64,000 nucleotides of DNA from Gallaecimonas sp. GXIMD4217 (GTDB taxonomy: Bacteria > Pseudomonadota > Gammaproteobacteria > Enterobacterales > Gallaecimonadaceae), in the NCBI RefSeq assembly GCF_038087665.1, contig NZ_CP149925.1, positions 3,038,870 to 3,102,869 on the forward strand, written 5' to 3'. The notes beneath the pieces are model-generated. The model saw only the letters and a program-made list of their open reading frames with translations. It did not search any database and was not told the DNA's origin. Shown here in pieces: positions 1 to 64,000 of this stretch (position 1 is the first letter of the stretch; every line of letters starts with the position of its first letter). The translations under genes and the position numbers were made by a program.

Positions 1-1
1 A

Positions 2-91
2 TACCCCGAGGAAAACAGGGAAGGGCTGGGCGCCTTCCTGGAAACCCGGGGCTATGAACGCACCCCGGACGGTTGGCAGAAGACCCTCTAG
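2..91 (+). CDS. C-terminal tail of an unidentified protein (partial)
   Basis: An open frame enters at the left edge and encodes 29 residues before a TAG stop at 89-91, ending in Gly-Trp-Gln-Lys-Thr-Leu. The tail contains Phe-Leu-Glu-Thr-Arg-Gly-Tyr and Thr-Pro-Asp-Gly-Trp-Gln-Lys, a style seen at the ends of small acetyltransferase-like proteins, but too little is visible to assign a family. It converges on rpoH, and a bidirectional hairpin terminator lies between the two stops, which supports a real gene end here. Confidence 0.5.
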   Translation, partial: YPEENREGLGAFLETRGYERTPDGWQKTL

Positions 92-96
92 ACACG

Positions 97-122
97 AAAA
101 AGCCGGCTGCTGCCGGCTTTTC
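97..122. terminator. Bidirectional rho-independent terminator
   Basis: A stem of GCCGGC (102-107) and GCCGGC (112-117) closes on a TGCT loop. It is flanked by an A run on the left and a T run on the right, so it has a U tract in either direction. It lies between the stop of the partial plus-strand gene and the stop of rpoH. Confidence 0.85.
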
Positions 123-124
123 TT

Positions 125-979
125 TTAGGCGTCCATGGTGGCCTTGAGTTTCTTCAGGGCATTCTTTTCCAGCTGGCGGATGCGCTCGGCGGACACCTGG
201 TACTTGTCGGCCAGGTCGTGGAGGGTGCTCTTGTCCTCGGTCAGCCAGCGGCTGCGCAGGATGTCCTGGCTGCGCTCATCCAGGGCGGCGATGGCATTGC
301 TGAGCCGCAGGCTGGCCTGCTGCTCCCACTGGGCCTCGGCCACGGTTTCGGCCACGTCGCTGGACTTGTCTTCCAGGTAGTGGACCGGGGCATAGCCACC
401 GTCCTCGTCGTCGTCCACGCCGGCGTCGAAGGCCTGGTCGGGCGAGCTCAGGCGACCTTCCATCTCGCGGACCTCGCTGGGGCTCACGCCCAGCTCCTCG
501 GCCACCATCTTGACCTCGTCGGCGGAGAACCAGCCCAGGCGCTTTTTCTTGGATCTCAGGTTGAAGAACAGCTTGCGCTGGGCCTTGGTGGTGGCGATCT
601 TGACGATACGCCAGTTCTTCAGCACGTATTCGTGGATCTCGGCCTTGATCCAGTGCACCGCAAAGGACACCAGGCGTACGCCGACACCGGGGTCGAAGCG
701 CTTGACCGCCTTCATCAGGCCGATATTGCCTTCCTGGATGAGGTCGGCCTGGGGCAGGCCGTAGCCCGCGTAGCTCTTGGCCACGTGAACCACGAAACGC
801 AGGTGGGACATGATCAACTCGCGGGCGGCCTGCAGATCACCGTCCTGGTGCAGTCGCTCGGCCAGCTCGCGTTCACGCTCCGCACTCAGCATGGGAATGC
901 TGTTCACGGAGTGGACATAAGCCTCAATGCTGCCGGTCGCGGGGACCGTCAAAGCCATGGAGCGAACGTCGTTGCTCAT
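125..979 (-). CDS. rpoH: RNA polymerase heat-shock sigma factor sigma-32
   Basis: This is the 284-residue alternative sigma factor that directs RNA polymerase to heat-shock promoters. Region 2 (about residues 50-120) is intact, including the core-binding [10 protein letters not shown] stretch and [15 protein letters not shown]. The diagnostic RpoH box QRKLFFNLR is at residues 134-142, and a region 4 helix-turn-helix with [17 protein letters not shown] is near the C terminus. Length matches the family. It lies downstream of ftsX on the same strand, the conserved ftsY-ftsE-ftsX-rpoH order. A 121-base gap separates it from ftsX, so it probably has its own promoter. The family is usually controlled by mRNA structure and DnaK/FtsH-mediated turnover; that is family knowledge and not read here. 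Confidence 0.97.
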
Positions 980-1006
980 CGACTACCTCTTACGTTAACC
1001 ATCGCT

Positions 1007-1037
1007 ACGGGTGTACCCGTGCTTGAGATTAGCACTC
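1007..1037. promoter_or_regulatory. Palindromes in the rpoH upstream region
   Basis: The 121-base gap between rpoH and ftsX contains the palindrome ACGGGT-GT-ACCCGT (1007-1020). Close to it, TTAGCACTC (1029-1037) is identical to one half of the CIRCE element bound by HrcA. The matching second half, GAGTGCTAA at the usual nine-base spacing, is absent, so a functional CIRCE is doubtful. These may be binding sites or part of an rpoH leader structure. Confidence 0.3.
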
Positions 1038-1100
1038 TATGAGAAAGTTCCCGGGGATTCAAGGGAGCCGGGACCCGCTGCCGGGCCCCGCCGGGCCGGG

Positions 1101-2084
1101 TCAATTGTCCGGTTCTATGGCCTTGAGGTGCCGCCACAGCGCCAGGTGCGCGCCCCCCAGGCCAAGCAGGCAGGACAGCGCCAGCAGCCACAGCGCCTCG
1201 CTGGCCGACAATCCCACCAGGGCGAAGCCGGAGTCGTACAGGGACACCACCCTGGCCACCCCGGCCTCCAGCCACCAGAGGCCGGCCGACACCACCACCA
1301 GCGCCAGCATGCCGCCGGCCAGACCATACCAGAGGCCGGTATAGAGGAAGGGACGGCGGATGAAGGCATCGGTGGCCCCCACCAGCTTCATCACTTCTAT
1401 GGTGGACTTGCGGTTCTGGATCATCAGCCTGATGGTGTTGCCCACCACCAGCACCATGGCGGTGAGCAGCAGAACGGCGATCAGGCTGACCCCGTCACGG
1501 GCAAGGGCTACCACCGCCTTGAGGCGCTTGAGCCATTCCAGATCCAGCTTGCCCTGGGCCACCTCCCGCTCCTTCTGGAGCTTGGCCAGCAGCGCCCTGG
1601 CCGCCTCCGGGCTGGCATGGCGATCGGTGGGGGTCACCAGGATCAGCGCCGGCAGGGGGTTCTCATCCAGGTAGTCCAGGGCCTCGCCGAAGCCGCTCTG
1701 CTGGCGGAATTCGAGCAGGGCTTCGGTCCGGGTCACCAGCACCGCCTCGGCCACCTCGGGATAGAGGCCGATGCGGGTGGCCACCTTGTCCGCCTCGAGG
1801 TCGTCGATGCGATCGTGCAGGAACAGCGAGATCTGGGCCGCCTTCTGCCACTGGCTGGACACCCCTTCCGCGTTCTTCAACAGCACGTAGAGGGTGGACG
1901 GCAGGGTCAGGGAGAAACCCAGCACCGCTATGGTCAGCAGGGTCGACAGGGGGGTGCGCCACAGCTCACCCAGGCTGCCCAGGGACTGCTGCAGGTGGCG
2001 GACAAAGAACATCAGCAGGCGGCGCATGGCCGAAGGCCTGGCCGCCGAGGGCGCGTCGAGGCGGTTTTCAAACAGCAGGCTCAC
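1101..2084 (-). CDS. ftsX: Cell division protein FtsX (permease-like subunit)
   Basis: FtsX is the inner-membrane subunit of the FtsEX complex, which couples divisome assembly to periplasmic peptidoglycan amidase activation. The 327-residue product has a cytoplasmic N terminus and a first membrane span at about residues 48-68 (PLSTLLTIAVLGFSLTLPS). A periplasmic domain follows, including the conserved SGFGEALDYLDENPLP stretch, and then three C-terminal spans. The motif KLVGATDAFIRRPFLY before the third span is typical of FtsX. Its start codon overlaps the ftsE stop by four bases, so the pair is translationally coupled within ftsY-ftsE-ftsX. Confidence 0.96.
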   Translation of the reverse strand: MSLLFENRLDAPSAARPSAMRRLLMFFVRHLQQSLGSLGELWRTPLSTLLTIAVLGFSLTLPSTLYVLLKNAEGVSSQWQKAAQISLFLHDRIDDLEADKVATRIGLYPEVAEAVLVTRTEALLEFRQQSGFGEALDYLDENPLPALILVTPTDRHASPEAARALLAKLQKEREVAQGKLDLEWLKRLKAVVALARDGVSLIAVLLLTAMVLVVGNTIRLMIQNRKSTIEVMKLVGATDAFIRRPFLYTGLWYGLAGGMLALVVVSAGLWWLEAGVARVVSLYDSGFALVGLSASEALWLLALSCLLGLGGAHLALWRHLKAIEPDN

Positions 2085-2758
2085 AGGCTGGCCTCCGACA
2101 GTTCATCACCCAGCATGCGGCCGCCCTTGAGGGTCAGGGTGCGGTGGCGCATGCGGGCGATCAGGCCCAGGTCGTGGGTGGCCACCAACACAGAGATGCC
2201 CAGGGCGTTGAGGTCCTCGAACAGCCGCAGGATGTCCATGGACAGCTTGGGATCCAGGTTGCCGGTGGGCTCGTCGGCCAGCAGCAGGGGCGGTTTGTTG
2301 ACCACGGCCCGGGCTATGCCGACCCGCTGCTGCTCGCCGCCACTGAGCTGGATGGGATAGCAGGGCGCCTTGTCGCTCAGGCCCACCCATTCCAGGGCGG
2401 TATGGACCCGCTTGCGGATCTCCCCTTCCCCGAAGCCGGCAATGACCAGCGGCAGGGCCACGTTTTCGTAGACGGTCCTGTCCATCAGCAGCCGGTGGTC
2501 CTGGAAGATGATGCCCATGTCCCGGCGCACATAGGGCACCTGGCTGCGACCGATCCTGGTGATGTCGTGGCCGTTGATGTAGACCTGGCCCGCCGAGGGG
2601 CGCTCCATCAGGGTGATCAGGCGCAGCAGGGTGCTCTTGCCGGCGCCGCTGTGGCCGGTAAGGAAGGCCATCTCGCCCTTGGCGAGATGGAAACTCACGT
2701 TCTGCAGCGCCTGGGCGCCGCCCGAGTAGGCCTTGGAGACCTGCTGGAAGCGGATCAT
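2081..2758 (-). CDS. ftsE: Cell division ATP-binding protein FtsE
   Basis: FtsE is the ABC-type ATPase partner of FtsX at the septal ring. The 225-residue protein has Walker [10 protein letters not shown] at residues 35-43, the Q-loop region with IIFQDHRLL, the signature [14 protein letters not shown] and Walker [14 protein letters not shown], with an ATHD switch histidine. Length is typical. Four-base overlaps with both ftsY (upstream) and ftsX (downstream) indicate a tightly coupled operon. Confidence 0.97.
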
Positions 2759-4257
2759 GAATCTTCTTGTCCAAACAAGGCTTCGATGAAGTCGTTGCTG
2801 TTGAAGGTTCGCAGATCCTCGATGCCTTCGCCAACACCTATATACCTGATAGGAATACCAAATTTATCGGCAATGGCAAAGATGACGCCGCCCTTGGCGG
2901 TGCCGTCCAGCTTGGTGAGGGTGATGCCGGTCAGGCCCACGGCGTCGCTGAACAGCTTGGCCTGGGACAGGGCATTCTGGCCGGTGCCGGCGTCCAGGGT
3001 CAGCATCACCTCGTGGGGGGCTTCCGGATCCAGCTTCTTCATCACCCGCACCAGCTTCTTGAGCTCTTCCATCAGGTGCGCCTTGTTCTGCAGGCGGCCT
3101 GCGGTGTCGGCGATCAGCACGTCCGCCCCCCTGGCCCTGGCCGCTTCCAGGGCATCGAACAGCACAGAGGCGGAATCGGCGCCGGTGTGCTGGGCGACCA
3201 CGGGGATGTCGTTACGTTCGCCCCAGACCTGGAGCTGTTCCACGGCGGCGGCCCTGAAGGTGTCGCCGGCGGCCAGCATCACCGACTTGCCTTCGTCCTT
3301 GAACTGGCGGGCCAGCTTGCCGATGGTGGTGGTCTTGCCGACGCCGTTCACACCCACCATCAGGATCACATAGGGCTTGCGGCTGTCGTCCACCACCAGT
3401 GGCTGGGAGACGGGATCCAGCAGCTGCTGCATCTCCTGCTTGAGCAGCTCGTACAGGGCCTCGGCGTCCTTGAGCTGGGACAGGCTGGCCTGCTTGGTGA
3501 GGCGATCGATGAGGCGGCTGGTGGTTTCCACTCCCAGATCCGCCAGTAGCAACTGGGTCTCCAGCTCCTCGAACAGCTCGTCGTCGATCTTCTTGCCCTT
3601 GAACAGGGACACGAAGCCGGTGCCCAGGGTCTGGCGGGTGCGGCTGAGGCCGGCCTTGAGTCGGGCGAAGAAGCCCGGCTTCTCGTGGCCCTTGTGGGCC
3701 TCGGCGGCCTGCTCGGCCAGGTTAAGCTCTGCCTTTTCCTTGCTCTTCTCGGCGGCCAGGCGCTCTGCCTCCGCCTCTTCGGCGGCAAGACGCTCTGCCT
3801 CAGCCTGCTCGGCGGCAAGACGCTCTGCCTCCGCCCGCTCGGCGGCAAGGCGCTCTGCCTCCGCCTGCTCGGCGGCCAGACGCTCTGCCTCGGCCTCTTC
3901 GGCGACAAGGCGCTCTGCCTCCGCCTGCTCGGCGGCAAGGCGCTCTGCCTCCGCCTGCTCGGCGGCAAGGCGCTCTGCCTCGGCCTTTTCGGCGGCAAGG
4001 CGCTCTGCCTCCGCCTCTTCGGCGGCAAGGCGCTCTGCCTCCGCCTGCTCGGCGGCCAGACGTTCAGCCTCCGCCTGCTCGGCGGCAAGGCGCTCTGCCT
4101 CGATCTCTTCGGCGGCAAGGCGCTGGGCCTCCGCCTCTTCGACGGCAAGGCGCTCAGTCTCCTGGGACGGGACTTCCTGGGGGGTCGGCTCGGTCTTGGC
4201 GCCTTCTTCCTTGCGCCCAAAACCCAGCCAGGAAAACAAACCTTTCTTCTTGCTCAT
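2755..4257 (-). CDS. ftsY: Signal recognition particle receptor FtsY with repetitive A domain
   Basis: FtsY docks the SRP-ribosome complex at the inner membrane for co-translational insertion of membrane proteins. The C-terminal NG domain holds the GTPase motifs: G1 GVNGVGKT at about residues 302-309, DTFRAAA, DTAGR and [11 protein letters not shown] lysine-rich N terminus ([16 protein letters not shown]) is followed by 14 copies of a 10-residue unit, consensus ERLAAE[Q/E/K]AEA, at residues 35-174. This acidic, alanine-rich A domain should form one long helix. The total of 500 residues is about as long as E. coli FtsY, but most of the A domain here is tandem repeat. The gene heads the ftsY-ftsE-ftsX operon and diverges from rsmD. 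Confidence 0.96.
3736..4155 (-). repeat. 14-copy 30-bp tandem repeat inside ftsY
   Basis: Fourteen consecutive in-frame 30-bp units encode ERLAAEXAEA-type decapeptides, with X mainly Gln, Glu, Lys or Arg. The central units are nearly identical at the DNA level (repeating AAGGCGCTCTGCCTC on the plus strand), while the first, second and last are more diverged. This fits expansion and contraction by slippage or recombination, so copy number may vary between strains. Confidence 0.93.
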
Positions 4258-4336
4258 GGCAATCTGCTTTCTGGCGGCTAGAATAGCGGGATTTTGAAAG
4301 CCACTAGTCTATCAGGCCCCAGGAGAAAAATCCGCC

Positions 4337-4936
4337 ATGCCAAGGCCCCGCCGCAGCAACAGAAACCCGAGCAACCAGGACGGCCAGGTGCGCATCATCG
4401 CCGGCCAGTACCGGGGCCGTAAGTTGCCGGTGAGGGATCTGGCCGGTCTCAGGCCCACCACGGACAGGGTCAAGGAAACCCTGTTCAACTGGCTGCAGGG
4501 GGAGATCCCAGAGGCCAGGGTGCTGGACTGCTTCGCCGGTGCCGGCGCCCTGGGCTTCGAGGCCCTGTCACGCCACGCCGAACAGGTGATCCTGGTGGAA
4601 CTGGACAAGAACGCCGCTCGCCAGCTTGAGGACAACCTGGCCAGGCTGGGCAGTAATAAAGGCGTGGTGGTCCAGGCGGACGTGCTGCAGTACCTGGCCG
4701 GCCAGGCAGCGACCCCCATGGATCTGGTCTTTGTCGATCCGCCCTTTCGCAAGGGCCTGGCCGAGGACTGCCTGCGGCTGCTGGCAGAAAGAGGCTGGCT
4801 GGCGGAGGGCGCCTGGATCTACCTGGAGACCGAAAGCGAGTCGCCGGCCCAGGTGCCGGCCGGCTGGCGCCTGCACCGGGAAATCAAGGCCGGCCAGGTC
4901 CTGGCCCGCCTCTACCAAAGAGAGAGCCAAGCATGA
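4337..4936 (+). CDS. rsmD: 16S rRNA (guanine-966-N2)-methyltransferase RsmD
   Basis: RsmD methylates G966 of 16S rRNA in the assembled small subunit using S-adenosylmethionine. The 199-residue protein shows the RIIAGQYRGRKLPV start typical of RsmD, RPTTDRVKETLFNWL, the SAM-binding motif VLDCFAGAGALGFEALSR and the N2-guanine catalytic motif DPPF at residues 134-137. It diverges from ftsY, as in E. coli, and overlaps the downstream DUF1145 gene by four bases. Confidence 0.96.
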   Translation: MPRPRRSNRNPSNQDGQVRIIAGQYRGRKLPVRDLAGLRPTTDRVKETLFNWLQGEIPEARVLDCFAGAGALGFEALSRHAEQVILVELDKNAARQLEDNLARLGSNKGVVVQADVLQYLAGQAATPMDLVFVDPPFRKGLAEDCLRLLAERGWLAEGAWIYLETESESPAQVPAGWRLHREIKAGQVLARLYQRESQA

Positions 4937-5199
4937 AGTTGTTCGCCATCGTCGTCCGTATCGCCCTGGCCCTGCTGTGGGCCGTCTGCCTCTACAACCT
5001 GTTCGCGCCCCTGGCCCACCCGCTGGACAAGCTGCTGTACCTGGTGCTGGGGGTGACCTTGATCATGCACCTGGCCCAGGCGCTGATCTTCGGTTCCATG
5101 CTCAAGCTGGGCTGGCGGGGCAAGCTGGACATCTTCCTGTTCGGCGCCCTGGCCGCCGCCCGCCACAAGCAGGCGCTGGCAGCCAGACAGCAAGCATGA
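4933..5199 (+). CDS. DUF1145 family small membrane protein (YhhL-like)
   Basis: This 88-residue protein has two or three hydrophobic segments (IVVRIALALLWAVCLYNLF, LYLVLGVTLIMHLAQALIF and LDIFLFGALAA) and a basic C terminus. It resembles YhhL of E. coli, which also follows rsmD. The ATGA overlap with rsmD indicates translational coupling. Its function is unknown; inner-membrane location is inferred from hydrophobicity. Confidence 0.8.
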   Translation: MKLFAIVVRIALALLWAVCLYNLFAPLAHPLDKLLYLVLGVTLIMHLAQALIFGSMLKLGWRGKLDIFLFGALAAARHKQALAARQQA

Positions 5200-5200
5200 A

Positions 5201-5222
5201 AAAAGGGGCCTAGGCCCCTCCC
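5201..5222 (-). terminator. Terminator for the MarC-family gene
   Basis: Read on the minus strand, GGGGCC-TAGGCCCC forms a short GC-rich hairpin followed by six T residues (the A run at 5201-5206 on plus). It begins just after the MarC-family stop codon and lies between two convergent genes. Confidence 0.7.
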
Positions 5223-5223
5223 G

Positions 5224-5817
5224 CTATACGCCCTGCTCCAGATAGCGACCAATGCCGTCCAGGAACATCTGCACCGCGATCATCACCAGGATCATGCCCA
5301 TCAACCGCTCCATGGCGGTGAGGCCGCGTTCCCCCATTACCTTCATCAGCACTTCCGAGAACATCAGGATCACCGCGTTGACGGCCCAGGCACCCACCAG
5401 GGCAACGGTGAGCATGCCCAGCTGATCCGGCACCTGGTTGGACAGCAGGATCAGCGCCGCCAGTATGGAGGGGCCCGCCATCAGCGGTATGGCCATGGGT
5501 ACCAGGAAGGGCTCCTCGCCCACGGCCAGGCCGGTGACGCCGCCCGGGGTGGGGAAGATCATCTTGATGGCGATCAGGAACAATATGATGCCGCCGGCGA
5601 TGGACACCGACTCCTGGCGCAGCCCCAGGAAGTTGAGCACCGTCTCACCACCGAACAGGAACAGCAGCATGATGGCCAGGGCCAGAAACAGCTCGCGGAT
5701 CAGGATGATGCGGCGGCGCTTGGCGGGCAGGTGCTTGAGGATGGAGATGAACACGGGCATGTTGCCCAGGGGATCCATGATCAGGAACAGGGTGACGGCG
5801 GCGGCGAAGAAATCCAT
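5224..5817 (-). CDS. MarC family (NAAT/YhgN-like) integral membrane protein
   Basis: The product is a six-span inner-membrane protein of the MarC family. It shows the conserved early motif FLIMDPLGNMPVF, FGGETVLNFLGL and the internal repeat VPMAIPLMAGPSILAALILLS. I chose the ATG at 5817 (MDFFAAAV, 197 residues) over a start 23 codons upstream because the family begins at this hydrophobic segment; the upstream extension is hydrophilic and proline-rich. Members have been annotated as antibiotic-resistance or amino-acid transport proteins, but the substrate is not established. Confidence 0.85.
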   Translation of the reverse strand: MDFFAAAVTLFLIMDPLGNMPVFISILKHLPAKRRRIILIRELFLALAIMLLFLFGGETVLNFLGLRQESVSIAGGIILFLIAIKMIFPTPGGVTGLAVGEEPFLVPMAIPLMAGPSILAALILLSNQVPDQLGMLTVALVGAWAVNAVILMFSEVLMKVMGERGLTAMERLMGMILVMIAVQMFLDGIGRYLEQGV

Positions 5818-5893
5818 AAGTCCAGGCTCTATGGCAGTCCAGGTGGCTGGCAGTATAACAGGGAAGGGCCGGAGCCAGCCCTTCAAGAGGGCC

Positions 5894-6457
5894 TCAGCTC
5901 AGGCTGATGCCGATATTGGAAATGTCCTCGTTGCGGCCCAGCTGCCGGGCCTGGCGAACCTCCTCCTTGCCCGGCTCCCCCTCCAGCAACGCCAGCAGCG
6001 TTTCCTGAAAATCCCTTTCCGCCTGCCACAGCGGCTCTTCGTCCAGGGCCTCGTCGGCCAGCTCTGCCCCGGCCAGGGCGTTGAGATAGTCCTGCACTGT
6101 GCCGCGGGACAGCCGGCTCACGTCCAGGGCCGGGTTTTCGTCCTTGTCCATCATGCCGGACAGTACCGCCTGCACCGCCAGCACCGCATTGAGAGCGGGA
6201 TAGACGCCGTACATGTCGTAGGCGGCCGGATCCGGCTCCAGCTCGGCGACCTTTTCCAGTTGCTTTTCAAAACCGATGCGGGCCTTGGGATCCAGCAGTT
6301 TCTCCCAGGCGGTGTCCAGGCTGGCCTTGAGCTGGGCGGCATTGTCCAGCTCCACCACTTCGGCGAAGAGCTGAAAGTTGGGCAACATGCGGGCCGCCAG
6401 GGCGGCGGCAAAGGCGCGCTGGCCGCGGTGGGACAAGGCGTGGATGGCTTTTTCCAT
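5894..6457 (-). CDS. DUF416 family protein (YjaG-like)
   Basis: This cytoplasmic, mostly helical protein of 187 residues has the ARMLPNFQLFAEV segment and acidic helices typical of DUF416/YjaG. The start at 6457 puts an AAGGA ribosome site nine bases upstream, whereas the ATG three codons earlier directly abuts it. The function of the family is unknown. It is read in the same direction as the MarC-family gene, with about 76 bases between them. Confidence 0.75.
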   Translation of the reverse strand: MEKAIHALSHRGQRAFAAALAARMLPNFQLFAEVVELDNAAQLKASLDTAWEKLLDPKARIGFEKQLEKVAELEPDPAAYDMYGVYPALNAVLAVQAVLSGMMDKDENPALDVSRLSRGTVQDYLNALAGAELADEALDEEPLWQAERDFQETLLALLEGEPGKEEVRQARQLGRNEDISNIGISLS

Positions 6458-6498
6458 GGGTGGCATTCCTTATAAAGACGCCACCCATTCTAGCCGTC

Positions 6499-6693
6499 TC
6501 AGCGTTCCCTGCGCCACAGGTGCCGCCACCCGAACCAGGCAGCGGAAACCAGGGTCACGGCGACAACGGGCGCCTGCAGCCACGTCAGCGGCCAACCCGG
6601 GGTCAGGGTGACCATCCACAGGGCAAAGCTCAGGCTCAGCATCACCAGCGACTCGTAGTAGTCCAGGGCCAGGTGGTTCTTCCATTGGTGCAT
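6499..6693 (-). CDS. Small hydrophobic membrane protein, unknown function
   Basis: A 64-residue protein starts MHQWKNHLALDYYESLV and has two hydrophobic stretches separated by TPGWP (SLVMLSLSFALWMVTL and LTWLQAPVVAVTLVSAAWF), ending in a basic RHLWRRER tail. GGGGAG sits eight bases before the ATG at 6693, which favours this start over one 30 codons upstream. I do not recognise a family. A two-span inner-membrane protein is the likely topology. Confidence 0.55.
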   Translation of the reverse strand: MHQWKNHLALDYYESLVMLSLSFALWMVTLTPGWPLTWLQAPVVAVTLVSAAWFGWRHLWRRER

Positions 6694-7105
6694 GACATTG
6701 TCTCCCCAATCCAAACTGGCCGCAGCATAACGCCGCAGGCCGGCAGAAAAGTTGCTCCAGCGCAAGTTCCAACCGTCCTTCAAGGCTGTCTTTCCGGGGC
6801 CTGACCCAGATCAAGGCGCGCTTGCTGGCAGCCCGTACGACAGGGCCATCAGTAGCCGCTCTGCGACAGAAGGCACTGGCTATTGGCGGAGCAAGCTGGT
6901 GGAAAGGATGCTGCTTGGCGGCTGCCTGGTGAAGGGGGGAGGCCAAGGGGTTGGGCAACACGGCTGACGCGGATCTGGCCCATTGGCCGAAGGCCATCGC
7001 CGCCGGTCCGGCAGCGCAACAGGACGAGCCTATCCCGGTGCCTGGGGCGAGCCGCGCGGTTTCACACCATTGAGCTGCTCCGGCGGCAGGCGCCCCCTAG
7101 GGCCG
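6694..7105. other. Gene-free stretch of about 410 bases
   Basis: No frame here shows convincing coding character. The longest open frames are arginine-, proline- and alanine-rich translations typical of GC-rich non-coding strands. I see no tRNA-like cloverleaf, no RNase P or tmRNA signature and no strong terminator. It could hold promoters for the small membrane protein, or decayed sequence. Confidence 0.4.
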
Positions 7106-7354
7106 CTACTTCTGGATGGCCCTGTAGACCGCCAGCAGCACCAGGGCACCCACTATGGCGGTGATGATGCTGCCCAGGTTGAGGCCGGTGACGGAGCCAA
7201 AGCCCACCAGGGTGCCCAGCCAGCCGCCCACAAAGGCGCCGGCGATACCCAGGATGATGGTCATGATCAGGCCGCCGCCATCCTTGCCCGGCATGATCCA
7301 CTTGGCCAGCACGCCGGCCACCAGGCCAAGCAGTATCCAGCTGACGATTCCCAT
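7106..7354 (-). CDS. GlsB/YeaQ/YmgE family small membrane protein
   Basis: An 82-residue, glycine-rich hydrophobic protein begins MGIVSWILLGLVAGVLAKWIMPG and has three predicted spans, matching the transglycosylase-associated protein family (YeaQ/YmgE). The ATG at 7354 follows GGAGGAA by five bases, a strong ribosome site. Family members are often stress-induced; no enzymatic activity is established. It stands alone between a gene-poor region and the HIT gene. Confidence 0.88.
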   Translation of the reverse strand: MGIVSWILLGLVAGVLAKWIMPGKDGGGLIMTIILGIAGAFVGGWLGTLVGFGSVTGLNLGSIITAIVGALVLLAVYRAIQK

Positions 7355-7390
7355 GGTAGTTCCTCCAACTGGCACCGGGCCTTTGCCCGG

Positions 7391-7804
7391 CTAGGGGTTT
7401 AACAGGGTCAGGCTGTCTCTTACCAAGTGTAACCTAGCCTGGATTTCCGCCTCGGCCAGCGGCTGGGCCGGCACCATGCCCCAGATGGGCTTGGGCCAGG
7501 CCGGATCATGACTGTGCCGCACCACATGGTGGACATGGAGCTGGGGCACCATGTTGCCCAGGGCCGCCACGTTCAGTTTCTGGCCGTCGAAGGCCACCAT
7601 CAGGGCCTTGGACAGGGCGCTGGATTCCTTGAGGAACTGCTGCTGGTCGGGCTCCGACAGCTGGTAGATCTCACGGATGCCGTCCCGCCGCGGCACCAGG
7701 ATAAACCAGGGGTAGTTGGCGTCGTTCATCATCAGCAGCCGGCATAGCGGCAGATCGCCAACCAGGATGCAGTCGGCGGCAAGTTGGGCATGGAGCTTGA
7801 ACAT
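7391..7804 (-). CDS. HIT domain protein
   Basis: This 137-residue member of the histidine triad superfamily probably acts as a nucleotide hydrolase or transferase. The family core is present: an N-terminal strand region with CRLLMMNDANYPWFILVPRR, then NVAALGNMVPQLHVHHVVR with histidines at residues 90, 92 and 93, where the HxH nucleophile region should be. The ATG at 7804 is preferred over a TTG two codons earlier. The substrate cannot be deduced from sequence. Confidence 0.85.
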   Translation of the reverse strand: MFKLHAQLAADCILVGDLPLCRLLMMNDANYPWFILVPRRDGIREIYQLSEPDQQQFLKESSALSKALMVAFDGQKLNVAALGNMVPQLHVHHVVRHSHDPAWPKPIWGMVPAQPLAEAEIQARLHLVRDSLTLLNP

Positions 7805-7863
7805 GGGCAATTCACGATTTAGGCCTTGATGAACACATACTAGCGCCGCCTTGGGCCCGAAAC

Positions 7864-7885
7864 AAAAGACCCCGCCGAAGCGGGG
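7864..7885 (-). terminator. Terminator of the TonB-dependent receptor gene
   Basis: On the minus strand CCCCGC (complement at 7880-7885) pairs with GCGGGG across a four-base loop and is followed by TCTTTTG. It is ten bases downstream of the receptor stop codon. Confidence 0.85.
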
Positions 7886-7895
7886 CCTGTCTCGT

Positions 7896-10364
7896 TCAGA
7901 AAGTCCATTTCAGGCGGCCATAGTAATAGCCGCCATTGATGCCGAAGGGCAGGGTCTCCCAACCGTATTTGAAACCGGCCTCGGAGAAGGGCGCCCCTTC
8001 TGCTCCCCATTCGTCTGGCATCTCGTCGAAGAGGTTGTTGGCCCCCACCGTCAGCGCCAGCTGGTCGCTGAAGTTGTACCTGATGGACAAGTCCGTCAAC
8101 CACTTGCCACCCCAGGTCTTCTTGCTGCCGAAGGCTGAGCCGGACACCTCGCCGAAGTAGTTGAAGGCCAGGTTGAAGTCCCAGGCATCGTGGTTGTAAC
8201 GGCCACTGAGGGTGGCGGTCTCCCCGGGCTGGCCTTCCTCGATCCGCAGCCGCTGGGTCGGCGAGTACAGCTGCTCGGCCGGGATCAGGCTGGAGGTGGA
8301 ATGGATCCGATCGACCTCGGTTTCCACCAGGCTCAGGGCCAGGTTGACGCCCCACAGGTCGCCATTGCTCATCTCATCGCTGTAATCGGCCACGAAGTCC
8401 AGCCCCGTGGTGGTGGTGTCGATGGCGTTGGTGAAGAACTGGGCCGCCCCCAGCCTGTTGTCGGCCAGCAGCTGTTCTATGGTGGCACTGCCACCGTCTA
8501 TGGCTTCGGACAACACGATGCGATCGTCGATCTCGATGCGGTAGGCATCCACTGTGATATTCAGCCCTTCCATGGGGCTGGCCACCATGCCCAGCGAGAT
8601 ATCGTTGGAGGTTTCTTCCTTCAGTTCGTCGATGCCGAACTGGCGGGCCATATCCGAGTTGTTGGCCACGGTGCCGGTATCAATCAGGCTGCCGTTGACC
8701 AGGTTGGTGATGTTCTGGCTGAAGTAGATCTGCTGCACGCCGGGGGCCCTAAAGCCGGTGGACAGGGTGCCACGCACGGCCACCTTGTCACTGATTTCAT
8801 AGCGGGTGGACAGCTTATAGGACAGGTTGTCGCCGGCGATATCGTAATCTTCGTAGCGCAACGCGCCCGCCAGCAGCCACTCCGGCGTGAGGTTGTACTG
8901 GCTATCCAGGTAGACCCCGACATTGTCACGGGTCTCGTCGACCTCGGTGGACGGCTTGAAGCCGGGGAAGCCCTGGATGCCGGGATCGGCGGCGCCACCC
9001 ACGTCGGTATTGACGATATCGATGCTGAAATCATCGTTGCGGCCATAGGCGTAGGACCAGAGATCGCCCTTGTTGATCTCGTAGCCGTCACGGCGGGCTT
9101 CCAGGCCAAAGGCCAGCATCAGCAGGTCGTCTCCCAGCTCCACGGCGCCGGTGAAGTCCAGGTTGAAGGTGGTCTGCTCGAAGATCAGCTCGCCGTCGAA
9201 GGCGGAGGTCGGCGTTTCAGCGAAGATGCCGCCGTCCGGGTGTGGCTCGTAATACCAGGATACGTTGGCGGAGTCTTCGGAGAAGAAGCGAAACTCGGAC
9301 CGGCCATGGACCACCGAGGCGTCCCAGGTCCAGTCATAGAACAGGGTGCCCTTGAGGCCCGCGGCAATGGAGCTGTCGTCCACCTCCGTCAGCAGCCTGG
9401 GCAGGAAGCCCCCGGGGTAGAGTTCGGGGATCACCCTGGGGTGCCCGACACCGCGGTAGAAGCCGAAACTTTCCCCCTCCCGCTGGCTCAGGCCGGCGAA
9501 CGCATACAGCTCGGTGTCATCGCTGACACTGTAGGCCAGGTTGGCCCAGAGGTATTTGTTCTGGCTGTCGGCATCCCCTATCTTGAGCCGGGCCACCGGC
9601 TGGTCGTTTTCGTCCCACCACTTGCCGATCAGCTCGCCTCCCGTCGATTCCAGGGTCGCCGGTGCCGCCCTGTTGGTGTTGCCCCTGTCCCGGAATTCGG
9701 CGGTCAGGTTCAAGAAACCCTTGCCGGCCAAGTCGATGCCGTGGTTGATGGAGGTTACCAGGGTTTCGCCATCCCCTTCGTAGGTCTGGCCCAGCTCCAG
9801 GCCCAGCTCGGTCCGGTCGGTGCTTTCCTTGAGCACGACGTTGATCACCCCGGATATGGCGTCGGAGCCATACTGGGCGGCGGCACCGTCACGCAGGATC
9901 TCGATGCGCGCCACCGCGCTCATGGGAATGGCATTGATGTCGTAACCGGCACTGCCCTTGCCGATGGTTTCCTGGACATTGACCAGGGCCTGCTGGTGGC
10001 GACGCTTGCCGTTCACCAGCACCAGCACCTGATCCGGCCCCAGGCCCCGCAGGGTTGCCGGACGGATGATGTCGGTACCGTCTGAGACGGTGGTGGAGGA
10101 GAAATTGAAGCTGGGCGCCAGGCTCTGCAGCGCCTTGCCCAGCTCCGTGGCCCCGGTCTTGAGCAAATCATCCACGGAGATAAGGTCGACGGGCGCCGGC
10201 GTTTCGGTGGCGGTACGCATGGAAAAACGTGATCCCACGACAGAGATGCGCTCCACCTCTTCACCGTTAACATTTTTTTCATTTTCAGCGGCCTGAGCCG
10301 GTACCATCAACAGCCCCATGGAGGCTGCTACGGCAATGGCAACAGGCGAACAATGCTTGTGCAT
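7896..10364 (-). CDS. TonB-dependent outer-membrane receptor
   Basis: An 822-residue outer-membrane protein with a cleavable signal (about residues 1-25, ending PAQAAEN) and a short VERISVVGSRF TonB-box-like stretch. A plug domain follows (about 50-165, with LRGLGPDQVLVLVNGKRR and IEILRDGAAAQYGSDAISGVINV), then a 22-strand barrel ending in an aromatic residue (LKWTF). The last strands include SIRYNFSDQLALTVGANNLFDEMP. These features place it among receptors for siderophores, cobalamin, oligosaccharides or similar ligands, but no neighbour gene points to a substrate. It is monocistronic, with its own terminator. Upstream DNA is AT-richer and may carry the promoter; I did not see a convincing Fur box. 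Confidence 0.93.
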   Translation of the reverse strand: MHKHCSPVAIAVAASMGLLMVPAQAAENEKNVNGEEVERISVVGSRFSMRTATETPAPVDLISVDDLLKTGATELGKALQSLAPSFNFSSTTVSDGTDIIRPATLRGLGPDQVLVLVNGKRRHQQALVNVQETIGKGSAGYDINAIPMSAVARIEILRDGAAAQYGSDAISGVINVVLKESTDRTELGLELGQTYEGDGETLVTSINHGIDLAGKGFLNLTAEFRDRGNTNRAAPATLESTGGELIGKWWDENDQPVARLKIGDADSQNKYLWANLAYSVSDDTELYAFAGLSQREGESFGFYRGVGHPRVIPELYPGGFLPRLLTEVDDSSIAAGLKGTLFYDWTWDASVVHGRSEFRFFSEDSANVSWYYEPHPDGGIFAETPTSAFDGELIFEQTTFNLDFTGAVELGDDLLMLAFGLEARRDGYEINKGDLWSYAYGRNDDFSIDIVNTDVGGAADPGIQGFPGFKPSTEVDETRDNVGVYLDSQYNLTPEWLLAGALRYEDYDIAGDNLSYKLSTRYEISDKVAVRGTLSTGFRAPGVQQIYFSQNITNLVNGSLIDTGTVANNSDMARQFGIDELKEETSNDISLGMVASPMEGLNITVDAYRIEIDDRIVLSEAIDGGSATIEQLLADNRLGAAQFFTNAIDTTTTGLDFVADYSDEMSNGDLWGVNLALSLVETEVDRIHSTSSLIPAEQLYSPTQRLRIEEGQPGETATLSGRYNHDAWDFNLAFNYFGEVSGSAFGSKKTWGGKWLTDLSIRYNFSDQLALTVGANNLFDEMPDEWGAEGAPFSEAGFKYGWETLPFGINGGYYYGRLKWTF

Positions 10365-10477
10365 TAGCTTTCCCCTCTTTTTTGCTCCAACTCGTCAAAA
10401 TCAAACATCTCATTAACAAGCCGGATTGCAAAAGGCTTTGCTGCCCGGGCGGACGGGGGAAACGCCTATGGGTGGGT

Positions 10478-11509
10478 TCAGGGCTTGGAGGCCGGTTTGT
10501 TCTGGGGCGAGGCCTTGCGACGCTGCTGGTGCCGCGCCAGGGCCAGCCGCTGCCTGGCCTGGGCGATCCAGTCCTGGGAGGAGTCCAGTTCATCACTGTA
10601 GCTGGCCGCCCCCAGGCAGGTGATGGTTTTGCCGTCCGGGCTGCCCAGCTCCAGCTCCCGCCGCAATCGCTCGGTGATCAACGCCGCAGACTCCTGGCCG
10701 GTATCCGGAAGCAGGATCCCCAGTTCTTCGGCACTGTAGCGCCCGACCAGATCCCGGGGCCTGAGATGCAGCTTCAGCAGCCTGGCCAGCTTCTGGAGCA
10801 CCAGCTCCCCAAGGGGATGGCCATGGGCGTCGCTGACGTGCCGGAAGACGTCGATATCCAGCATCACCAGGCAGGCCGACAGGCCACCACTTCGGCACTG
10901 TTCAAAGGTCTGGGCCACCTGCTCCTGCCATTGCCCCTTGCTCTGGAAACCGGCGCCAGCGCCGGCCCTGCTCAGATCGCCCGCGTCCAAGTGCTGCCGT
11001 GCCAGTTGCTGGTCCTGCTTGAAGGTCAGTATCGCCAGGAACAGCGGCAGCCCCACCAGCAACGGCAGGCTGGCCAGCACCACCGGCAGATTGGACTGGA
11101 GTGACAGGGCCTCAAAGCCCAGCAGGGTGCCCAGCGAGAAACCCAGCACCAGGCTCATCAGCATGGGCAGCAACAGCCTGGCTCCGGCCAGGGCCAGCGT
11201 GACCGAAAGCAGGCTGGTGAGCAGCGCCGCGCTGGGCACCAGATTGAAGCCCATCAGCGGCAGCCAGCATCCAACCGCGGCGGCATCGACCAGCAGGTGC
11301 TGGTCCTCAGCCCTAGGGCCCTGGCGTTTTGTCCGCAGGAAGGCGAGGTGGGGCCAGAGGAAGGCCTGGCATGCCAATCCCCCCCAGGCCCAGAGTGGCA
11401 CCTGCTGTTGATAAAAAGGCACGGCTGCGCAGACGAAAACCAGGCCCAACGCCAGCAGGCGCACCAGATAGCTTCGTCTTGCATGTTCCCTGTGTTTTGC
11501 TGCGGTCAT
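10478..11509 (-). CDS. MASE2-domain membrane protein with degenerate GGDEF domain
   Basis: The N-terminal half has several membrane spans and matches the MASE2 sensor type (WPHLAFLRTKRQGPRAEDQH, then LLVDAAAVGCWLPLMGFNLVPSA), as in AdrA/DgcC-type diguanylate cyclases. The C-terminal half is a GGDEF fold, with LVMLDIDVFRHVSDAHGHPLGE and the region before the active loop. The signature GG[D/E]EF is replaced by SAEEL at residues 259-263 within GRYSAEELGILLP. Loss of both glycines argues against c-di-GMP synthesis. The start at 11509 (ATG) is preferred to a TTG 12 codons upstream. It could be a c-di-GMP or GTP-sensing, or otherwise regulatory, pseudo-cyclase. Confidence 0.82.
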   Translation of the reverse strand: MTAAKHREHARRSYLVRLLALGLVFVCAAVPFYQQQVPLWAWGGLACQAFLWPHLAFLRTKRQGPRAEDQHLLVDAAAVGCWLPLMGFNLVPSAALLTSLLSVTLALAGARLLLPMLMSLVLGFSLGTLLGFEALSLQSNLPVVLASLPLLVGLPLFLAILTFKQDQQLARQHLDAGDLSRAGAGAGFQSKGQWQEQVAQTFEQCRSGGLSACLVMLDIDVFRHVSDAHGHPLGELVLQKLARLLKLHLRPRDLVGRYSAEELGILLPDTGQESAALITERLRRELELGSPDGKTITCLGAASYSDELDSSQDWIAQARQRLALARHQQRRKASPQNKPASKP

Positions 11510-11627
11510 CCTCACATCTCGCCATGTGCCACCCTCATCATTCAAGTGTAAGAAAAGCTGGGCCGGCTGCGCTGGCCAAAATCGACCATGGCCGGGACTA
11601 CACTTAAAGAAGAAGGGGAGGTTTCAG

Positions 11628-11861
11628 ATGCAAATCCAACTGCTTGTCACCAAAAACGATTTTTCGCTACCCAACCTGAAGAAGGAAATGGCCGATCTGG
11701 GGCTGTCCTACGAGATCCTCTATATCGAGGAGCATCCCGAGCTGGTCCGGGCCCACAAGGTCAGGCATTCTCCCAATGTGCTGGTCGACGGCAAGCTGGC
11801 CTTTCGTCGCCAGCCTTCCGAGGGGGAGCTACGGCACTATCTGCAGGGACTGGAGCGCTAG
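11628..11861 (+). CDS. Thioredoxin/glutaredoxin-fold small protein lacking cysteines
   Basis: A 77-residue protein starts MQIQLLVTKNDFSLPNLKKEM and continues with LGLSYEILYIEEHPELVRAHKVRHSPNVLVDGKLAFRR, the beta-alpha-beta and SPNVLVDG cis-Pro-like layout of glutaredoxins. No cysteine is present, so it cannot perform thiol redox chemistry. AGGGGAGG lies eight bases before the ATG at 11628. It diverges from the MASE2-GGDEF gene. Family assignment rests on fold-like pattern only. Confidence 0.65.
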   Translation: MQIQLLVTKNDFSLPNLKKEMADLGLSYEILYIEEHPELVRAHKVRHSPNVLVDGKLAFRRQPSEGELRHYLQGLER

Positions 11862-11871
11862 GGCCCATAAC

Positions 11872-11896
11872 AAAAGGCCAGCCCGAAGGCCTGGCC
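11872..11896 (-). terminator. Terminator of the 12.0-kb periplasmic protein gene
   Basis: On the minus strand GGCCAG (11891-11896) pairs with CTGGCC (11876-11881) around a CG-rich loop and is followed by TTTTG. It is 35 bases downstream of the stop at 11931. It may also serve the convergent plus-strand gene. Confidence 0.7.
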
Positions 11897-11930
11897 AAAT
11901 TTGAGTCCAGGGAAGTAACGACTCAAGTCT

Positions 11931-12308
11931 TTAAAAGCGGAACTCGAAGCTGGCGTACACAAAGCCCTTGAAGCTTTGCTTCTGCAGCTCCCGAGGAAGA
12001 TGGGTTTCCATGGGCATGGCCTGGAGGGTCAGGCCATCTTCGACACGGCCTCCCAGGGTCAAACGGGCCCTTTCGGAAAGGCGGTAGCTCACGCCCAGGT
12101 CGCGAAGGAAGGGGTCCTGGCGGGAACTCAGGGTCAGGCTCAGTTTCGGCTTGCTCGCCAGCAAAGGTTCGTCCTGTTCGGTACCCGGGAGATCGCCCTG
12201 CCAGAGCGCAATGGTGGTTGGGGCCTGGGGTATGAACTCCAGCTCCTGAGCCTGGCAGAAGCCGGTAAGGCCAAGGGCCACCAAAGTGCAGCTCATCGCT
12301 TTCTTCAT
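11931..12308 (-). CDS. Exported small protein, possible outer-membrane beta strand protein
   Basis: A 125-residue protein with a signal peptide (MKKAMSCTLVALGLTGFCQAQ, cleavage near residue 20). The mature part has alternating strand-like segments (PKLSLTLSSRQDPFLRDLGVSYRLS, ARLTLGGRVEDGLTLQAMP) and ends KGFVYASFEFRF with a C-terminal Phe, as in outer-membrane beta-barrel proteins. It is too short for a usual monomeric barrel, so assembly or an alternative periplasmic role is possible. I do not recognise a family. Confidence 0.6.
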   Translation of the reverse strand: MKKAMSCTLVALGLTGFCQAQELEFIPQAPTTIALWQGDLPGTEQDEPLLASKPKLSLTLSSRQDPFLRDLGVSYRLSERARLTLGGRVEDGLTLQAMPMETHLPRELQKQSFKGFVYASFEFRF

Positions 12309-12648
12309 TGCCGTGCCCCCGCCTTGCCAATTCAGTGTTCCTTAATTTGGCATGAACGGCTCCGGCTGCCAAGGCAGGACCTGACTTGGCAGGTTGGCGA
12401 ATGCTCACATTGAATTTGCCAAGTCACCGAAAAGCTCAAGGCCTCCCTCTCCAACTGCTTGATTTTAAAGCGGCTTAAGCAGGGCAAAATTCATACTTTT
12501 GGGTGAGTACCGGTAGCGGAACCCGGGCACATTCAAATGTGAAATTTCTGTTTCGAGATCCGGATCACGCAGCCGGGTTCGGCATCCCGGCGCCAAGCGC
12601 CCCTTGGCTAACCTTGATCCTATAACAAGAGCAACAAGGAGGCCGGTC
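12309..12648. promoter_or_regulatory. 340-base divergent intergenic region with TGCCAA motif cluster
   Basis: No gene is evident. The segment 12325-12422 contains six copies of TGCCAA or its complement TTGGCA, one with a mismatch: 12325-12330, 12347-12352, 12367-12372, 12386-12391, 12394-12399 (TTGGCG) and 12417-12422. The first four are spaced 19-22 bases, about two helical turns. A 14-base palindrome, CACATT-CA-AATGTG, lies at 12528-12541. The region separates the divergent exported-protein and DUF6351 genes and probably contains their promoters and a shared operator array. Confidence 0.45.
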
Positions 12649-14874
12649 ATGGCGAATAGAGGCAAGGGCTACTGGTGGCCCTGGCTTGGCAGCCTCAGCC
12701 TGCTCGCCCTGGCGGCGCTCCCCGCCAGCCGCTGGGCCATCAACGAGCTGGGCGAAGGGCTGCTCCCCGAACCGCCGGCCTATCTGGTTCAAAGCCTGCC
12801 CCCCGACTACGATCCGCTGAAACCCAGGGCCCCGTACCAGGGGCCGCATCCGGCTACCCGGCCCCTGCACAGTATTTCTCCACGGCTCCCCGTCCAGCCC
12901 GGCGAGGTTGGTCCCATGGATCCCGAACTGCTCAACTACCCCTTTGCCTGCGGCGGCCTCGCCTCTGGCATGGGCCAGCCCGTGGTGGACAACCAAGAGG
13001 GCACAGGCACCCCTGTGCATGGGCCAGACGACAGGCTGCTGGGCCACAGCAAGGACTGCCTGATGGCGACCCGGGTCGACTATTTCTACAAGCCCCAGGG
13101 CCAGGACAACCTGCTGCCCCTGCCCGCCACCTGGCCAAATGACATGACCATGCTGGACGACGTCCCCTTCGTGGTGCGGCTGGAGCGGGGCACCCTCAAC
13201 CGCTACATCTATGGCATCGCCATGCTGGCCGATCCCAAGGCGCCCCTGGCGGACGCCCGTTATTGGAATCGCCGTCTCATCTATCAGTTCAAGGGCGGGG
13301 TCGGCATCGGCAAGCGCCAGGGCAAGCTGCGCATGGGCGATCTGGGCAAGCGCCGCCTGGCCCAGCTGGCCCAGGGCTACGCCGTGATAGGCTCCAGCGG
13401 CAATATCACCAGCACCCATTACGACCTGTGGCGGGCCGCCCGCATCGCCAGCCTGGTCAAGGCCCAGTTCGTGGCCCGCTACGGCCAGCCCGATTACACG
13501 GTGGGCATAGGCGGCTCAGGGGGCGCGGTCCAGCAATACCTGCTGGCCGAGATAGCCCCAGATCTGCTGGACGCCCTGCTGCCCCTCTACTCCTACCCGG
13601 ACATGATCACCCAGTCCATCTGGGCCCTGGACTGCGAGCTGTTGGAATACTATTTCGACATGGTCAGCGACAACCCACGCTGGCAGCGGCAGGAGCAGCG
13701 CACCCTGGTGGAAGGCATGGCCGCCTCCAGCCGGATCGACCACAGGTTCCGCCGCTACGATGACTGGTCCCAGTGGCTCAGCCTCAAGCCCAGCCGGCTG
13801 CCCCCCGGCAGTACCGAATGCGCCGCCAGCTGGCGGGGACTCACGCCCCTGACCAACAACCCCACCTATTTCCACAAGGCCTATCTGTTCACGCCCGAGC
13901 TGGCCCGGGCCCAGCGCTTCAGCTACTGGCACGATCTGGGCCATATCTACGGCGTCGACCAGCAGGGTTACGCCTACCGAACCTACGACAACGTGGGCGT
14001 ACAGTACGGCCTGGCGGCGCTGCGTGAGGGCAAGCTGACCCCGGCCGAGTTCCTGCACCTCAATGCCCATGTCGGTGGCTGGAAGGCCCCGGGAGACATG
14101 GCGCGGGAAAGGCTCTGGCTGCTGTCCGGCGACGACGACCTGACCCGGCTGTCGCTGTGGAGCGACCACAACATGCAGAAGGTGCCGGGCGGCCCCCAGC
14201 CCCTGAAGGCCTTCCTGGATACCGACGCCACCAGCATCAGGGTGGCGCCACGCAACCGGGGTCACTTGCCGGCCATGCAGGCGGCCTACCACGGCGGCCA
14301 GGTCTTCCTGGGCCGGGTCAGGGTGCCCATCATCGACATCCGCCACTACCTGGACGACGAACTGGACATGCACCATTCCTTCGCCAGCCTGTCGACCAGG
14401 ACCCGGCTGCAGCGCACCCTGGGCAGCAGTGACCACCAACTGATCTGGGTGGCGGAAAAGCCCTTCGATCCCGTCCCCAAGGCCCTGGCGCTGCTGGATC
14501 AGTGGCTGCGCAGCGGCAACAGGCCAGAGGGCGCCCAGGACGCCTGTTGGGACAAGGGCGGCCGGCTGATCGCCCAAGGCGCCACCGTCTGGAACGGCGC
14601 CTGGAATGGCCAGGCCCAGCAGGGGAGCTGCCTCAAGCGTTTTCCAGCCTATCGCTCGCCACGGGACAGGGCCGGCGCGCCCCTGGCCGGCGATCTGTTC
14701 AAGTGTGTCCTCACCGACGTGGACGATGCCATCGCCAGGGGCTTCTACGGCCAGGTGGACATGGCCCCTTACCGCAAGCTGCTCAAGAAGGTGTTCCCGG
14801 ACGGGGTCTGCGACTACGGCCGGGGCGATCTGGCCAGGCCGAGCTGGCAGGCCATGGGCCTGGCCCCGCCCTGA
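12649..14874 (+). CDS. Secreted DUF6351 family alpha/beta-hydrolase-like protein
   Basis: A 741-residue protein with an N-terminal hydrophobic anchor or signal (YWWPWLGSLSLLALAALPASRWA). It has a nucleophile-elbow motif Gly-Ile-Gly-Gly-Ser-Gly-Gly with Ser at residue 290, preceded by QGYAVIGSSGNITSTHYD. The overall pattern fits the DUF6351 family of large, probably secreted, hydrolase-like proteins whose substrate is unknown; similar enzymes act on polyester or aromatic ester substrates, but that is conjecture here. The ATG at 12649 follows AGGAGG by six bases; an upstream start would lack this. Several cysteines in the mature part could form disulfides, in line with export. Confidence 0.72.
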   Translation: MANRGKGYWWPWLGSLSLLALAALPASRWAINELGEGLLPEPPAYLVQSLPPDYDPLKPRAPYQGPHPATRPLHSISPRLPVQPGEVGPMDPELLNYPFACGGLASGMGQPVVDNQEGTGTPVHGPDDRLLGHSKDCLMATRVDYFYKPQGQDNLLPLPATWPNDMTMLDDVPFVVRLERGTLNRYIYGIAMLADPKAPLADARYWNRRLIYQFKGGVGIGKRQGKLRMGDLGKRRLAQLAQGYAVIGSSGNITSTHYDLWRAARIASLVKAQFVARYGQPDYTVGIGGSGGAVQQYLLAEIAPDLLDALLPLYSYPDMITQSIWALDCELLEYYFDMVSDNPRWQRQEQRTLVEGMAASSRIDHRFRRYDDWSQWLSLKPSRLPPGSTECAASWRGLTPLTNNPTYFHKAYLFTPELARAQRFSYWHDLGHIYGVDQQGYAYRTYDNVGVQYGLAALREGKLTPAEFLHLNAHVGGWKAPGDMARERLWLLSGDDDLTRLSLWSDHNMQKVPGGPQPLKAFLDTDATSIRVAPRNRGHLPAMQAAYHGGQVFLGRVRVPIIDIRHYLDDELDMHHSFASLSTRTRLQRTLGSSDHQLIWVAEKPFDPVPKALALLDQWLRSGNRPEGAQDACWDKGGRLIAQGATVWNGAWNGQAQQGSCLKRFPAYRSPRDRAGAPLAGDLFKCVLTDVDDAIARGFYGQVDMAPYRKLLKKVFPDGVCDYGRGDLARPSWQAMGLAPP

Positions 14875-14880
14875 GAGACA

Positions 14881-14907
14881 AAAAAGGCGCCCATCGGGCG
14901 CCTTTTC
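14881..14907. terminator. Bidirectional terminator between DUF6351 and DPP III-type genes
   Basis: AAAAAGGCGCCC and GGGCGCCTTTTCC form a stem around an ATC loop, with A and T runs on opposite sides. It lies a few bases after the plus-strand stop and about 16 bases before the minus-strand stop of the convergent peptidase gene. Confidence 0.88.
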
Positions 14908-14922
14908 CTTCCTTTCCCAGCC

Positions 14923-17025
14923 TTAGTTGACCACGGGCAGGGCGCTGTACTTGTCGCCGTAGCCCAGCATCTGCGCCTGGAAGGAAGTCGGGTAGCTGAT
15001 GGTCACGTCCACCAGCTGGTCGCCATCCATCACCGGGGTCAGCTCGGGGTTGACGAAGCCGGCGTAGGGAGCCAGATCCAGGGCCTGGTAACGCTTGAGC
15101 ACCTCGGCGTGCAGTTCGGGGTCGACCTTGACGCCGTAGTTTTCCACCAGGGCCTTGCCGGCCTCGAAGTCGCCTTCGGACTTGATGCGCTGCAGCTCCC
15201 GCAGCAGCTGCTTGAACAGGCCATGCAGCTTGTCGTAGTCGTTGACCACGAAGTAGCTCTTGCCGTCCTTCACCTTCTTCTCGATGACCTTGTCGGCGGC
15301 GCCTTTTTCCATGGCCCAGCGCGCCACCAGGGCGCGGTTGCGCATGTGGGCCTCTTCGATGTCGTGGCCGGGCTCGATGCGGGTCAGCTGCACCATCAGG
15401 CCGTTGCGGATGTAGTCGTCATAGGCGGCCTTGCCCACCTCCAGGCTCGGCATCAGGCCCAAGTCCACCAGCTTCTGGTCATGGAGATAGACCAGGGCCA
15501 CCAGGTCGGCGCGGCCTTCCTCCAGGGTGGAGGCGTACTGCTTGAGGGTCTCGGCCGGGGTGCCGACGCCTTCGTTGATCTTGCCGGAGGCGTGGCCGAT
15601 CACCTCGTGCATGTCGGTGTGCAGGTGGTCGGCATAGGCGGCGAATTCCTTGGCCCGCTTGATCTCGGCCTCGGAGTAGGCGAACTCCTCCAGGGTGCCG
15701 CCCTTGGCGTTGTCGTAGGCGGCAACGATGTTGGACAGGTTCACCGACTTGGAGCCGTGCTCGGCGCGGATCCAGTTGGCGTTGGGCAGGTTGATGCCGA
15801 TGGGGGTGCTGGGGGAGGCGTCGCCGGACTCCACCACCACGTTGATGGCCTTGCCGGTGATGCCGGCCACCTTGGCCTTCTTGTGCTCGTCCATGATCGG
15901 CGAGTTGTCTTCGAACCACTGGGCGTTGTCGGCAATGGTCTTGATGCGCTTGGTGCCTTCTGGATCCTTGACGTTGACGATGGACTCGAAGGAGCCGCGC
16001 AGGGCCATGGGATCGTTGTAGACCTCGATGAAGCCGTTGACCACGTCGATGTCGGACTCGACGTCTTCAACCCAGGCGATGGAGTAGGCGTCGAAGTCCT
16101 TGAGATCGCCGCTCTTGTAGTACTTGATCAGCAGCTCCAGGGCCTTTTGCTGCTTGGGGGTCTCGGCCACGGCGGCGGCCTTTTCCAGCCAGAACACGAT
16201 GCGCTCTATGGCGGCGCCGTACATGCCACCGACCTTCCAGACCTTCTCCACCAGCTTGCCGTCTTCCTTGACCAGCTTGGAGTTCAGGCCCCAGGAAGCC
16301 GGCCGCTTGGGATCGGCGTCGACCTTGGCGGCGTAGAAGTCCACCACCTCCTGCTCGGTGACGTCTTCACCGTAGAAGTTGATGGCTGAGGCCTGGACCT
16401 TGTCCACGCCCGGCTGCTGGACCACCTTCTTGGCGTCCACCTTGGGGTCGAACATCACCGGGCCCAGCAGGGCCAGCAGGCCATCCACGCCCTCGACACC
16501 GTCCAGGGGCAGCTGCTCGGCCGGCACCGCCCTGACCAGGGAGGCGAAGTAGTCCTGGTCGAAGCCGGGCAGGATCTTGGTGTTGGCATAATGGTGGTGG
16601 ATGCCATTGGAGAACCAGACCCGCTTCACATAGGTCATGAAGGCGTCCCAGCTCTCGCCCTGGGGCTTGCCGTCGAAGTGGCGGACTATGGCCTCCAGGG
16701 TGTGGCGGATGCGCAGGTTGTGGCGGTAGTTCTGGTCCCACATGATGTCGCGACCGGCCAGGGCGGCCTCGTAGAGGTAGTAGAGCAGCTCCTTCTTGGC
16801 CGGCTCCAGTTCCTCGAAGCCGGGCACCTGGTAGCGCAGCACCCGGATGTCGGCGAAGCGGTCCGCTTCCCACTGGAAATCGTCCTTCTGCTCGATCTGC
16901 TCGGCGGCCTTGGGTTCGGCCTGCTGTTGCTGGGGCTGTTGCTGCTTGGGCGCTTCGGGTTCGGGGCTACAGGCGGCCAGGGCCAGGGCCGCCATCACGG
17001 CGCCGGCCAGACGGGACATTTTCAT
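14923..17025 (-). CDS. Dipeptidyl-peptidase III-like zinc lipoprotein peptidase (M49)
   Basis: A 700-residue lipoprotein (lipobox Leu-Ala-Ala-Cys, Cys19) with a Gln/Pro/Glu-rich linker. The zinc-binding motif HEVIGH at residues 473-478 and the second motif EEGRAD at 502-507 match the bacterial dipeptidyl-peptidase III family (M49), which releases dipeptides from the N terminus of oligopeptides. Length agrees with bacterial members. The lipid anchor and signal place it in the periplasm, facing peptides that have crossed the outer membrane. It is transcribed alone, convergent with the DUF6351 gene. Confidence 0.88.
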   Translation of the reverse strand: MKMSRLAGAVMAALALAACSPEPEAPKQQQPQQQQAEPKAAEQIEQKDDFQWEADRFADIRVLRYQVPGFEELEPAKKELLYYLYEAALAGRDIMWDQNYRHNLRIRHTLEAIVRHFDGKPQGESWDAFMTYVKRVWFSNGIHHHYANTKILPGFDQDYFASLVRAVPAEQLPLDGVEGVDGLLALLGPVMFDPKVDAKKVVQQPGVDKVQASAINFYGEDVTEQEVVDFYAAKVDADPKRPASWGLNSKLVKEDGKLVEKVWKVGGMYGAAIERIVFWLEKAAAVAETPKQQKALELLIKYYKSGDLKDFDAYSIAWVEDVESDIDVVNGFIEVYNDPMALRGSFESIVNVKDPEGTKRIKTIADNAQWFEDNSPIMDEHKKAKVAGITGKAINVVVESGDASPSTPIGINLPNANWIRAEHGSKSVNLSNIVAAYDNAKGGTLEEFAYSEAEIKRAKEFAAYADHLHTDMHEVIGHASGKINEGVGTPAETLKQYASTLEEGRADLVALVYLHDQKLVDLGLMPSLEVGKAAYDDYIRNGLMVQLTRIEPGHDIEEAHMRNRALVARWAMEKGAADKVIEKKVKDGKSYFVVNDYDKLHGLFKQLLRELQRIKSEGDFEAGKALVENYGVKVDPELHAEVLKRYQALDLAPYAGFVNPELTPVMDGDQLVDVTISYPTSFQAQMLGYGDKYSALPVVN

Positions 17026-17103
17026 TATTCTGTTCCTTCAAGGTGGAGTGTCGGGCCCGAGCTTACCACAGCCCCGGCTGTCGTTCAGGTGACCGGGCGG
17101 CAA

Positions 17104-17125
17104 CAAAAAAAGGCCCCGCAGGGCC
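17104..17125 (-). terminator. Terminator of the LysR regulator gene
   Basis: On the minus strand GGCCC and GGGCC pair around a four-base loop, followed by seven T residues (the A run at 17105-17111 on plus). It is five bases downstream of the regulator stop. Confidence 0.88.
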
Positions 17126-17129
17126 CTGT

Positions 17130-18119
17130 TCAGCTGGCCTTGGCAACGGCCTGCTGCTTGCCGGTGATCAGGTGTTCCAGCAGGTGATCCCGGTCGAACA
17201 TGCAGGAGGTCTTCAGCTGCTCCAGCTTGCTCAGGGTCTCGCTGAGTTCGTCCAGGAAGGTGCGCAGCAGCTTCGGCATGTACTGGCGGCTGTGGTAGAG
17301 GGCATAGATGTCCACCTGGGGCATCTGCCAGTCCGGCAGCACCCGCACCAGGCGGCCCTCGTTGATCATGGGCAAAGCCAGGAACATCGGCAGGTAACCC
17401 ACCCCTAGGCCGCTAAGCAGCGCCTCGCGGGCAAAGGTGACGTTATTGCAGCGCAACCGGCCCCTGGGGGTGACCAGCACCTGCTCGTTACCCTTTTGAA
17501 AGGTCAGGCCCTCGTTGCTGCTTTCCCGGCCGGGTCGGATCAGCTGCAGGCACTCGTGCTGGCGCAGATCATCCGGGTGTTCGATGGGCGGCCTGTCTTC
17601 CAGGTAATTCGGCGACGCCACCAGCACCTTCTCTGAGCCGCACAGGCGGCGGGCGATCAGGGAGGAGTCCTCTCCCAGGCCGATCTGGATCTGCACGTCC
17701 ACCCCTTCCTGGAGCATGTCGATATGGCGATTGGTCAGCTCGCAGTCCAGCTCCACGTCCGGGTGCTCCTGCATGAAGTGGCCCAACACCCGGCCCAGCA
17801 CCAGCTGGCCCAGTTCGATGGGCATGGCCACCTTGAGCTTGCCGCGCACCTGCTCGGAGCGGGTGGTGACCAGGGCCTGGGCATCGTCCAGGTCGGCCAT
17901 GATGCGCCGGCAACGCTCGAAGAAGGCCTCGCCGGTTTCGGTCAGATGCAGCTGCCTGGTGGTGCGGTTGAGCAGGCGGACCCCGAGGCGGCTCTCCAGG
18001 TCGGCGATCTTGCGGCTGACGGTGGCCTTGGTCATGCCCAGGCGCTGGGCGGCAGCGGTAAAGCTGCCCACCTCGACGACCTTGGTAAACACCTGAATTT
18101 CATTGAGATCCAGTGACAT
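17130..18119 (-). CDS. LysR family transcriptional regulator
   Basis: A 329-residue regulator with an N-terminal winged helix-turn-helix (about residues 1-60, FTAAAQRLGMTKATVSRKIADLESRLGVRLLNRTTR) and a substrate-binding domain from about residue 90. The ATG at 18119 has GGAGG five bases upstream, preferred over a GTG two codons earlier. It diverges from the EmrAB-type efflux genes across a 119-base gap, the classical layout for a LysR regulator controlling the neighbouring operon. The inducer is unknown. Confidence 0.92.
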   Translation of the reverse strand: MSLDLNEIQVFTKVVEVGSFTAAAQRLGMTKATVSRKIADLESRLGVRLLNRTTRQLHLTETGEAFFERCRRIMADLDDAQALVTTRSEQVRGKLKVAMPIELGQLVLGRVLGHFMQEHPDVELDCELTNRHIDMLQEGVDVQIQIGLGEDSSLIARRLCGSEKVLVASPNYLEDRPPIEHPDDLRQHECLQLIRPGRESSNEGLTFQKGNEQVLVTPRGRLRCNNVTFAREALLSGLGVGYLPMFLALPMINEGRLVRVLPDWQMPQVDIYALYHSRQYMPKLLRTFLDELSETLSKLEQLKTSCMFDRDHLLEHLITGKQQAVAKAS

Positions 18120-18238
18120 CCTCACCTCCAGACAAACAGTTTCAACTGCGGAACAGTCCGTATCGAATTGGCATACTAATTAAATTTATGGAACAGAGCT
18201 AGGATCTTCGCCGTATTGTTTCCCAACTCGAGGTCACC
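18120..18238. promoter_or_regulatory. LysR/efflux divergent promoter region
   Basis: This 119-base intergenic region is AT-richer than its surroundings and contains two direct GGAACAG copies at 18150-18156 and 18190-18196, 40 bases apart. An AT-rich block (GCATACTAATTAAATTTATG) between them could hold a -10 element for the efflux operon. Overlapping divergent promoters with LysR sites are expected by family precedent; individual boxes are tentative. Confidence 0.4.
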
Positions 18239-19249
18239 ATGGCGCGTCGCATCATACTGCTTTCCCTTTTTCTGGCCCTTGGTGCCGGCGGCGCCGGCTA
18301 CTGGTGGCTGCACCGAAACCTGGAAAGCACCGACAACGCCTACGTCCGGGCCGACATACTGCCGGTAATGAGCCGCATCCAGGGTCAGGTGGTGGCCATT
18401 GCCGTCCAGGATCACCAGCAGGTCCGGGCCGGTGATCTGCTGCTGGTACTGGATGACGGCGACCAGAAGCTGGCCCTGGCCCAGGCCAAGGCCAAACTGG
18501 CCGGCGCCGAGGCCGAGCTGGCCCACCTGGCCAGCCGCCGCCAGGCCAAGCAGGCCCAGCTCAAGGTGGCCGAGGCGGCCCTGGCCGCCGCCGATGCCGA
18601 GCGCCAGCGCAGTGGCCAGCAGCTCAGCCGGCTCACCAACCTGGCCGGCAAGCAGTACGTGGCCAAGGATGATCTGGACGCTGCCGAGCTGGCCTATTCC
18701 GCCGCCCAGGCCCGCTACCATCAGGCCCAGGCCAACCTGGGCGCCCAGCAGGCCGAGCTGGCGGTACTTGACGACGAGGCGCCCCGCCTGCAGGCGGCGG
18801 TGGCCCAGGCCCGGGCCGGCCTGGAGCAGGCCCAGCTGAACCTGGGCTATACCCGTATCCATGCCAGCCGCGACGGCACCCTGGCCAGCCGCCAGGTGCA
18901 GCTGGGGCAAGCCGTTGCCCCGGGCCAGCGGCTGATGAGCCTGGTGGCGGAGCAGCTGTGGGTGGACGCCAACTTCAAGGAAACCCAGGTGGCGGCCATG
19001 GCGCCCGGCCAGACCGTGGAGATCCGCGCCGATGCCCTGCCCGGCCACAGCTTCGCGGCCAAGGTCACCGACCTGGCCGGCGCCACCGGCTCGGAGTTCG
19101 CCCTGCTGCCGCCCCAGAATGCCACCGGCAACTTCACCAAGGTGGTGCAGCGGCTGCCGGTACGGCTGGCCTTTGAAGACGGCCAGGATCTGAGCGTCCT
19201 CAAGCCCGGCATGTCGGTCATCGCCACCATCCACACCGGGGCTCAATGA
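18239..19249 (+). CDS. HlyD/EmrA family membrane-fusion efflux protein
   Basis: A 336-residue periplasmic adaptor with an N-terminal membrane anchor (about residues 5-23). It shows the STDNAYVRADI motif of EmrA-type proteins, a lipoyl-like domain (VQDHQQVRAGDLLLVLDD), a long alanine/glutamine-rich coiled-coil hairpin (about 85-195) and a C-terminal beta-barrel (LWVDANFKETQVAAMAPGQ). It bridges an inner-membrane MFS pump and an outer-membrane channel. The stop overlaps the start of the MFS gene, so the two are coupled. No TolC gene is present in the window. Confidence 0.92.
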   Translation: MARRIILLSLFLALGAGGAGYWWLHRNLESTDNAYVRADILPVMSRIQGQVVAIAVQDHQQVRAGDLLLVLDDGDQKLALAQAKAKLAGAEAELAHLASRRQAKQAQLKVAEAALAAADAERQRSGQQLSRLTNLAGKQYVAKDDLDAAELAYSAAQARYHQAQANLGAQQAELAVLDDEAPRLQAAVAQARAGLEQAQLNLGYTRIHASRDGTLASRQVQLGQAVAPGQRLMSLVAEQLWVDANFKETQVAAMAPGQTVEIRADALPGHSFAAKVTDLAGATGSEFALLPPQNATGNFTKVVQRLPVRLAFEDGQDLSVLKPGMSVIATIHTGAQ

Positions 19250-20811
19250 TGGCCGGCATCCCCCGCCACTGGCTGGCCATCCAGGGCGCCCTGCTGGGTG
19301 CCTTCATGGCCATACTGGATATCCAGATCACCAACGCCTCCCTCAAGGAGATCCAGGGCAGCCTGGGCGCCACCCTGGAGGAATCCTCCTGGATCGCCAC
19401 CGCCTACCTGGTGGCGGAGATGATCGCCATTCCCCTGACCGGCTTCTTCGCCAAATGGTTGTCGCCCAGGCGCTACCTGATCTGGAACACCGCCGGTTTC
19501 ATCCTGGCCTCCCTGGCCTGCTCCTGGTCCTGGAACCTGGAGTCGATGATCGTGTTCCGGGCCCTGCAGGGCTTCACCGGCGGCGCCCTGATCCCCATGG
19601 CCTTCACCCTGATCGTCACCCTGCTGCCCAAGGACAGGCAGCCCATCGGCATGGCCCTGTTCGGCGTCACCGCCACCTTCGCTCCCTCCATAGGCCCTTC
19701 CCTGGGCGGCTGGCTGACCGAGGTGTTCAGCTGGCACTACATCTTCTACCTCAACGTGCTGCCGGGCCTGCTGGTGATCTGGCTGCTGGCCGCCGGCCTG
19801 GACAAACAGGACAGGGACGACGACCAGCTCAAGCGCCTGGACTTGTTCGGCATGATCACCATGGCCCTGGGCCTGGGCAGCCTGGAGGTGGTGCTGGAGG
19901 AAGGCGCCAGGGACGACTGGTTCGCCTCCGACCATATCGTCTGGCTGAGCCTGGTGGCCGCCGTCAGCCTGGCGCTGTTCGTGCGCCGCCAGTTCAGCAC
20001 CGAACATCCCCTGGTGAACCTGCGCCTGTTCCAGGGCTTCAACTTCACCCTGGCCTGCATCGCCTACTTCGCCCTGGGGGCCGGCCTGTTCGGCTCCGTC
20101 TACGTGGTGCCCCTGTACCTGGCCTCGGTGCACGACTACAACGCCCTGCAGATCGGCCTGGTGCTGATGTGGGTGGGCATACCCCAGCTGCCGCTGTTCC
20201 CGCTGATCCCCAGACTGGTCAAGAAGATCGATCCCCGCTACCTGGTGGCCTTCGGCTTTGCCACCATCGCCGTCAGCATGCTGATGAACACCCACATGAG
20301 CGTGCTCTACGACGGCGCCCTGCTGCTGCCGGCCCTGCTGGTGCGGGCCCTGGGCCAGCCATTCATGATGGTGCCGCTGTCCATCATTGCCACCCAGGGC
20401 CTGAGCAGGGAAGAGGCCCCGTCCGCCTCCACCCTGCTCAACGTCATGCGCAACCTGGGCGGCGCCGTGGGCATCGCCGTGCTGGCCACCCTGCTGGACG
20501 AACGGGGCCGCCATTATCTGTGGCAGCTCAAGGAGAGCCTGGTCGCCGGCAGCCAGAACCTGCTCCAGTACCTCGACCACAGCGGCCAGCTGCTGAGCCC
20601 CCAGGGCGGCGGCGCCGATCAGGCCCTGGGCCTGCTGGCCCAGGAGCTGGAGCGCCAGGCCAGCGTCATGGCCTACAACGACGCCTTCCTGGCCCTGGGT
20701 GGGGCCCTGTTCCTGGCCGCGGTGGCGGTGCTGGCCATACGGCCGAACCGGGCAGAAGAGGCCGAGAAGCCCCAGGCCGAACCCAGGGAAGAGCTGGCAC
20801 AGGCGGCTTGA
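19246..20811 (+). CDS. DHA2 family MFS drug efflux transporter (EmrB-like)
   Basis: A 521-residue transporter with 14 predicted membrane spans. Motif A-like and antiporter regions are visible (LDIQITNASLKEIQGSLGATLEESSWIATAYLVAEMIAIPLTGFF, then FRALQGFTGGALIPMAFTLIVTLLP). These match the EmrB/QacA group of proton-drug antiporters. It forms a tripartite pump with the upstream EmrA-type protein. The start is ambiguous between two adjacent ATG codons. Likely regulated by the divergent LysR gene and possibly by the downstream TetR gene; the substrate is unknown. Confidence 0.93.
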   Translation: MMAGIPRHWLAIQGALLGAFMAILDIQITNASLKEIQGSLGATLEESSWIATAYLVAEMIAIPLTGFFAKWLSPRRYLIWNTAGFILASLACSWSWNLESMIVFRALQGFTGGALIPMAFTLIVTLLPKDRQPIGMALFGVTATFAPSIGPSLGGWLTEVFSWHYIFYLNVLPGLLVIWLLAAGLDKQDRDDDQLKRLDLFGMITMALGLGSLEVVLEEGARDDWFASDHIVWLSLVAAVSLALFVRRQFSTEHPLVNLRLFQGFNFTLACIAYFALGAGLFGSVYVVPLYLASVHDYNALQIGLVLMWVGIPQLPLFPLIPRLVKKIDPRYLVAFGFATIAVSMLMNTHMSVLYDGALLLPALLVRALGQPFMMVPLSIIATQGLSREEAPSASTLLNVMRNLGGAVGIAVLATLLDERGRHYLWQLKESLVAGSQNLLQYLDHSGQLLSPQGGGADQALGLLAQELERQASVMAYNDAFLALGGALFLAAVAVLAIRPNRAEEAEKPQAEPREELAQAA

Positions 20812-20845
20812 TGACCAAGGGTCACTTATAGATGACTCCTGGTCA
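20812..20845. promoter_or_regulatory. Two tandem TGACY-N3-GGTCA palindromes upstream of tetR
   Basis: TGACC-AAG-GGTCA (20812-20824) and TGACT-CCT-GGTCA (20833-20845) are two 13-base palindromes whose centres are 21 bases apart, two helical turns. They begin immediately after the EmrB-type stop codon and precede the TetR gene by about 85 bases. Size, symmetry and spacing suit cooperative binding of two TetR dimers in an autoregulatory operator. Confidence 0.55.
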
Positions 20846-20928
20846 GTAATGGCACGATCAACGCCCCATCCCCTTTACCCCAAGGAGGGCGGCGGCCATA
20901 CTGCCGGAAATCTTCCCGTCGAGATGCC

Positions 20929-21546
20929 ATGCGCCGCGCCAGAACCGACCAAGACAAGGCCCAGCGCCGCAGCCAGATCCTGGCCACGGCCCGCCAGCTG
21001 CTCAGCGAACAGCAGCGTCTGCCCACCGCCGCCGAAATCGCCAGGGCCGCCGGCCTGGCCAAGGGTACCGTCTACCTCTACTTCGCCAGCAAGGAAGCCA
21101 TCTTCCTGGCGCTGCTGGAGTATTACCTGCTGGGCTGGCTGACCACCCTGGACAATGCCCTGGCACGGCAAGCCGGCCTGGAGGAATTGATCGACGAGCT
21201 GGTGGGCTATGCCGAGCAGCGCCCCGCCTTCTGCCGCCTGGCCCTGCTTACCCAGTCGGTGCTGGAACAGGGTGAAGATGAAGCGGCGATCCTGACCTTC
21301 AAGGGCCAGCTGGCCGGCGCCCTGGGCCAGGCGGCCGACCGCCTTGGCCTGGAGCGGCGCCAGGGGGCGCAGCTGCTGCAGGCCTCCTACGCCCTGCTGC
21401 TGGGACTGTGGCAGGCCGCCCACCCGCCGGCCGTGCTGGACCGGCTGGCGGCCGACGACAGGGCGGTGCTGGTGCCCGACTTCGCCAGCACCGCCAGGGC
21501 CAGCCTCAGGGCCCTCTGGCAAGGCCTGCGCGGCCAGGAAGAATGA
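20929..21546 (+). CDS. TetR/AcrR family transcriptional regulator
   Basis: A 205-residue repressor-type protein with an N-terminal helix-turn-helix of the TetR kind (ILATARQLLSEQQRLPTAAEIARAAGLAKGTVYLYFASKEAIFLALL, residues about 17-61) and a C-terminal all-helical ligand domain. It lies 117 bases downstream of the EmrB-type gene, behind two matching palindromes, so it probably controls itself and perhaps the efflux or the following peptidase gene. The ligand is unknown. Confidence 0.92.
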   Translation: MRRARTDQDKAQRRSQILATARQLLSEQQRLPTAAEIARAAGLAKGTVYLYFASKEAIFLALLEYYLLGWLTTLDNALARQAGLEELIDELVGYAEQRPAFCRLALLTQSVLEQGEDEAAILTFKGQLAGALGQAADRLGLERRQGAQLLQASYALLLGLWQAAHPPAVLDRLAADDRAVLVPDFASTARASLRALWQGLRGQEE

Positions 21547-21673
21547 CCACCCCGGCCTTGTTGGCTGAGCCCAGGGGCTGAACTTTACCGCCCCAGAAGC
21601 GCCCGTGGTCGTAAGGGCCTTTTCTTCGCCGCCGCCAGGCAGCACACTGGCCAAAAAGCCCAGGAAACGCCCA

Positions 21674-23428
21674 ATGATCCGCATCGCCCTCTCCTTGACC
21701 CTGGCCGCCGCCCTGCTTGGCGGCTGTGCCCAGCTGTCGCAACCCGCCAGGCAGGATGCCGCCCTCAGCCAGCCGGCCCAGGACATGGACGGCCTGATCA
21801 ACGAATACGGCCAGCTTGCCCGCCAGCTCGACGCCCTGGTGGCGGGCCCGGATCATCCCAAGCGCCAGCCAGGCCAGCTCAAGGATCTGTCCCCCCAGGC
21901 CCTGGCGGCGGAAAACGCCCAATGGCAAAGGCTCTACGACCGCCTGAAGGCCATCGACGAGCGGGGGCTGGACGAGCAACAACGCATCAACCTGGCCCTG
22001 CTCCACTACCAGCTCAGGGATCGCCTGGACAGCTACCGCTTCCAGGCCCAGCTGATGCCGCTCAATTCCGAATGGGGCTTCTATGCCGGCCTGGGCGGGC
22101 TCAAGGATCAGTTCCGCTTCCAGCAGGACAGTGACTTCGACCATTACCTGACCGCCCTGGCCGGAGTCGGCCGCCATATGGATCAGCAGATCCACTGGCT
22201 GCGCCAGGGCCTGGCCCAGGGCATCACCCAACCCAAGGTAGTGCTCCAGGGCCTGCCCGACACCATCCGCGCCTACATGAAGGAAGACGACTTCCTGGCT
22301 CCCTTCGACCAGCTGCCGGAGGCCGACCCTCGCCGCCGGCAGGCCAGGACCCTGGTCCGGGACCAGGTGCTGCCGGCCTTTAAGCGACTGCTGGATTTCG
22401 CCGAACGGGAATACCTTCCCGGCGCCCGCACCAGCATCGGCCTGAGCCAGGTGCCGAAGGGCCGTGACTGGTACGCCAACCGGGTCCGCCACTTCACCAC
22501 CCTGGACATGACCCCTGAGCAGGTGCACCAGCTGGGCCTGAAGGAGGTGGCGCGGATCCGCACCGAGATGGAAGCCATCATTGCCGAACTGGGCTTCGAT
22601 GGCAGCTTCAAGGACTTCACCCATTTCCTGCGCACCGATCCCCGGTTCTACGCCAAGACCCCGCAGCAGCTGCTGGAGAAGGCCGCCTGGCTGGCCAAGG
22701 AGGCGGACGCCCTGCTGCCGCGCTATTTCGGGCTGCTGCCCCGCACCCCCTACGGTGTGGCGCCGGTACCGGCGGCCATCGCCCCCAACTACACAACGGG
22801 CCGGTATTCCGGTCCCAGCCGCGACGATCAGCCGGGCTATTACTGGGTCAACACCTATGCCCTGGATAAGCGCCCGCTTTACGTGCTGCCGTCACTGACC
22901 CTGCACGAGGCGGTACCCGGCCACCACCTGCAGATCTCCCTGACCCGGGAACAGCAGGCCCTGCCGGACTTCCGCCGCCACAGCTACATCAGCGCCTTCG
23001 GCGAAGGCTGGGGACTGTATGCGGAATACCTGGGCGAGGAGGCCGGCTACTACAAGACCCCCTATGAGCGTTTCGGCCGCCTGACCTACGAGATGTGGCG
23101 GGCCTGCCGCCTGGTGGTGGACACCGGCATGCACTGGCTGGGCTGGAGCCGCCAGCAGGCCCAGGACTACATGGCCAGCAACACCGCCCTGTCACTGCAC
23201 AATGTCCGCACCGAGACCGACCGCTACATCTCCTGGCCCGGCCAGGCGCTGTCCTACAAGGTGGGTGAGCTGACCATCAAGCGGCTGCGTCGGCAGGCGG
23301 AGCAGGCCCTGGACGATGACTTCGACATTCGCGCCTTCCACGACGCCGTGCTGGCCAACGGCTCGGTACCGCTGAAGGTGCTGGAGTGGCAGGTGGCGGC
23401 CTATATCGCCAAAGCCAGGGGCGGCTAA
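21674..23428 (+). CDS. DUF885 family lipoprotein, putative metallopeptidase
   Basis: A 584-residue lipoprotein (signal MIRIALSLTLAAALLGGC, lipidated Cys18) of the DUF885 family. The conserved HEAVPGHH motif at residues 411-418 and the downstream SAFGEGWGLYAEYLGEE stretch, which supplies the third ligand Glu, form a gluzincin-like zinc site. Family members are annotated as uncharacterised or Xaa-Pro-type peptidases; substrate specificity is unknown. The start at 21674 is chosen for its AGGAAA ribosome site and proper signal peptide; a frame extension upstream lacks both. It follows tetR on the same strand and has its own terminator. Confidence 0.85.
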   Translation: MIRIALSLTLAAALLGGCAQLSQPARQDAALSQPAQDMDGLINEYGQLARQLDALVAGPDHPKRQPGQLKDLSPQALAAENAQWQRLYDRLKAIDERGLDEQQRINLALLHYQLRDRLDSYRFQAQLMPLNSEWGFYAGLGGLKDQFRFQQDSDFDHYLTALAGVGRHMDQQIHWLRQGLAQGITQPKVVLQGLPDTIRAYMKEDDFLAPFDQLPEADPRRRQARTLVRDQVLPAFKRLLDFAEREYLPGARTSIGLSQVPKGRDWYANRVRHFTTLDMTPEQVHQLGLKEVARIRTEMEAIIAELGFDGSFKDFTHFLRTDPRFYAKTPQQLLEKAAWLAKEADALLPRYFGLLPRTPYGVAPVPAAIAPNYTTGRYSGPSRDDQPGYYWVNTYALDKRPLYVLPSLTLHEAVPGHHLQISLTREQQALPDFRRHSYISAFGEGWGLYAEYLGEEAGYYKTPYERFGRLTYEMWRACRLVVDTGMHWLGWSRQQAQDYMASNTALSLHNVRTETDRYISWPGQALSYKVGELTIKRLRRQAEQALDDDFDIRAFHDAVLANGSVPLKVLEWQVAAYIAKARGG

Positions 23429-23429
23429 G

Positions 23430-23768
23430 TCAGGCCAGGCGGCGATGGAAACGGACCTCGACCGGGGTCCGTTTTTTTATGGCAGAGCCAAGGCCCCAGC
23501 TGAGCCCGGCGCCCAGCAGCAGGCTCAGCACCAGGGCCGGCCAGTCCGGGGCCGCCAGCAGCGAAGGCAGGGTCAGGGAGGGCAGGCCCAGGGCCAGCAG
23601 GGCGCGCAGCGCCTGCCAGACCAGCAGGAACAGCAACGCCAGGCTCCAGGGCCTGTGCATCAGGCCCTGACGGTAGCGGATGCTGGCCTGGCAGCCATGA
23701 CAGAGGCACTCGCCCATGGGGATATGGGCACCGCAATGGGGGCAGACGAGGGGGCTGGCGCTGGACAA
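23430..23768 (-). CDS. Zinc-ribbon membrane protein, unknown function
   Basis: A 112-residue protein with an N-terminal zinc-ribbon (CPHCGAHIPMGECLCHGC, paired Cys-x2-Cys motifs) followed by two hydrophobic segments (LALLFLLVWQALRALLALG and WPALVLSLLLGAGLSWGLG) and a basic tail. The only start upstream of the CPHC motif that I can see is a TTG at 23768; the next Met lies inside the ribbon. Its 3' end contains the terminator of the convergent DUF885 gene. The function is unknown. Confidence 0.65.
   Translation of the reverse strand: MSSASPLVCPHCGAHIPMGECLCHGCQASIRYRQGLMHRPWSLALLFLLVWQALRALLALGLPSLTLPSLLAAPDWPALVLSLLLGAGLSWGLGSAIKKRTPVEVRFHRRLA
23449..23478 (+). terminator. Terminator of the DUF885 gene, inside the convergent gene
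   Basis: ACGGACC (23451-23457) pairs with GGTCCGT (23466-23472) around an eight-base loop, followed by a run of seven T. It is about 22 bases after the DUF885 stop and lies within the 3' coding end of the zinc-ribbon gene on the other strand. Confidence 0.85.
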
Positions 23769-23826
23769 TTGGGCAGAAACTTATGTTATGCAGATGTATC
23801 TGCCTAGTTTCTCCGAAAGCCCGCCC

Positions 23827-23955
23827 TCAAGGCAAGGGCGACAGCCGCCCGGCGTCCGGATCCCAGCCCCACAGCCGGCCCAAGACGGTGAGCATAAGCA
23901 CCTCGCCGCCCTGTACCAGCCAGACGGCCATATCGCTGTTGGTAATGTGCAGCAT
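23827..23955 (-). CDS. Possible 42-residue small protein
   Basis: A 43-codon frame encodes a hydrophobic peptide starting MLHITNSDMAVWLVQGG and ending WDPDAGRLSPLP. It sits in line with the neighbouring minus-strand genes, filling an otherwise empty 236-base gap. No ribosome-binding site is evident before the ATG, and I know no family. Evidence is only the intact frame and non-random composition. Confidence 0.25.
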   Translation of the reverse strand: MLHITNSDMAVWLVQGGEVLMLTVLGRLWGWDPDAGRLSPLP

Positions 23956-24004
23956 GGCAATATCTAACCGACTGATTGGCAATCCACTTTAGGTCAGCAT
24001 GGGG

Positions 24005-24313
24005 TCAGTGCCAATCCTCGCACCTGGCCTTTTCACCATCGCCGCTGGCCTTGCCGCCGGCGGCCCGGCACAGCAGCTTGAACAGGTTGCAGCTGGCGCC
24101 GCTTTCGATGCGCTCGTACTCGCAGCAGACGGCGCCCTCGCAGGCCTTGAGCCTGTAGCGGGGCGGCTGGGGATCGCCTGGCCGCCAGTCCAGCTTCTCC
24201 AATGAGCTGGGCACGGGCTTGAGGCGGCTCAGCATGTCCTCGGCACTGGCCCTGTCATGGGCCAGCAGCATGGGGGAAAGCAGCAGGGACAGCAGCAACA
24301 GGGCGGGACGCAT
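24005..24313 (-). CDS. Cysteine-rich secreted protein, unknown function
   Basis: A 102-residue protein with a signal peptide (MRPALLLLSLLLSPMLLA) and a mature part containing six cysteines (Lys-Ala-Cys, Val-Cys-Cys, Ser-Cys, Leu-Cys, Arg-Cys) within its last 50 residues. Six periplasmic cysteines imply disulfides. It lies 30 bases downstream of a CxxC thioredoxin-fold gene, so it may be a folding client or partner. I recognise no family. Confidence 0.6.
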   Translation of the reverse strand: MRPALLLLSLLLSPMLLAHDRASAEDMLSRLKPVPSSLEKLDWRPGDPQPPRYRLKACEGAVCCEYERIESGASCNLFKLLCRAAGGKASGDGEKARCEDWH

Positions 24314-24343
24314 GGCGGTGGCCTCCAGGGGGTTTTGCTTCCA

Positions 24344-25456
24344 TTATGGCGCCTCCAGCAGCGCCTGGATGTTCTCCCAGGGCTGGTAGCCGCTCAGCAC
24401 CTGGCCCTTGACCCAGATCACCGGCGGCCGATCCAGGCCCAGCTCGCGCACCTGCTGCCAGCTGGCCAGCAGCGCCTGATCCAGTTGCGGGCAGGCGAAG
24501 GGGGGCGGCGTCTGGGGCCTTGGCCTGGCCAGCCAGTGCCGGCGCTCGGCGACGGGGTCGGCGGCGCACAGCACCCGGCCGGCCAGGGCCCGGCCGACGG
24601 GATCCGGCCCGGGCAGGTATTGATGGAGGCGCCAGTCCAGCGCCGCCGGCGCCTGTTGCGCTATCTCGGCGATCAGCGCCCGGCAGCTCTGGCAGCTGAG
24701 GTTGCTGAACACCACCAGCTCGGCGCCCTGGCGCCAGCGCTCGGGCAATTCGATGCGGGGCGGCTGGGGCATCTGGTTCAGCCAGCGGACCTTCACCTTG
24801 GCCTTCTCCCGGGCAAGCTGCCTGGCCTTGGCCTCATAGCCGCGGGTAAAGGCCAGGAAACTGCGCACCTGCTGCTTGCTGAGCTGCTTGTCCGGATGGG
24901 CGGCAAGGTAGGCATTCACCTCGGCGTCGGACACCGGCTTGTCGAAACCGGCCTGCCACTGGGCCGTGCTGACCCCCTGGCGCTTGGCCAGGCGGGTCAC
25001 AAGTTTGGCCTGCAGCCAGTCGTCGAATCTGGCCTGGCGGGCCAGCTGCAGCTCGCCCCTGAGCCGGTACAGGGGCAGGGCCCGCGTCGCCTCGACCCGA
25101 CCGGCAGTGAAGCCCTGCTCGCCGAGCCGGCATAAGAGCTGTTCGGCCGGCAACGGCCGGTCCAGCTGCTCGCCCGCGGCCAGCAGCTCTACCCCGGCCA
25201 GGGCCTGCTGGCCCTGGCGCCAGGCAAGCAGGCCCTGCTGGAAGTCCTTGCCCTGGGCCCTGGCGCCCCGGCCGGCCAGCGCCAGGCAGGCCTCCTTCAG
25301 GTGGCGGGCGATATCGCCGCGGATGGCCCCGACCTTGTCGGGCATGGCGGCATCCAGGGTGGCGCTGTCCAGGATTTCGCCATCCACCTGCACCAGGGGC
25401 CAGGCCAGGGCATGGAGCGGCAGCAGGCAAAGCAGCAGCCTAGCGGCCCAGATCAT
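24344..25456 (-). CDS. Periplasmic DsbG-like thioredoxin-fold protein with helical N domain
   Basis: A 370-residue exported protein (signal MIWAARLLLCLLPLHALAW). The C-terminal third contains a CxxC active site, Cys-Gln-Ser-Cys at residues 255-258, in VVFSNLSCQSCRALI, and a cis-Pro-like PPVIWVKG loop, as in DsbA/DsbC/DsbG-type thiol oxidoreductases. The middle (about 190-240) has a helical stretch with VSDAEVNAYLAAHPDK that resembles SurA-type chaperone helices. The start at 25456 has GGGGGAG five bases upstream. It overlaps the preceding gene by 17 bases. A role in disulfide handling or thiol quality control is inferred; the exact activity is unknown. Confidence 0.7.
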   Translation of the reverse strand: MIWAARLLLCLLPLHALAWPLVQVDGEILDSATLDAAMPDKVGAIRGDIARHLKEACLALAGRGARAQGKDFQQGLLAWRQGQQALAGVELLAAGEQLDRPLPAEQLLCRLGEQGFTAGRVEATRALPLYRLRGELQLARQARFDDWLQAKLVTRLAKRQGVSTAQWQAGFDKPVSDAEVNAYLAAHPDKQLSKQQVRSFLAFTRGYEAKARQLAREKAKVKVRWLNQMPQPPRIELPERWRQGAELVVFSNLSCQSCRALIAEIAQQAPAALDWRLHQYLPGPDPVGRALAGRVLCAADPVAERRHWLARPRPQTPPPFACPQLDQALLASWQQVRELGLDRPPVIWVKGQVLSGYQPWENIQALLEAP

Positions 25457-26009
25457 GGATCTCCCCCGCATCCTGGTCGGCCAGGGCAATGAAGTCGCTG
25501 AGGCTGATGCCGGCCACCTGCCGGAAGCGGCTGTCGGCCATCAGTACCTGGGTCTGGGCGGCCTGGCGTTCCCGCCAGTGGTTGAGATCGTTGTCGTCCG
25601 GGGTGCCCAGTTCGTTCATGCGCCTGTTGGCGCTGGCCAGGCCGTCCAGGGCCTGGGTGAGGGCCTCCAGCTCCTCTTCCTTGAGACGCTTGTCGAGGTG
25701 TTTGGCAAAGAGCGCCGCCATGGCGGCCTTCACCGCCGCCCGCTCCACCAGCTGGCCATCGGTGGCCTGCTCGGGGCTGAGCAGGGATGACAGGCTGTCT
25801 TTAAGGCTGGTGCCGGGAGCCTGCTCGGCCAGGGGTTCGGCCGGCACATTCACCTTCTGGACGGCGGTCACGGCCGCCGGCGAGGCCTGGGGGGCCAGGC
25901 TGACCACCCGGGTTCGGGTCACCAGCTTGGCCTGCTGCGGGCCTAGCCAGTACATCAATGCCGCGCCCAGACACAGGCCCAGCAAGAAGATCGAAACATG
26001 CTTCCACAT
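25440..26009 (-). CDS. Membrane-anchored helical protein, unknown function
   Basis: A 189-residue protein with a single N-terminal span (VSIFLLGLCLGAALMYWLG) and a long, charged helical periplasmic region (AAMAALFAKHLDKRLKEEELEALTQALDG). The ATG at 26009 replaces a TTG two codons upstream. The coding end overlaps the start of the DsbG-like gene by 17 bases, so the two are translationally coupled and probably work together. No known domain is evident. Confidence 0.6.
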   Translation of the reverse strand: MWKHVSIFLLGLCLGAALMYWLGPQQAKLVTRTRVVSLAPQASPAAVTAVQKVNVPAEPLAEQAPGTSLKDSLSSLLSPEQATDGQLVERAAVKAAMAALFAKHLDKRLKEEELEALTQALDGLASANRRMNELGTPDDNDLNHWRERQAAQTQVLMADSRFRQVAGISLSDFIALADQDAGEIHDLGR

Positions 26010-26016
26010 AGGCAAC

Positions 26017-26039
26017 AAGGGGGAGCCAGGCTCCCCCTT
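26017..26039 (-). terminator. Hairpin terminator between lipase gene and thiol cluster
   Basis: AAGGGGGAGCC (26017-26027) and GGCTCCCCCTT (26029-26039) form a near-perfect 11-base inverted repeat with a one-base centre. It starts just after the lipase stop codon. The T tract is weak (TTGTTG), so termination may be partial. Its 3' arm lies only eight bases before the next gene's start, so it could also mask that start. Confidence 0.65.
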
Positions 26040-26041
26040 CC

Positions 26042-26938
26042 TCAGTTGCTGTAGGCGGCGAAGGGGCCGTCATTCCAGGTGTATTGGGCGATCTTGGCCT
26101 GGCCATCCGCGGACGGATGGAAGCAGTCAAGGGTGGACAGGTCCGCCACCCGCATCTCGTCGATGCGCTCCTCCAGCACCCTGGTGTAGTCGATGAAGAC
26201 GGTCTTGCCGTTGGCGGCCATTTCCGCCTTCACCTGATCCACCACCTCGCCTATGGCCTGGTTGTAGCGGTAGTTCATGTCCGCCACGTAGGCGCGCTCG
26301 GCCTCGCTCAGGTCGTTGTCGGTCATGGCCTCGCAGATGGGATAGATGATGTTGTTCCACAGGCTGGGGCAGCTGACGATGCCCAGGGCCGTGGCCTGCA
26401 GGCCCACCTGGTAGAAGCCGTGAATATCGGGAATGGCCGCCACGGCAACGGTGCCGCCGTCGTTGATCTTGTTGGCGATGGCGGACAGGCCCCGGTAATA
26501 ACGGTTCTTGAACTCATCCACCGGGATCAGCTCCGCCGGGCTGGATACGCAGACGTCATTGGCGCCGGACAGCAGGGTGACATAATCGACGGCGGCGCCG
26601 TCCATGCCCTGGGCCTGGTCGAGGATGGAATCCACCTGGGAGCCGGTGATGGCGGCCAGGGTGTTGCTGCGACCGCTGTCACCGAAGTTGGCGTCGATGC
26701 GCTGGTTGTGGGAGCGGATGTCCGGGGTGAAGGTCATCCATTGCCACCAGCCATGGTAGCCGGCGGACCAGCTCAGGCTCTGGTTGTCGCCGGGCATGCG
26801 GGCATCGAAGGCCCGGGTGATGGAATCGCCTATGGCGTATTGGCGTTTGGGCGCACGCTGGCCGTCCTCCAGGGCCAGAGCGCTGGCACTGACGACGGCA
26901 CAGGCGAGTACCGCAAGTGTCGTTTTCTTGCTGATCAT
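26042..26938 (-). CDS. Secreted SGNH/GDSL family lipase/esterase
   Basis: A 298-residue exported hydrolase (signal ending SASALA). Block I GDS is in AIGDSITRAFD with Ser39. Block III is GANDV and block V is DCFHPS with Asp271 and His274 as the remaining triad members. These are the defining motifs of SGNH lipases and esterases. The mature protein has cysteines in VCVSS, VSCPS and PICEA that could pair. Similar proteins include secreted lysophospholipase or lipase enzymes; the substrate is not deducible. Confidence 0.88.
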   Translation of the reverse strand: MISKKTTLAVLACAVVSASALALEDGQRAPKRQYAIGDSITRAFDARMPGDNQSLSWSAGYHGWWQWMTFTPDIRSHNQRIDANFGDSGRSNTLAAITGSQVDSILDQAQGMDGAAVDYVTLLSGANDVCVSSPAELIPVDEFKNRYYRGLSAIANKINDGGTVAVAAIPDIHGFYQVGLQATALGIVSCPSLWNNIIYPICEAMTDNDLSEAERAYVADMNYRYNQAIGEVVDQVKAEMAANGKTVFIDYTRVLEERIDEMRVADLSTLDCFHPSADGQAKIAQYTWNDGPFAAYSN

Positions 26939-27167
26939 GGGATGTCCCCTATTTGATTTGTTCTTAGGCGGCCCACTTATTGCCTGTGGGCTCTGCTTAC
27001 CGGCTCAGGCTGCATGGGCCGGACCTCGGATGTGCGAGGTCCGACAAGAATAGAACAGTCGTCACAAAGTTGCAGCAAGATAGGACACGTTAAGGGACAT
27101 TGACGGCATGTTCGATGCGGCTCGAAACGTTTTCCTGCATTTTAAACGGCAGGCTCGTTTAAAATGC
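26939..27167. other. Intergenic region with three hairpins
   Basis: This 229-base gap between clsC and the lipase gene holds three inverted repeats: GCATTTTAAAC (27137-27147) with GTTTAAAATGC (27157-27167); CGGACCTCG (27020-27028) with CGAGGTCCG (27035-27043); and GCCCAC (26971-26976) with GTGGGC (26986-26991). The first begins directly after the clsC stop and may end its transcript. The others could be leader structure of the lipase mRNA. No gene is evident. Confidence 0.5.
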
Positions 27168-28655
27168 CTAGAGCTGGTTCCTGACCGGTAGCCAGGACAG
27201 CAGCCAGGCCAACAGACGCCGCCACAGGGAGCTCTGTGGCTCAACGGCGCTGGTGAACAGGCTGCCATTGAAACGCCGCCACCAGATCAGATCATGGCCG
27301 TCCAGCCTGGGTTGCCAGCAGTGGCCCGACCTGATCATGGCCCTGGCCAGAACGGTGACTTCCCGGGCCAGAGGTTCACAATCGATTAACAACCCCATCT
27401 CCGTATTGATGAAGATGGAGCGGGGATCCATGTTGAAGGTGCCGATATAGAGGTGGCTGCGGTCGTAGACCAGCAGCTTGGCATGCAGGCTGGAATGGGA
27501 GCCCTCGGTCTTGCCGCCGGGCAGGGGCGCGTCCCGGGCCAGCTCGTTCAGCTCCACCCCGGCGCTGAGCAGGGCCGGGCGCTGATCCTGATAGCCGGTA
27601 TGGGCCATGATCACATCGTTGGCGGCCAGGGAGTTGGTGACGAAGCGGGTCCTGACCCCCCGCCCGGTCTGGATGCCGAGGCGGGCGATCAGATCCTGGG
27701 AAGGCACCAGGTAGGGGCTGAACACCAGCAGCTGTTTGCGGGCCTGCTGGGCCAGGCGCGACAGCACCAGGGCGGTGCTGGAGCCGGCCCGGCGCCGAAA
27801 GCGCCGCACCTTGTGGGGCTTGTCGTAGATCACCCTGGCCTGGCCCGGCAGCAGGCGCCCTTCCAGTGGCGAAGAGGGCAGCCGCGCCAGCAGCGCCCGG
27901 CAATGGGGCTTGTCGCGGAATTCCCTGAGGCGGCGAAAGGCCAGCTTGACCTCGGCCCCTATGGGCCGCAGCAGGATCAGCCTGGATACCGGCACCGACC
28001 ATTCGCAGTTGAAGAACAGGTCAAAGGCCTTGATCACCTCGTCGACGAAATCCCCCAGGGCCAGCACGTCCGTGTCCAGGAAATTGCGCCTGGGATGGAG
28101 GCCGAAATACTCGTCGCCGACGTTGCGACCGCCGATGATCACCACCTCGCCGTCGACCACCAGGGCCTTGTTGTGCATGCGGTGATTGGCCCGGGAGAAG
28201 TCCCAAAGCCATTCCAGGGGCCGGGTGATGGGGGTCAGCACCCGGCTGCCAAAGGGGTTGAACAGGCGGATATGGATGTTGGGGTGGGCATTGATGCGGG
28301 CGATGGCGGGATCGTCATTGGTGTGGATGTCGTCCACCAGCAGTCGCACCCGCACGCCGCGGTCGGCGGCGTCCACCAGGGCCGACAGCAGCAGCTGCCC
28401 GGAGCTGTCGGTCTTCCACTGGTAGTACTGGGCATCGATGCTGACCTGGGCCTGCTCGATCAGCGCCAGGCGTACCGCCAGGGCCTCCTTGCCGTCCGCC
28501 AGCAACCTGAACCCTTCCCCCAGGCGCCGGCGCCAATGGCGCTGGTCGTGGGGCGGCAGGGCCGCCATGGGTTCGCGGGCAAATCGCGGCACCCTGTTGG
28601 CCGCGCCGGCCACCACCAGCGACAAGGACGTCAGCCACCACCTTAATCCGCTCAT
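27168..28655 (-). CDS. clsC: ClsC-like phospholipase D family cardiolipin synthase
   Basis: A 495-residue protein with two HKD active-site motifs, one in [11 protein letters not shown] (His161) and one in [10 protein letters not shown] (His391), the mark of the phospholipase D superfamily. The N terminus contains a short membrane-associated segment ([18 protein letters not shown]), and the middle includes [25 protein letters not shown], typical of ClsC/YmdC. Members transfer phosphatidyl groups to make cardiolipin. The assignment to the ClsC branch is by pattern; no ymdB partner is present. A short intergenic interval separates it from the divergent SulP gene. Confidence 0.82.
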
Positions 28656-28788
28656 CCCTACCCTTAGGGTTACTCCCTCATGGTTCGATTGTAACCAAAG
28701 TGGGAAATGGGTAGAATGCGCCGCTCATTTATTGAGCGCTTCTTCGCAAGTGCTTGAAGTTTGCCTCCAATACGTCGTCGGGAAATCC

Positions 28789-30330
28789 ATGTTTGATTTG
28801 AAAGCTGCCAAGACGCAGTCGTTCAAGAACGATCTGCTCTCGGGGCTCACCGTTGCCCTTGCGCTGGTGCCGGAAGCGGTCGCCTTTGCCTTCGTGGCCG
28901 GTGTCGAGCCCCTGGTCGGTCTCTATGCCGCCTTCTTCGTCTGCCTGATCACCGCCATCTTTGGCGGCCGTCCGGGCATGATCAGCGGTGCCACCGGCGC
29001 CCTGGCCGTGGTCATGGTGGCCCTGGTCAAGGCCCATGGCGTGGAATACCTGTTCGCCGCCGTCGTATTGATGGGCCTGATCCAGCTGCTGGCCGGCGCC
29101 CTCAAGCTGGGCCGCTTCATCCGCCTGGTGCCACACCCGGTGATGCTGGGCTTCGTCAACGGCCTGGCCATCGTCATCTTCCTGGCCCAGCTGGGCCAGT
29201 TTGGCGTCCAGGGCGAGGCCGGCTGGCTGGCCGGCACCTCCCTGGAGGGCAGCGTCATCGACGTGGCCTGGCTGGAAAGCAGCGCCCTCTACACCATGCT
29301 GGGCCTGGTGGCCGTGACCATGGCCATCATCCACTTCCTGCCCAAGCTGACCAAGGCGGTGCCCTCCTCCCTGGTGGCCATCGTCACCATCGCCCTGGCG
29401 GTGGGCTTCATGGGCATCGAGACCCGTACCGTGGGTGACGTGGCCTCCATTGCCGGCGGCCTGCCCAGCTTCCATATCCCCCAGGTGCCCCTGAACTGGG
29501 AAACCCTGCAGATCATCCTGCCCTACTCCATCGTGCTGGCGGCCATCGGCCTGATCGAGTCGCTGCTGACCCTGACCCTGGTCGACGAGATCACCCAGAC
29601 CAAGGGCTCCACCCGTCGCGAATGCCTGGGACAGGGCACCGCCAACGTGGTGACCGGTTTCTTCGGCGGCATGGGCGGCTGCGCCATGATCGGCCAGTCC
29701 ATGATCAACGTGAACTCCGGCGGCCGCGGCCGCCTGTCCGGCATCACCGCCGCCCTGGCCCTGCTGGCCTTCATCGTCTGGCTGGCGCCGCTGATCGAGC
29801 AGATCCCGGTGGCGGCCCTGGTGGGCGTGATGTTCATCGTGGTGATCGGCACCTTCGAGTGGTCCTCCTTCCGCATCCTCAGCAAGATCCCCAGGGGCGA
29901 CGCCTTCGTGCTGGTGCTGGTGTCCTCGGTGACCGTGTTCACCGACCTGGCCATCGCCGTGGCCTGCGGCGTCATCGCCTCGGCGCTGATCTTCGCCTGG
30001 GAGCACGCCAAGCACGTGCGCGTCACCCGCGAGATGCAGGGCGAGCTGCTGCACTACGAGGTCTATGGCCCGCTGTTCTTCGGCTCGGTGCAGAGCTTCC
30101 TGGAGCAGTTCGACGCCATCAAGGATCCGGCCCGGGTGGAGATCGACTTCCACCACTCCCTGGTCTGCGACCACAGCGCCCTGGAGGCCATCGACACCCT
30201 GGCCAGCCGCTACGAGGCCCAGGGCAAGGAGATCGCCCTCAGAAACCTCAGCCAGCACTGCCAGAAGGTACTGGCCAAGGCCGGTCACCGGGTCGAGGTG
30301 GACTCCGCCCGCCTGGAGTTCAGCCGCTAA
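28789..30330 (+). CDS. SulP family anion transporter with STAS domain
   Basis: A 513-residue inner-membrane transporter. The first span region, [31 protein letters not shown], is the SulP core motif. About 10-12 further spans follow, and a C-terminal STAS domain runs from about residue 405 ([19 protein letters not shown], then [11 protein letters not shown]). SulP proteins carry sulfate, bicarbonate or other anions with sodium or protons. The ATG at 28789 directly begins the conserved [18 protein letters not shown] stretch. A strong terminator follows. Confidence 0.93.
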
Positions 30331-30351
30331 GGCGCTCGCCAGCCAAGATTG

Positions 30352-30379
30352 AAAAAGCCGCCCAGTGGGCGGCTTTTTT
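30352..30379 (+). terminator. Terminator of the SulP transporter gene
   Basis: GCCGCCC (30357-30363) and GGGCGGC (30367-30373) enclose an AGT loop, flanked by an A run and then six T residues. It is about 25 bases after the stop codon. Confidence 0.9.
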
Positions 30380-30474
30380 GTGGTCAAGAACCCTGCCTCA
30401 TCAGAGCCATTGCCTTGCATTTAACATTTCCTTAATATCCGCCAGCCGATTGAAAAAACACCAGATGGAAACAG

Positions 30475-32631
30475 ATGAAAACAATAACAAGGGCCCTGCC
30501 CTGCCTGCTGTCCGCTCTGCTGCTCAGCGCCTGTGGCGGTGGGGGCGGGGGCACAGAGCCGGAAAAGCCGGCCCCCAACAATCCCCCCAGCATCGAGCTG
30601 ACCAACCAGACCGTCACCGAGCGGGACCAGGTAACCTTGAATGCCACGGCCAGGGACAGCGACGGCAGCATCGCCGGCTACAGTTGGACACAATCCTCTG
30701 GCCCGGAAGTGGTATTGAGCGGCGCCGATACCGCCACCCTCAGCTTCACGGCCCCGGAACTCGGCGAAGACGCCAACCTGGTGTTCACCCTGACCGTCAC
30801 CGACGATGATGGCGCCAGCACCTCCGCCAGCAGCACCATCACGGTCCGGGCCATCAAACACGCCCTGACCCTGTCCGGCCGGGTCTACGACGGCCCCCTG
30901 CCCGGCGCTGCCGTGTCCCTGACGATTTCCGGCCGCAGCGAGCCGGTGACCACCACCGCCGACAACGACGGCTATTACCGTCTGGAGCTGGTCGTTGATG
31001 AGACCGAGACCGAAGCCCTCCTGACGCTGGAAGCCCAGAGCGCCACGGACGAGAGGGTCATACTTGGCTCCTGGCTGGGCCTGGCCAGCGAGCTGCTGGC
31101 CCAGGGCGACAGCCTGGACAGCCAGCGCCAGCCGCGCCTGCTGGTCAGCCACCTGAGCACGGCCCGGGACGGTCTTATCGAACACACACTTGGCCACCAG
31201 GCCACCACGGAAGCCGAATACCTGGCCGCCACCAGCCGGCTGGAGGCCGATCACTGGCTGAACCTGGCCACGCTGCTCAAGGCCGTGGTCGACCAGGGCG
31301 CGGCGCTGCCCGCCGGTGTTGCCGACACCCGAACCCTGGCCCGGACCATCTTCGATCACCAGGATTGGGCCAACCAACAGAGCGCCCAGGCGGGCTTTGA
31401 AGAGCTTTATGGAGCCACGCTTGCCGACAGCCAGGCCCTGCCCGCCATCCCATTGCAGCTACCGACGCTGATGACGGAGATTGCAACCAAGGCCTGGGGA
31501 GGCGGCTCGGCCACTAGCTGGCATTGGAATGCAGAAGGTACCGGTACCCTGACCCTGGCGGATTTCAGCGAGCACGCCAGCTTCCACTGGCAGTTGGAGC
31601 AGGGCAGCTGGCAGGCCACCTTTGCCGATCAGGCCTTCAGGCGCTCGGTATTGTTAAACGGCACCGATCAATTCGAAGACAGGTGGCTGACCAGGGCCAA
31701 ACTGCGGCCCATAGCCCAGGCCAATGGCCAGCTGCTGGTGGTCGAAGAACGCTGGTTCGACATCGAGCGTTATCCGCGTAACGAGCCCAGTAACAAGAGC
31801 TACGACAGCGAGCACATGGTCTTCGCCAACTGGTACCTGACCGACGACGGCGCCTCGCCCTTCATACTGGCCGCCCCGGCCACCCTGGGCCTGCCCCTGC
31901 CGGTGCGGGAAGAACATGACGAGGTCATCCAGGGCAACAACGGCGCCATGGGTCAGGGCCAGGCCCGCCTTGCCGCCCTGTTTCGCTTTGAGTTCGACGG
32001 TACAGGGGCGCGCCTGGATAACAATGCCACCTTCCAGTGGCAGCACAGCGACGGGGATCTGCTGCTGACCTGGCCCGACCAGAGCCAGTGGCGTTACGAC
32101 TTGGTGCGTTCCGACACCACCAGCATCAGGGTCAGGGCACAAACCGGCTCCGCTGTGGCTTCCCTGGTCAGGCAGCAGGACTGGCCGGTCAGCAACTACG
32201 ACGAGCCGCTGCTGCTGGGCTACCAGCGCGATGCCCTGAACGCCCCCAACAGCATCTTCTGGTTCGAGATCAAGGGTGACGGCACCGCAGTGGCCCATTT
32301 CCTGGGCGATCTGGATGGCGATGGCCTGAGCCAGGGCGATCATGTCACCACCCCCTACCTCTGGACCATGGACGGCGAACAGCTGGTGATGGCACGCTAT
32401 CGGGATATCAACACCAGCCAGCCCTGCGCCGAGACCGCCAACCCCGACTGCCGGCTCTATAACAGGCGCTACTGGAGCTTTGGTGGCGACAACCAGGGCA
32501 AGTGGAGCCTGTTCCATGACACCAGGTACTATGATCCCGAGGAAACGGAATTCTTCTGGCGCCATGTCGACATCCGCCAGCTTGAAAGGCTGAGCCAGGC
32601 CCCTGTCGATGTGGACAGCCTGCCGCAATAA
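30475..32631 (+). CDS. Large lipoprotein with PKD/REJ-like and Ig-like N-terminal domains
   Basis: A 718-residue lipoprotein (signal MKTITRALPCLLSALLLSAC, lipidated Cys20) followed by a six-glycine linker. Residues about 38-125 form a PKD/cadherin-like fold (QVTLNATARDSDGSIAGYSWTQSSGPEVVLSG, then TVTDDDGASTSASSTITV). The next domain (about 130-190) looks like a carboxypeptidase-regulatory-like beta sandwich (LSGRVYDGPLPGAAVSLTISG). The remaining 500 residues do not resemble a family I know. It is probably exposed in the periplasm or on the outer membrane. It is monocistronic, bounded by terminators. Confidence 0.7.
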   Translation: MKTITRALPCLLSALLLSACGGGGGGTEPEKPAPNNPPSIELTNQTVTERDQVTLNATARDSDGSIAGYSWTQSSGPEVVLSGADTATLSFTAPELGEDANLVFTLTVTDDDGASTSASSTITVRAIKHALTLSGRVYDGPLPGAAVSLTISGRSEPVTTTADNDGYYRLELVVDETETEALLTLEAQSATDERVILGSWLGLASELLAQGDSLDSQRQPRLLVSHLSTARDGLIEHTLGHQATTEAEYLAATSRLEADHWLNLATLLKAVVDQGAALPAGVADTRTLARTIFDHQDWANQQSAQAGFEELYGATLADSQALPAIPLQLPTLMTEIATKAWGGGSATSWHWNAEGTGTLTLADFSEHASFHWQLEQGSWQATFADQAFRRSVLLNGTDQFEDRWLTRAKLRPIAQANGQLLVVEERWFDIERYPRNEPSNKSYDSEHMVFANWYLTDDGASPFILAAPATLGLPLPVREEHDEVIQGNNGAMGQGQARLAALFRFEFDGTGARLDNNATFQWQHSDGDLLLTWPDQSQWRYDLVRSDTTSIRVRAQTGSAVASLVRQQDWPVSNYDEPLLLGYQRDALNAPNSIFWFEIKGDGTAVAHFLGDLDGDGLSQGDHVTTPYLWTMDGEQLVMARYRDINTSQPCAETANPDCRLYNRRYWSFGGDNQGKWSLFHDTRYYDPEETEFFWRHVDIRQLERLSQAPVDVDSLPQ

Positions 32632-32632
32632 G

Positions 32633-32658
32633 AAAAGCCGCCCCTGGGGCGGCTTTTT
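32633..32658. terminator. Bidirectional terminator after the large lipoprotein gene
   Basis: GCCGCCCC (32637-32644) and GGGGCGGC (32646-32653) flank a one-base centre, with an A run to the left and five T residues to the right. It lies between convergent lipoprotein and FAH-family genes and can act on both. Confidence 0.88.
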
Positions 32659-32669
32659 CATTTCCGGGC

Positions 32670-33326
32670 TTACCTGACCTGGCTGAGCACCCGCATCTTG
32701 CCGGGGATCTCGACGATGAGTTCGTCGCCGGGCGCCAGCTCGCCCACCCCGGCCGGGGTGCCGGTCAGTACCACGTCGCCGGGCTCCAGGGTGAAGATGC
32801 GGCTGATGTGGCTGATCAGCTTGAGGATGGGAATGATCATCTGGCCGCTGTGGCCGCTCTGCCTGAGCTCGCCGTTGCGGTGCAGGGCCAGGGGAATGGC
32901 GTCCAGCTGCTCTATCTCGGCCATGGGGATGAACCTGGAGGTCGGGCAGCTGTCGTCGAAGGCCTTGGCCTCCTCCCAGGGATAGCCCTGCTGCTTGAGT
33001 TCCTCCTGGCGATCCCTCAGGGTCAGATCCAGGGCCAGGCCGATGCCGGCCATGGCCTGCCTGGCCTCCTGCTCGGAGCCGTCCTTGAGCCAGTTGCCCA
33101 TCAGCACCGCCAGCTCCAGCTCGTGGTGGACCCGGCCCTTGTCCCTGGGAATGGCGAAGCCTTCCTCCAGGCTGCACACCGCCGTGGACGGCTTCAGGAA
33201 CAGCAGCGGCTTTTCCGGTACCGTGTTGCCCAGCTCCTTGGCGTGCTCCACATAGTTGCGGCCCACGCAGACCACCTTGCCGACCCTGAGGCCGGTGCTG
33301 CCGTTGCCGGCCCATTGCCATTCCAT
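32670..33326 (-). CDS. Fumarylacetoacetate hydrolase family protein (YcgM-like)
   Basis: A 218-residue enzyme of the FAH superfamily. It has KVVCVGRNYVEHAKELGN, then FLKPSTAV, HHELELAVLMG (metal-binding acidic residues) and GDVVLTGTPAGVGELAPGD. These are the metal-binding and active-site motifs of acylpyruvate hydrolase/isomerase-type proteins. The start at 33326 has GGGAGA five bases upstream; a 25-codon extension upstream is unlike the family. The substrate could be an acylpyruvate or oxaloacetate tautomer; not settled from sequence. Confidence 0.88.
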   Translation of the reverse strand: MEWQWAGNGSTGLRVGKVVCVGRNYVEHAKELGNTVPEKPLLFLKPSTAVCSLEEGFAIPRDKGRVHHELELAVLMGNWLKDGSEQEARQAMAGIGLALDLTLRDRQEELKQQGYPWEEAKAFDDSCPTSRFIPMAEIEQLDAIPLALHRNGELRQSGHSGQMIIPILKLISHISRIFTLEPGDVVLTGTPAGVGELAPGDELIVEIPGKMRVLSQVR

Positions 33327-33416
33327 ATGCGTCTCCCTTGATTTGGATGCCGACATTGTACTGTTAATCCATGAAAAATAGGCACATAGTGGATTAAACA
33401 CCAGAGGAGAAAGACC

Positions 33417-33668
33417 ATGGCGCTAACCCAGGAACTGCTCGACGAGATCCAGATGCTGAGCCGCTTTTCCCTGCAATCGGTACAGGTGGGGCTCAAGGTC
33501 CACCACGACGCCGACCCGGCCGCCGTGGCCGCCACGGCGCGGCTGTTCGACAAGGGGCTGGTGACCCAGCGCGACGGCGGCTACCTGACCGAACTGGGCC
33601 GGGAGGTGGCCGAGCATCTCAAGCTGGCCGTGACCATACTGGCCTCGGAGCCCGCCGCCACCACCTGA
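33417..33668 (+). CDS. TIGR02647-type small conserved protein
   Basis: An 83-residue protein with a compact helical start (LTQELLDEIQMLSRFSLQSVQVGLKVHHDADP) and RLFDKGLVTQRDGGYLTELGREVAEHL, the pattern of the TIGR02647 family, a predicted winged-helix-like DNA-binding or regulatory protein of unknown role. GGAGA lies seven bases before the ATG. It diverges from the FAH-family gene. Confidence 0.8.
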   Translation: MALTQELLDEIQMLSRFSLQSVQVGLKVHHDADPAAVAATARLFDKGLVTQRDGGYLTELGREVAEHLKLAVTILASEPAATT

Positions 33669-33670
33669 AC

Positions 33671-33694
33671 AAGGGGGCCAAAGGCCCCTTTCCT
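33671..33694 (+). terminator. Terminator of the TIGR02647-type gene
   Basis: GGGGGCC and GGCCCC pair around an AAA loop, followed by TTTCCTTTG. It is immediately after the stop codon. Confidence 0.75.
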
Positions 33695-33737
33695 TTGTCA
33701 GTCCCGAGCCACTTCCCATGTAGTTGGTAGCGGCCGC

Positions 33738-35747
33738 CTAGTCCTTGGCCAGCATTCTCAGCAAAAAGGCGTATTGCCGCGCCACTTCCCTGTATTGCCG
33801 GTAGCGGCCGCTCTGGCCGCCGTGGCCCACCTCCAGATCGGTTTCCAGCAACAGCTGGTTGTCATCCGTCTTCAGCTCGCGCAGCCGCGCCACCCACTTG
33901 GCCGGCTCCCAATAGGCCACCTGGGTGTCGTGCAGGCCGCTGCGCACATAGATGTGCGGGTAGGCCTGGGCCCGGACATTGTCGTAGGGGCTGTAGCTGA
34001 GCATCAGGTGGTAGTCCCTGGGCTGGTTGGGGTTGCCCCACTCATCGTATTCCCCCGTGGTCAGGGGCAGGCTGTCGTCCAGCATGGTGGAGATCACGTC
34101 CACGAAGGGCACCTCCACCAGGGCCGCCCGGTACAGCTCGGGGGCCTCGTTGAGCACGGCGCCGATCAGCAGGCCGCCGGCACTGCGGCCCTCGCAGCAG
34201 ACCTTGTCCTTGTGGCCATGGCCCCTGGCCACCAGGGCCCTGGTGACATCGATAAAGTCGTGGAAGCTGTGCCACTTGTGCAGGCCACGCCCCCCTTCGT
34301 ACCAGGCCCGGCCCTTCTCCTGGCCGCCGCGGATATGGGCCATGGCGTAGACCAGGCCCCTATCCAGCAGGCTGATACGGCTCAGGGAAAAGCCCGGATC
34401 CAGGCTGTAGCCGTAGGCGCCGTAACCGTCGATCAGCAGGGCATTCTCCCCTTTGTGGAAGGCGTCCTTGCGCCATACCAGGGTCACCGGCACCTGGGCG
34501 CCGTCCCTGGCCCGCACCTGAATGCGCTCCACCTGGTACAGCTCGGGCTCGAAGCCGCCGGGGATCTGCTGGGTCTTCAGCAGGCTCAGTTCCTCGAAGG
34601 CCGGCTCATAACGGTAGACGGAGACGGGCCGGATCGGGCTCTGGTAACCCAGGCGCAGCTCATCGCCGGGGTAGTGGCCCAGCCAGACGTCGTGGACAGG
34701 ATCCGGCCAGCTCAGCAGCCGGCTGTCGCCACCCTCGATGATGCGGATCCGCGCCTGGCCGTTGTGGCGCTCGGCCAGGGCCACGAAACCGGGGAAGATG
34801 TCCATGTCCTCCAGCAGCACCTCCTCGTCATGGGCCTGCACCAGCTCCAGCTGGTCCGGGCCGGTGCCGCTCAGCAACGCGAAGTTGGGCCCGGTGCTGT
34901 TGCTGAGCAGCCAGTAGCGGCCGTGCAGGCAATCGAGGTGGTATTCGTGGCCTTCCTCACGGGGCCAGAAGGGGCGCGGCAGATCCTCACTGCCGTCCAG
35001 GGGCAGCAGCAGCACCTCTGTGGTGAGGGTGGCGCTGGCGCTCAGCAGCAGCTGCTGGCGGTCCCTGCTTTCGCCTATGCCCAGCCAGAAGCTGTCGTCC
35101 TTTTCCTCGTAAAGACACTGGCCGCCCTGGCCCAGGCGGTGGCGGATCAGCCTGTGGGGCAGCAGGCTGTCACTGGTCAGGGTCAGGTAGTAGAGGGTGC
35201 GGCTGTCCTGGCCCCAGATCAGCTCACCACTGATCAGCGGGAAGTCCTCTTCCAGCAGCTGGCCGCTGTCCAGATCCAGCACCTGCACCTTGTGGGTGCG
35301 GTCGCCGTTGTGGTCGGTGCTGTAGGCCAGCCAGCGGCCGTCCGGGCTGACGGCCAGGTCGCCGAAGGCGAAATAACCGGCGTCACCGGCCAGGACATTG
35401 CCGTCCAGCAGCAGCCGCCAGTCCTGGTCCTGGCTGCGCCGGCCTTCGTAGAGGGGGTATTCCCTGCCGGCCAGGGTGCGGGATCTCAGCTGCCAGCCGT
35501 GATCCGGCCAGCTCAGCGAGCAGTCCTCCGGCTGGATGCGGCCGGTCATTTCGGCAAAGAGCGCCTCCTCCAGGGCCTGGTTGGGGGCCAGCACCGCCTC
35601 GGCATGGGCGTTTTCCGCCTGCAGGTGGGCCAGCACCTCTGGGTCGTCGCGGCCGTCGCTGCGCAGCCAGTGGTAGGGATCTTCCCGCCTGTGGCCGTGG
35701 CATTCGTGGAAATGGGCGATACGGCGGGCGATGGGGGCTTGGGACAT
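33738..35747 (-). CDS. ptrB: Oligopeptidase B (prolyl oligopeptidase family S9A)
   Basis: A 669-residue cytoplasmic serine peptidase that cuts small peptides after basic residues. The N terminus has REDPYHWLR, and an N-terminal beta-propeller regulates access. The catalytic residues are Ser522 in GRSAGG, Asp607 in RSGLHDTQVAYWEP and His642 in GHGGQSGR. The GEYDEWGNP segment is diagnostic of oligopeptidase B. Length matches the family. It is transcribed toward nosL, with 49 bases from its start to the TIGR02647-side neighbour not shared; no common operon is evident. Confidence 0.92.
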   Translation of the reverse strand: MSQAPIARRIAHFHECHGHRREDPYHWLRSDGRDDPEVLAHLQAENAHAEAVLAPNQALEEALFAEMTGRIQPEDCSLSWPDHGWQLRSRTLAGREYPLYEGRRSQDQDWRLLLDGNVLAGDAGYFAFGDLAVSPDGRWLAYSTDHNGDRTHKVQVLDLDSGQLLEEDFPLISGELIWGQDSRTLYYLTLTSDSLLPHRLIRHRLGQGGQCLYEEKDDSFWLGIGESRDRQQLLLSASATLTTEVLLLPLDGSEDLPRPFWPREEGHEYHLDCLHGRYWLLSNSTGPNFALLSGTGPDQLELVQAHDEEVLLEDMDIFPGFVALAERHNGQARIRIIEGGDSRLLSWPDPVHDVWLGHYPGDELRLGYQSPIRPVSVYRYEPAFEELSLLKTQQIPGGFEPELYQVERIQVRARDGAQVPVTLVWRKDAFHKGENALLIDGYGAYGYSLDPGFSLSRISLLDRGLVYAMAHIRGGQEKGRAWYEGGRGLHKWHSFHDFIDVTRALVARGHGHKDKVCCEGRSAGGLLIGAVLNEAPELYRAALVEVPFVDVISTMLDDSLPLTTGEYDEWGNPNQPRDYHLMLSYSPYDNVRAQAYPHIYVRSGLHDTQVAYWEPAKWVARLRELKTDDNQLLLETDLEVGHGGQSGRYRQYREVARQYAFLLRMLAKD

Positions 35748-35796
35748 GGCGGCAACCTTTTCACTGCGTTGCCGCCATTATGCCCAATGTCGTGGC

Positions 35797-36297
35797 TCAG
35801 TGCCCGGGGTGGGCGTCGCCGGCCTGGGCGTTGAGACGGTCCAGGGTCAGCTCGGTGAAGGCCAGCACAGTGCCGCCCTGCTCGGCGGCAAAGGCCAGGG
35901 CCAGCTCCTTGCTGGCGAAGCTGGCCAGGGTCGGGCCCATGGCGCCCCTGGCCCGGGAGCCCAGCACATACCAGGCCTGGCGGCCGTCGATAAAGGTGGT
36001 GTCCAGGGGATGGGACCAGTCGTTCTGGCTCATATCATGGACCCAGATCTGCCGCACCGTGGCGCTGTGCTCGGGATCCAGGGCCCAGGTGAGCAGATCC
36101 CGGGTGGAGCAGAACTTGCGTTGCCGGCCCTCGCTCCAGGCCTGGCCCTTGGGGCCGGGAAAGCCGCTGATCAGCATGCCGCACAGGTGGCATTCATCCC
36201 CTTGCTGTATGGCCACCGGGCTCCTGGCCTGGTCGTTGCCCTGCTCGGAGCCGCAGGCCGTCAGCACCAGGACCAGTAACAACATCAGATAGCGCAT
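35797..36297 (-). CDS. nosL: NosL copper-binding lipoprotein
   Basis: NosL is a membrane-anchored Cu(I)-binding lipoprotein that supplies copper to nitrous oxide reductase. The 166-residue protein has a lipobox Leu-Thr-Ala-Cys (Cys15) and the metal-binding motif CHLCGMLI at residues 37-44, with downstream histidines and methionines. It ends the nos cluster, nine bases downstream of nosY, so it is part of the operon. Confidence 0.93.
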   Translation of the reverse strand: MRYLMLLLVLVLTACGSEQGNDQARSPVAIQQGDECHLCGMLISGFPGPKGQAWSEGRQRKFCSTRDLLTWALDPEHSATVRQIWVHDMSQNDWSHPLDTTFIDGRQAWYVLGSRARGAMGPTLASFASKELALAFAAEQGGTVLAFTELTLDRLNAQAGDAHPGH

Positions 36298-36306
36298 CTC
36301 GACTCC

Positions 36307-37137
36307 CTACAGCGCGCGGCGATTGAAGACGAACAGGGCCAGGCCGGCCGGCAGCGCCAGCCACAGGGCCAGGGCCAGGGCCAGCTCCGGCCAGGCGAAA
36401 TCGGCCTGGCCTATGGTGCTGAACAGGCCGCCCATCAGCTCGCCCTGGCTCAGGTGCAGCAGGTTGACCAGCCGGAACAGATCGGTGGGGCTGGCCAGCA
36501 GCAGGTAGGGGAACAGCTCGCTGCTCACCTGGCCCTGGGTCAGCACCAGCAGGCCCAGCAACAGCAGATCGAACAGCACCACGAAGAAGAACCACAGCAG
36601 CAGGGCGGCGCCGGCGGCCCGGGACTTCTCCACCACGCCAGCGCTGAAGCCGTAGGCCAGGGCCAGGAAGGTCCAGCCCAGCCAGGAGGCGGTGGCGATC
36701 AGCAGGCCAAAACCCTTGAGCACCGCCGCCGGCTCGGCCTGGTCGGCGAACAGCAGCATCATCACGGCGGCGGCGCCAAAGCCCAGGCTGATGGCCAGGG
36801 CCAGCATGGCGCCCTGGCCCAGCAGCTTGCCCAGCAGCAGGGCCCGGCGGCCAAGGGGGTAGCTGAGCAGCAGCAGCAGGGTGCCCCGCTCGGCCTCGCC
36901 CACTATGGCGTCGTAGCCCAGCAGCAGGGCGATCAGCGGGATGATCACCACCGCCAGGGACGACAGGCTGGCCAGGGTCGAGGCCAGGGAGGTGAAGCCC
37001 ACCTGGCCGGAGGCGGCGGCGCCGAAATAGGCCAGGCCCACCGCCAGCAGCGCCAGCATCAGGGCGATGGCCAGGATCCACCTGTTGCGCAGGCCGTCCA
37101 GGAATTCCTTGCGGGCGACCGTCAGTATGCCGTTCAT
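36307..37137 (-). CDS. nosY: NosY ABC transporter permease
   Basis: NosY is the integral-membrane part of the NosDFY ABC transporter involved in building the copper centre of NosZ. The 276-residue protein has an N-terminal cytoplasmic segment with TVARKEFLDGLRNRWILAIA and six predicted membrane spans. It begins with an ATG that overlaps the nosF stop by four bases; a GGGGAG ribosome site sits eight bases upstream. A longer frame start is rejected because this start has the ribosome site and the ATGA overlap. Confidence 0.92.
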   Translation of the reverse strand: MNGILTVARKEFLDGLRNRWILAIALMLALLAVGLAYFGAAASGQVGFTSLASTLASLSSLAVVIIPLIALLLGYDAIVGEAERGTLLLLLSYPLGRRALLLGKLLGQGAMLALAISLGFGAAAVMMLLFADQAEPAAVLKGFGLLIATASWLGWTFLALAYGFSAGVVEKSRAAGAALLLWFFFVVLFDLLLLGLLVLTQGQVSSELFPYLLLASPTDLFRLVNLLHLSQGELMGGLFSTIGQADFAWPELALALALWLALPAGLALFVFNRRAL

Positions 37138-38033
37138 TTCGCCAGCTCCCCACAATGATGGTTGTACAGGGCCACCAAGTCCGGCAGCTGCCATTGGAAG
37201 TCTCGGACCCCGGACAGGCCGCCCAGCAGCTGGTTGAAGACCAGCTTGTCGGCCAGGCGCCCCCTGAGCCTGAGCCCGTCCGTGGTGGCTTCCGCCTGCC
37301 TTTGCAGGCTCTGGGGCAGCTGCGCCAGCAGGTCGTTACCGCTCAGGCTCAGCACCAGGGGCAGATCGGCCTGGGCCTTGAGCTCGGCCAAGGTGCCGTC
37401 CGCCAGCAGCCGGCCCTTGCCCAGGATCAGGGCCCTGTCCAGGTAGGGCTCGACACCGGGCAGCACGTGGGAGCAGAGGATCACGGCGCAGCCCTGCTCC
37501 CTGAGCCGGTGCACCGACTCGTAGAAGGCCTGGGTGGCCACCGGATCCAGGCCCACTGTGGGCTCGTCCAGCAGCAGCAGTTTCGGCCTGCCCAGCATGG
37601 CCTGGGCCAGGCCCAGGCGCTGGCGCATGCCCTTGGAGTAGGTGGCCACCCGGCGCCCGGCGGCCTGGCCCAGGCCCAGCTCCTCCAGGCGCCCATCGGC
37701 CTCCTTGAGGGCCACGCCCTTGAGGCGGGCGAAGTAATGCAGCACCTCGCGGCCGCTGAGCTGGTCGTAGAAGCTGACGTTCTCCTGCAAAAAGCCGATG
37801 GCCTGCCTGGCCTGGCGGAAGGCCTTGGCGGCCGGATCCTCGCCCAGCACCTGCAGGCGGCCGCCGTCGGCCTGCAGCAGGCCCAGGATCAGCTTGATGG
37901 TGGTGGTCTTGCCGGCGCCGTTGTGGCCGAACAGGCCCACCAGGGTGCCGGGCTCCAGGTTGAAGCTGACGCCCTGGAGGGCGTGGACGCCCCGGTAGTG
38001 CTTATGCACGTTAGTGAGCTGCAACAGGCTCAT
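37134..38033 (-). CDS. nosF: NosF ABC transporter ATPase
   Basis: NosF energises the NosDFY complex. The 299-residue protein has Walker A GHNGAGKTTT (residues about 35-44), Q-loop QENVSFYDQ, the YSKGMRQRLGLAQ signature and Walker B LLLLDEPTVGLDP with a SHVLP switch region. A C-terminal extension beyond the core ATPase is usual for this subfamily. The gene overlaps nosD by 23 bases and nosY by four. Confidence 0.95.
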   Translation of the reverse strand: MSLLQLTNVHKHYRGVHALQGVSFNLEPGTLVGLFGHNGAGKTTTIKLILGLLQADGGRLQVLGEDPAAKAFRQARQAIGFLQENVSFYDQLSGREVLHYFARLKGVALKEADGRLEELGLGQAAGRRVATYSKGMRQRLGLAQAMLGRPKLLLLDEPTVGLDPVATQAFYESVHRLREQGCAVILCSHVLPGVEPYLDRALILGKGRLLADGTLAELKAQADLPLVLSLSGNDLLAQLPQSLQRQAEATTDGLRLRGRLADKLVFNQLLGGLSGVRDFQWQLPDLVALYNHHCGELAK

Positions 38034-39306
38034 CTTGTCCTCCTGCCAGCATGAGTGCCGGCGCTTGGGGCGGCGCCATCAGCGGGTGGCTGTCCTTGAC
38101 GCCCTGGGCCTTGAAGACGGGGAAGCTGCGCTGCACCCAGCGCAGCAGCTCCACGGCCGGTGAATTGAACAGGAAGCGGGCCGAGGGATAGCGCCACAGC
38201 AGCTGGTCCATGCCGTCGTTGGGCTCGTAGGCCAGATCTCCCTGGCCATCGCCGTTCATGTCCCAGCCCAGGTAGTCGCTCCAGTAGTTACCCTGGCCCT
38301 CATGGGACCACTCCTGGGAGCGGGTGGAGACGTACTTGACCTGGGCCTGGTTGCCGACGAAGGCGTTGGCGAAGATCCTGTTTTGATCGGAGCCGGCGGT
38401 GAGGTGAATGGCCAGATCCGAATCGAAGACATGATTGTGGCTGAGGGTGTTGCCCACCGAGTTGTAGACGAAGAAGGCCTTGCCCTCGCCGCCCTTGCTG
38501 TTCAGCAGGCCACGGCTGGCGCGCACGCCGCTGACGCGGTTGCCCACCAGGGTGGAATAGGTGATGTAGTTCATCAGGATGCCGTAGTTCTGGTCATCCC
38601 TGGACTGGTTGCCACGCACCTCCAGGAACTTGGACTGCATCAGGGCGTAGCCGGTACGGGTACGCTCGGTGAGGTTGTCCAGCACCTGGTTGTGGTGGGA
38701 ATACATGTAGTGGATGCCGTAGCGCAGATCGTGCAGGTGATTGCGCGCCAGCACGTTGTTGTTGCTGGTGTCAATATAGATGCCGTCCCTGGTGTGCCAG
38801 ATCTCGTTGCCCTCGACCCTGGCGCCACTGACGTTGAACAGGTGAATGCCGTTGCCCCTGTCCTGGCTGCGCAGGCTCTGGTCGCCCTGGATGCGGTTGT
38901 CCGCTATGGTCACCTCCGCGGTGGCGTCCACCCAGATCCCGAAGGCCGGTCCCTGCAGCACATTGCCCTGGATGACGGCGCCCTTGGCCTGGCGGCCCAC
39001 ATAGATGCCGGCGTCCTGGCGGCCAAGATCGTCACCCCAGTTGCGGATGGTCAGACCCTGCAGCCTGATCCCGGGGGCCAGCAGCTGCACGGCATGGCCG
39101 ACGGCGCCACCCTCGACCAGGGCGCCGGGCTCGGCGCGGATGCTGAGAGTGCGGTCTATGACCAGGGGCGGGTAGGTTCCGGGTGCCAGCAGCACCTGGG
39201 TGCCCTCCTCCAGCTCGGCCAGCTGCTGGATCTGGGCCGGTTCCAGGCGGACCTGGGCCCAGGCCAGCAGCGGCGACAACAGCAGTAAGGTCAGCAGTGT
39301 TCTCAT
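38011..39306 (-). CDS. nosD: NosD periplasmic copper-processing protein
   Basis: NosD is a periplasmic right-handed beta-helix protein needed with NosFY for copper-sulfur cluster assembly in NosZ. The 431-residue product has a signal (MRTLLTLLLLSPLLAWA) and repeats of the carbohydrate-binding/sugar-hydrolysis type, with recurring short strands such as NVLQGPAFGIWV, NRIQGDQSL, NEIWHTRDGIYI and NNNVLARNHL. The ATG at 39306 gives a proper signal peptide; the open frame runs 64 codons further upstream with no such feature and overlaps nosZ. Confidence 0.93.
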   Translation of the reverse strand: MRTLLTLLLLSPLLAWAQVRLEPAQIQQLAELEEGTQVLLAPGTYPPLVIDRTLSIRAEPGALVEGGAVGHAVQLLAPGIRLQGLTIRNWGDDLGRQDAGIYVGRQAKGAVIQGNVLQGPAFGIWVDATAEVTIADNRIQGDQSLRSQDRGNGIHLFNVSGARVEGNEIWHTRDGIYIDTSNNNVLARNHLHDLRYGIHYMYSHHNQVLDNLTERTRTGYALMQSKFLEVRGNQSRDDQNYGILMNYITYSTLVGNRVSGVRASRGLLNSKGGEGKAFFVYNSVGNTLSHNHVFDSDLAIHLTAGSDQNRIFANAFVGNQAQVKYVSTRSQEWSHEGQGNYWSDYLGWDMNGDGQGDLAYEPNDGMDQLLWRYPSARFLFNSPAVELLRWVQRSFPVFKAQGVKDSHPLMAPPQAPALMLAGGQDEPVAAH

Positions 39307-39315
39307 CCGGTCTCC

Positions 39316-39342
39316 AAAAACGGCGGGGGCCAGGCCCCCGCC
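39316..39342 (-). terminator. Hairpin with T run between nosZ and nosD
   Basis: On the minus strand GGCGGGGGCC and GGCCCCCGCC form a very GC-rich hairpin, followed by GTTTTTGG. It sits in the 43-base gap after nosZ. Because nosD follows directly, it probably acts as an attenuator giving more nosZ than nosDFYL transcript, or as a processing and stability element. Confidence 0.65.
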
Positions 39343-39349
39343 TTGGCCA

Positions 39350-41230
39350 TCAGGCCTTTTCCACCAGCATGCGGCCGCGCATTTCCATGTGCAGGGCGTG
39401 GCAGAACCAGTTGCAGTAGTACCAGTGCACCCCGGGCTTGTCGGCCACGAAGGTGACGGAAGAGGTCTGCTGCGGGCTAATCTCCATGCTGACGCCATGG
39501 TTGACCATGCAGAAGCCGTGGGTAACGTCTTCGATCTGGTCCAGGTTGGTGATGATGACGGTCACCTCGTCGCCCTGCTTGACCTTGAACTCGGTGAGGC
39601 CGAAGTTGGGGGCGATGGAGGTCATGTAGACCCTGACCTTGTTGCCGTCGCGGATCACCTTGGAGTCGGTCTCCAGGTTGACGCCGTCCTTCTTGGCCAT
39701 CTCGCGGGTGCTGGCGAAGTAGGGGTCGTCACGCTTCCACAGCTTGCGGGTCTTGACCTTGGAACGATGCACCATCATGCAGTCGTGGGGCTCGGCGTAG
39801 GTGGGGCCGTCGTGGATCAGCTTCATCTCGTCACCGGAGATGTCGATCAGCTGGTCGTTCTCGGCGTGCAGCGGGCCACAGGGCAGGAACCTGTCCTTGG
39901 AGAATTTGCACAGGGACACCAGGTACTTACCGTCGGCGTCGCGGGTCTCGCCCATGGTGGTGTGGTTGTGGCCGGGCTGGTACTGCACGTCCAGCTTCTG
40001 GAGGATGTAGTCCACCTTTTCGCCATTGTAGGCGCGTACCGCCTTGGCCACGTCCCACTTGACGATCTGGGAGTCGATGAACAGGGTGGTGTAGGCGTTG
40101 CCACGTCCGTCGAAGGCGGTGTGCAGCGGCCCCAGGCCCAGCTCCACTTCGGCGGCGACGGTGTCGCGGGGCTTGATCTTGTCGTCGAAGACGTCATCCA
40201 GCCGGTGCAGATCGATCATGGTGACGGTGGGGGACAGCTTGCCGTTGGCCACGGCGTAGCGGCCACCGGGGGCGGTGTTGATGCCGTGGGGATTCTTGGG
40301 CACCGGGATGTAGCGGGTCAGGCTGGAGCCCTTGCGGCCATCCACGATCGGCACCTTGGAGCCGGGCAGGGTCTTGAACTTGCCGGCCTTGACGGCGGCT
40401 TCGATGCGCTCGACGTTGAACACCACCAGGTGGTCGCGCTCGTCGCGCATGGTGCCGGCCAGATCGACGGCGCCTTCGGCGTTGTAGCAGGTGGAGAAGG
40501 CGTACTTGCCGGTGTAGTCGGCGTCGACGTTGTCCAGGTTACCGTCCACCATCACCTGCCAGGCCACTTCCATGGTTTCGGCGTCCAGGGCGGAGAACAT
40601 GGTCAGGTAGTTCTCGGGCTTGTCCAGATCCCGGCCGTCGTTGGGATGGGGGATGCGGAATTCGCCGTTGGCGAACACGTACTTGGTGTGGGGCACCTTC
40701 TGCACCCGCAGGCCGTGGATGGCCGACACATTGGGCACCGAGGTGATCTTGTCGGTCTTCATGATGTCGCAGCGGATCCGCGCCACGCGGGTGTTGGCCT
40801 TGTCGTTGATGAACAGGTACTTGCCGTCGTACTGGCCGTCGGTCATGGACATATGCGGGTGGTGGCAGTCGCCGTTCAGGGGCGCGTTCTCACCCAGGAT
40901 TTCCTTGGATTCGTTGGTCAGGCCCCAGCCGGTGGCGCTGTCGGTGTTGAACACCGGGATCCGCATCAGCTCGCGCATGGAGGGCACGCCCAGGATCCGT
41001 ACCTCGCCCTGGTGGCCGCCGCTCCAGAAACCGTAATACTCGTCCAGCTCGCCCGGGGCCACCACGCCGGTGGCACCCTTGCCGGCCGCCTGGGCGGAGC
41101 CGCTGAGCAGGCTGGCCCCCAGGCCGGTGGCGGTACCGGCCAGCAGGGCGGTACCACCGCCCAGGAACAGGCGACGGCTCATGCGCACGTGTTCGCTGAC
41201 GTTCTTGTCTTCGGGGTCGATCTTAGCCAT
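39350..41230 (-). CDS. nosZ: Nitrous oxide reductase NosZ (clade I, Tat-exported)
   Basis: NosZ reduces N2O to N2 in the periplasm using the multi-copper CuZ site and the mixed-valence CuA site. The 626-residue protein has a twin-arginine signal ([16 protein letters not shown] at about residues 17-32), which places it in clade I, as opposed to Sec-dependent clade II. The CuZ ligand motif DCHHPH is near the N terminus. The C-terminal cupredoxin domain ends with [12 protein letters not shown], giving the CuA cysteines, histidine and methionine. The start at 41230 has GAGGAG upstream, and the gene lies 33 bases downstream of nosR. Confidence 0.96.
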
Positions 41231-41263
41231 GGAAACTCTCCTCATAGGGTCGGTTTAGCTTGA

Positions 41264-43372
41264 TTACTTCTCGACGATGGCGATGGCCTCGCCCATGGGC
41301 GGCTTGCGCCCCTGGTGGCCCTTGCGCCGTTGTTTTTCCTTCATCACCAGCGGTGGACACTTGCGCTTGTTGTGATAGGTGATCTGGCAGTCCAGGCAGT
41401 AGTGGCACTCGTTGGCGTTGATATGGCCGTCCGGGTGTATGGCCTGGATCTCGCATTCCTTGGCACAGAGCTGGCAGGGGGTGCCGCAGTCCTTGCGGCG
41501 CTTGAGCCAGTCAAAGAGCCTGTTGCGGGCCGGCACCGCCAGGGCCGCGCCCAGGGGGCAGATGTAGCGGCAGTAGGTCTTGCGGTTGAAGATGCTCAGC
41601 AGCAGCCAGAGCGCGGCGTAGAGCACGAACCACCACTGGCGGTCGAACTTGAGCATGATGCTGGTCTTGAAGGGCTCCACCTCGGCGAAGCGCTCGGCGG
41701 TGGCCAGGGACTCCAGGGACAGTCCGAACAGGCCCAGCAATATGATGTACTTGAGGGCCCAGAGCCGCTCGTGGACGGCAAAGGGCAGCTCGACCTGCTT
41801 GATCTTGAGCTTGCGGGCGGCCTCGTTGATCAGCTCCTGCAGGGCGCCAAAGGGGCACAGCCAGCCGCAGAAGATGCCCCGGCCCCACAGCAGCAGGGTC
41901 ATGGCCACGAAGGCCCAGAGGATGAAGATCACCGGATCCAGCAGGAACATCTGCCACTGGAAGTCGCCCATCAGCGCCTGCAGGAAGGTGAACACATTGA
42001 CGATGGACAGCTGGCCCAGGCTGTACCAGCCGATGAACAGCAGGGTGAACAGCAGGTAGCCCAGGCGCACCTTGTGCAGCAGGTTGGGATGCTGGACCAG
42101 CTGGTCCTGGAGGATGAGGATCACCAGCAGGGTCAGCAGGCCAAGGCCGAGCACGGCGATCTGGAAGCGCTTTTCATACCAGACGCTGACCCACAGCGGC
42201 CGCTCCTCGGCCAGGGCGGCCTCGGGCGCCGGTTCCAGGTAGGACTCCGGCAGCTGGTAGTCGCCGTAGAAGCTGACGAACTCGCTCTTGAGGGCGCCGA
42301 CCTGGCGGCGCACCATCAGCTCCAGCTGCCAGGGCCTGTCCAGGCGCAGCTCGCCGTCGCCGCGGGCGATGAAGATGGCCTTCTCGTCGAAGCCGGGGAA
42401 GCCGTCGATGAAGACATCGCTGAGACGGTGGTAGTCCATGTCGCGAAAGGCGATTTCGCGGCCGTCCTGCCACAGCCGCACCCGGTCGAAGATGCCGCCG
42501 CGCACGAAGCCGTTGCCCCGGAAGCTGTAGCGGCCGCTGGCCATGACGGCGATGGCCTGGTCGCCCTGGTTCAGCTCGCCCATCAGCCACTGGTATTGGT
42601 CCTGGCCCAGCAGGCTGAGGCCGATGGCGGGTACGTTGAGGGGGGCGAACCAGAGTTCGATAAAGGGCTCGGCGCGCTGTGAGGGGCTGGCGGCATCCAC
42701 ATCGGCGGCGGCGGTGCCCACGAAGGCATCGTCCACCTGGCCCCTGTCCAGCAGCAGGCTGCGCAGGGAGCCGTCGCCGCTGAGGCGGGTCCAGTCGCCG
42801 GTGGCGGTGAGATCCGCCTTCAGGGCCCGTACCGGGCCCAGATCGCTGCTGAGGCCGGCGTCCAGGCCGTAGGCCCTGGCCACTTCCCGGGCGGCGCGGA
42901 TGATGGTCTGGTTGACCACCATCACTGTGACGGTGGCGCCGGTGACACCGTCTATGGTGACGGTGTCGGCGCTGCCGGCGGAGCCGACCCGGATGGCGTC
43001 CTTGATGGCCAGCCCCTGGTATTGATCGGTAAAGGCGTGCAACTTGGCTTCGGGAATGCCCACCAGCAGGATAGGCTCATGGTGCTCCAGCACCCTGGCA
43101 CTCTTGATGCTGCCCTGGCTGTCCAGCACCACCAGCACGTCTATGGGCTTGCCCGAGTAGGCGGGGATGGGAGCTATGGCCTGGGTGGTGAAGGCCAGCA
43201 GCTCCTCGGCGCCGGTCAGCTTCCAGGCCGGCAGGGGCTGCTCGGAAAAACTGAGCTGGTGGTCGGGATACAGGGCCTGTAGCTGGGCCTCGGGCGCCTT
43301 GTCCTGTCCATAGGCCCAGGCCAGGGAGCTGGCCAGCAGCGACAGCAGCAAAGAGAACAACAAACGCGCCAT
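41264..43372 (-). CDS. nosR: NosR flavin/iron-sulfur membrane protein
   Basis: NosR is a polytopic protein needed for nos expression and for electron supply to NosZ. The 702-residue product has a signal (ARLLFSLLLSLLASSLAWA) and a periplasmic FMN-binding domain carrying the flavinylation-type motif DGVTGATVTVMVVN. Several membrane spans follow, including FCGWLCPFGALQE and YCRYICPLGAA cysteine motifs, and a C-terminal cytoplasmic ferredoxin-like region with CGTPCQLCAKEC and CHYCLDC clusters. I took the ATG at 43372 over a GTG four codons earlier; no strong ribosome site decides it. It heads the operon behind an FNR-type promoter. Confidence 0.94.
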   Translation of the reverse strand: MARLLFSLLLSLLASSLAWAYGQDKAPEAQLQALYPDHQLSFSEQPLPAWKLTGAEELLAFTTQAIAPIPAYSGKPIDVLVVLDSQGSIKSARVLEHHEPILLVGIPEAKLHAFTDQYQGLAIKDAIRVGSAGSADTVTIDGVTGATVTVMVVNQTIIRAAREVARAYGLDAGLSSDLGPVRALKADLTATGDWTRLSGDGSLRSLLLDRGQVDDAFVGTAAADVDAASPSQRAEPFIELWFAPLNVPAIGLSLLGQDQYQWLMGELNQGDQAIAVMASGRYSFRGNGFVRGGIFDRVRLWQDGREIAFRDMDYHRLSDVFIDGFPGFDEKAIFIARGDGELRLDRPWQLELMVRRQVGALKSEFVSFYGDYQLPESYLEPAPEAALAEERPLWVSVWYEKRFQIAVLGLGLLTLLVILILQDQLVQHPNLLHKVRLGYLLFTLLFIGWYSLGQLSIVNVFTFLQALMGDFQWQMFLLDPVIFILWAFVAMTLLLWGRGIFCGWLCPFGALQELINEAARKLKIKQVELPFAVHERLWALKYIILLGLFGLSLESLATAERFAEVEPFKTSIMLKFDRQWWFVLYAALWLLLSIFNRKTYCRYICPLGAALAVPARNRLFDWLKRRKDCGTPCQLCAKECEIQAIHPDGHINANECHYCLDCQITYHNKRKCPPLVMKEKQRRKGHQGRKPPMGEAIAIVEK

Positions 43373-43400
43373 AACGGTATCCACGACGGAGGAGTCTGGC

Positions 43401-43417
43401 TGCGACTATATGTCGCA
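43401..43417. promoter_or_regulatory. Palindrome over the nos -10 region
   Basis: TGCGAC (43401-43406) and GTCGCA (43412-43417) are perfect six-base arms around TATAT, covering the predicted -10 of the nos promoter. A repressor bound here would block transcription. The binding protein is not identifiable. Confidence 0.4.
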
Positions 43418-43446
43418 CTCAAAATGCTCTTTTTGATGTTGATCAT
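43405..43446 (-). promoter_or_regulatory. FNR/DNR-type promoter of the nos operon
   Basis: TTGAT-GTTG-ATCAT (43433-43446) differs at one position from the FNR/DNR consensus TTGAT-N4-ATCAA. On the minus strand a TATAGT -10 element lies at 43410-43405. If transcription starts about seven bases downstream, near 43398, the box is centred at about -41.5, the standard class II activator position. Overlapping the -10 is a second palindrome, TGCGAC-TATAT-GTCGCA (43401-43417). Together these suggest anaerobic or NO-responsive control of nosR. Confidence 0.75.
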
Positions 43447-43638
43447 GAAAAAACGCGCCTTCATCGGACCGTCATGGCGGCAGTGGAAAAGGGCGTGCGG
43501 ACTTGATGCCGATCATGAAGCCGGCCCTCAAAACAGGCATGATGTCGCGGCGACGGCCCCGTCCATGGCAGAGCGGGCTGTAGTTTTCCCAGCCAGGGCC
43601 TTCAAGTACACTAGGCCCATCTAACGAAGGACTTGGCC

Positions 43639-44388
43639 ATGGCAGACAAAGACACCACAGATTTCGGATACAAGACGGTCGCGACCAACGACAAGGCGCG
43701 CCTGGTGGCGGACGTGTTCCACTCCGTCGCCGGCAAGTACGACCTGATGAACGACCTGATGTCCATGGGCATCCACCGCCTGTGGAAGCGCTTCACCATC
43801 GACCTGTCCGGCGTACGGGCCGGCCAGAAGGTGCTGGATCTGGCCGGCGGCACCGGCGATCTCACCAAGCGTTTCTCCCGCATCGTCGGCGACCAGGGCC
43901 AGGTGGTACTGGCCGACATCAACGATTCCATGCTGCAGGTGGGCCGCGACAAGCTGCGCAACGAAGGGGTGGTGGGCAATGTGCACTATGTGCAGGCCAA
44001 CGCCGAATGCCTGCCCTTCCCCGACAACCATTTCGACGTCATCACCATCGCCTTCGGCCTGCGCAACGTCACCGACAAGGACGCCGCCCTGAGATCCATG
44101 TACCGGGTGCTCAAGCCCGGCGGCCGCCTGCTGGTGCTGGAGTTTTCCAAGCCCCAGTCCCAGCTGCTGAGCCAGGCCTACGATCTCTACTCCTTCCGGA
44201 TCCTGCCGAAGATGGGCCAGCTGGTGGCCGGCGACGCCGAGTCCTACCAGTACCTGGCCGAGAGCATCCGCATGCACCCGGACCAGGAAACCCTCAAGGC
44301 CATGATGAAGGACGCCGGCTTCGACGAGGTGGAATTCCACAACCTCACCGGCGGCATCGTCGCCCTGCACCGGGGTTTCAAGTTCTGA
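43639..44388 (+). CDS. ubiE: Ubiquinone/menaquinone C-methyltransferase UbiE
   Basis: UbiE methylates carbon 2 of the benzoquinol in ubiquinone synthesis and demethylmenaquinol in menaquinone synthesis. The 249-residue protein shows [29 protein letters not shown], the SAM motif [16 protein letters not shown] and [32 protein letters not shown] precedes the ATG at 43639 by eight bases. It overlaps ubiJ by one base (TGATG), starting the ubiE-ubiJ-ubiB-tat cluster. Confidence 0.97.
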
Positions 44389-44993
44389 TGCCCCTGCCCC
44401 AGCTGCTCTCGGCCCTGATGGAGCACGGCGCCAACGCCCTGCTGCGTTTCGATACCGCCAGCGATCGCCGCCTGGCGCGCCTGGACGGCAGGGCCATCAA
44501 CCTGGAGCTGACCGACCTGCACCTGGCCCTGGGCCTGGTGGTGCGGGCCGACGGCCTGATGGTGATGGGTCCCCAGGAAGGCGCCGACGCCAGCCTGCGG
44601 CTGCCGCTGTCGGCCCTGGACAGGCTCAAGGATCCCGCCCAGCTGCCCGCCGCCATCCGCGACGGCGCCCTGGAGCTGGACGGTGACCCCATGCTGCTGA
44701 AGGGCTTCAGCGAGCTGTTCTCCAAGCTGGACGTGGACTGGGAAGGGGAGCTGGCCCGTTACCTCGGCGACGTGCCCGCCCATCTGCTGTTCAAGGCCGG
44801 CCGCACCCTGTCGGTCAGGCTGAAGGCGGCCGCCAGCGGCTTCGGCCAATGGAGCTCGGAACAGCTCACCGAGGAGGCTCGCCTGACCCCGCACCGCCTG
44901 GAGCAGCGCGCCTTCTTCGACCAGGTGGACGACCTGCGCAGCGACAGCGAACGGCTGCTGCGGCGCCTGGAAGCCCTGGAGGCCAGATCATGA
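44388..44993 (+). CDS. ubiJ: Ubiquinone biosynthesis accessory factor UbiJ (SCP2 domain)
   Basis: UbiJ is an aerobic ubiquinone accessory protein with an SCP2 lipid-binding domain (about residues 15-115) and a C-terminal helical, partly coiled-coil region ([42 protein letters not shown]). In E. coli it scaffolds the Ubi complex with UbiK. The 201-residue length and its place between ubiE and ubiB fit. It overlaps ubiE by one base and ubiB by four. Confidence 0.93.
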
Positions 44994-46606
44994 GCTGGCG
45001 CCGCCTCTACCAGGTCGTCAAGACCCTGCTCCAGCACGGCCTGGACGAGCTGGTCCCGCGCCGCTTCACCCCCTGGTACCTGCGCCTGGGCCGTTGTTGC
45101 CTGTTCTGGGTGCGCAGCAGGCACAGGGACAAGGGCCGGGGCGAACGGCTGCGCCTGGCCCTGGAGAAACTGGGTCCCGTCTACGTGAAATTCGGCCAGA
45201 TGCTGTCCACCCGGCGCGATCTGCTGCCGGACGATCTGGCCCTGGAGCTGGCCAAGCTCCAGGACAAGGTGCCGCCCTTCGACGGCGCCCTGGCCAGGGC
45301 CACCATGGAAAAGAGCCTGGGCGGCCCCCTGGAAACCTGGTTCAGTGACTTCGACGAACAGCCCCTGGCCTCCGCCTCCATCGCCCAGGTGCACAGCGCC
45401 GTGCTCAGGGACGGCGGCCGCCAGGTGGTACTGAAGGTGATCCGCCCCGACATAGAGCCGGTGATCCAGGCCGACCTGTCGCTGATGGCGGAATTCGCCG
45501 CCCTGGTGGCCCGCTTCCTGCCCGACGGCAAGCGGCTGCGGCCAAGGGAAGTGATCAACGAATACCGCAAGACCCTGCTGGACGAGCTGGATCTGCTGCG
45601 CGAGGCCGCCAACGCCATCCAGCTCGGCCGCAACTTCGCCGGCTCCCGATCCCTCTATGTGCCCGAGGTCTATTCCGAACTGTGCCGCAAGAACCTGCTG
45701 GTCATGGAGCGCATCTACGGCATCCCCGTGGCCGACGTGGAGGGCCTGCGGGCCAACGGCACCAACCTGGAGAGGCTGGCGGAGCGGGGCGTGGAGGTGT
45801 TCTTCACCCAGGTGTTCCGGGACTCCTTCTTCCATGCCGACATGCACCCGGGCAACATCTTCGTTTCCTACGAGCATCCCGAGGATCCCCAGTACATCGG
45901 CATCGACTACGGCATTGTGGGTACCCTGGCCAAGGAAGACAAACGCTACCTGGCCGAGAACTTCGTGGCCTTCTTCAACCGCGACTACCGCAAGGTGGCG
46001 GAGCTGCACGTGGATTCCGGCTGGGTCCCCTATGACACCTCGGTGGACGAATTCGAGATGGCCATCCGCACCGTCTGCGAGCCCATCTTCGAAAAGCCCC
46101 TGGCGGAGATCTCCTTCGGTCAGGTGCTGGTGAACCTGTTCAACACCGCCAGGCGCTTCAACATGGAGGTGCAGCCCCAGCTGGTGCTGCTGCAGAAGAC
46201 CCTGCTCTATATCGAGGGCCTGGGCCGCCAGCTCTATCCGCAGCTGGATCTGTGGAAGACCGCCAAGCCCTTTCTGGAGGACTGGCTCAAGGAGCAGATG
46301 GGCCCCAAGGCCATGCTCAAGCAGGTCCGCGCCAACCTGCCGTTCTGGGGCGAAAAGCTGCCGGAGCTGCCGGACCTGCTCTACGACAACCTGCGCCTGG
46401 CCAGGCAGTGGCAGCAGCAGGGTGCCCTGCGCGAGGCTCGCCAGGCGGCCCGTGAGGAACGCCGCTTCCAGCGCCTGAGCTGGCTGCTGGCCGGCACCAC
46501 CTTCGCCATCGGCGGCGCCGTGCTGGCCACCCAGTTCGACTGGTGGATCCCGGCCCTGGTGGCGGCCCCCTGGCCGCTTTGCTGGTACCGGATGTTAAGA
46601 ACCTAG
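44990..46606 (+). CDS. ubiB: UbiB kinase-like protein of ubiquinone biosynthesis
   Basis: UbiB is an atypical kinase/ATPase (ADCK family) required for ubiquinone assembly. The 538-residue protein has the KxGQ-type signature [14 protein letters not shown], an alanine-rich nucleotide loop with [22 protein letters not shown] and the catalytic DMHPGNIF. Two C-terminal membrane spans anchor it ([18 protein letters not shown] and [14 protein letters not shown]). The ATG at 44990 overlaps the ubiJ stop. Confidence 0.96.
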
Positions 46607-46661
46607 GGGTGCCGGCCCGGCCGGTGCCAATGCGTTATTTACTGAAATCGAGGGACACAAT

Positions 46662-46886
46662 ATGTTTGGCAATATCAGCATCTGGCAGCTTCTTATCCTG
46701 CTTGCGGTGATCGTGCTGCTGTTCGGCACCAAGAAGCTGCGCAACCTGGGCTCGGATCTGGGCGCCAGCGTCAAGGGCTTCAAGAAGGCCATGAACGAAG
46801 ACGAGGAAAAGAAGCAGCTGGACGACAAGTCCGAAAAGGACGCCGATTTCCAGGAAACCAAGAGCAAAGAGAAGGATAAGGGCTGA
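46662..46886 (+). CDS. tatA: Sec-independent protein translocase TatA
   Basis: TatA forms the pore-like element of twin-arginine translocation. The 74-residue protein has one short N-terminal span ([29 protein letters not shown]) with the conserved FGTKKLR hinge, then an amphipathic helix and an acidic/basic tail. It shares one base with tatB. NosZ, encoded 5.4 kb away, is an expected substrate. Confidence 0.96.
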
Positions 46887-47200
46887 TGTTCGACATCGGC
46901 TTCTGGGAGCTGATCCTCATCGCCGTGCTGGCCCTGGTGATCCTGGGGCCACAGCGCATGCCCGTGGCCGTGAAAACGGTGGGACGCTGGGTACGCACCT
47001 TCAAGGGCATGGCCAACCAGGTCCGCATGGAGCTGGAACGGGAGCTGCACACCCAGGAACTGCATGAGAACCTCAAGAAGGCCGAGCAGATGGGCATGAA
47101 GGATCTGCCCAAGCACCTGGATGACTCGGTGAAGGAGCTCAAGCAGCACGCCGACGACCTGCAGCGCCCCTACGGGGACAAGAAGGACAAAGATGAGTGA
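46886..47200 (+). CDS. tatB: Sec-independent protein translocase TatB
   Basis: TatB binds twin-arginine signals together with TatC. The 104-residue protein starts [28 protein letters not shown], with the conserved Glu in the membrane segment and the GPQRMP hinge, followed by a long amphipathic and charged helix. It overlaps tatC by eight bases. Confidence 0.96.
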   Translation: MFDIGFWELILIAVLALVILGPQRMPVAVKTVGRWVRTFKGMANQVRMELERELHTQELHENLKKAEQMGMKDLPKHLDDSVKELKQHADDLQRPYGDKKDKDE

Positions 47201-47936
47201 GATCAACGCCCAGGAAATGCCGCTGCTGGCCCATCTGCTGGAGCTGAGGAACCGGCTGCTGCGTGCCCTGCTGGCGGTGGGCCTGGTGTTCGCCGCCCTG
47301 GCCGCCTTCGCCCAGGAGATCTACCACCAGCTGGCCATGCCGCTGCTGGACAAGTTGCCGGAAGGGGCCTCGATGATCGCCACCGACGTGGCCACCCCCT
47401 TCTTCACCCCCTTCAAGCTGGCCATGGTGCTGGCCTTCTTCCTGGCCATGCCGGTGGTGCTCTACCAGGTCTGGGCCTTCGTGGCGCCTGGCCTGTACAA
47501 GAACGAGAAGCGCCTGGTGGCGCCGCTGATGGCGGCCAGCACCCTGCTCTTCTACGGCGGCATCGCCTTCGCCTACTTCGTGGTGTTCCCGATCATCTTC
47601 GGCTTCTTCACCTCGGTGGCGCCACAGGGGGTGACCATCGCTACCGACATCGCCAGCTACCTGGATTTCGTGCTCAAGCTGTTCTTTGCCTTCGGCCTGG
47701 CCTTCGAGATCCCCATCGCGGTGATGCTGCTCTGCCACACCGGCGCCACCACGCCGGCCAGCCTCAAGCAGAAACGGCCCTACATCATAGTGGGCGCCTT
47801 CGTGCTCGGCATGCTGCTGACGCCGCCGGACGTGATCTCCCAGACCCTGCTGGCCCTGCCCATGTGGCTGCTGTACGAATCCGGCATACTGATGGCCAGC
47901 CTGACCACCCGAGCCAAGGACGAGGAAGAAGAATGA
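47193..47936 (+). CDS. tatC: Sec-independent protein translocase TatC
   Basis: TatC is the six-span receptor of the Tat system. The 247-residue protein has the N-terminal PLLAHLLELRNRLLR, conserved FxTPFFTPFK region (VATPFFTPFKLA), FVAPGLYKNEKR and FAFGLAFEIPIAVMLL, and ends in an acidic cytoplasmic tail. The stop overlaps the start of the next gene by four bases. Confidence 0.97.
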   Translation: MSEINAQEMPLLAHLLELRNRLLRALLAVGLVFAALAAFAQEIYHQLAMPLLDKLPEGASMIATDVATPFFTPFKLAMVLAFFLAMPVVLYQVWAFVAPGLYKNEKRLVAPLMAASTLLFYGGIAFAYFVVFPIIFGFFTSVAPQGVTIATDIASYLDFVLKLFFAFGLAFEIPIAVMLLCHTGATTPASLKQKRPYIIVGAFVLGMLLTPPDVISQTLLALPMWLLYESGILMASLTTRAKDEEEE

Positions 47937-48358
47937 AAAAGACGTTGATGCTGCTGGCCCTGGCCAGCTTTGCCGGCCAGGCCACCACCCTGGAGAGCAA
48001 GCTGCAGGAATGCGCCCAGCGCCCCGACAACCAGCTGCGCCTGGCCTGTTATGACACCCTGGCCGAACAGGCCAGGGAAGAGGCCCCTACCGCCGAACAG
48101 CGCTTCGGCCTGGAGCACAAGCAGACCCAGCAGGGTGCCGCCGAGTCCCTGACCGCACTGGTGGCCGATGCCAAGCGCAACGCCTATGGCAAGCTCAGCA
48201 TCCGTCTGGACAACGGCCAGCTCTGGAAGCAGACCGATGGCGGCCGCTTCAGCCTGGAAGCCGGAGACAAGGTGGTGCTCGACAAGGGCGCCCTGGGCAG
48301 CGTCTTCCTGAGCAAGGCAGGCGAAACCCGCCGCATCAAGGTCAAGCGCATCAAATGA
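47933..48358 (+). CDS. Exported small protein between tatC and tatD
   Basis: A 141-residue protein with a signal peptide (MKKTLMLLALASFAGQA) and a Cys-containing N region (LQECAQRPDNQLRLACYDTLAEQA). The Arg-Leu-Ala-Cys-Tyr-Asp motif recurs in small secreted proteins of the VasI/TagA type, some linked to type VI secretion, but no secretion genes lie nearby. The rest is strand-rich (YGKLSIRLDNGQLWKQTDGG, VVLDKGALGSVFLSK) and could be an OB-fold or beta barrel. It is coupled to tatC and tatD by four-base overlaps. Confidence 0.7.
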   Translation: MKKTLMLLALASFAGQATTLESKLQECAQRPDNQLRLACYDTLAEQAREEAPTAEQRFGLEHKQTQQGAAESLTALVADAKRNAYGKLSIRLDNGQLWKQTDGGRFSLEAGDKVVLDKGALGSVFLSKAGETRRIKVKRIK

Positions 48359-49140
48359 GCCTCTGCGATATCGCCGTCAACCTCACCGACGGTGCCTTCG
48401 ACAAGGACAGGGAGCAGGTCCTGGCCCGGGCCCGGGAGGCCGGCGTGTCCCGGCAGATCCTTACCGGCACCAGCGTGAGCGAAAGCCAGGCGGCCCTGGC
48501 GCTGGCCGAGGTCCATGAGGGCCTCTACGCCACCGCCGGCATCCACCCCCATTACGCCGGTGAGGCCCAGGACGACGCCCTGGCCACACTGGAAGCCCTG
48601 GCCGCCCATCCCAAGGTGGTGGCCATCGGCGAGTGCGGCCTGGACTTCTTCCGGGATCTGTCGCCCAGGCCGGTACAGGAGGCCCTGTTCGAGCAGCAGC
48701 TGGCCCTGGCCGCCTGGCTGCAGATGCCGGTGCTGCTCCACGAGCGGGAAGCCGCAGAGCGCCAGTACGCCATCCTGCGCCGCTTCCGGGACCAGTTGCC
48801 CGGCGCCGTGGCCCACTGCTTTACCGGCGATGAAGCTACCCTCAGGCGCTGGCTGGAGCTGGATCTCCATATCGGCATCACCGGCTGGATCTGCGACGAA
48901 CGCCGTGGCCTGCATCTTCGCGAGCTGGTCCGGCAGATACCGGCCGAGCGGCTGCTGCTGGAAACGGACGCCCCCTACCTGATCCCCCGGGATCTCAGCC
49001 CCAAACCCAAGAGCCGCCGCAACGAGCCATGCTACCTGCCCCATATCCTGAGGACGGTGGCCCGGTGCCGGGACGAAGACCCCGAAACCCTGGCCGCCCA
49101 GGCCCTGGCCAACAGTCAACGGCTGTTCGGCATCGACTGA
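48355..49140 (+). CDS. tatD: TatD family metal-dependent DNase
   Basis: TatD is a cytoplasmic 3'-5' exonuclease/DNase of the amidohydrolase fold. The 261-residue protein begins MSLCDIAVNLTDGAF (the second branch of the family, as in E. coli TatD), with TAGIHPHYA, AIGECGLDF, LLHERE, AHCFTGD, IGITGWICDERRG and ETDAPYL. Length matches E. coli TatD (260). It follows tatABC in the operon, though it has no proven export function. Confidence 0.94.
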   Translation: MSLCDIAVNLTDGAFDKDREQVLARAREAGVSRQILTGTSVSESQAALALAEVHEGLYATAGIHPHYAGEAQDDALATLEALAAHPKVVAIGECGLDFFRDLSPRPVQEALFEQQLALAAWLQMPVLLHEREAAERQYAILRRFRDQLPGAVAHCFTGDEATLRRWLELDLHIGITGWICDERRGLHLRELVRQIPAERLLLETDAPYLIPRDLSPKPKSRRNEPCYLPHILRTVARCRDEDPETLAAQALANSQRLFGID

Positions 49141-49157
49141 ACGGCCCAACCCCATAA

Positions 49158-50201
<1,044 letters not shown>

Positions 50202-50209
50202 AAAAAGAA

Positions 50210-50364
50210 GCCCCGGCAGAGCCGGGGCGAAGATCAGATGGAATAGTCGAGTAATGGAAGCATCCCGCTCCCCTATTGGGCCTGCGGCCCAATAGGACTC
50301 GTATCAGGAGCCAGTATCATAAAGCCTGGCTCCCCGCGACAGGGCAGGCCTGAGCCGGCCTGCC
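50210..50364. other. Hairpin-rich intergenic region downstream of hemB
   Basis: Four perfect hairpins lie within 155 bases between convergent hemB and the XRE-type gene: GCCCCGGC/GCCGGGGC (50210-50228); CCTATTGGGCC/GGCCCAATAGG (50272-50296, 11-bp stem, TGC loop); GGAGCCAG/CTGGCTCC (50307-50333, 11-base loop); GGCAGGCC/GGCCTGCC (50343-50364). Only the first has an A run on its left, giving a T tract on the minus strand. A structured transcript or a set of terminators is possible. Confidence 0.5.
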
Positions 50365-50380
50365 GGTCTATCGCCTAACG

Positions 50381-51250
50381 CTATGATTCTTCCTCTTCCA
50401 GGAAGGCGGCCAGCTGGCTAGCCAGGCGCTCCCTTTCCAGCAGGTAGAAGTGGCCACTCTTGCCGCAGCGACCGACCAGTTCCATGCCCAGGGCATTGCA
50501 GAGGCTGTCGGCATCGCCGCGGTAGCCCCGCCAGATCAGGCCATGGATGTTGGAATTGCGCATGATGATGTACATCAGCTGCTTCAGGCAGCGCTCCAGC
50601 TGGGTGTCGCAGAGGCCACCGACATGGCTGACCAGCAGGTAGCAGGGCGTCTTGCTGTCGGCCAGGCTGTGGCCTTCCAGGCCCTTGAAGTAGCCGGCCG
50701 CATCTTCCTGCAGGGCATCCAGGGACGACTTCTTCAACGGCATCATCACCATGTGGGCCAGCAGCAGATCGTGGTGCCGGATCAACTGGTGAGAGAGCTG
50801 CCCCTGGGCATTGATGCGCCGGCAGGTCTCGATCAGCAGCGGATCTTCGTCACTGGAGGCGATCCAGGACTGAAAACGCTCGAATTCCTCGGGCTCATCC
50901 TCGCTGCAGGTGATGCCGTCCTTGAGGTGATCGGCCACCCGGTAACGAAAGAAGAAGGCCCGCAGTCGGGTCCAGGGCTCCTGCAGCAGGAAGGAGTCGG
51001 CCATGCGGCGTACGTCCTGGCGATCGCCATCGCAGAGCGTCAACAGGGGATCTTCGCCAACGGCGGCGATGATCTGGGCCTGGCGATACAGTGACGGCGT
51101 GGTAACACCCCGCTCCCATCGGCTGATGGTCACAGCATCAAGACGTGCAAACGCATCCCTGCGACAGGAGAGATGGTGAGCAAATTCCTCTTGAGACAAC
51201 CCCAAGGTTCGCCTTTTGGCTTTGACGAACGAACAAAATTCAAAGTTCAT
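50381..51250 (-). CDS. XRE family regulator with long C-terminal domain
   Basis: A 289-residue protein. The N terminus is an HTH_3-type helix-turn-helix (SFVKAKRRTLGLSQEEFAHHLSCRRDAFARLDAVTISRWERGVTTPS, residues about 7-53). The rest is unlike simple Xre repressors. Its final 90 residues (YLLVSHVGGLCDTQLERCLKQLMYII, then LCNALGMELVGRCGKSGHFYLLERERLASQL) recall a GNAT-like fold. It may sense a ligand or an acyl-CoA, but that is inference. It diverges from the DUF4124-like gene across 200 bases containing an inverted repeat. Confidence 0.78.
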   Translation of the reverse strand: MNFEFCSFVKAKRRTLGLSQEEFAHHLSCRRDAFARLDAVTISRWERGVTTPSLYRQAQIIAAVGEDPLLTLCDGDRQDVRRMADSFLLQEPWTRLRAFFFRYRVADHLKDGITCSEDEPEEFERFQSWIASSDEDPLLIETCRRINAQGQLSHQLIRHHDLLLAHMVMMPLKKSSLDALQEDAAGYFKGLEGHSLADSKTPCYLLVSHVGGLCDTQLERCLKQLMYIIMRNSNIHGLIWRGYRGDADSLCNALGMELVGRCGKSGHFYLLERERLASQLAAFLEEEES

Positions 51251-51348
51251 CAACCACCTATTGTGATCTTTTGTTCTCAGTGGTCGGCAGCCCTAAAGTC
51301 TGATATGGCTGGCCATCAAGGGTACATAGCATAGCAATTATCGATACC

Positions 51349-51373
51349 CCCTGTATTGCCTTATACTACAGGG
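51349..51373. promoter_or_regulatory. CCCTGTA-N11-TACAGGG palindrome over a TATACT element
   Basis: CCCTGTA (51349-51355) and TACAGGG (51367-51373) are a perfect seven-base inverted repeat separated by 11 bases. A TATACT -10-like hexamer lies at 51362-51367, between and touching the arms, pointing to the plus strand. It could be the operator of the divergent XRE regulator, controlling the DUF4124-like gene. A second inverted repeat, GGTGAT-N8-ATCACC, lies at 51406-51425 in the leader. Confidence 0.45.
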
Positions 51374-51452
51374 TTCTGACGATTTATTGTGTTTGTTAAC
51401 CTAAGGGTGATAATCTTTAATCACCTGTAACCAATAAGGCCACGAGGACAGG

Positions 51453-51932
51453 ATGCCCCGACAACTGCTTTTTGTCACCCTCTGTTTGCTGCTGAGCTTG
51501 CCGGCGGCGGCCAAGGTGTACCAGTGCGAAATGGCCAATGGTCGCATGGAATACCGGGATACCCCCTGCAAGAAGGGGGATCAAAAGGTCTACCAGAAGG
51601 GCAAGACCAAGGCGGCCAGCCGCACCAAGCTGACCCGGACCCAGAACTACCAACTGCTCAGCGGCCCCTGGTGCAACTTCGCCACTTCCCTGTCCATGAC
51701 CGGCTCCAAGGATCTGTCCAATCCCGCCCAGTGGCTGTTCACCGAAGACAGCCTCAGCGTCGACATGGGCGGACGCCACATCGAATCCGGCTTCAGCCAG
51801 GAAAAGGGCCTGCTGCACATGGACAACCCCCGCTTTGGCAACTACGACGTGCTGATGCAGGGCAGTGACAGCATGGTCATGAAGGGCGATTACGGCTACT
51901 ACTTCTTCCGCAAGGGATACTGCCAGGGTTGA
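51453..51932 (+). CDS. Exported DUF4124-like protein, unknown function
   Basis: A 159-residue protein with a signal peptide (MPRQLLFVTLCLLLSLPAAA) and an N-terminal KVYQCEMANGRMEYRDTPCKKG segment typical of DUF4124. The remaining 110 residues have no family I recognise; strand-like segments (WLFTEDSLSVDMGGRHIESGF, YDVLMQGSDSMVMKGDYGYYF) suggest a lipocalin-like or other beta fold. Four cysteines could pair. It diverges from the XRE regulator and is followed by pilU at 62 bases. Confidence 0.65.
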   Translation: MPRQLLFVTLCLLLSLPAAAKVYQCEMANGRMEYRDTPCKKGDQKVYQKGKTKAASRTKLTRTQNYQLLSGPWCNFATSLSMTGSKDLSNPAQWLFTEDSLSVDMGGRHIESGFSQEKGLLHMDNPRFGNYDVLMQGSDSMVMKGDYGYYFFRKGYCQG

Positions 51933-51993
51933 TAGGCTGCCGTACCAGGGTGTACTTATACTAGGGCAACGTACACCAGATAATAACAACGGC

Positions 51994-53124
51994 ATGTTTG
52001 ACATAGACCAGTACCTCACCATCCTCGCACGCAACGAAGGTTCCGACCTCTACCTCTCCACCGGGGCACCGCCCTGCGCCAAGTTTCACGGCCAGCTCAA
52101 GGCCCTGGCCAAGGAGCCCCTTGAACCCGGCGAGATCGCCGAAATAGCCGACTTCGTCATGGACGAAGAGCAGCGCGTCAAATTCAAAAAGGAACTGGAG
52201 ATGAACCTGGCCAGGTCCATCTCGGGCGTGGGCCGTTTCCGGATCAACATCTTCAAGCAGCGTAACGAGGTCAGCATAGTGGCCCGTTACATCCGCAACG
52301 ACATCCCGGATGCCGACCAGCTGGGCCTGCCGCCCATCCTCAAGGATGTGATCATGACCAAGCGCGGCCTGGTGCTGTTCGTGGGCGCCACCGGCTCGGG
52401 CAAGTCCACCTCCCTGGCCGCCCTCATCGACTACCGCAATTCCAACGCCAGTGGCCACATCATCACCATCGAGGATCCGGTGGAGTTCGTGCACAAGCAC
52501 AAGAAGAGCATCATCAACCAGCGGGAGGTGGGCACAGACACCCGCAGCTTCCACGATGCCCTGGTCAACACCCTGCGCCAGGCGCCGGACGTGATCCTCA
52601 TCGGTGAGATCCGCGACCGCGAAACCATGGAGCATGCCCTGGCCTTCGCGGAAACCGGTCACCTCTGCATCTCCACCCTGCACGCCAATAACGCCAACCA
52701 GGCCCTGGACAGGATCATCAACTTCTTCCCGGAGGAGCGCCGTCCCCAGCTGCTGCTGGATCTGTCACTGAACCTCAAGGCCTTCGTCTCCCAGCGCCTG
52801 CTGCCGACCCTGGACGGCAAGCGCTGCGCCGCCATCGAGATCCTGCTGGGCACGCCCACTGTGCAGGAGATGATCAAGCGCGGCGACGTGCACGCCATCA
52901 AGGAAATCATGCAGAAGTCCGAAAACGTCGGCATGCAGACCTTCGACACCGCCCTGTTCAACCTGCACATGCAGGGCAAGATCAGCCTGGAAGACGCCAT
53001 TCGCAACGCCGACTCGGCCAACGATCTGCGCCTGAAGGTGAAGCTGGCCAAGAACGAAGCCGCCGGCAGCGGCGGCATGAGCCTGAGCCTGGAAGGGGAA
53101 GGTGAAGGTGAAAAGGAAGCCTGA
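51994..53124 (+). CDS. pilU: Type IV pilus twitching ATPase PilU
   Basis: PilU is a PilT-like hexameric ATPase that supports type IV pilus retraction. The 376-residue protein begins MFDIDQYLTILARNEGSDLYLSTGAPPCAKFHG, then Walker A GATGSGKST (Lys137), the Asp box TIEDPVEFVHKHKKS, Walker B IGEIRDRETMEHAL and the His box ETGHLCISTLHANN. A C-terminal acidic/glycine-rich tail follows. PilT, usually adjacent, is not in this window, so pilU is separated from it here. Confidence 0.9.
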   Translation: MFDIDQYLTILARNEGSDLYLSTGAPPCAKFHGQLKALAKEPLEPGEIAEIADFVMDEEQRVKFKKELEMNLARSISGVGRFRINIFKQRNEVSIVARYIRNDIPDADQLGLPPILKDVIMTKRGLVLFVGATGSGKSTSLAALIDYRNSNASGHIITIEDPVEFVHKHKKSIINQREVGTDTRSFHDALVNTLRQAPDVILIGEIRDRETMEHALAFAETGHLCISTLHANNANQALDRIINFFPEERRPQLLLDLSLNLKAFVSQRLLPTLDGKRCAAIEILLGTPTVQEMIKRGDVHAIKEIMQKSENVGMQTFDTALFNLHMQGKISLEDAIRNADSANDLRLKVKLAKNEAAGSGGMSLSLEGEGEGEKEA

Positions 53125-53139
53125 GCAGCAAGGCGGTTG

Positions 53140-53442
53140 CTAGCCGCCCTGATGCAGCTTGTGGATCTGCACGGGGCCCGGTTCGATATAGCGGTCCCCG
53201 TGTTTCAGCCAGTGTTCCTGGGGCAGGTGGAAGAGGAAGAATTTTTCCCTGTGGCTGTCGGTGACGAAGCCCATGCCCATCTGCGACATCTCGAAATGCA
53301 CATCGCTGATAAAGTCATTGGTGAAGCGCTGCCGGCCCGACAGCTGTTGGATATCGTCCCGGGTGAGAAACACGCCCTGGCGGACGTGAGACAGCCTCTC
53401 GTGGAGCCACTGGGCGAACTCTTTGGCGCTTTTCATCGACAT
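53140..53442 (-). CDS. Hypothetical protein (100 residues)
   Basis: A protein with SAKEFAQWLHERLSHVRQGVFLTRDDIQQLSGRQRFTNDFISDVHFEMSQMGMGFV, a helical start and a compact fold, ending with HWLKHGDRYIEPGPVQIHKL. I took the ATG at 53442, with GAGGGG five bases upstream, over a start 12 codons earlier. No family is recognised. The gene lies between convergent pilU and gppA, with no signal peptide or membrane segment. Confidence 0.55.
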   Translation of the reverse strand: MSMKSAKEFAQWLHERLSHVRQGVFLTRDDIQQLSGRQRFTNDFISDVHFEMSQMGMGFVTDSHREKFFLFHLPQEHWLKHGDRYIEPGPVQIHKLHQGG

Positions 53443-53494
53443 GATGTCCCCTCTGCGTGCACGCCTTATGTAAACCATATATAGCAGAGTGGGG

Positions 53495-54937
53495 CTAGTT
53501 CAGGTCGAGATGCAGTCCTTCAACGCGCAGCCGGTCACATTCTTCCTGCAGTTGACCGCTGATGAGGGGGTGCCGGGCCAGCCAGCCCTCCGGCAACCGC
53601 AACAGCCAGCCCTTTTCCTTTTGAACCAAAGAGAAAGCATGGATCGGCAATGGCTGGCGCCTGCCGCAGAACATGACGGCCAGGCGATGGCAGAGCAGCA
53701 GCTGCCGCCGTGACGCCGGTATCTTGCTCCAGTTGATGGGACCGGATTGCTGGCCTACCAGGGCCACCAGGATGCGCCTGTCCACCTGGCTGAAGCCGGG
53801 CAGTTCCAGGTGCTCCAGCAGATAGGCACCATGGCGGGCCGCCCCCTTGAAGCCGACCGCCAATCCCAGTTCATGGAGGCGCGCCGCCGCGTCCAGCAGG
53901 GCCAGCCCGTTGTCATCCATGGCTCCCGCCAACTGCCGCGCCAGGGCGCTGACCAGGGCCCCCTGGCGGCTGTCCAGGGAAAAACGCTCTTCCAGGGAGG
54001 CCAGGGTACGGCTGCGCACATCCAGGGAAGGTGCCGGCAACAGGCCGTAGATGATGCCTTCCCGCAGCGCCCCGCCCGAGGCCTGCATGGTGTTGATGCC
54101 CAGGCTGCGGAAGATGGCGATCAGGATCGCCAGGCCGGCGGCAAACACCGGCTTGCGATCCTCGGCCAGGCCCGGCAGCGACAGGCTGTCCATGTGACCA
54201 CAGGCGATGGTGTCGGCCAGGGTCCGCTCCAGCCGGGCCAGGGTCACCTCTTCATCCTCGCCCCGGGCCAGCTGCACCTCCTGCACCGCCTGCACCGAAC
54301 CGGAGGCGCCGACACAGTGGTCCCAGCCCAGCCCCAGGTAGCTGTCCCGCACCGGTGCCAGCCTGGTCATGGCGTCGGCAACGGCCAGGTCGAAGCGGGC
54401 GCTGTCAAGCGCCCCATCGGCGAAGTGACGTTCGTGGAAGGTGACACAGCCCATTTCCAGGCTGTTGAGCAACTCGGGGGTGAAGTTCTCCCCAACCACC
54501 AGCTCGGTGGAAGCCCCGCCTATGTCGACGACCAGGCGACGGCCGCACTGGCCGGCGGTATGGGCCACGCCCTGGTAGATGAGGGAGGCCTCGTCCAGGC
54601 CGCTGATCACGTCGATGGGATGGCCAAGGATACGGGCCCCTTCGGCCAGGAAGACATCGGCATTGCCCGCCAGCCTGAGGGTGGCGGTGGCGACGATACG
54701 CAGGTTGGACTTGGGTACGTCGGCCAGGCGTTCGGCAAAGAGGCGCAGGCAATCCCAGCCCCTTTCCATGGCCTCGCGGGACAACTGGTAGTCCCCGTCC
54801 AGGCCGGCCGCCAGGCGCACCTTGCGCTTGATCTTGGCGACCGTCTGGGCGTGGCCGCCCCGCTCATGCACCAACAGCATATGGAAGCTGTTTGACCCCA
54901 GGTCGATGGCGGCGTAGAGGGGGCGTTGCTCTGGCAT
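53495..54937 (-). CDS. gppA: Ppx/GppA family exopolyphosphatase/pppGpp phosphatase
   Basis: GppA hydrolyses pppGpp to ppGpp, and family members also act on polyphosphate. The 480-residue protein starts YAAIDLGSNSFHMLLV, the ASKHA phosphate motif, followed by VVDIGGASTELVVGEN, GASGSVQAVQEV and a C-terminal helical domain. The gppA name is favoured over ppx because of its place next to rhlB and near trxA-rho. The start at 54937 follows AAGGG by three bases; an 84-base extension is basic, unlike the family, and overlaps the rhlB end. Confidence 0.9.
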   Translation of the reverse strand: MPEQRPLYAAIDLGSNSFHMLLVHERGGHAQTVAKIKRKVRLAAGLDGDYQLSREAMERGWDCLRLFAERLADVPKSNLRIVATATLRLAGNADVFLAEGARILGHPIDVISGLDEASLIYQGVAHTAGQCGRRLVVDIGGASTELVVGENFTPELLNSLEMGCVTFHERHFADGALDSARFDLAVADAMTRLAPVRDSYLGLGWDHCVGASGSVQAVQEVQLARGEDEEVTLARLERTLADTIACGHMDSLSLPGLAEDRKPVFAAGLAILIAIFRSLGINTMQASGGALREGIIYGLLPAPSLDVRSRTLASLEERFSLDSRQGALVSALARQLAGAMDDNGLALLDAAARLHELGLAVGFKGAARHGAYLLEHLELPGFSQVDRRILVALVGQQSGPINWSKIPASRRQLLLCHRLAVMFCGRRQPLPIHAFSLVQKEKGWLLRLPEGWLARHPLISGQLQEECDRLRVEGLHLDLN

Positions 54938-54944
54938 TGGACCC

Positions 54945-56237
54945 TTAGTCGTTGCGCGGACGGCGACGTCCCTGGCCACTACGGCCACGGCCACCCGGGC
55001 CGCGGCCGCCAGGCCTGGCACCGGGCCCGTTCCGACGCGGCAGGCGCTTGGGCGGGTTGAGATCGGTCAGCAGGGCCGTGGCATCGTACTTGGTCACCGG
55101 GATGCTGTGGCCGATATAGGCCTCGATGGCCGGCAGGTTGAAGACGTATTCTTCACAGGCCAGGCTCACCGCGGCACCGGAGGCGCCGGCACGGCCGGTC
55201 CGGCCGATGCGATGCACATAGTCCTCGGCATCGTCCGGCAGGTCGAAGTTGTAGACATGGGTCACGGCCGGGATATGCAGACCGCGGGCCGCCACGTCTG
55301 TGGCCACCAGGATGTCCAGCTTGCCCTGGGTGAAATCGTCCAGGATGCGCAGCCGCTTCTTCTGGGGCACGTCGCCGGTCAGCAGGCCGACGCGATGGCC
55401 GTCGGCGGCCAGGTGGCCCCAGACCTTCTCGCAGCCATGCTTGGTATTGGAGAAGACGATGGCCTTATCGGGCCAGTCTTCCTCGATCAGGGTCAGCAGC
55501 AGCTTGAACTTGTCTTCCTTGGAGGGATAGAACAGCTCTTCGGTGATGCGGGCACCTGTCTTCTGCTCCGGCTCCACCTGCACGTGCTCGGGCTCGTTCA
55601 TGTGCTCGTAGGCCAGTTCCTGGACCTTGAAGGACAGGGTGGCAGAGAACAGCATGTTGAGGCGCTCGGTGGCCGGCGGCATGCGGCGGAACAGGTAGCG
55701 GATGTCCTTGATGAAGCCGAGGTCGAACATGCGGTCCGCCTCGTCCAGCACCACGGCCTGGATGGCCTTGAGGTCGAAGACACCCTGCTTGAAGTAGTCG
55801 ATGATGCGACCTGTGGTGCCGATCAGCACGTCAACGCCCGCTTCCAGCTGCTGGCGCTGGCTGTCGTAGCCTTCACCGCCGTAGATAAGCGCCATCTTCA
55901 TGTTGGCGGCCTTGGCGATGGCAAGGGCATCGTTGTGGATCTGCACCGCCAGTTCCCGGGTCGGCGCCATGATGATGGCCCTGGGCTGGGTCTTTTCCCG
56001 CCCTTCAACTTCCGGGATGGTCAGCAAATGATGGAAGGTCGCCGCCAGGAAGGCGATGGTCTTGCCCGTTCCGGTCTGTGCTTGACCGGCCAGGTCCTTC
56101 TTCTCAATGAGGATGGGGAGGGACAGGGCTTGAATAGGCGTACAGTTGTGGAAGCCCTTTTCGTTCAGGCCTTCCAACACCTCTGGTGCCAGCCCCAGCT
56201 CACTGAATTTGGTTTCGGTTAAATGGGTCTTAGTCAT
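54945..56237 (-). CDS. rhlB: DEAD-box ATP-dependent RNA helicase RhlB
   Basis: RhlB is the helicase of the RNA degradosome. The 430-residue protein has the Q motif ([13 protein letters not shown]), Walker [13 protein letters not shown] in [14 protein letters not shown] in MLFSATL, and [10 protein letters not shown]. The C-terminal tail is Arg/Gly/Pro-rich, as in E. coli RhlB (421 residues). It lies seven bases upstream of gppA on the minus strand and diverges from trxA. Confidence 0.95.
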
Positions 56238-56408
56238 AGGCGTTTAGCATACCCCGTCGGCTTGCATTAAGAAACCGATTCCAGTGAAATAGGTCACCCC
56301 AATCGATGGCGCCCTCTTTGCGCCGGCAGCCCTGGGGTATAAGCTTGTACGGGATGCCTTTTGACCTCAGGTCCTTGCCCGTGACAAGGATTCATAACGG
56401 AGATAGCA

Positions 56409-56735
56409 ATGAGCGACAAAATTGTTCACCTCAGCGACGACAGCTTTGAAAGCGACGTACTGAACGCCGACAGCCCCGTGCTGGTGGATTTCTGGGCCGA
56501 GTGGTGTGGTCCCTGCAAGATGATCGCCCCCGTCCTGGACGATATCGCTGAGGAATATGCTGGCCGCCTGACCGTTGCCAAGCTGAACATCGACCAGAAC
56601 TCCGACACGCCGCCCAAGTTCGGCATCCGTGGCATCCCCACCCTGCTGCTGTTCAAGGGTGGCCAGGTTGCCGCCACCAAGGTCGGCGCCCTGTCCAAGA
56701 CCCAGCTGAAAGAGTTCCTGGACGAAAACATCTGA
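56409..56735 (+). CDS. trxA: Thioredoxin 1
   Basis: Thioredoxin reduces protein disulfides in the cytoplasm. The 108-residue protein has the active site WCGPC (Cys33, Cys36) within [14 protein letters not shown], then [18 protein letters not shown] (cis-Pro) and a C-terminal helix. Its length is the same as the E. coli protein, and rho lies next downstream, as in related genomes. Confidence 0.98.
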
Positions 56736-56748
56736 TTCGCCAGAAGCA

Positions 56749-56779
56749 GTGCCGGCCTCCGCGCCGGCACTTGTTTTTT
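56749..56779 (+). terminator. Terminator of trxA
   Basis: GTGCCGGC (56749-56756) and GCCGGCAC (56763-56770) form an eight-base stem with a six-base loop, followed by TTGTTTTTTG. It lies 13 bases after the trxA stop. Confidence 0.93.
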
Positions 56780-56955
56780 GCCACCAGCAAACCTTCGGCA
56801 AAACCGCCTATTTTCTGGACGCCCCCGGATAAAGGTGCTAATTTAACGGCGTTTGACGCACTCCAACCGACCACCCCTTCGCGTTCACCACCCCAGGGAC
56901 TGGTTACCAAAATTTTCCCGATTAACTTTCGTAAAAAGTTAGAAAACCCACCACT
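56780..56955 (+). promoter_or_regulatory. rho leader with C-rich rut-like segment
   Basis: The 176 bases before rho hold a C-rich, G-poor stretch at 56860-56894 (20 C and 3 G in 35 bases), the composition of a Rho utilisation site. A hairpin, TAACTTT/AAAGTTA (56923-56941), sits 14 bases before the start codon. Rho in E. coli autoregulates by terminating within its leader; this arrangement fits such control. No clear short leader peptide was confirmed. No strong ribosome site precedes the ATG. Confidence 0.5.
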
Positions 56956-58221
56956 ATGAATCTTACCGAATTAAAGAGAATGCCAGTCTCCGAGCTGGTG
57001 CAGCTGGCCGAGTCCATGGGCCTGGAAAACATGGCCCGGGCCCGCAAACAAGACATCATCTTTGGCATCCTCAAGGCCCACGCCAAATCCGGCGAAGACA
57101 TCTTCGGTGACGGGGTTCTGGAAATCCTCCAAGACGGCTTCGGTTTCCTGCGTAGCGCCGATTCCTCCTACCTGGCCGGTCCCGACGATATCTATGTCTC
57201 CCCCAGCCAGATCCGCCGTTTCAACCTACGCACCGGCGATACCATCACCGGCAAGATCAGGCCCCCCAAGGAAGGCGAACGCTACTTCGCCCTGCTGAAG
57301 GTCAATCAGGTCAACTTCGACCGCCCGGAAAACGCCCGCAACAAGATCCTCTTCGAAAACCTCACCCCCCTCCATGCCCAGGAACGCATGCGCATGGAAA
57401 GGGGCAACGGCAGCACCGAGGACATCACCGCCCGGGTACTGGATCTGTCCGCCCCCATCGGCAAGGGCCAGCGCGCCCTGATCGTGGCGCCGCCCAAGGC
57501 CGGTAAGACCATACTGCTGCAGAACATCGCCCAGAGCATCGCCGCCAACAACCCGGACGCCGAGCTGATGGTACTGCTCATCGACGAACGTCCCGAGGAA
57601 GTGACCGAGATGCAGCGCCTGGTCAAGGGCGAGGTGGTTGCCTCCACCTTCGACGAGCCCGCCAGCCGCCACGTACAGGTGGCCGAAATGGTCATCGAAA
57701 AGGCCAAGCGCCTGGTCGAGCACAAGAAGGACGTGGTGATCCTGCTCGACTCCATCACCCGCCTGGCCCGCGCCTACAACACCGTCGTGCCCAGCTCCGG
57801 CAAGGTACTCACAGGTGGTGTCGACGCCAACGCCCTGCACAGGCCCAAGCGCTTCTTCGGCGCCGCCCGTAACGTCGAGGAAGGCGGCAGCCTGACCATC
57901 ATCGCCACCGCCCTGATCGACACCGGCTCCAAGATGGACGAAGTCATCTACGAGGAGTTCAAGGGCACCGGCAACATGGAACTGCACCTGTCCCGCAAGA
58001 TAGCCGAAAAGCGCGTCTTCCCGGCCATCGACTTCAACCGCTCCGGCACCCGCCGCGAGGAGCTGCTGGCGACCCCGGAAGAGCTGCAGAAGATGTGGAT
58101 CCTGCGCAAGATCCTCCACCCCATGGAGGAGATCGGTGCCATGGAATTCCTTATCGACAAGCTGTCCATGACCAAGACCAACGACGAGTTCTTCGAAGCC
58201 ATGAAGCGCACCAAGAGCTGA
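56956..58221 (+). CDS. rho: Transcription termination factor Rho
   Basis: Rho is the hexameric RNA-DNA helicase that ends transcription. The 421-residue protein has an N-terminal Rho_N helix domain ([33 protein letters not shown]), a cold-shock-like RNA-binding domain ([29 protein letters not shown]), Walker A PPKAGKT with Lys184 at the same position as in E. coli, Walker [19 protein letters not shown] and the Q/R-loop region. Its length is near that of E. coli (419). Confidence 0.98.
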
Positions 58222-58237
58222 TCCGAAGTCCCCCCCG

Positions 58238-58265
58238 AAACGGCCGCCATTGCGGCCGTTTTTTT
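58238..58265 (+). terminator. Terminator of rho
   Basis: AACGGCCGC (58239-58247) and GCGGCCGTT (58252-58260) enclose a four-base loop, followed by a run of T residues. It is about 17 bases after the stop codon. Confidence 0.93.
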
Positions 58266-58361
58266 ATGTCCGCCGTCCGGTGACAAAGCCTGTTACATTT
58301 ATCCAAGTCACTCATTAACGGTCGCTTTTTATACTGGTACGAATGACCAGAGGGGGATCCT

Positions 58362-59252
58362 ATGCTCTGCATGCTTATCCTGGCGACCGCCTTGTCGCAG
58401 CCGCCCGCCGCCCTGGCGGACTGGCGCCACGCCGGCCCCGCCCAGTGGGAAGCCTGGCTGGAGCAGCTCCCCACGGAAGCGCGAGAACAGCGCCTCTACC
58501 AATTGATCCAGGCCCTGGGCGCCGATGCCGAGCCCCTGTGGCTGCAAGGCTACAGTCGCTATCGCTCCCAGGTGCTGATGCCCCACCCGGAAGCACCGGG
58601 CAGGCAGTTGCCCCGCTGGCCCATTGCCGACCAGGCCAGGGCCGCGCTCGTCGCCCAGGAGCACAGGCAATGGCAGCAGCAGTGGCGCTCACGGCTGAGC
58701 CAAGGAGAGCTGGACTGGCACCCTGACCAGGCCAAGGCTCTGGCCCGTTGGCTGGTCAGTCTCGACGACGAGGCCTATGGCCAGGCCGAAGCGCTGTTAC
58801 GACCATCCCCCCCGACCGATACCGCCGTGCTGGCCGCCCTGGCCGAACGCAGCCTGTCGCCTAACTGGCTCCAAGCCCTGTGGCAGGCCACCGTCACGGC
58901 CGACGCCATCAGGGTGCTCAGGGGCCTGCCCGGACGTCTGCCCGAGCCGGAGCTGGCCCGGGCATTGCAGGCGGCCGCCGAGAACGAGGCGCTGCGCTCC
59001 CTGGCCTGGAACCTGCTGGCGACCACCGAACCCAATGCACTCTGGCGGGAGCTGGATGGCCCGGATGCGGCCCTGGCCGCCGCCGCCCTGGCCAGGAGCC
59101 CCCATCCCCAGGTGCCAGAACGCCTGGCCGAACTGGCCCTGCAGGGCCATGTCCGAGCCCTGTGGGCACTGAAGCTGGGGGGGCATAAACGGCAGCTCAG
59201 GGCGCTGGCCGAGCGCCTGCCCCACAACAGGGAGCTGGACCCATGGCGCTGA
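58362..59252 (+). CDS. Exported helical-repeat protein, unknown function
   Basis: A 296-residue protein with a signal peptide (MLCMLILATALSQPPAALA). The mature part is rich in Leu, Ala, Trp and Arg and has repeated helical pairs (AAENEALRSLAWNLLAT, AALARSPHPQVPERLAEL, HVRALWALKLGGHKRQLRALAERL), resembling HEAT/TPR-like repeats. The coding end overlaps the carboxypeptidase start by ten bases, so the two are co-translated and probably interact. I recognise no specific family. Confidence 0.65.
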   Translation: MLCMLILATALSQPPAALADWRHAGPAQWEAWLEQLPTEAREQRLYQLIQALGADAEPLWLQGYSRYRSQVLMPHPEAPGRQLPRWPIADQARAALVAQEHRQWQQQWRSRLSQGELDWHPDQAKALARWLVSLDDEAYGQAEALLRPSPPTDTAVLAALAERSLSPNWLQALWQATVTADAIRVLRGLPGRLPEPELARALQAAAENEALRSLAWNLLATTEPNALWRELDGPDAALAAAALARSPHPQVPERLAELALQGHVRALWALKLGGHKRQLRALAERLPHNRELDPWR

Positions 59253-60988
59253 TCACCACCCTGGCCCTGGCGGCCACGCTGTTCCAGTACACGGAGCACG
59301 ACCAGGGCCCAAACCAGATCCCGCTGGGCTATCCGGTGCCGGTGCCGGTGGACTCCCTGACCCCGGTACCGGGGTTTCGCAGCTACCAGGCCCTGAACCA
59401 ACGCCATCAGAGCCTTGTTGATGCAAGCCGGGTCCATGGCCACACCCTTGGCGAGACCCTGGAAGGCCGCCTCCTGCCCGCCTACCAGTTCGGCGACGCC
59501 GACATCCTGACCCCCTCTGGGGCCACCGAAGGGGCGGCCATCATCGTCGGCGGCATACACGCCAGGGAATGGCAGAGCCCGGAAGCGGTCAGCTACCTGC
59601 TGGAGAGCCTGGCCCTGGGCGAGCCGGATCCGGGGCTGGCCGATTACCTGGCCGACAGCCTGGATCTGTACCTGGTGCCGGTGCTGAACATAGATGGCCT
59701 GCTGCAGACCCAGCGCTACCCGGCTCGGGTCAGCCAGAGCGCCGACACCCCAAGGGAAGGCCGCATGCGCCGCAAAAACCTGCACGGCGCCGACAACGAC
59801 ATCACCACGGACCAGGACAACCTGGAAGGCGTGGACCTCAACCGCAACAACAGTCCCTATTGGGCCACCAGCAGCGGCTCAAGTGATGATCCCCAGTCCC
59901 TTGTCTACCACGGCACGGGACCGGCCTCGGAGCCGGAGATCCAGGCCCTGGCCGGACTGGCCACATTGGCCGGCCGCCAGCGCCTTCGCCTCTACATCGA
60001 CACCCACTCCTTCTCCCAGCTCTACTTTGCCGCCCGTACCGGACAGGCCAGCCGCGACAACAGGACGGACCGCCTGGCGGCCTGGATGCGCGGGGTCAAC
60101 GGCAACAAATACGCCTACAGCCCGTCCCAGGCCGGCGCCGGTATCGGCACCACGGAAGAGTTCTTCGCCAATAGCTACGACATTCCCGCCTACACCCTGG
60201 AGATCGAGCCCCGCCAGTCCGCTGCGCAATATGGCGGCAATGGCGTTTCCCACGATGGCTTCATCCTGCCCGAGGCCGAGGTACCGAGGATGCGGGACGA
60301 GATCCGTCTCAGCTACCTGGCCGGTCTCTATGCCGTTGCCGGTCCTCCGGTGCTGGAGGGGCTCACCGTCACGGCCCCCGACAGCGGCCAGTTGCTCTAC
60401 CAGGGACTCTGGCAGGGCGACGGCAGCCGCCGGCAGCTGGTGAAGGAAGCGGGCCCACTGCCCAGCCCGGGCCAGCTCGTACGGCTGACCCTGCAGTTCG
60501 ACAAGCCCATGCGCCTGGCGCTGCTGGGCCAGTCTGGACCAAGTGCGCCGGCCCTGGGCCTGATCACGCCAGACGCCAGCTTCCCCCTGGATAGCAGCGG
60601 CGGCCGCTGGCTGATGGCCGACGACGGCGGTTACCGGCGTTACCCGGGCGATACCTTTACCCTGGACATCCAGTGGCCCCAGCTTCCCGGCGACAGCCAG
60701 CTGCTGGCGCTGGCCGTCACGGTCGGCGACGCCCTGGGCCAGCAGCTCGACAGCAACCCGGCCAGCACCGCCCACTGGCGCAATGGTCAATGGCTGGGCT
60801 ACGAAGACGACGACGGCGACAGCGGCGACCGGGGCGGCAGCGACCGCAGTCAGCGCCTGCTGGATGACGGCAGCCCGCTGTTCCCGCCGCCACCGCCGCC
60901 GCCCCCAAGCAGCGGCGGCGGCGGAGGAGGTGCCCTAAGCTGGCTGCTGGCGTTGCTGGGCTGCGCTGGGGCACGCAGGAAGCTATAA
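59243..60988 (+). CDS. M14 zinc carboxypeptidase with GlyGly-CTERM sorting tail
   Basis: A 581-residue exported peptidase of the carboxypeptidase A family. Zinc ligands are His106 and Glu109 (GIHAREW) and His255 (DTHS), substrate-binding DLNRNN lies at 198-203, and the catalytic Glu320 is in YTLEIEP. A C-terminal beta domain is followed by an acidic stretch, eight prolines (about 548-555), SS, six glycines (558-563), a hydrophobic segment (ALSWLLALLGCAG) and basic ARRKL. That tail is the GlyGly-CTERM type recognised by rhombosortase. The N-terminal hydrophobic segment (MALITTLALAATLF) is a short signal. It is coupled to the upstream helical protein. Confidence 0.87.
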   Translation: MALITTLALAATLFQYTEHDQGPNQIPLGYPVPVPVDSLTPVPGFRSYQALNQRHQSLVDASRVHGHTLGETLEGRLLPAYQFGDADILTPSGATEGAAIIVGGIHAREWQSPEAVSYLLESLALGEPDPGLADYLADSLDLYLVPVLNIDGLLQTQRYPARVSQSADTPREGRMRRKNLHGADNDITTDQDNLEGVDLNRNNSPYWATSSGSSDDPQSLVYHGTGPASEPEIQALAGLATLAGRQRLRLYIDTHSFSQLYFAARTGQASRDNRTDRLAAWMRGVNGNKYAYSPSQAGAGIGTTEEFFANSYDIPAYTLEIEPRQSAAQYGGNGVSHDGFILPEAEVPRMRDEIRLSYLAGLYAVAGPPVLEGLTVTAPDSGQLLYQGLWQGDGSRRQLVKEAGPLPSPGQLVRLTLQFDKPMRLALLGQSGPSAPALGLITPDASFPLDSSGGRWLMADDGGYRRYPGDTFTLDIQWPQLPGDSQLLALAVTVGDALGQQLDSNPASTAHWRNGQWLGYEDDDGDSGDRGGSDRSQRLLDDGSPLFPPPPPPPPSSGGGGGGALSWLLALLGCAGARRKL

Positions 60989-61018
60989 TGGCGCCACTTC
61001 GTCCCTGGCGCCCACTAG

Positions 61019-62488
61019 ATGAAATACAAGGATTTGCGTGACTTCCTCGACCAGCTTGAAAAGGCCGGCGAGCTCAAGCGCATCAAGCAGCCCATAGATC
61101 CCAACCTGGAGATGACCGAGATCGCCGACCGCACCCTGCGCGCCGGCGGCCCGGCCCTGCTCTTTGAAAAACCCGTCGGCCACGACATGCCGGTGCTGGC
61201 CAACCTGTTCGGCACCACCAGGCGGGTGGCCCTGGGCATGGGCCAGGAGGACGTCACCGCCCTGCGCGACGTAGGCCGGCTGCTGGCCTATCTCAAGGAG
61301 CCGGAGCCGCCCAAGGGCTTCAAGGATCTGATGGACAAGCTGCCGGTGTTCAAGCAGGTGCTGAACATGCCGGTGAAGAAGCTCTCCAAGGCCCCCTGCC
61401 AGGACGTGGTGCTTGAGGGCGACGACGTCGACTTGGACGCCATCCCCATCCAGACCTGCTGGCCGGAAGACGCAGCACCGCTGATGACCTGGGGCCTGAC
61501 CGTCACCCGCGGCCCCTACAAGAAGCGCCAGAACCTGGGCATCTACCGCCAGCAGAAGCTGGGCCGCAACAAGCTGATCATGCGCTGGCTGTCCCACCGG
61601 GGCGGCGCCCTGGATTTCGCGGAATGGAAGGAAGCCCATCCCGGCGAGAAGTTCCCGGTGGTGGTGGCCTTCGGCGCCGATCCGGCCACCATACTGGGCG
61701 CCGTCACCCCGGTGCCGGACAGCCTGTCCGAATACGCCTTCGCCGGCCTGCTGCGGGGCACCAAGACCGAGGTGGTCCAGGCCGTCTCCTGCGATCTGGA
61801 GGTACCGGCCAGCGCCGAGATCGTCCTGGAGGGCTACATCGACCCGGACGAGACCGCCATGGAAGGGCCCTTCGGCGACCATACCGGCTACTACAACGAG
61901 CAGGAACGCCACGCGGTGTTCACGGTGACCCATATCACCCGCCGCAAGGATGCCATCTACCACTCCACCTACACCGGCCGGCCGCCGGACGAGCCGGCCA
62001 TCCTGGGGGTGGCCCTGAACGAGGTGTTCGTGCCGATCCTGCAGAAGCAGTTCCCGGAGATCGTCGACTTCTACCTGCCGCCGGAAGGCTGCAGCTACCG
62101 CATGGCGGTGGTGACCATGAAGAAGCGCTACCCCGGCCACGCCAAGCGGGTGATGATGGGGGTCTGGTCCTTCCTGCGCCAGTTCATGTACACCAAGTTC
62201 ATCATCGTCTGCGACGACGACATCGACGCCAGGGACTGGAACGACGTGATCTGGGCCATCACCACCCGCATGGATCCCCAGCGCGACACCACCTTCGTGG
62301 CCAACACCCCCATCGACTTCCTGGACTTCGCCTCCCCCGAGGCCGGCCTGGGCTCCAAGATGGGCCTGGACGCCACCAACAAGCTGCCCGGTGAAGTGCA
62401 CCGGGAATGGGGCCACCCCATCACCAAGGACCCGGACGTGGTCGCCAGGGTCGACGCCATCTGGGACGACCTGGGAATCTTCAAATAA
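61019..62488 (+). CDS. ubiD: 4-hydroxy-3-polyprenylbenzoate decarboxylase UbiD
   Basis: UbiD uses prenylated FMN to decarboxylate the ubiquinone precursor. The 489-residue protein shows [46 protein letters not shown]-like [22 protein letters not shown] and [24 protein letters not shown]. Length fits the family (E. coli 497). It lies 30 bases downstream of the carboxypeptidase, with a weak ribosome site, and just upstream of fre, as in E. coli. Confidence 0.96.
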
Positions 62489-62502
62489 CACAAAGAGCCG
62501 AC

Positions 62503-63198
62503 ATGCAACGAATCAGCTGCCAGATCGAATCCCTAACCCCCTTCAGCGACACCGTGTTCAGGGTGCTGCTCAAGCCCCAGAGCAGGGTCGAGTTCAAGGC
62601 CGGCCAATACCTCAAGGTGGTGATGAGCGAAGAGGACAAACGCCCCTTCTCCATCGCCTCCCTGGCCGATGACGACCACATCGAGCTCCACATCGGTGCC
62701 TTCGGCCCCGACTCCTGGGCCATGCAGGTTATCGACCGACTGGAAGCCACGGACGAGATCGACATCGAGCTGCCCGGCGGCGAGGCCTTCCTGGACGAAA
62801 CCAGCCAGGCCCCCGTGGTACTGGTGGCCGGCGGCACCGGCTTTTCCTATACCAATGCCATCCTGCAGCGGCTGCTCAAGGCCCAGCCCCAGCGCCAGGT
62901 GACCCTGTACTGGGGTGGCAAGATCCCCGAAGCCCTCTACATGCACGACGCCATGGCGGCGCTGGCCAGGGAGCATCAGCAGTTCCGTTATGTGCCCGTG
63001 GTGGAGGACGCTCCCGAGCACTGGGACGGCGAAGCCGGCCTGGTGGTGGAGGCCGTGGTGCACCAGCTCAAGACCCTGGGCGATTACCAGTTCTATATTG
63101 CCGGCCGCTTCGAGATGGCCGGGGTGGCCAGGGAGCTGTTCCTGGAGCACGGCGCCGACAGGGCCAACATCAAGGGCGATGCCTTCGCCTTCATCTGA
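62503..63198 (+). CDS. fre: NAD(P)H-flavin reductase Fre
   Basis: Fre (LuxG family) reduces free flavins with NAD(P)H. The 231-residue protein has a flavin-binding RPFSIAS motif (in DKRPFSIASLAD), IELHIGAF and the NAD(P)H-binding VLVAGGTGFSYTNAILQRL. The ATG at 62503 starts 15 bases after the ubiD stop, with AAGAG upstream. Its pairing with ubiD is conserved in E. coli. A terminator follows. Confidence 0.95.
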   Translation: MQRISCQIESLTPFSDTVFRVLLKPQSRVEFKAGQYLKVVMSEEDKRPFSIASLADDDHIELHIGAFGPDSWAMQVIDRLEATDEIDIELPGGEAFLDETSQAPVVLVAGGTGFSYTNAILQRLLKAQPQRQVTLYWGGKIPEALYMHDAMAALAREHQQFRYVPVVEDAPEHWDGEAGLVVEAVVHQLKTLGDYQFYIAGRFEMAGVARELFLEHGADRANIKGDAFAFI

Positions 63199-63225
63199 AA
63201 AAGGCGCCGTCTGGCGCCTTTTTTA
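63199..63225. terminator. Bidirectional terminator after fre
   Basis: GGCGCC (63203-63208) and GGCGCC (63213-63218) pair around a GTCT loop with A and T runs on either side. It sits between the fre stop and the convergent YbaY-like gene. Confidence 0.93.
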
Positions 63226-63630
63226 TCACTGCAGGGTGGGTAGCGGCGTCACCGGCACCAGGATCAGATCCAGCTCCTGCTCGAGCTGGCGCGGATCCAC
63301 CCCGTAACGGCTGTCATTGATGTAAAGCAGCTGACCGCCGCTGGCCACCACCCGGGCGCTCACCGCGTACTGGCGATGGGCCTCGAAGGCATCCTGGGGC
63401 AGGGTGAAGCGGTAGGCGACCGGCCAGGGCCTGTTGGCATCCAGCTCCAGGCGCGACAGGGTTCGCGACGGGGCATCGGCCAGGCTGACGTCTTCCAGGC
63501 TGACGATGACCAGGGCCCCCTCGGGCAACGGCGAGGCGCCGTCCAGCTGCAGCTTTCCTTGGATCTGGTGGGGTTGGGGACTGCAGGCGGCCGCCAGCAG
63601 GGCAAGCAGGGCCAAAAGCCGGGTCTTCAT
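63226..63630 (-). CDS. YbaY-like lipoprotein
   Basis: A 134-residue lipoprotein (MKTRLLALLALLAAAC, lipidated Cys16) with a beta-sandwich pattern (GKLQLDGASPLPEGALVIVSLEDVSLADAPSRTLSRLEL, then VSARVVASGGQLLYINDSRYGV). This resembles the YbaY/YscW-type family, several of which are outer-membrane-facing lipoproteins or chaperones. The function is unknown. Confidence 0.75.
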   Translation of the reverse strand: MKTRLLALLALLAAACSPQPHQIQGKLQLDGASPLPEGALVIVSLEDVSLADAPSRTLSRLELDANRPWPVAYRFTLPQDAFEAHRQYAVSARVVASGGQLLYINDSRYGVDPRQLEQELDLILVPVTPLPTLQ

Positions 63631-63693
63631 AAAGGCATCTCCAGGCAGGAAAAAGGCCCAGCCTAAGGCTCCGGGCCAAACGCCGACTGAACC

Positions 63694-64000
63694 CTAACGC
63701 TTGTTTTCCACCTCCCGACGGCAGCGATTGATGGCGTTTTCCATGCTCATCCGCCCGGCCAGCTTGCATTCGAACAGCAGTCGCCTGTCCTTGTAGATGG
63801 GTTTGTTGGTGGTACCTGTGATGAAGAATATCAGGTGATGGGCCCGGCCTTGAAAGGCGGCCACCTGGGAAATGACCACCACGTCGTCGGTCCAGCTGAG
63901 CTGGGTCTTGCCCACGAAAGGCTCCTGGTAGCGGGCCCCCGGGGCATTGAGCCGCTTGGGATCCCGCCAGCGCCACAGGTCGATCAGGAAGCTCTCCTCG
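63694..64000 (-). CDS. Unidentified protein, cut by the right edge
   Basis: The C-terminal part of a gene continues off the window. About 101 residues are visible, including SFLIDLWRWRDPKRLNAPG, VVVISQVAAFQGRAHHLIFFI and KPIYKDRRLLFECKLAGRM, ending ENAINRCRREVENKR. The frame is open to the last base. No family is evident. It is transcribed toward the YbaY-like lipoprotein, 63 bases away. Confidence 0.6.
   Translation of the reverse strand, partial: EESFLIDLWRWRDPKRLNAPGARYQEPFVGKTQLSWTDDVVVISQVAAFQGRAHHLIFFITGTTNKPIYKDRRLLFECKLAGRMSMENAINRCRREVENKR

Follow-up and report, generated by a model that had tools for sequence, protein, structure and literature searches.

A possible accessory Dsb-type protein-folding cassette in the envelope of Gallaecimonas sp. 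GXIMD4217

Closest described systems and layout of the locus

In SurA, short strands come first and then helices, the last of them long. ScsC carries an N-terminal oligomerisation region, its stem being much shorter than the helical module of the protein described here as P0002. DsbL/DsbI is a DsbA/DsbB-type oxidase pair and is not of the DsbC class. Lif is a membrane-anchored lipase foldase (PF03280), composed of an anchor, a linker and an all-helical domain, and its partners are alpha/beta-hydrolase lipases. The joint action of DsbC, SurA and DsbA on LptD was reportedly the subject of a study by Denoncin in 2010.

The locus lies in a window (the whole stretch of DNA that was analysed) of 64,000 nucleotides, positions 3,038,870 to 3,102,869 of contig NZ_CP149925.1. 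Its features, with positions counted from the first base of the window, are as follows.

P0004, 26042..26938, minus strand: SGNH/GDSL hydrolase of 298 residues with a signal-like start (judged by eye) and mature cysteines 130, 190, 202 and 272; possible client
Perfect inverted repeat, 26017..26039, minus strand: 11-base arms and a 1-base spacer, between the P0004 stop and the P0001 start
P0001, 25440..26009, minus strand: 189 residues with a membrane anchor (predicted helix 2-21), a low-confidence linker and predicted helices 85-187; coding-like codons
P0002, 24344..25456, minus strand: 370 residues; probably exported thiol-disulfide oxidoreductase with a helical N-terminal module and a DsbC-type thioredoxin domain
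P0002 residues 19-237, 24746..25402, minus strand: helical module with marginal SurA/PrsA likeness
P0002 residues 240-370, 24347..24739, minus strand: thioredoxin domain, very probably of the DsbC/DsbG class
P0002 CQSC active-site motif (C255, C258), 24683..24694, minus strand: each cysteine conserved in all 25 sequences of the alignment
P0003, 24005..24313, minus strand: 102 residues with a signal-like start and cysteines 58, 63, 64, 75, 82 and 98

DsbC and DsbG are the nearest to P0002 by sequence and among the nearest by fold, and P0002 has, like them, a CxxC motif, a further pair of cysteines placed as in DsbC, a cis-proline and a GY motif; it differs from them in having a helical module of about 220 residues in the place of a recognisable DsbC_N, in CQSC instead of C-x-(Y/F/W)-C and in a Pro, where they have Thr, ahead of the cis-proline. 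A helical N-terminal part ahead of a DsbA/DsbC-like domain is shared with ScsC, which is among the top structural matches of P0002, but none of the listed ORFs of the locus was recognisable as a neighbour of ScsB/ScsD type. As modelled, P0002 shares with the module of SurA, PrsA and PpiD an opening of short strands ahead of helices that end in a long one, and its profile score is marginal; however, no parvulin domain was recognised in it and the likeness was significant neither by Pfam nor by hhalign. P0001, consisting of anchor, linker and helical domain and encoded beside a lipase-family enzyme, resembles Lif, but it has no Lif sequence match, Lif is not among the fold matches listed for it, and the class of the neighbouring enzyme differs. 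An additional Dsb enzyme dedicated to one substrate, as P0002 may be, has a precedent in DsbL with AssT (PMC6067686).

A preliminary description of this DNA had presented P0001, P0002 and P0003 as a closely packed minus-strand trio, with a membrane-anchored helical protein first and a small six-cysteine secreted protein last. The packing was confirmed, with a 17-base overlap (25440-25456) and a 30-base gap (24314-24343), and so were both outer proteins, by the helices predicted for P0001 from a single-sequence AF2 model and by the six cysteines of P0003, all of which lie beyond a signal-peptide-like start (signal by eye). Coding status was estimated from codon usage by log-odds, three complete genes of the window and part of a fourth serving as the training set. 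The own-frame scores were 0.55, 0.55 and 0.48 bits per codon for P0001, P0002 and P0003, respectively, 0.62 for P0004 and 0.56 for the PLD gene (itself a member of the training set) that stands 229 bases upstream of P0004, and the remaining five frames of each of P0001-P0004 scored from -1.52 to 0.03; P0001-P0003 are therefore genes and not chance products of a region with 70% GC. Shine-Dalgarno-like sequences were seen by eye upstream of P0002 and P0003. None was obvious by eye for P0001, and its start and expression are uncertain for that reason.

P0004 stands 32 bases upstream of P0001, and the inverted repeat between them folds as a hairpin (-29.2 kcal/mol for 71 nt, z -2.46, equalled by 4 of 200 shuffles), which is terminator-like apart from a weak U tract and may end or dampen transcription between the two genes. 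Zero minus-strand terminator-like sites were returned by a terminator scan from 23400 to 27392, the hairpin itself falling below the T-run limit of the scan. Direct repeats or element ends flanking the P0001-P0004 block were searched for and none was conspicuous.

Thioredoxin domain and helical module of P0002

The preliminary description had also given the middle protein a CxxC thioredoxin fold of DsbG type coupled to a SurA-like helical region. The former holds, with CQSC at residues 255-258 and with sequence matches, cysteine pattern and fold in agreement, and the C-terminal domain of P0002 is assigned with high confidence to the DsbC/DsbG class. A tblastn-type search with P0002 (E up to 0.01) over a 360-genome sample of the class gave matches in 30 genomes, the own one included. 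Other genomes contributed 29 matches, of which 27 lay within residues 211-370 and two, those in G628 and G589, outside. The loci of 29 matches from the order and class searches (28 from other genomes and the own DsbC) were read, L005, L036, L038, L049 and L057 having been left out beforehand as short or off-domain, and a CxxC motif with DsbC-type layout was present at 29/29 (the own DsbC being the one that was also checked by Pfam). After five near-duplicates were dropped by eye, the remaining 24 were aligned with P0002. C255 and C258 of the CxxC motif, C297 and C322 at the second, structural pair of DsbC, the cis-proline P345, and G351, G356 and Y357 were invariant in all 25 rows. The second cysteine of the active site is preceded by Ser in P0002 and by an aromatic residue in all 24 others, and the residue before the cis-proline is Pro in P0002 versus Thr in all 24; given these departures, the activity of P0002 may be altered or lost.

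The blocks of the P0002 model from 251 to 370 had pLDDT of 85-94. In the Foldseek search against the PDB, ScsC, DsbG and DsbC chains led the matches (first match E 6.9e-6, DsbG E 1.7e-5, E. coli DsbC 1eej E 1.2e-4). In VIA-align, where rows differing by at most 1 Z count as ties, a thioredoxin-like oxidoreductase stood in the top row (Z 16.1, rmsd 2.4, 146 aligned), and further rows were ScsC (Z 15.8, rmsd 7.0, 180 aligned), V. cholerae DsbC (Z 15.1, rmsd 2.6, 137 aligned), P. aeruginosa DsbA2 (Z 14.8, rmsd 2.7, 141 aligned) and DsbG (Z 14.4, rmsd 5.5, 166 aligned). Since the fold match is common to the DsbC, DsbA and ScsC types, the call of the DsbC class is based on the cysteine pattern and the sequence matches, and V. 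cholerae DsbC (9dcg) was also found at E 0.025 in a PDB sequence search. The curated Pfam cut-offs for thioredoxin families were not reached by P0002 (PF13462, 15.5 bits for a cut-off of 23.2; PF13098, 12.9 bits for a cut-off of 27), and P0002 is thus a divergent member, placed in the DsbC class by tblastn, cysteine pattern and fold. A separate gene for DsbC, with the dimerisation domain DsbC_N (PF10411, E 5.1e-18), stands elsewhere in the own genome at C1:619 kb, and P0002 is therefore an additional enzyme. PF10411 gave no match up to E 10 in either half of P0002, which is probably exported.

The place of DsbC_N is occupied in P0002 by the module of about 220 residues, modelled as short strands at 22-24 and 27-29 followed by helices to 228, the last of which (194-228) is long and runs into the thioredoxin domain. 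The module is predicted as mainly helical, with pLDDT below 70 for the blocks of residues 1-170 and of 82-95 for those of 171-220, and its likeness to SurA is marginal. The likeness was estimated with a profile of nine parvulin-type isomerases from which the isomerase part had been removed. The N-terminal half of P0002 scored 7.0 bits over residues about 137-202, and 2 of 975 scored shuffles (1000 made) were as good, with -1.4 bits for the reversed half and 2.7 bits for the helical part of P0001 as comparators; hhalign gave a probability of 5.5% on a partly different stretch. When each of the nine members was left out in turn, the members scored from 2.1 to 72.1 bits (the Azospirillum protein at 6.0 and NifM at 2.1 being below 7), and the P0002 half scored from 1.3 to 11.7 bits across these profiles and outscored the left-out member in one case of nine (NifM). 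No SurA_N family was matched in P0002 by Pfam up to E 10, a range in which most weak matches are dropped by the HMMER filters, and no parvulin PPIase domain was matched. SurA was absent among the fold matches listed by Foldseek and VIA-align for the whole P0002 model, these lists being filled by the thioredoxin domain and residues 1-170 being at pLDDT below 70. A SurA-like helical half is thus a possible reading of the sequence comparison. Nothing below E 0.4 was found in the PDB sequence search with the P0002 N-terminal half, P0001 or P0004, and the same half matched three plasmid records at E 4 to 7.

A possible folding cassette and its alternatives

The locus is tentatively best explained as a species-specific accessory Dsb-type cassette for protein folding in the envelope, a reading to which we give somewhat less than even confidence. 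P0002 would be exported and act as an accessory disulfide isomerase or reductase, Cys255 of its DsbC-class domain attacking wrong disulfides, and the helical stem, which would replace the DsbC dimerisation domain, would hold the substrate and/or oligomerise P0002. Its likeliest substrates would be the proteins encoded beside it, namely P0003 (six cysteines, downstream) and P0004 (four cysteines, upstream), and P0001 would serve at the inner membrane as a tether or scaffold for the reaction. That P0002 serves these local clients is possible, short of probable, and the participation of the P0001 anchor is doubtful. The computation supports the ORFs, the DsbC-class domain with its two cysteine pairs and the lack of a recognisable DsbC_N, whereas export, redox direction, clients and any role of P0001 are inferences. 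P0001-P0003 are plausible as a three-part system; since no second example of the trio was found in the collections searched, it is from this one locus that we infer the system, and since no orthologues were found in them, co-conservation provides no evidence for it.

Both candidate clients bear cysteines. Those of P0003, which is probably exported, are all within its last 45 residues. P0004 belongs to family PF00657 (58.3 bits, cut-off 23.6, E 1.6e-15) and was compared with two relatives, in genome G477 and in Nonomuraea, to each of which it is 28% identical. C130 and C202 are kept in 3/3 aligned sequences; the other two, C190 and C272, occur together in G477 and are absent together from Nonomuraea. 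This joint presence or loss of one pair beside the constancy of the other suggests, from three sequences, interleaved disulfides 130-202 and 190-272 between non-consecutive cysteines; searches of plasmids added no further P0004 relatives to the pairing. The DsbD/DsbC pathway matters for multiple disulfides between non-consecutive cysteines (PMC3526765). P0004, which the preliminary description had not connected with the trio, is at least as good a candidate client as P0003, though the hairpin parts it from the trio.

If the proposed cassette is real, disulfide folding would be served by an accessory unit with holding and isomerase functions on one chain and clients encoded alongside, a DsbC catalytic domain would be able to work on a stem other than its usual dimeriser, and a compact route for expressing exported enzymes with interleaved disulfides would be offered; at present it is one orphan locus. 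In the open-licence literature, as covered by titles and the beginnings of abstracts, no description of such a set (DsbC/DsbA-SurA fusion; lipase-DsbC-foldase) was recognised.

Somewhat unlikely, in our estimate, is that P0002 is a general second DsbC/ScsC-like enzyme whose helical half is an oligomerisation stem, with unrelated neighbours gathered at a variable spot. ScsC is among its best Foldseek and VIA-align matches, some of them aligned from residue 185, and the gene directly after the PLD gene differs in 4/4 congeners, as expected of a spot that collects unrelated genes; against this, the tight packing (overlap 17, gap 30) suggests co-expression, and both nearby products other than the anchor protein, P0003 and P0004, contain cysteines and signal-like starts.

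It is improbable that P0001 is a dedicated Lif-like foldase for the SGNH hydrolase, with P0002 making the disulfides of the hydrolase and P0003 being extra. P0001 comes next after the hydrolase, which has four mature cysteines, and a long low-confidence linker joins its anchor to its all-helical domain in the single-sequence AF2 model (mean pLDDT 63, with 71-87 at residues 101-180). However, no profile was over the cut-off in the family search with P0001, and the Lif family profile (Lipase_chap) gave no match up to E 1. The Foldseek search of the PDB with the P0001 model gave no match at E of 0.001 or below (best 0.15), VIA-align reached Z of at most 6.9 (rmsd 4.1, 87 aligned), in the background range of unrelated helical bundles, and Lif was not among the matches listed for this single-sequence model (50 Foldseek rows, and VIA-align). 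The partners of Lif are, moreover, alpha/beta-hydrolase lipases and not SGNH enzymes, and the hairpin at 26017-26039 parts P0004 from P0001.

More improbable still is the most far-reaching form of the cassette, a one-chain foldase in which a SurA/PrsA-type cradle is fused to a DsbC-class isomerase, with its own tether and its own disulfide-rich clients in a lineage-specific cassette; such a foldase would combine in one molecule the work of SurA and DsbC on E. coli LptD. P0003 could, in a highly improbable bacteriocin-like cassette, be an effector or inhibitor peptide that is secreted and stabilised by its cysteines, with P0001 and P0002 as helpers of its export and folding; it is small, six-cysteine and orphan, has a signal by eye and is encoded beside a Dsb-type enzyme, but none of the adjoining ORFs was recognised by eye as a gene for transport or immunity, P0003 had no family match, and a PHROGs search gave nothing below E 0.1. 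A block in decay or without function, its ORFs being relics, might be suggested by the unusual CQSC and Pro-Pro and by the want of relatives for P0001-P0003 in the searched collections, but this is highly improbable against intact frames, codon usage equal to that of core genes and the kept catalytic and structural cysteines of P0002.

Distribution and genomic neighbourhood

Related loci were searched for by single proteins, which reaches close relatives only, in genome sets of the order and class that are samples and in plasmid records that are no census of chromosomes. The P0002 searches of the order and the class scored at most five candidates in each genome, and that of the genus scored all. 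P0002 was found in 1/5 genomes of the genus (the own one) and, with the own one included, in 5/394 sampled genomes of the order; the relatives found in the 394 order and 360 class genomes shared the thioredoxin part, none being full-length. It was absent from genome_contigs and viral_contigs, and two plasmid records, both annotated as DsbC family, matched its thioredoxin part only. The P0002 matches in G628, G589, G513, G575 and G354 were judged to be chance, for which L036, L057 and L027 were read and L049 partly, the call for G575 being made solely from two internal stops. P0004 was found in 1/394 genomes of the order (the own one), 2/360 of the class, 1/5 of the genus and one actinomycete plasmid record; it was absent from genome_contigs, and a viral_contigs search with an alignment gave no match.

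The P0003 search in the order (E up to 0.05) gave matches in 14/295 genomes, the own one included. Among the 13 others, nine had loci, eight of which aligned (L067 did not), and the ORFs were read at L067, L069, L070, L071, L073 and L074. The matches at L069, L070, L071 and L074 were rejected as lying on the opposite strand of a long ORF and those at L067, L066, L068 and L072 for internal stops; the last four, which had no loci, include one in G222 without an internal stop. No credible relative of P0003 was found in the order sample or the plasmids, the latter giving no match at all. With a limit of E 10, P0001 matched in 3/5 genomes of the genus, and with a limit of E 0.05 in 4/148 of the order, the own genome included in both; the others were weak in the genus, and in the order they had stops or lay inside an 895-residue frame. 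It had no match in plasmids. P0005, from the own genome and a possible P0001 paralogue (BLAST E 0.001, a single comparison, partly across an Ala/Pro/Gln-rich linker), was rejected as evidence. A DNA comparison of the block with the plasmids gave no match. No orthologues of P0001, P0002 or P0003 were thus found in the samples searched (genus, order, class and plasmids), and P0001-P0003 are so far species-specific. In G477, which has the hydrolase homologue, no adjoining trio was seen by eye in 16 kb (ORFs of at least 70 residues, picked by length).

None of P0001-P0004 was found in the four congeners, all of which (4/4) keep the PLD gene at 63-68% identity. In G001 it is directly followed by tandem copies of a 177-residue gene, in G002 by a 206-residue gene on the opposite strand, in G003 by a 627-residue gene named CocE-like by eye and in G004 by a 122-residue gene. 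The gene in G004 is related to that at 23430-23768 of the window (46% over 46 residues), and the whole intervening block is therefore absent in G004. In the source species, the block seems to be either a recent gain or a unique retention. A CocE-like gene similar to that of G003 is also present in G002, further on from the PLD gene.

Non-coding elements around the SGNH hydrolase gene

26017-26039, perfect inverted repeat with 11-base arms, just 3' of the stop codon of the SGNH hydrolase gene

The start codon of the gene for the 189-aa anchored helical protein (P0001) was located 7 bases beyond this repeat, which is terminator-like with a weak U tract. The leader before the SGNH hydrolase gene (26940-27040, minus strand) gave a fold z of -2.67, with 3 of 200 shuffles as good, and is possibly a regulatory leader or the terminator of the PLD gene upstream.

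Other proteins in the window

23430-23768, minus strand, 112-aa protein with a zinc-ribbon-like N-terminal start (judged by eye) and a hydrophobic remainder
56472-56720, plus strand, another protein with a thioredoxin fold, which scores 35.6 bits for PF13098 and lies in an open frame of 116 aa

The 112-aa protein had no match in a Pfam search at E 0.001, and a relative in congener G004 was encoded directly 3' of the PLD gene. In congener G001 the PLD gene is followed (locus L020, 6543-8116) by one gene of about 177 aa in three tandem copies.

Likenesses elsewhere in the own genome

L062:4756-5529 (contig C1, about 1.80 Mb), protein with an anchor-like helix, an Ala/Pro/Gln-rich linker and a helical-looking part

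Weak likeness of this protein to P0001 was obtained by BLAST (E 0.001, single comparison), and a CDSDRLC pair was present in it. At C1:2703551-2703760 a short stretch, with one stop in frame, is similar to the start of the SGNH hydrolase (27% over 70 residues), a likeness possibly due to chance.
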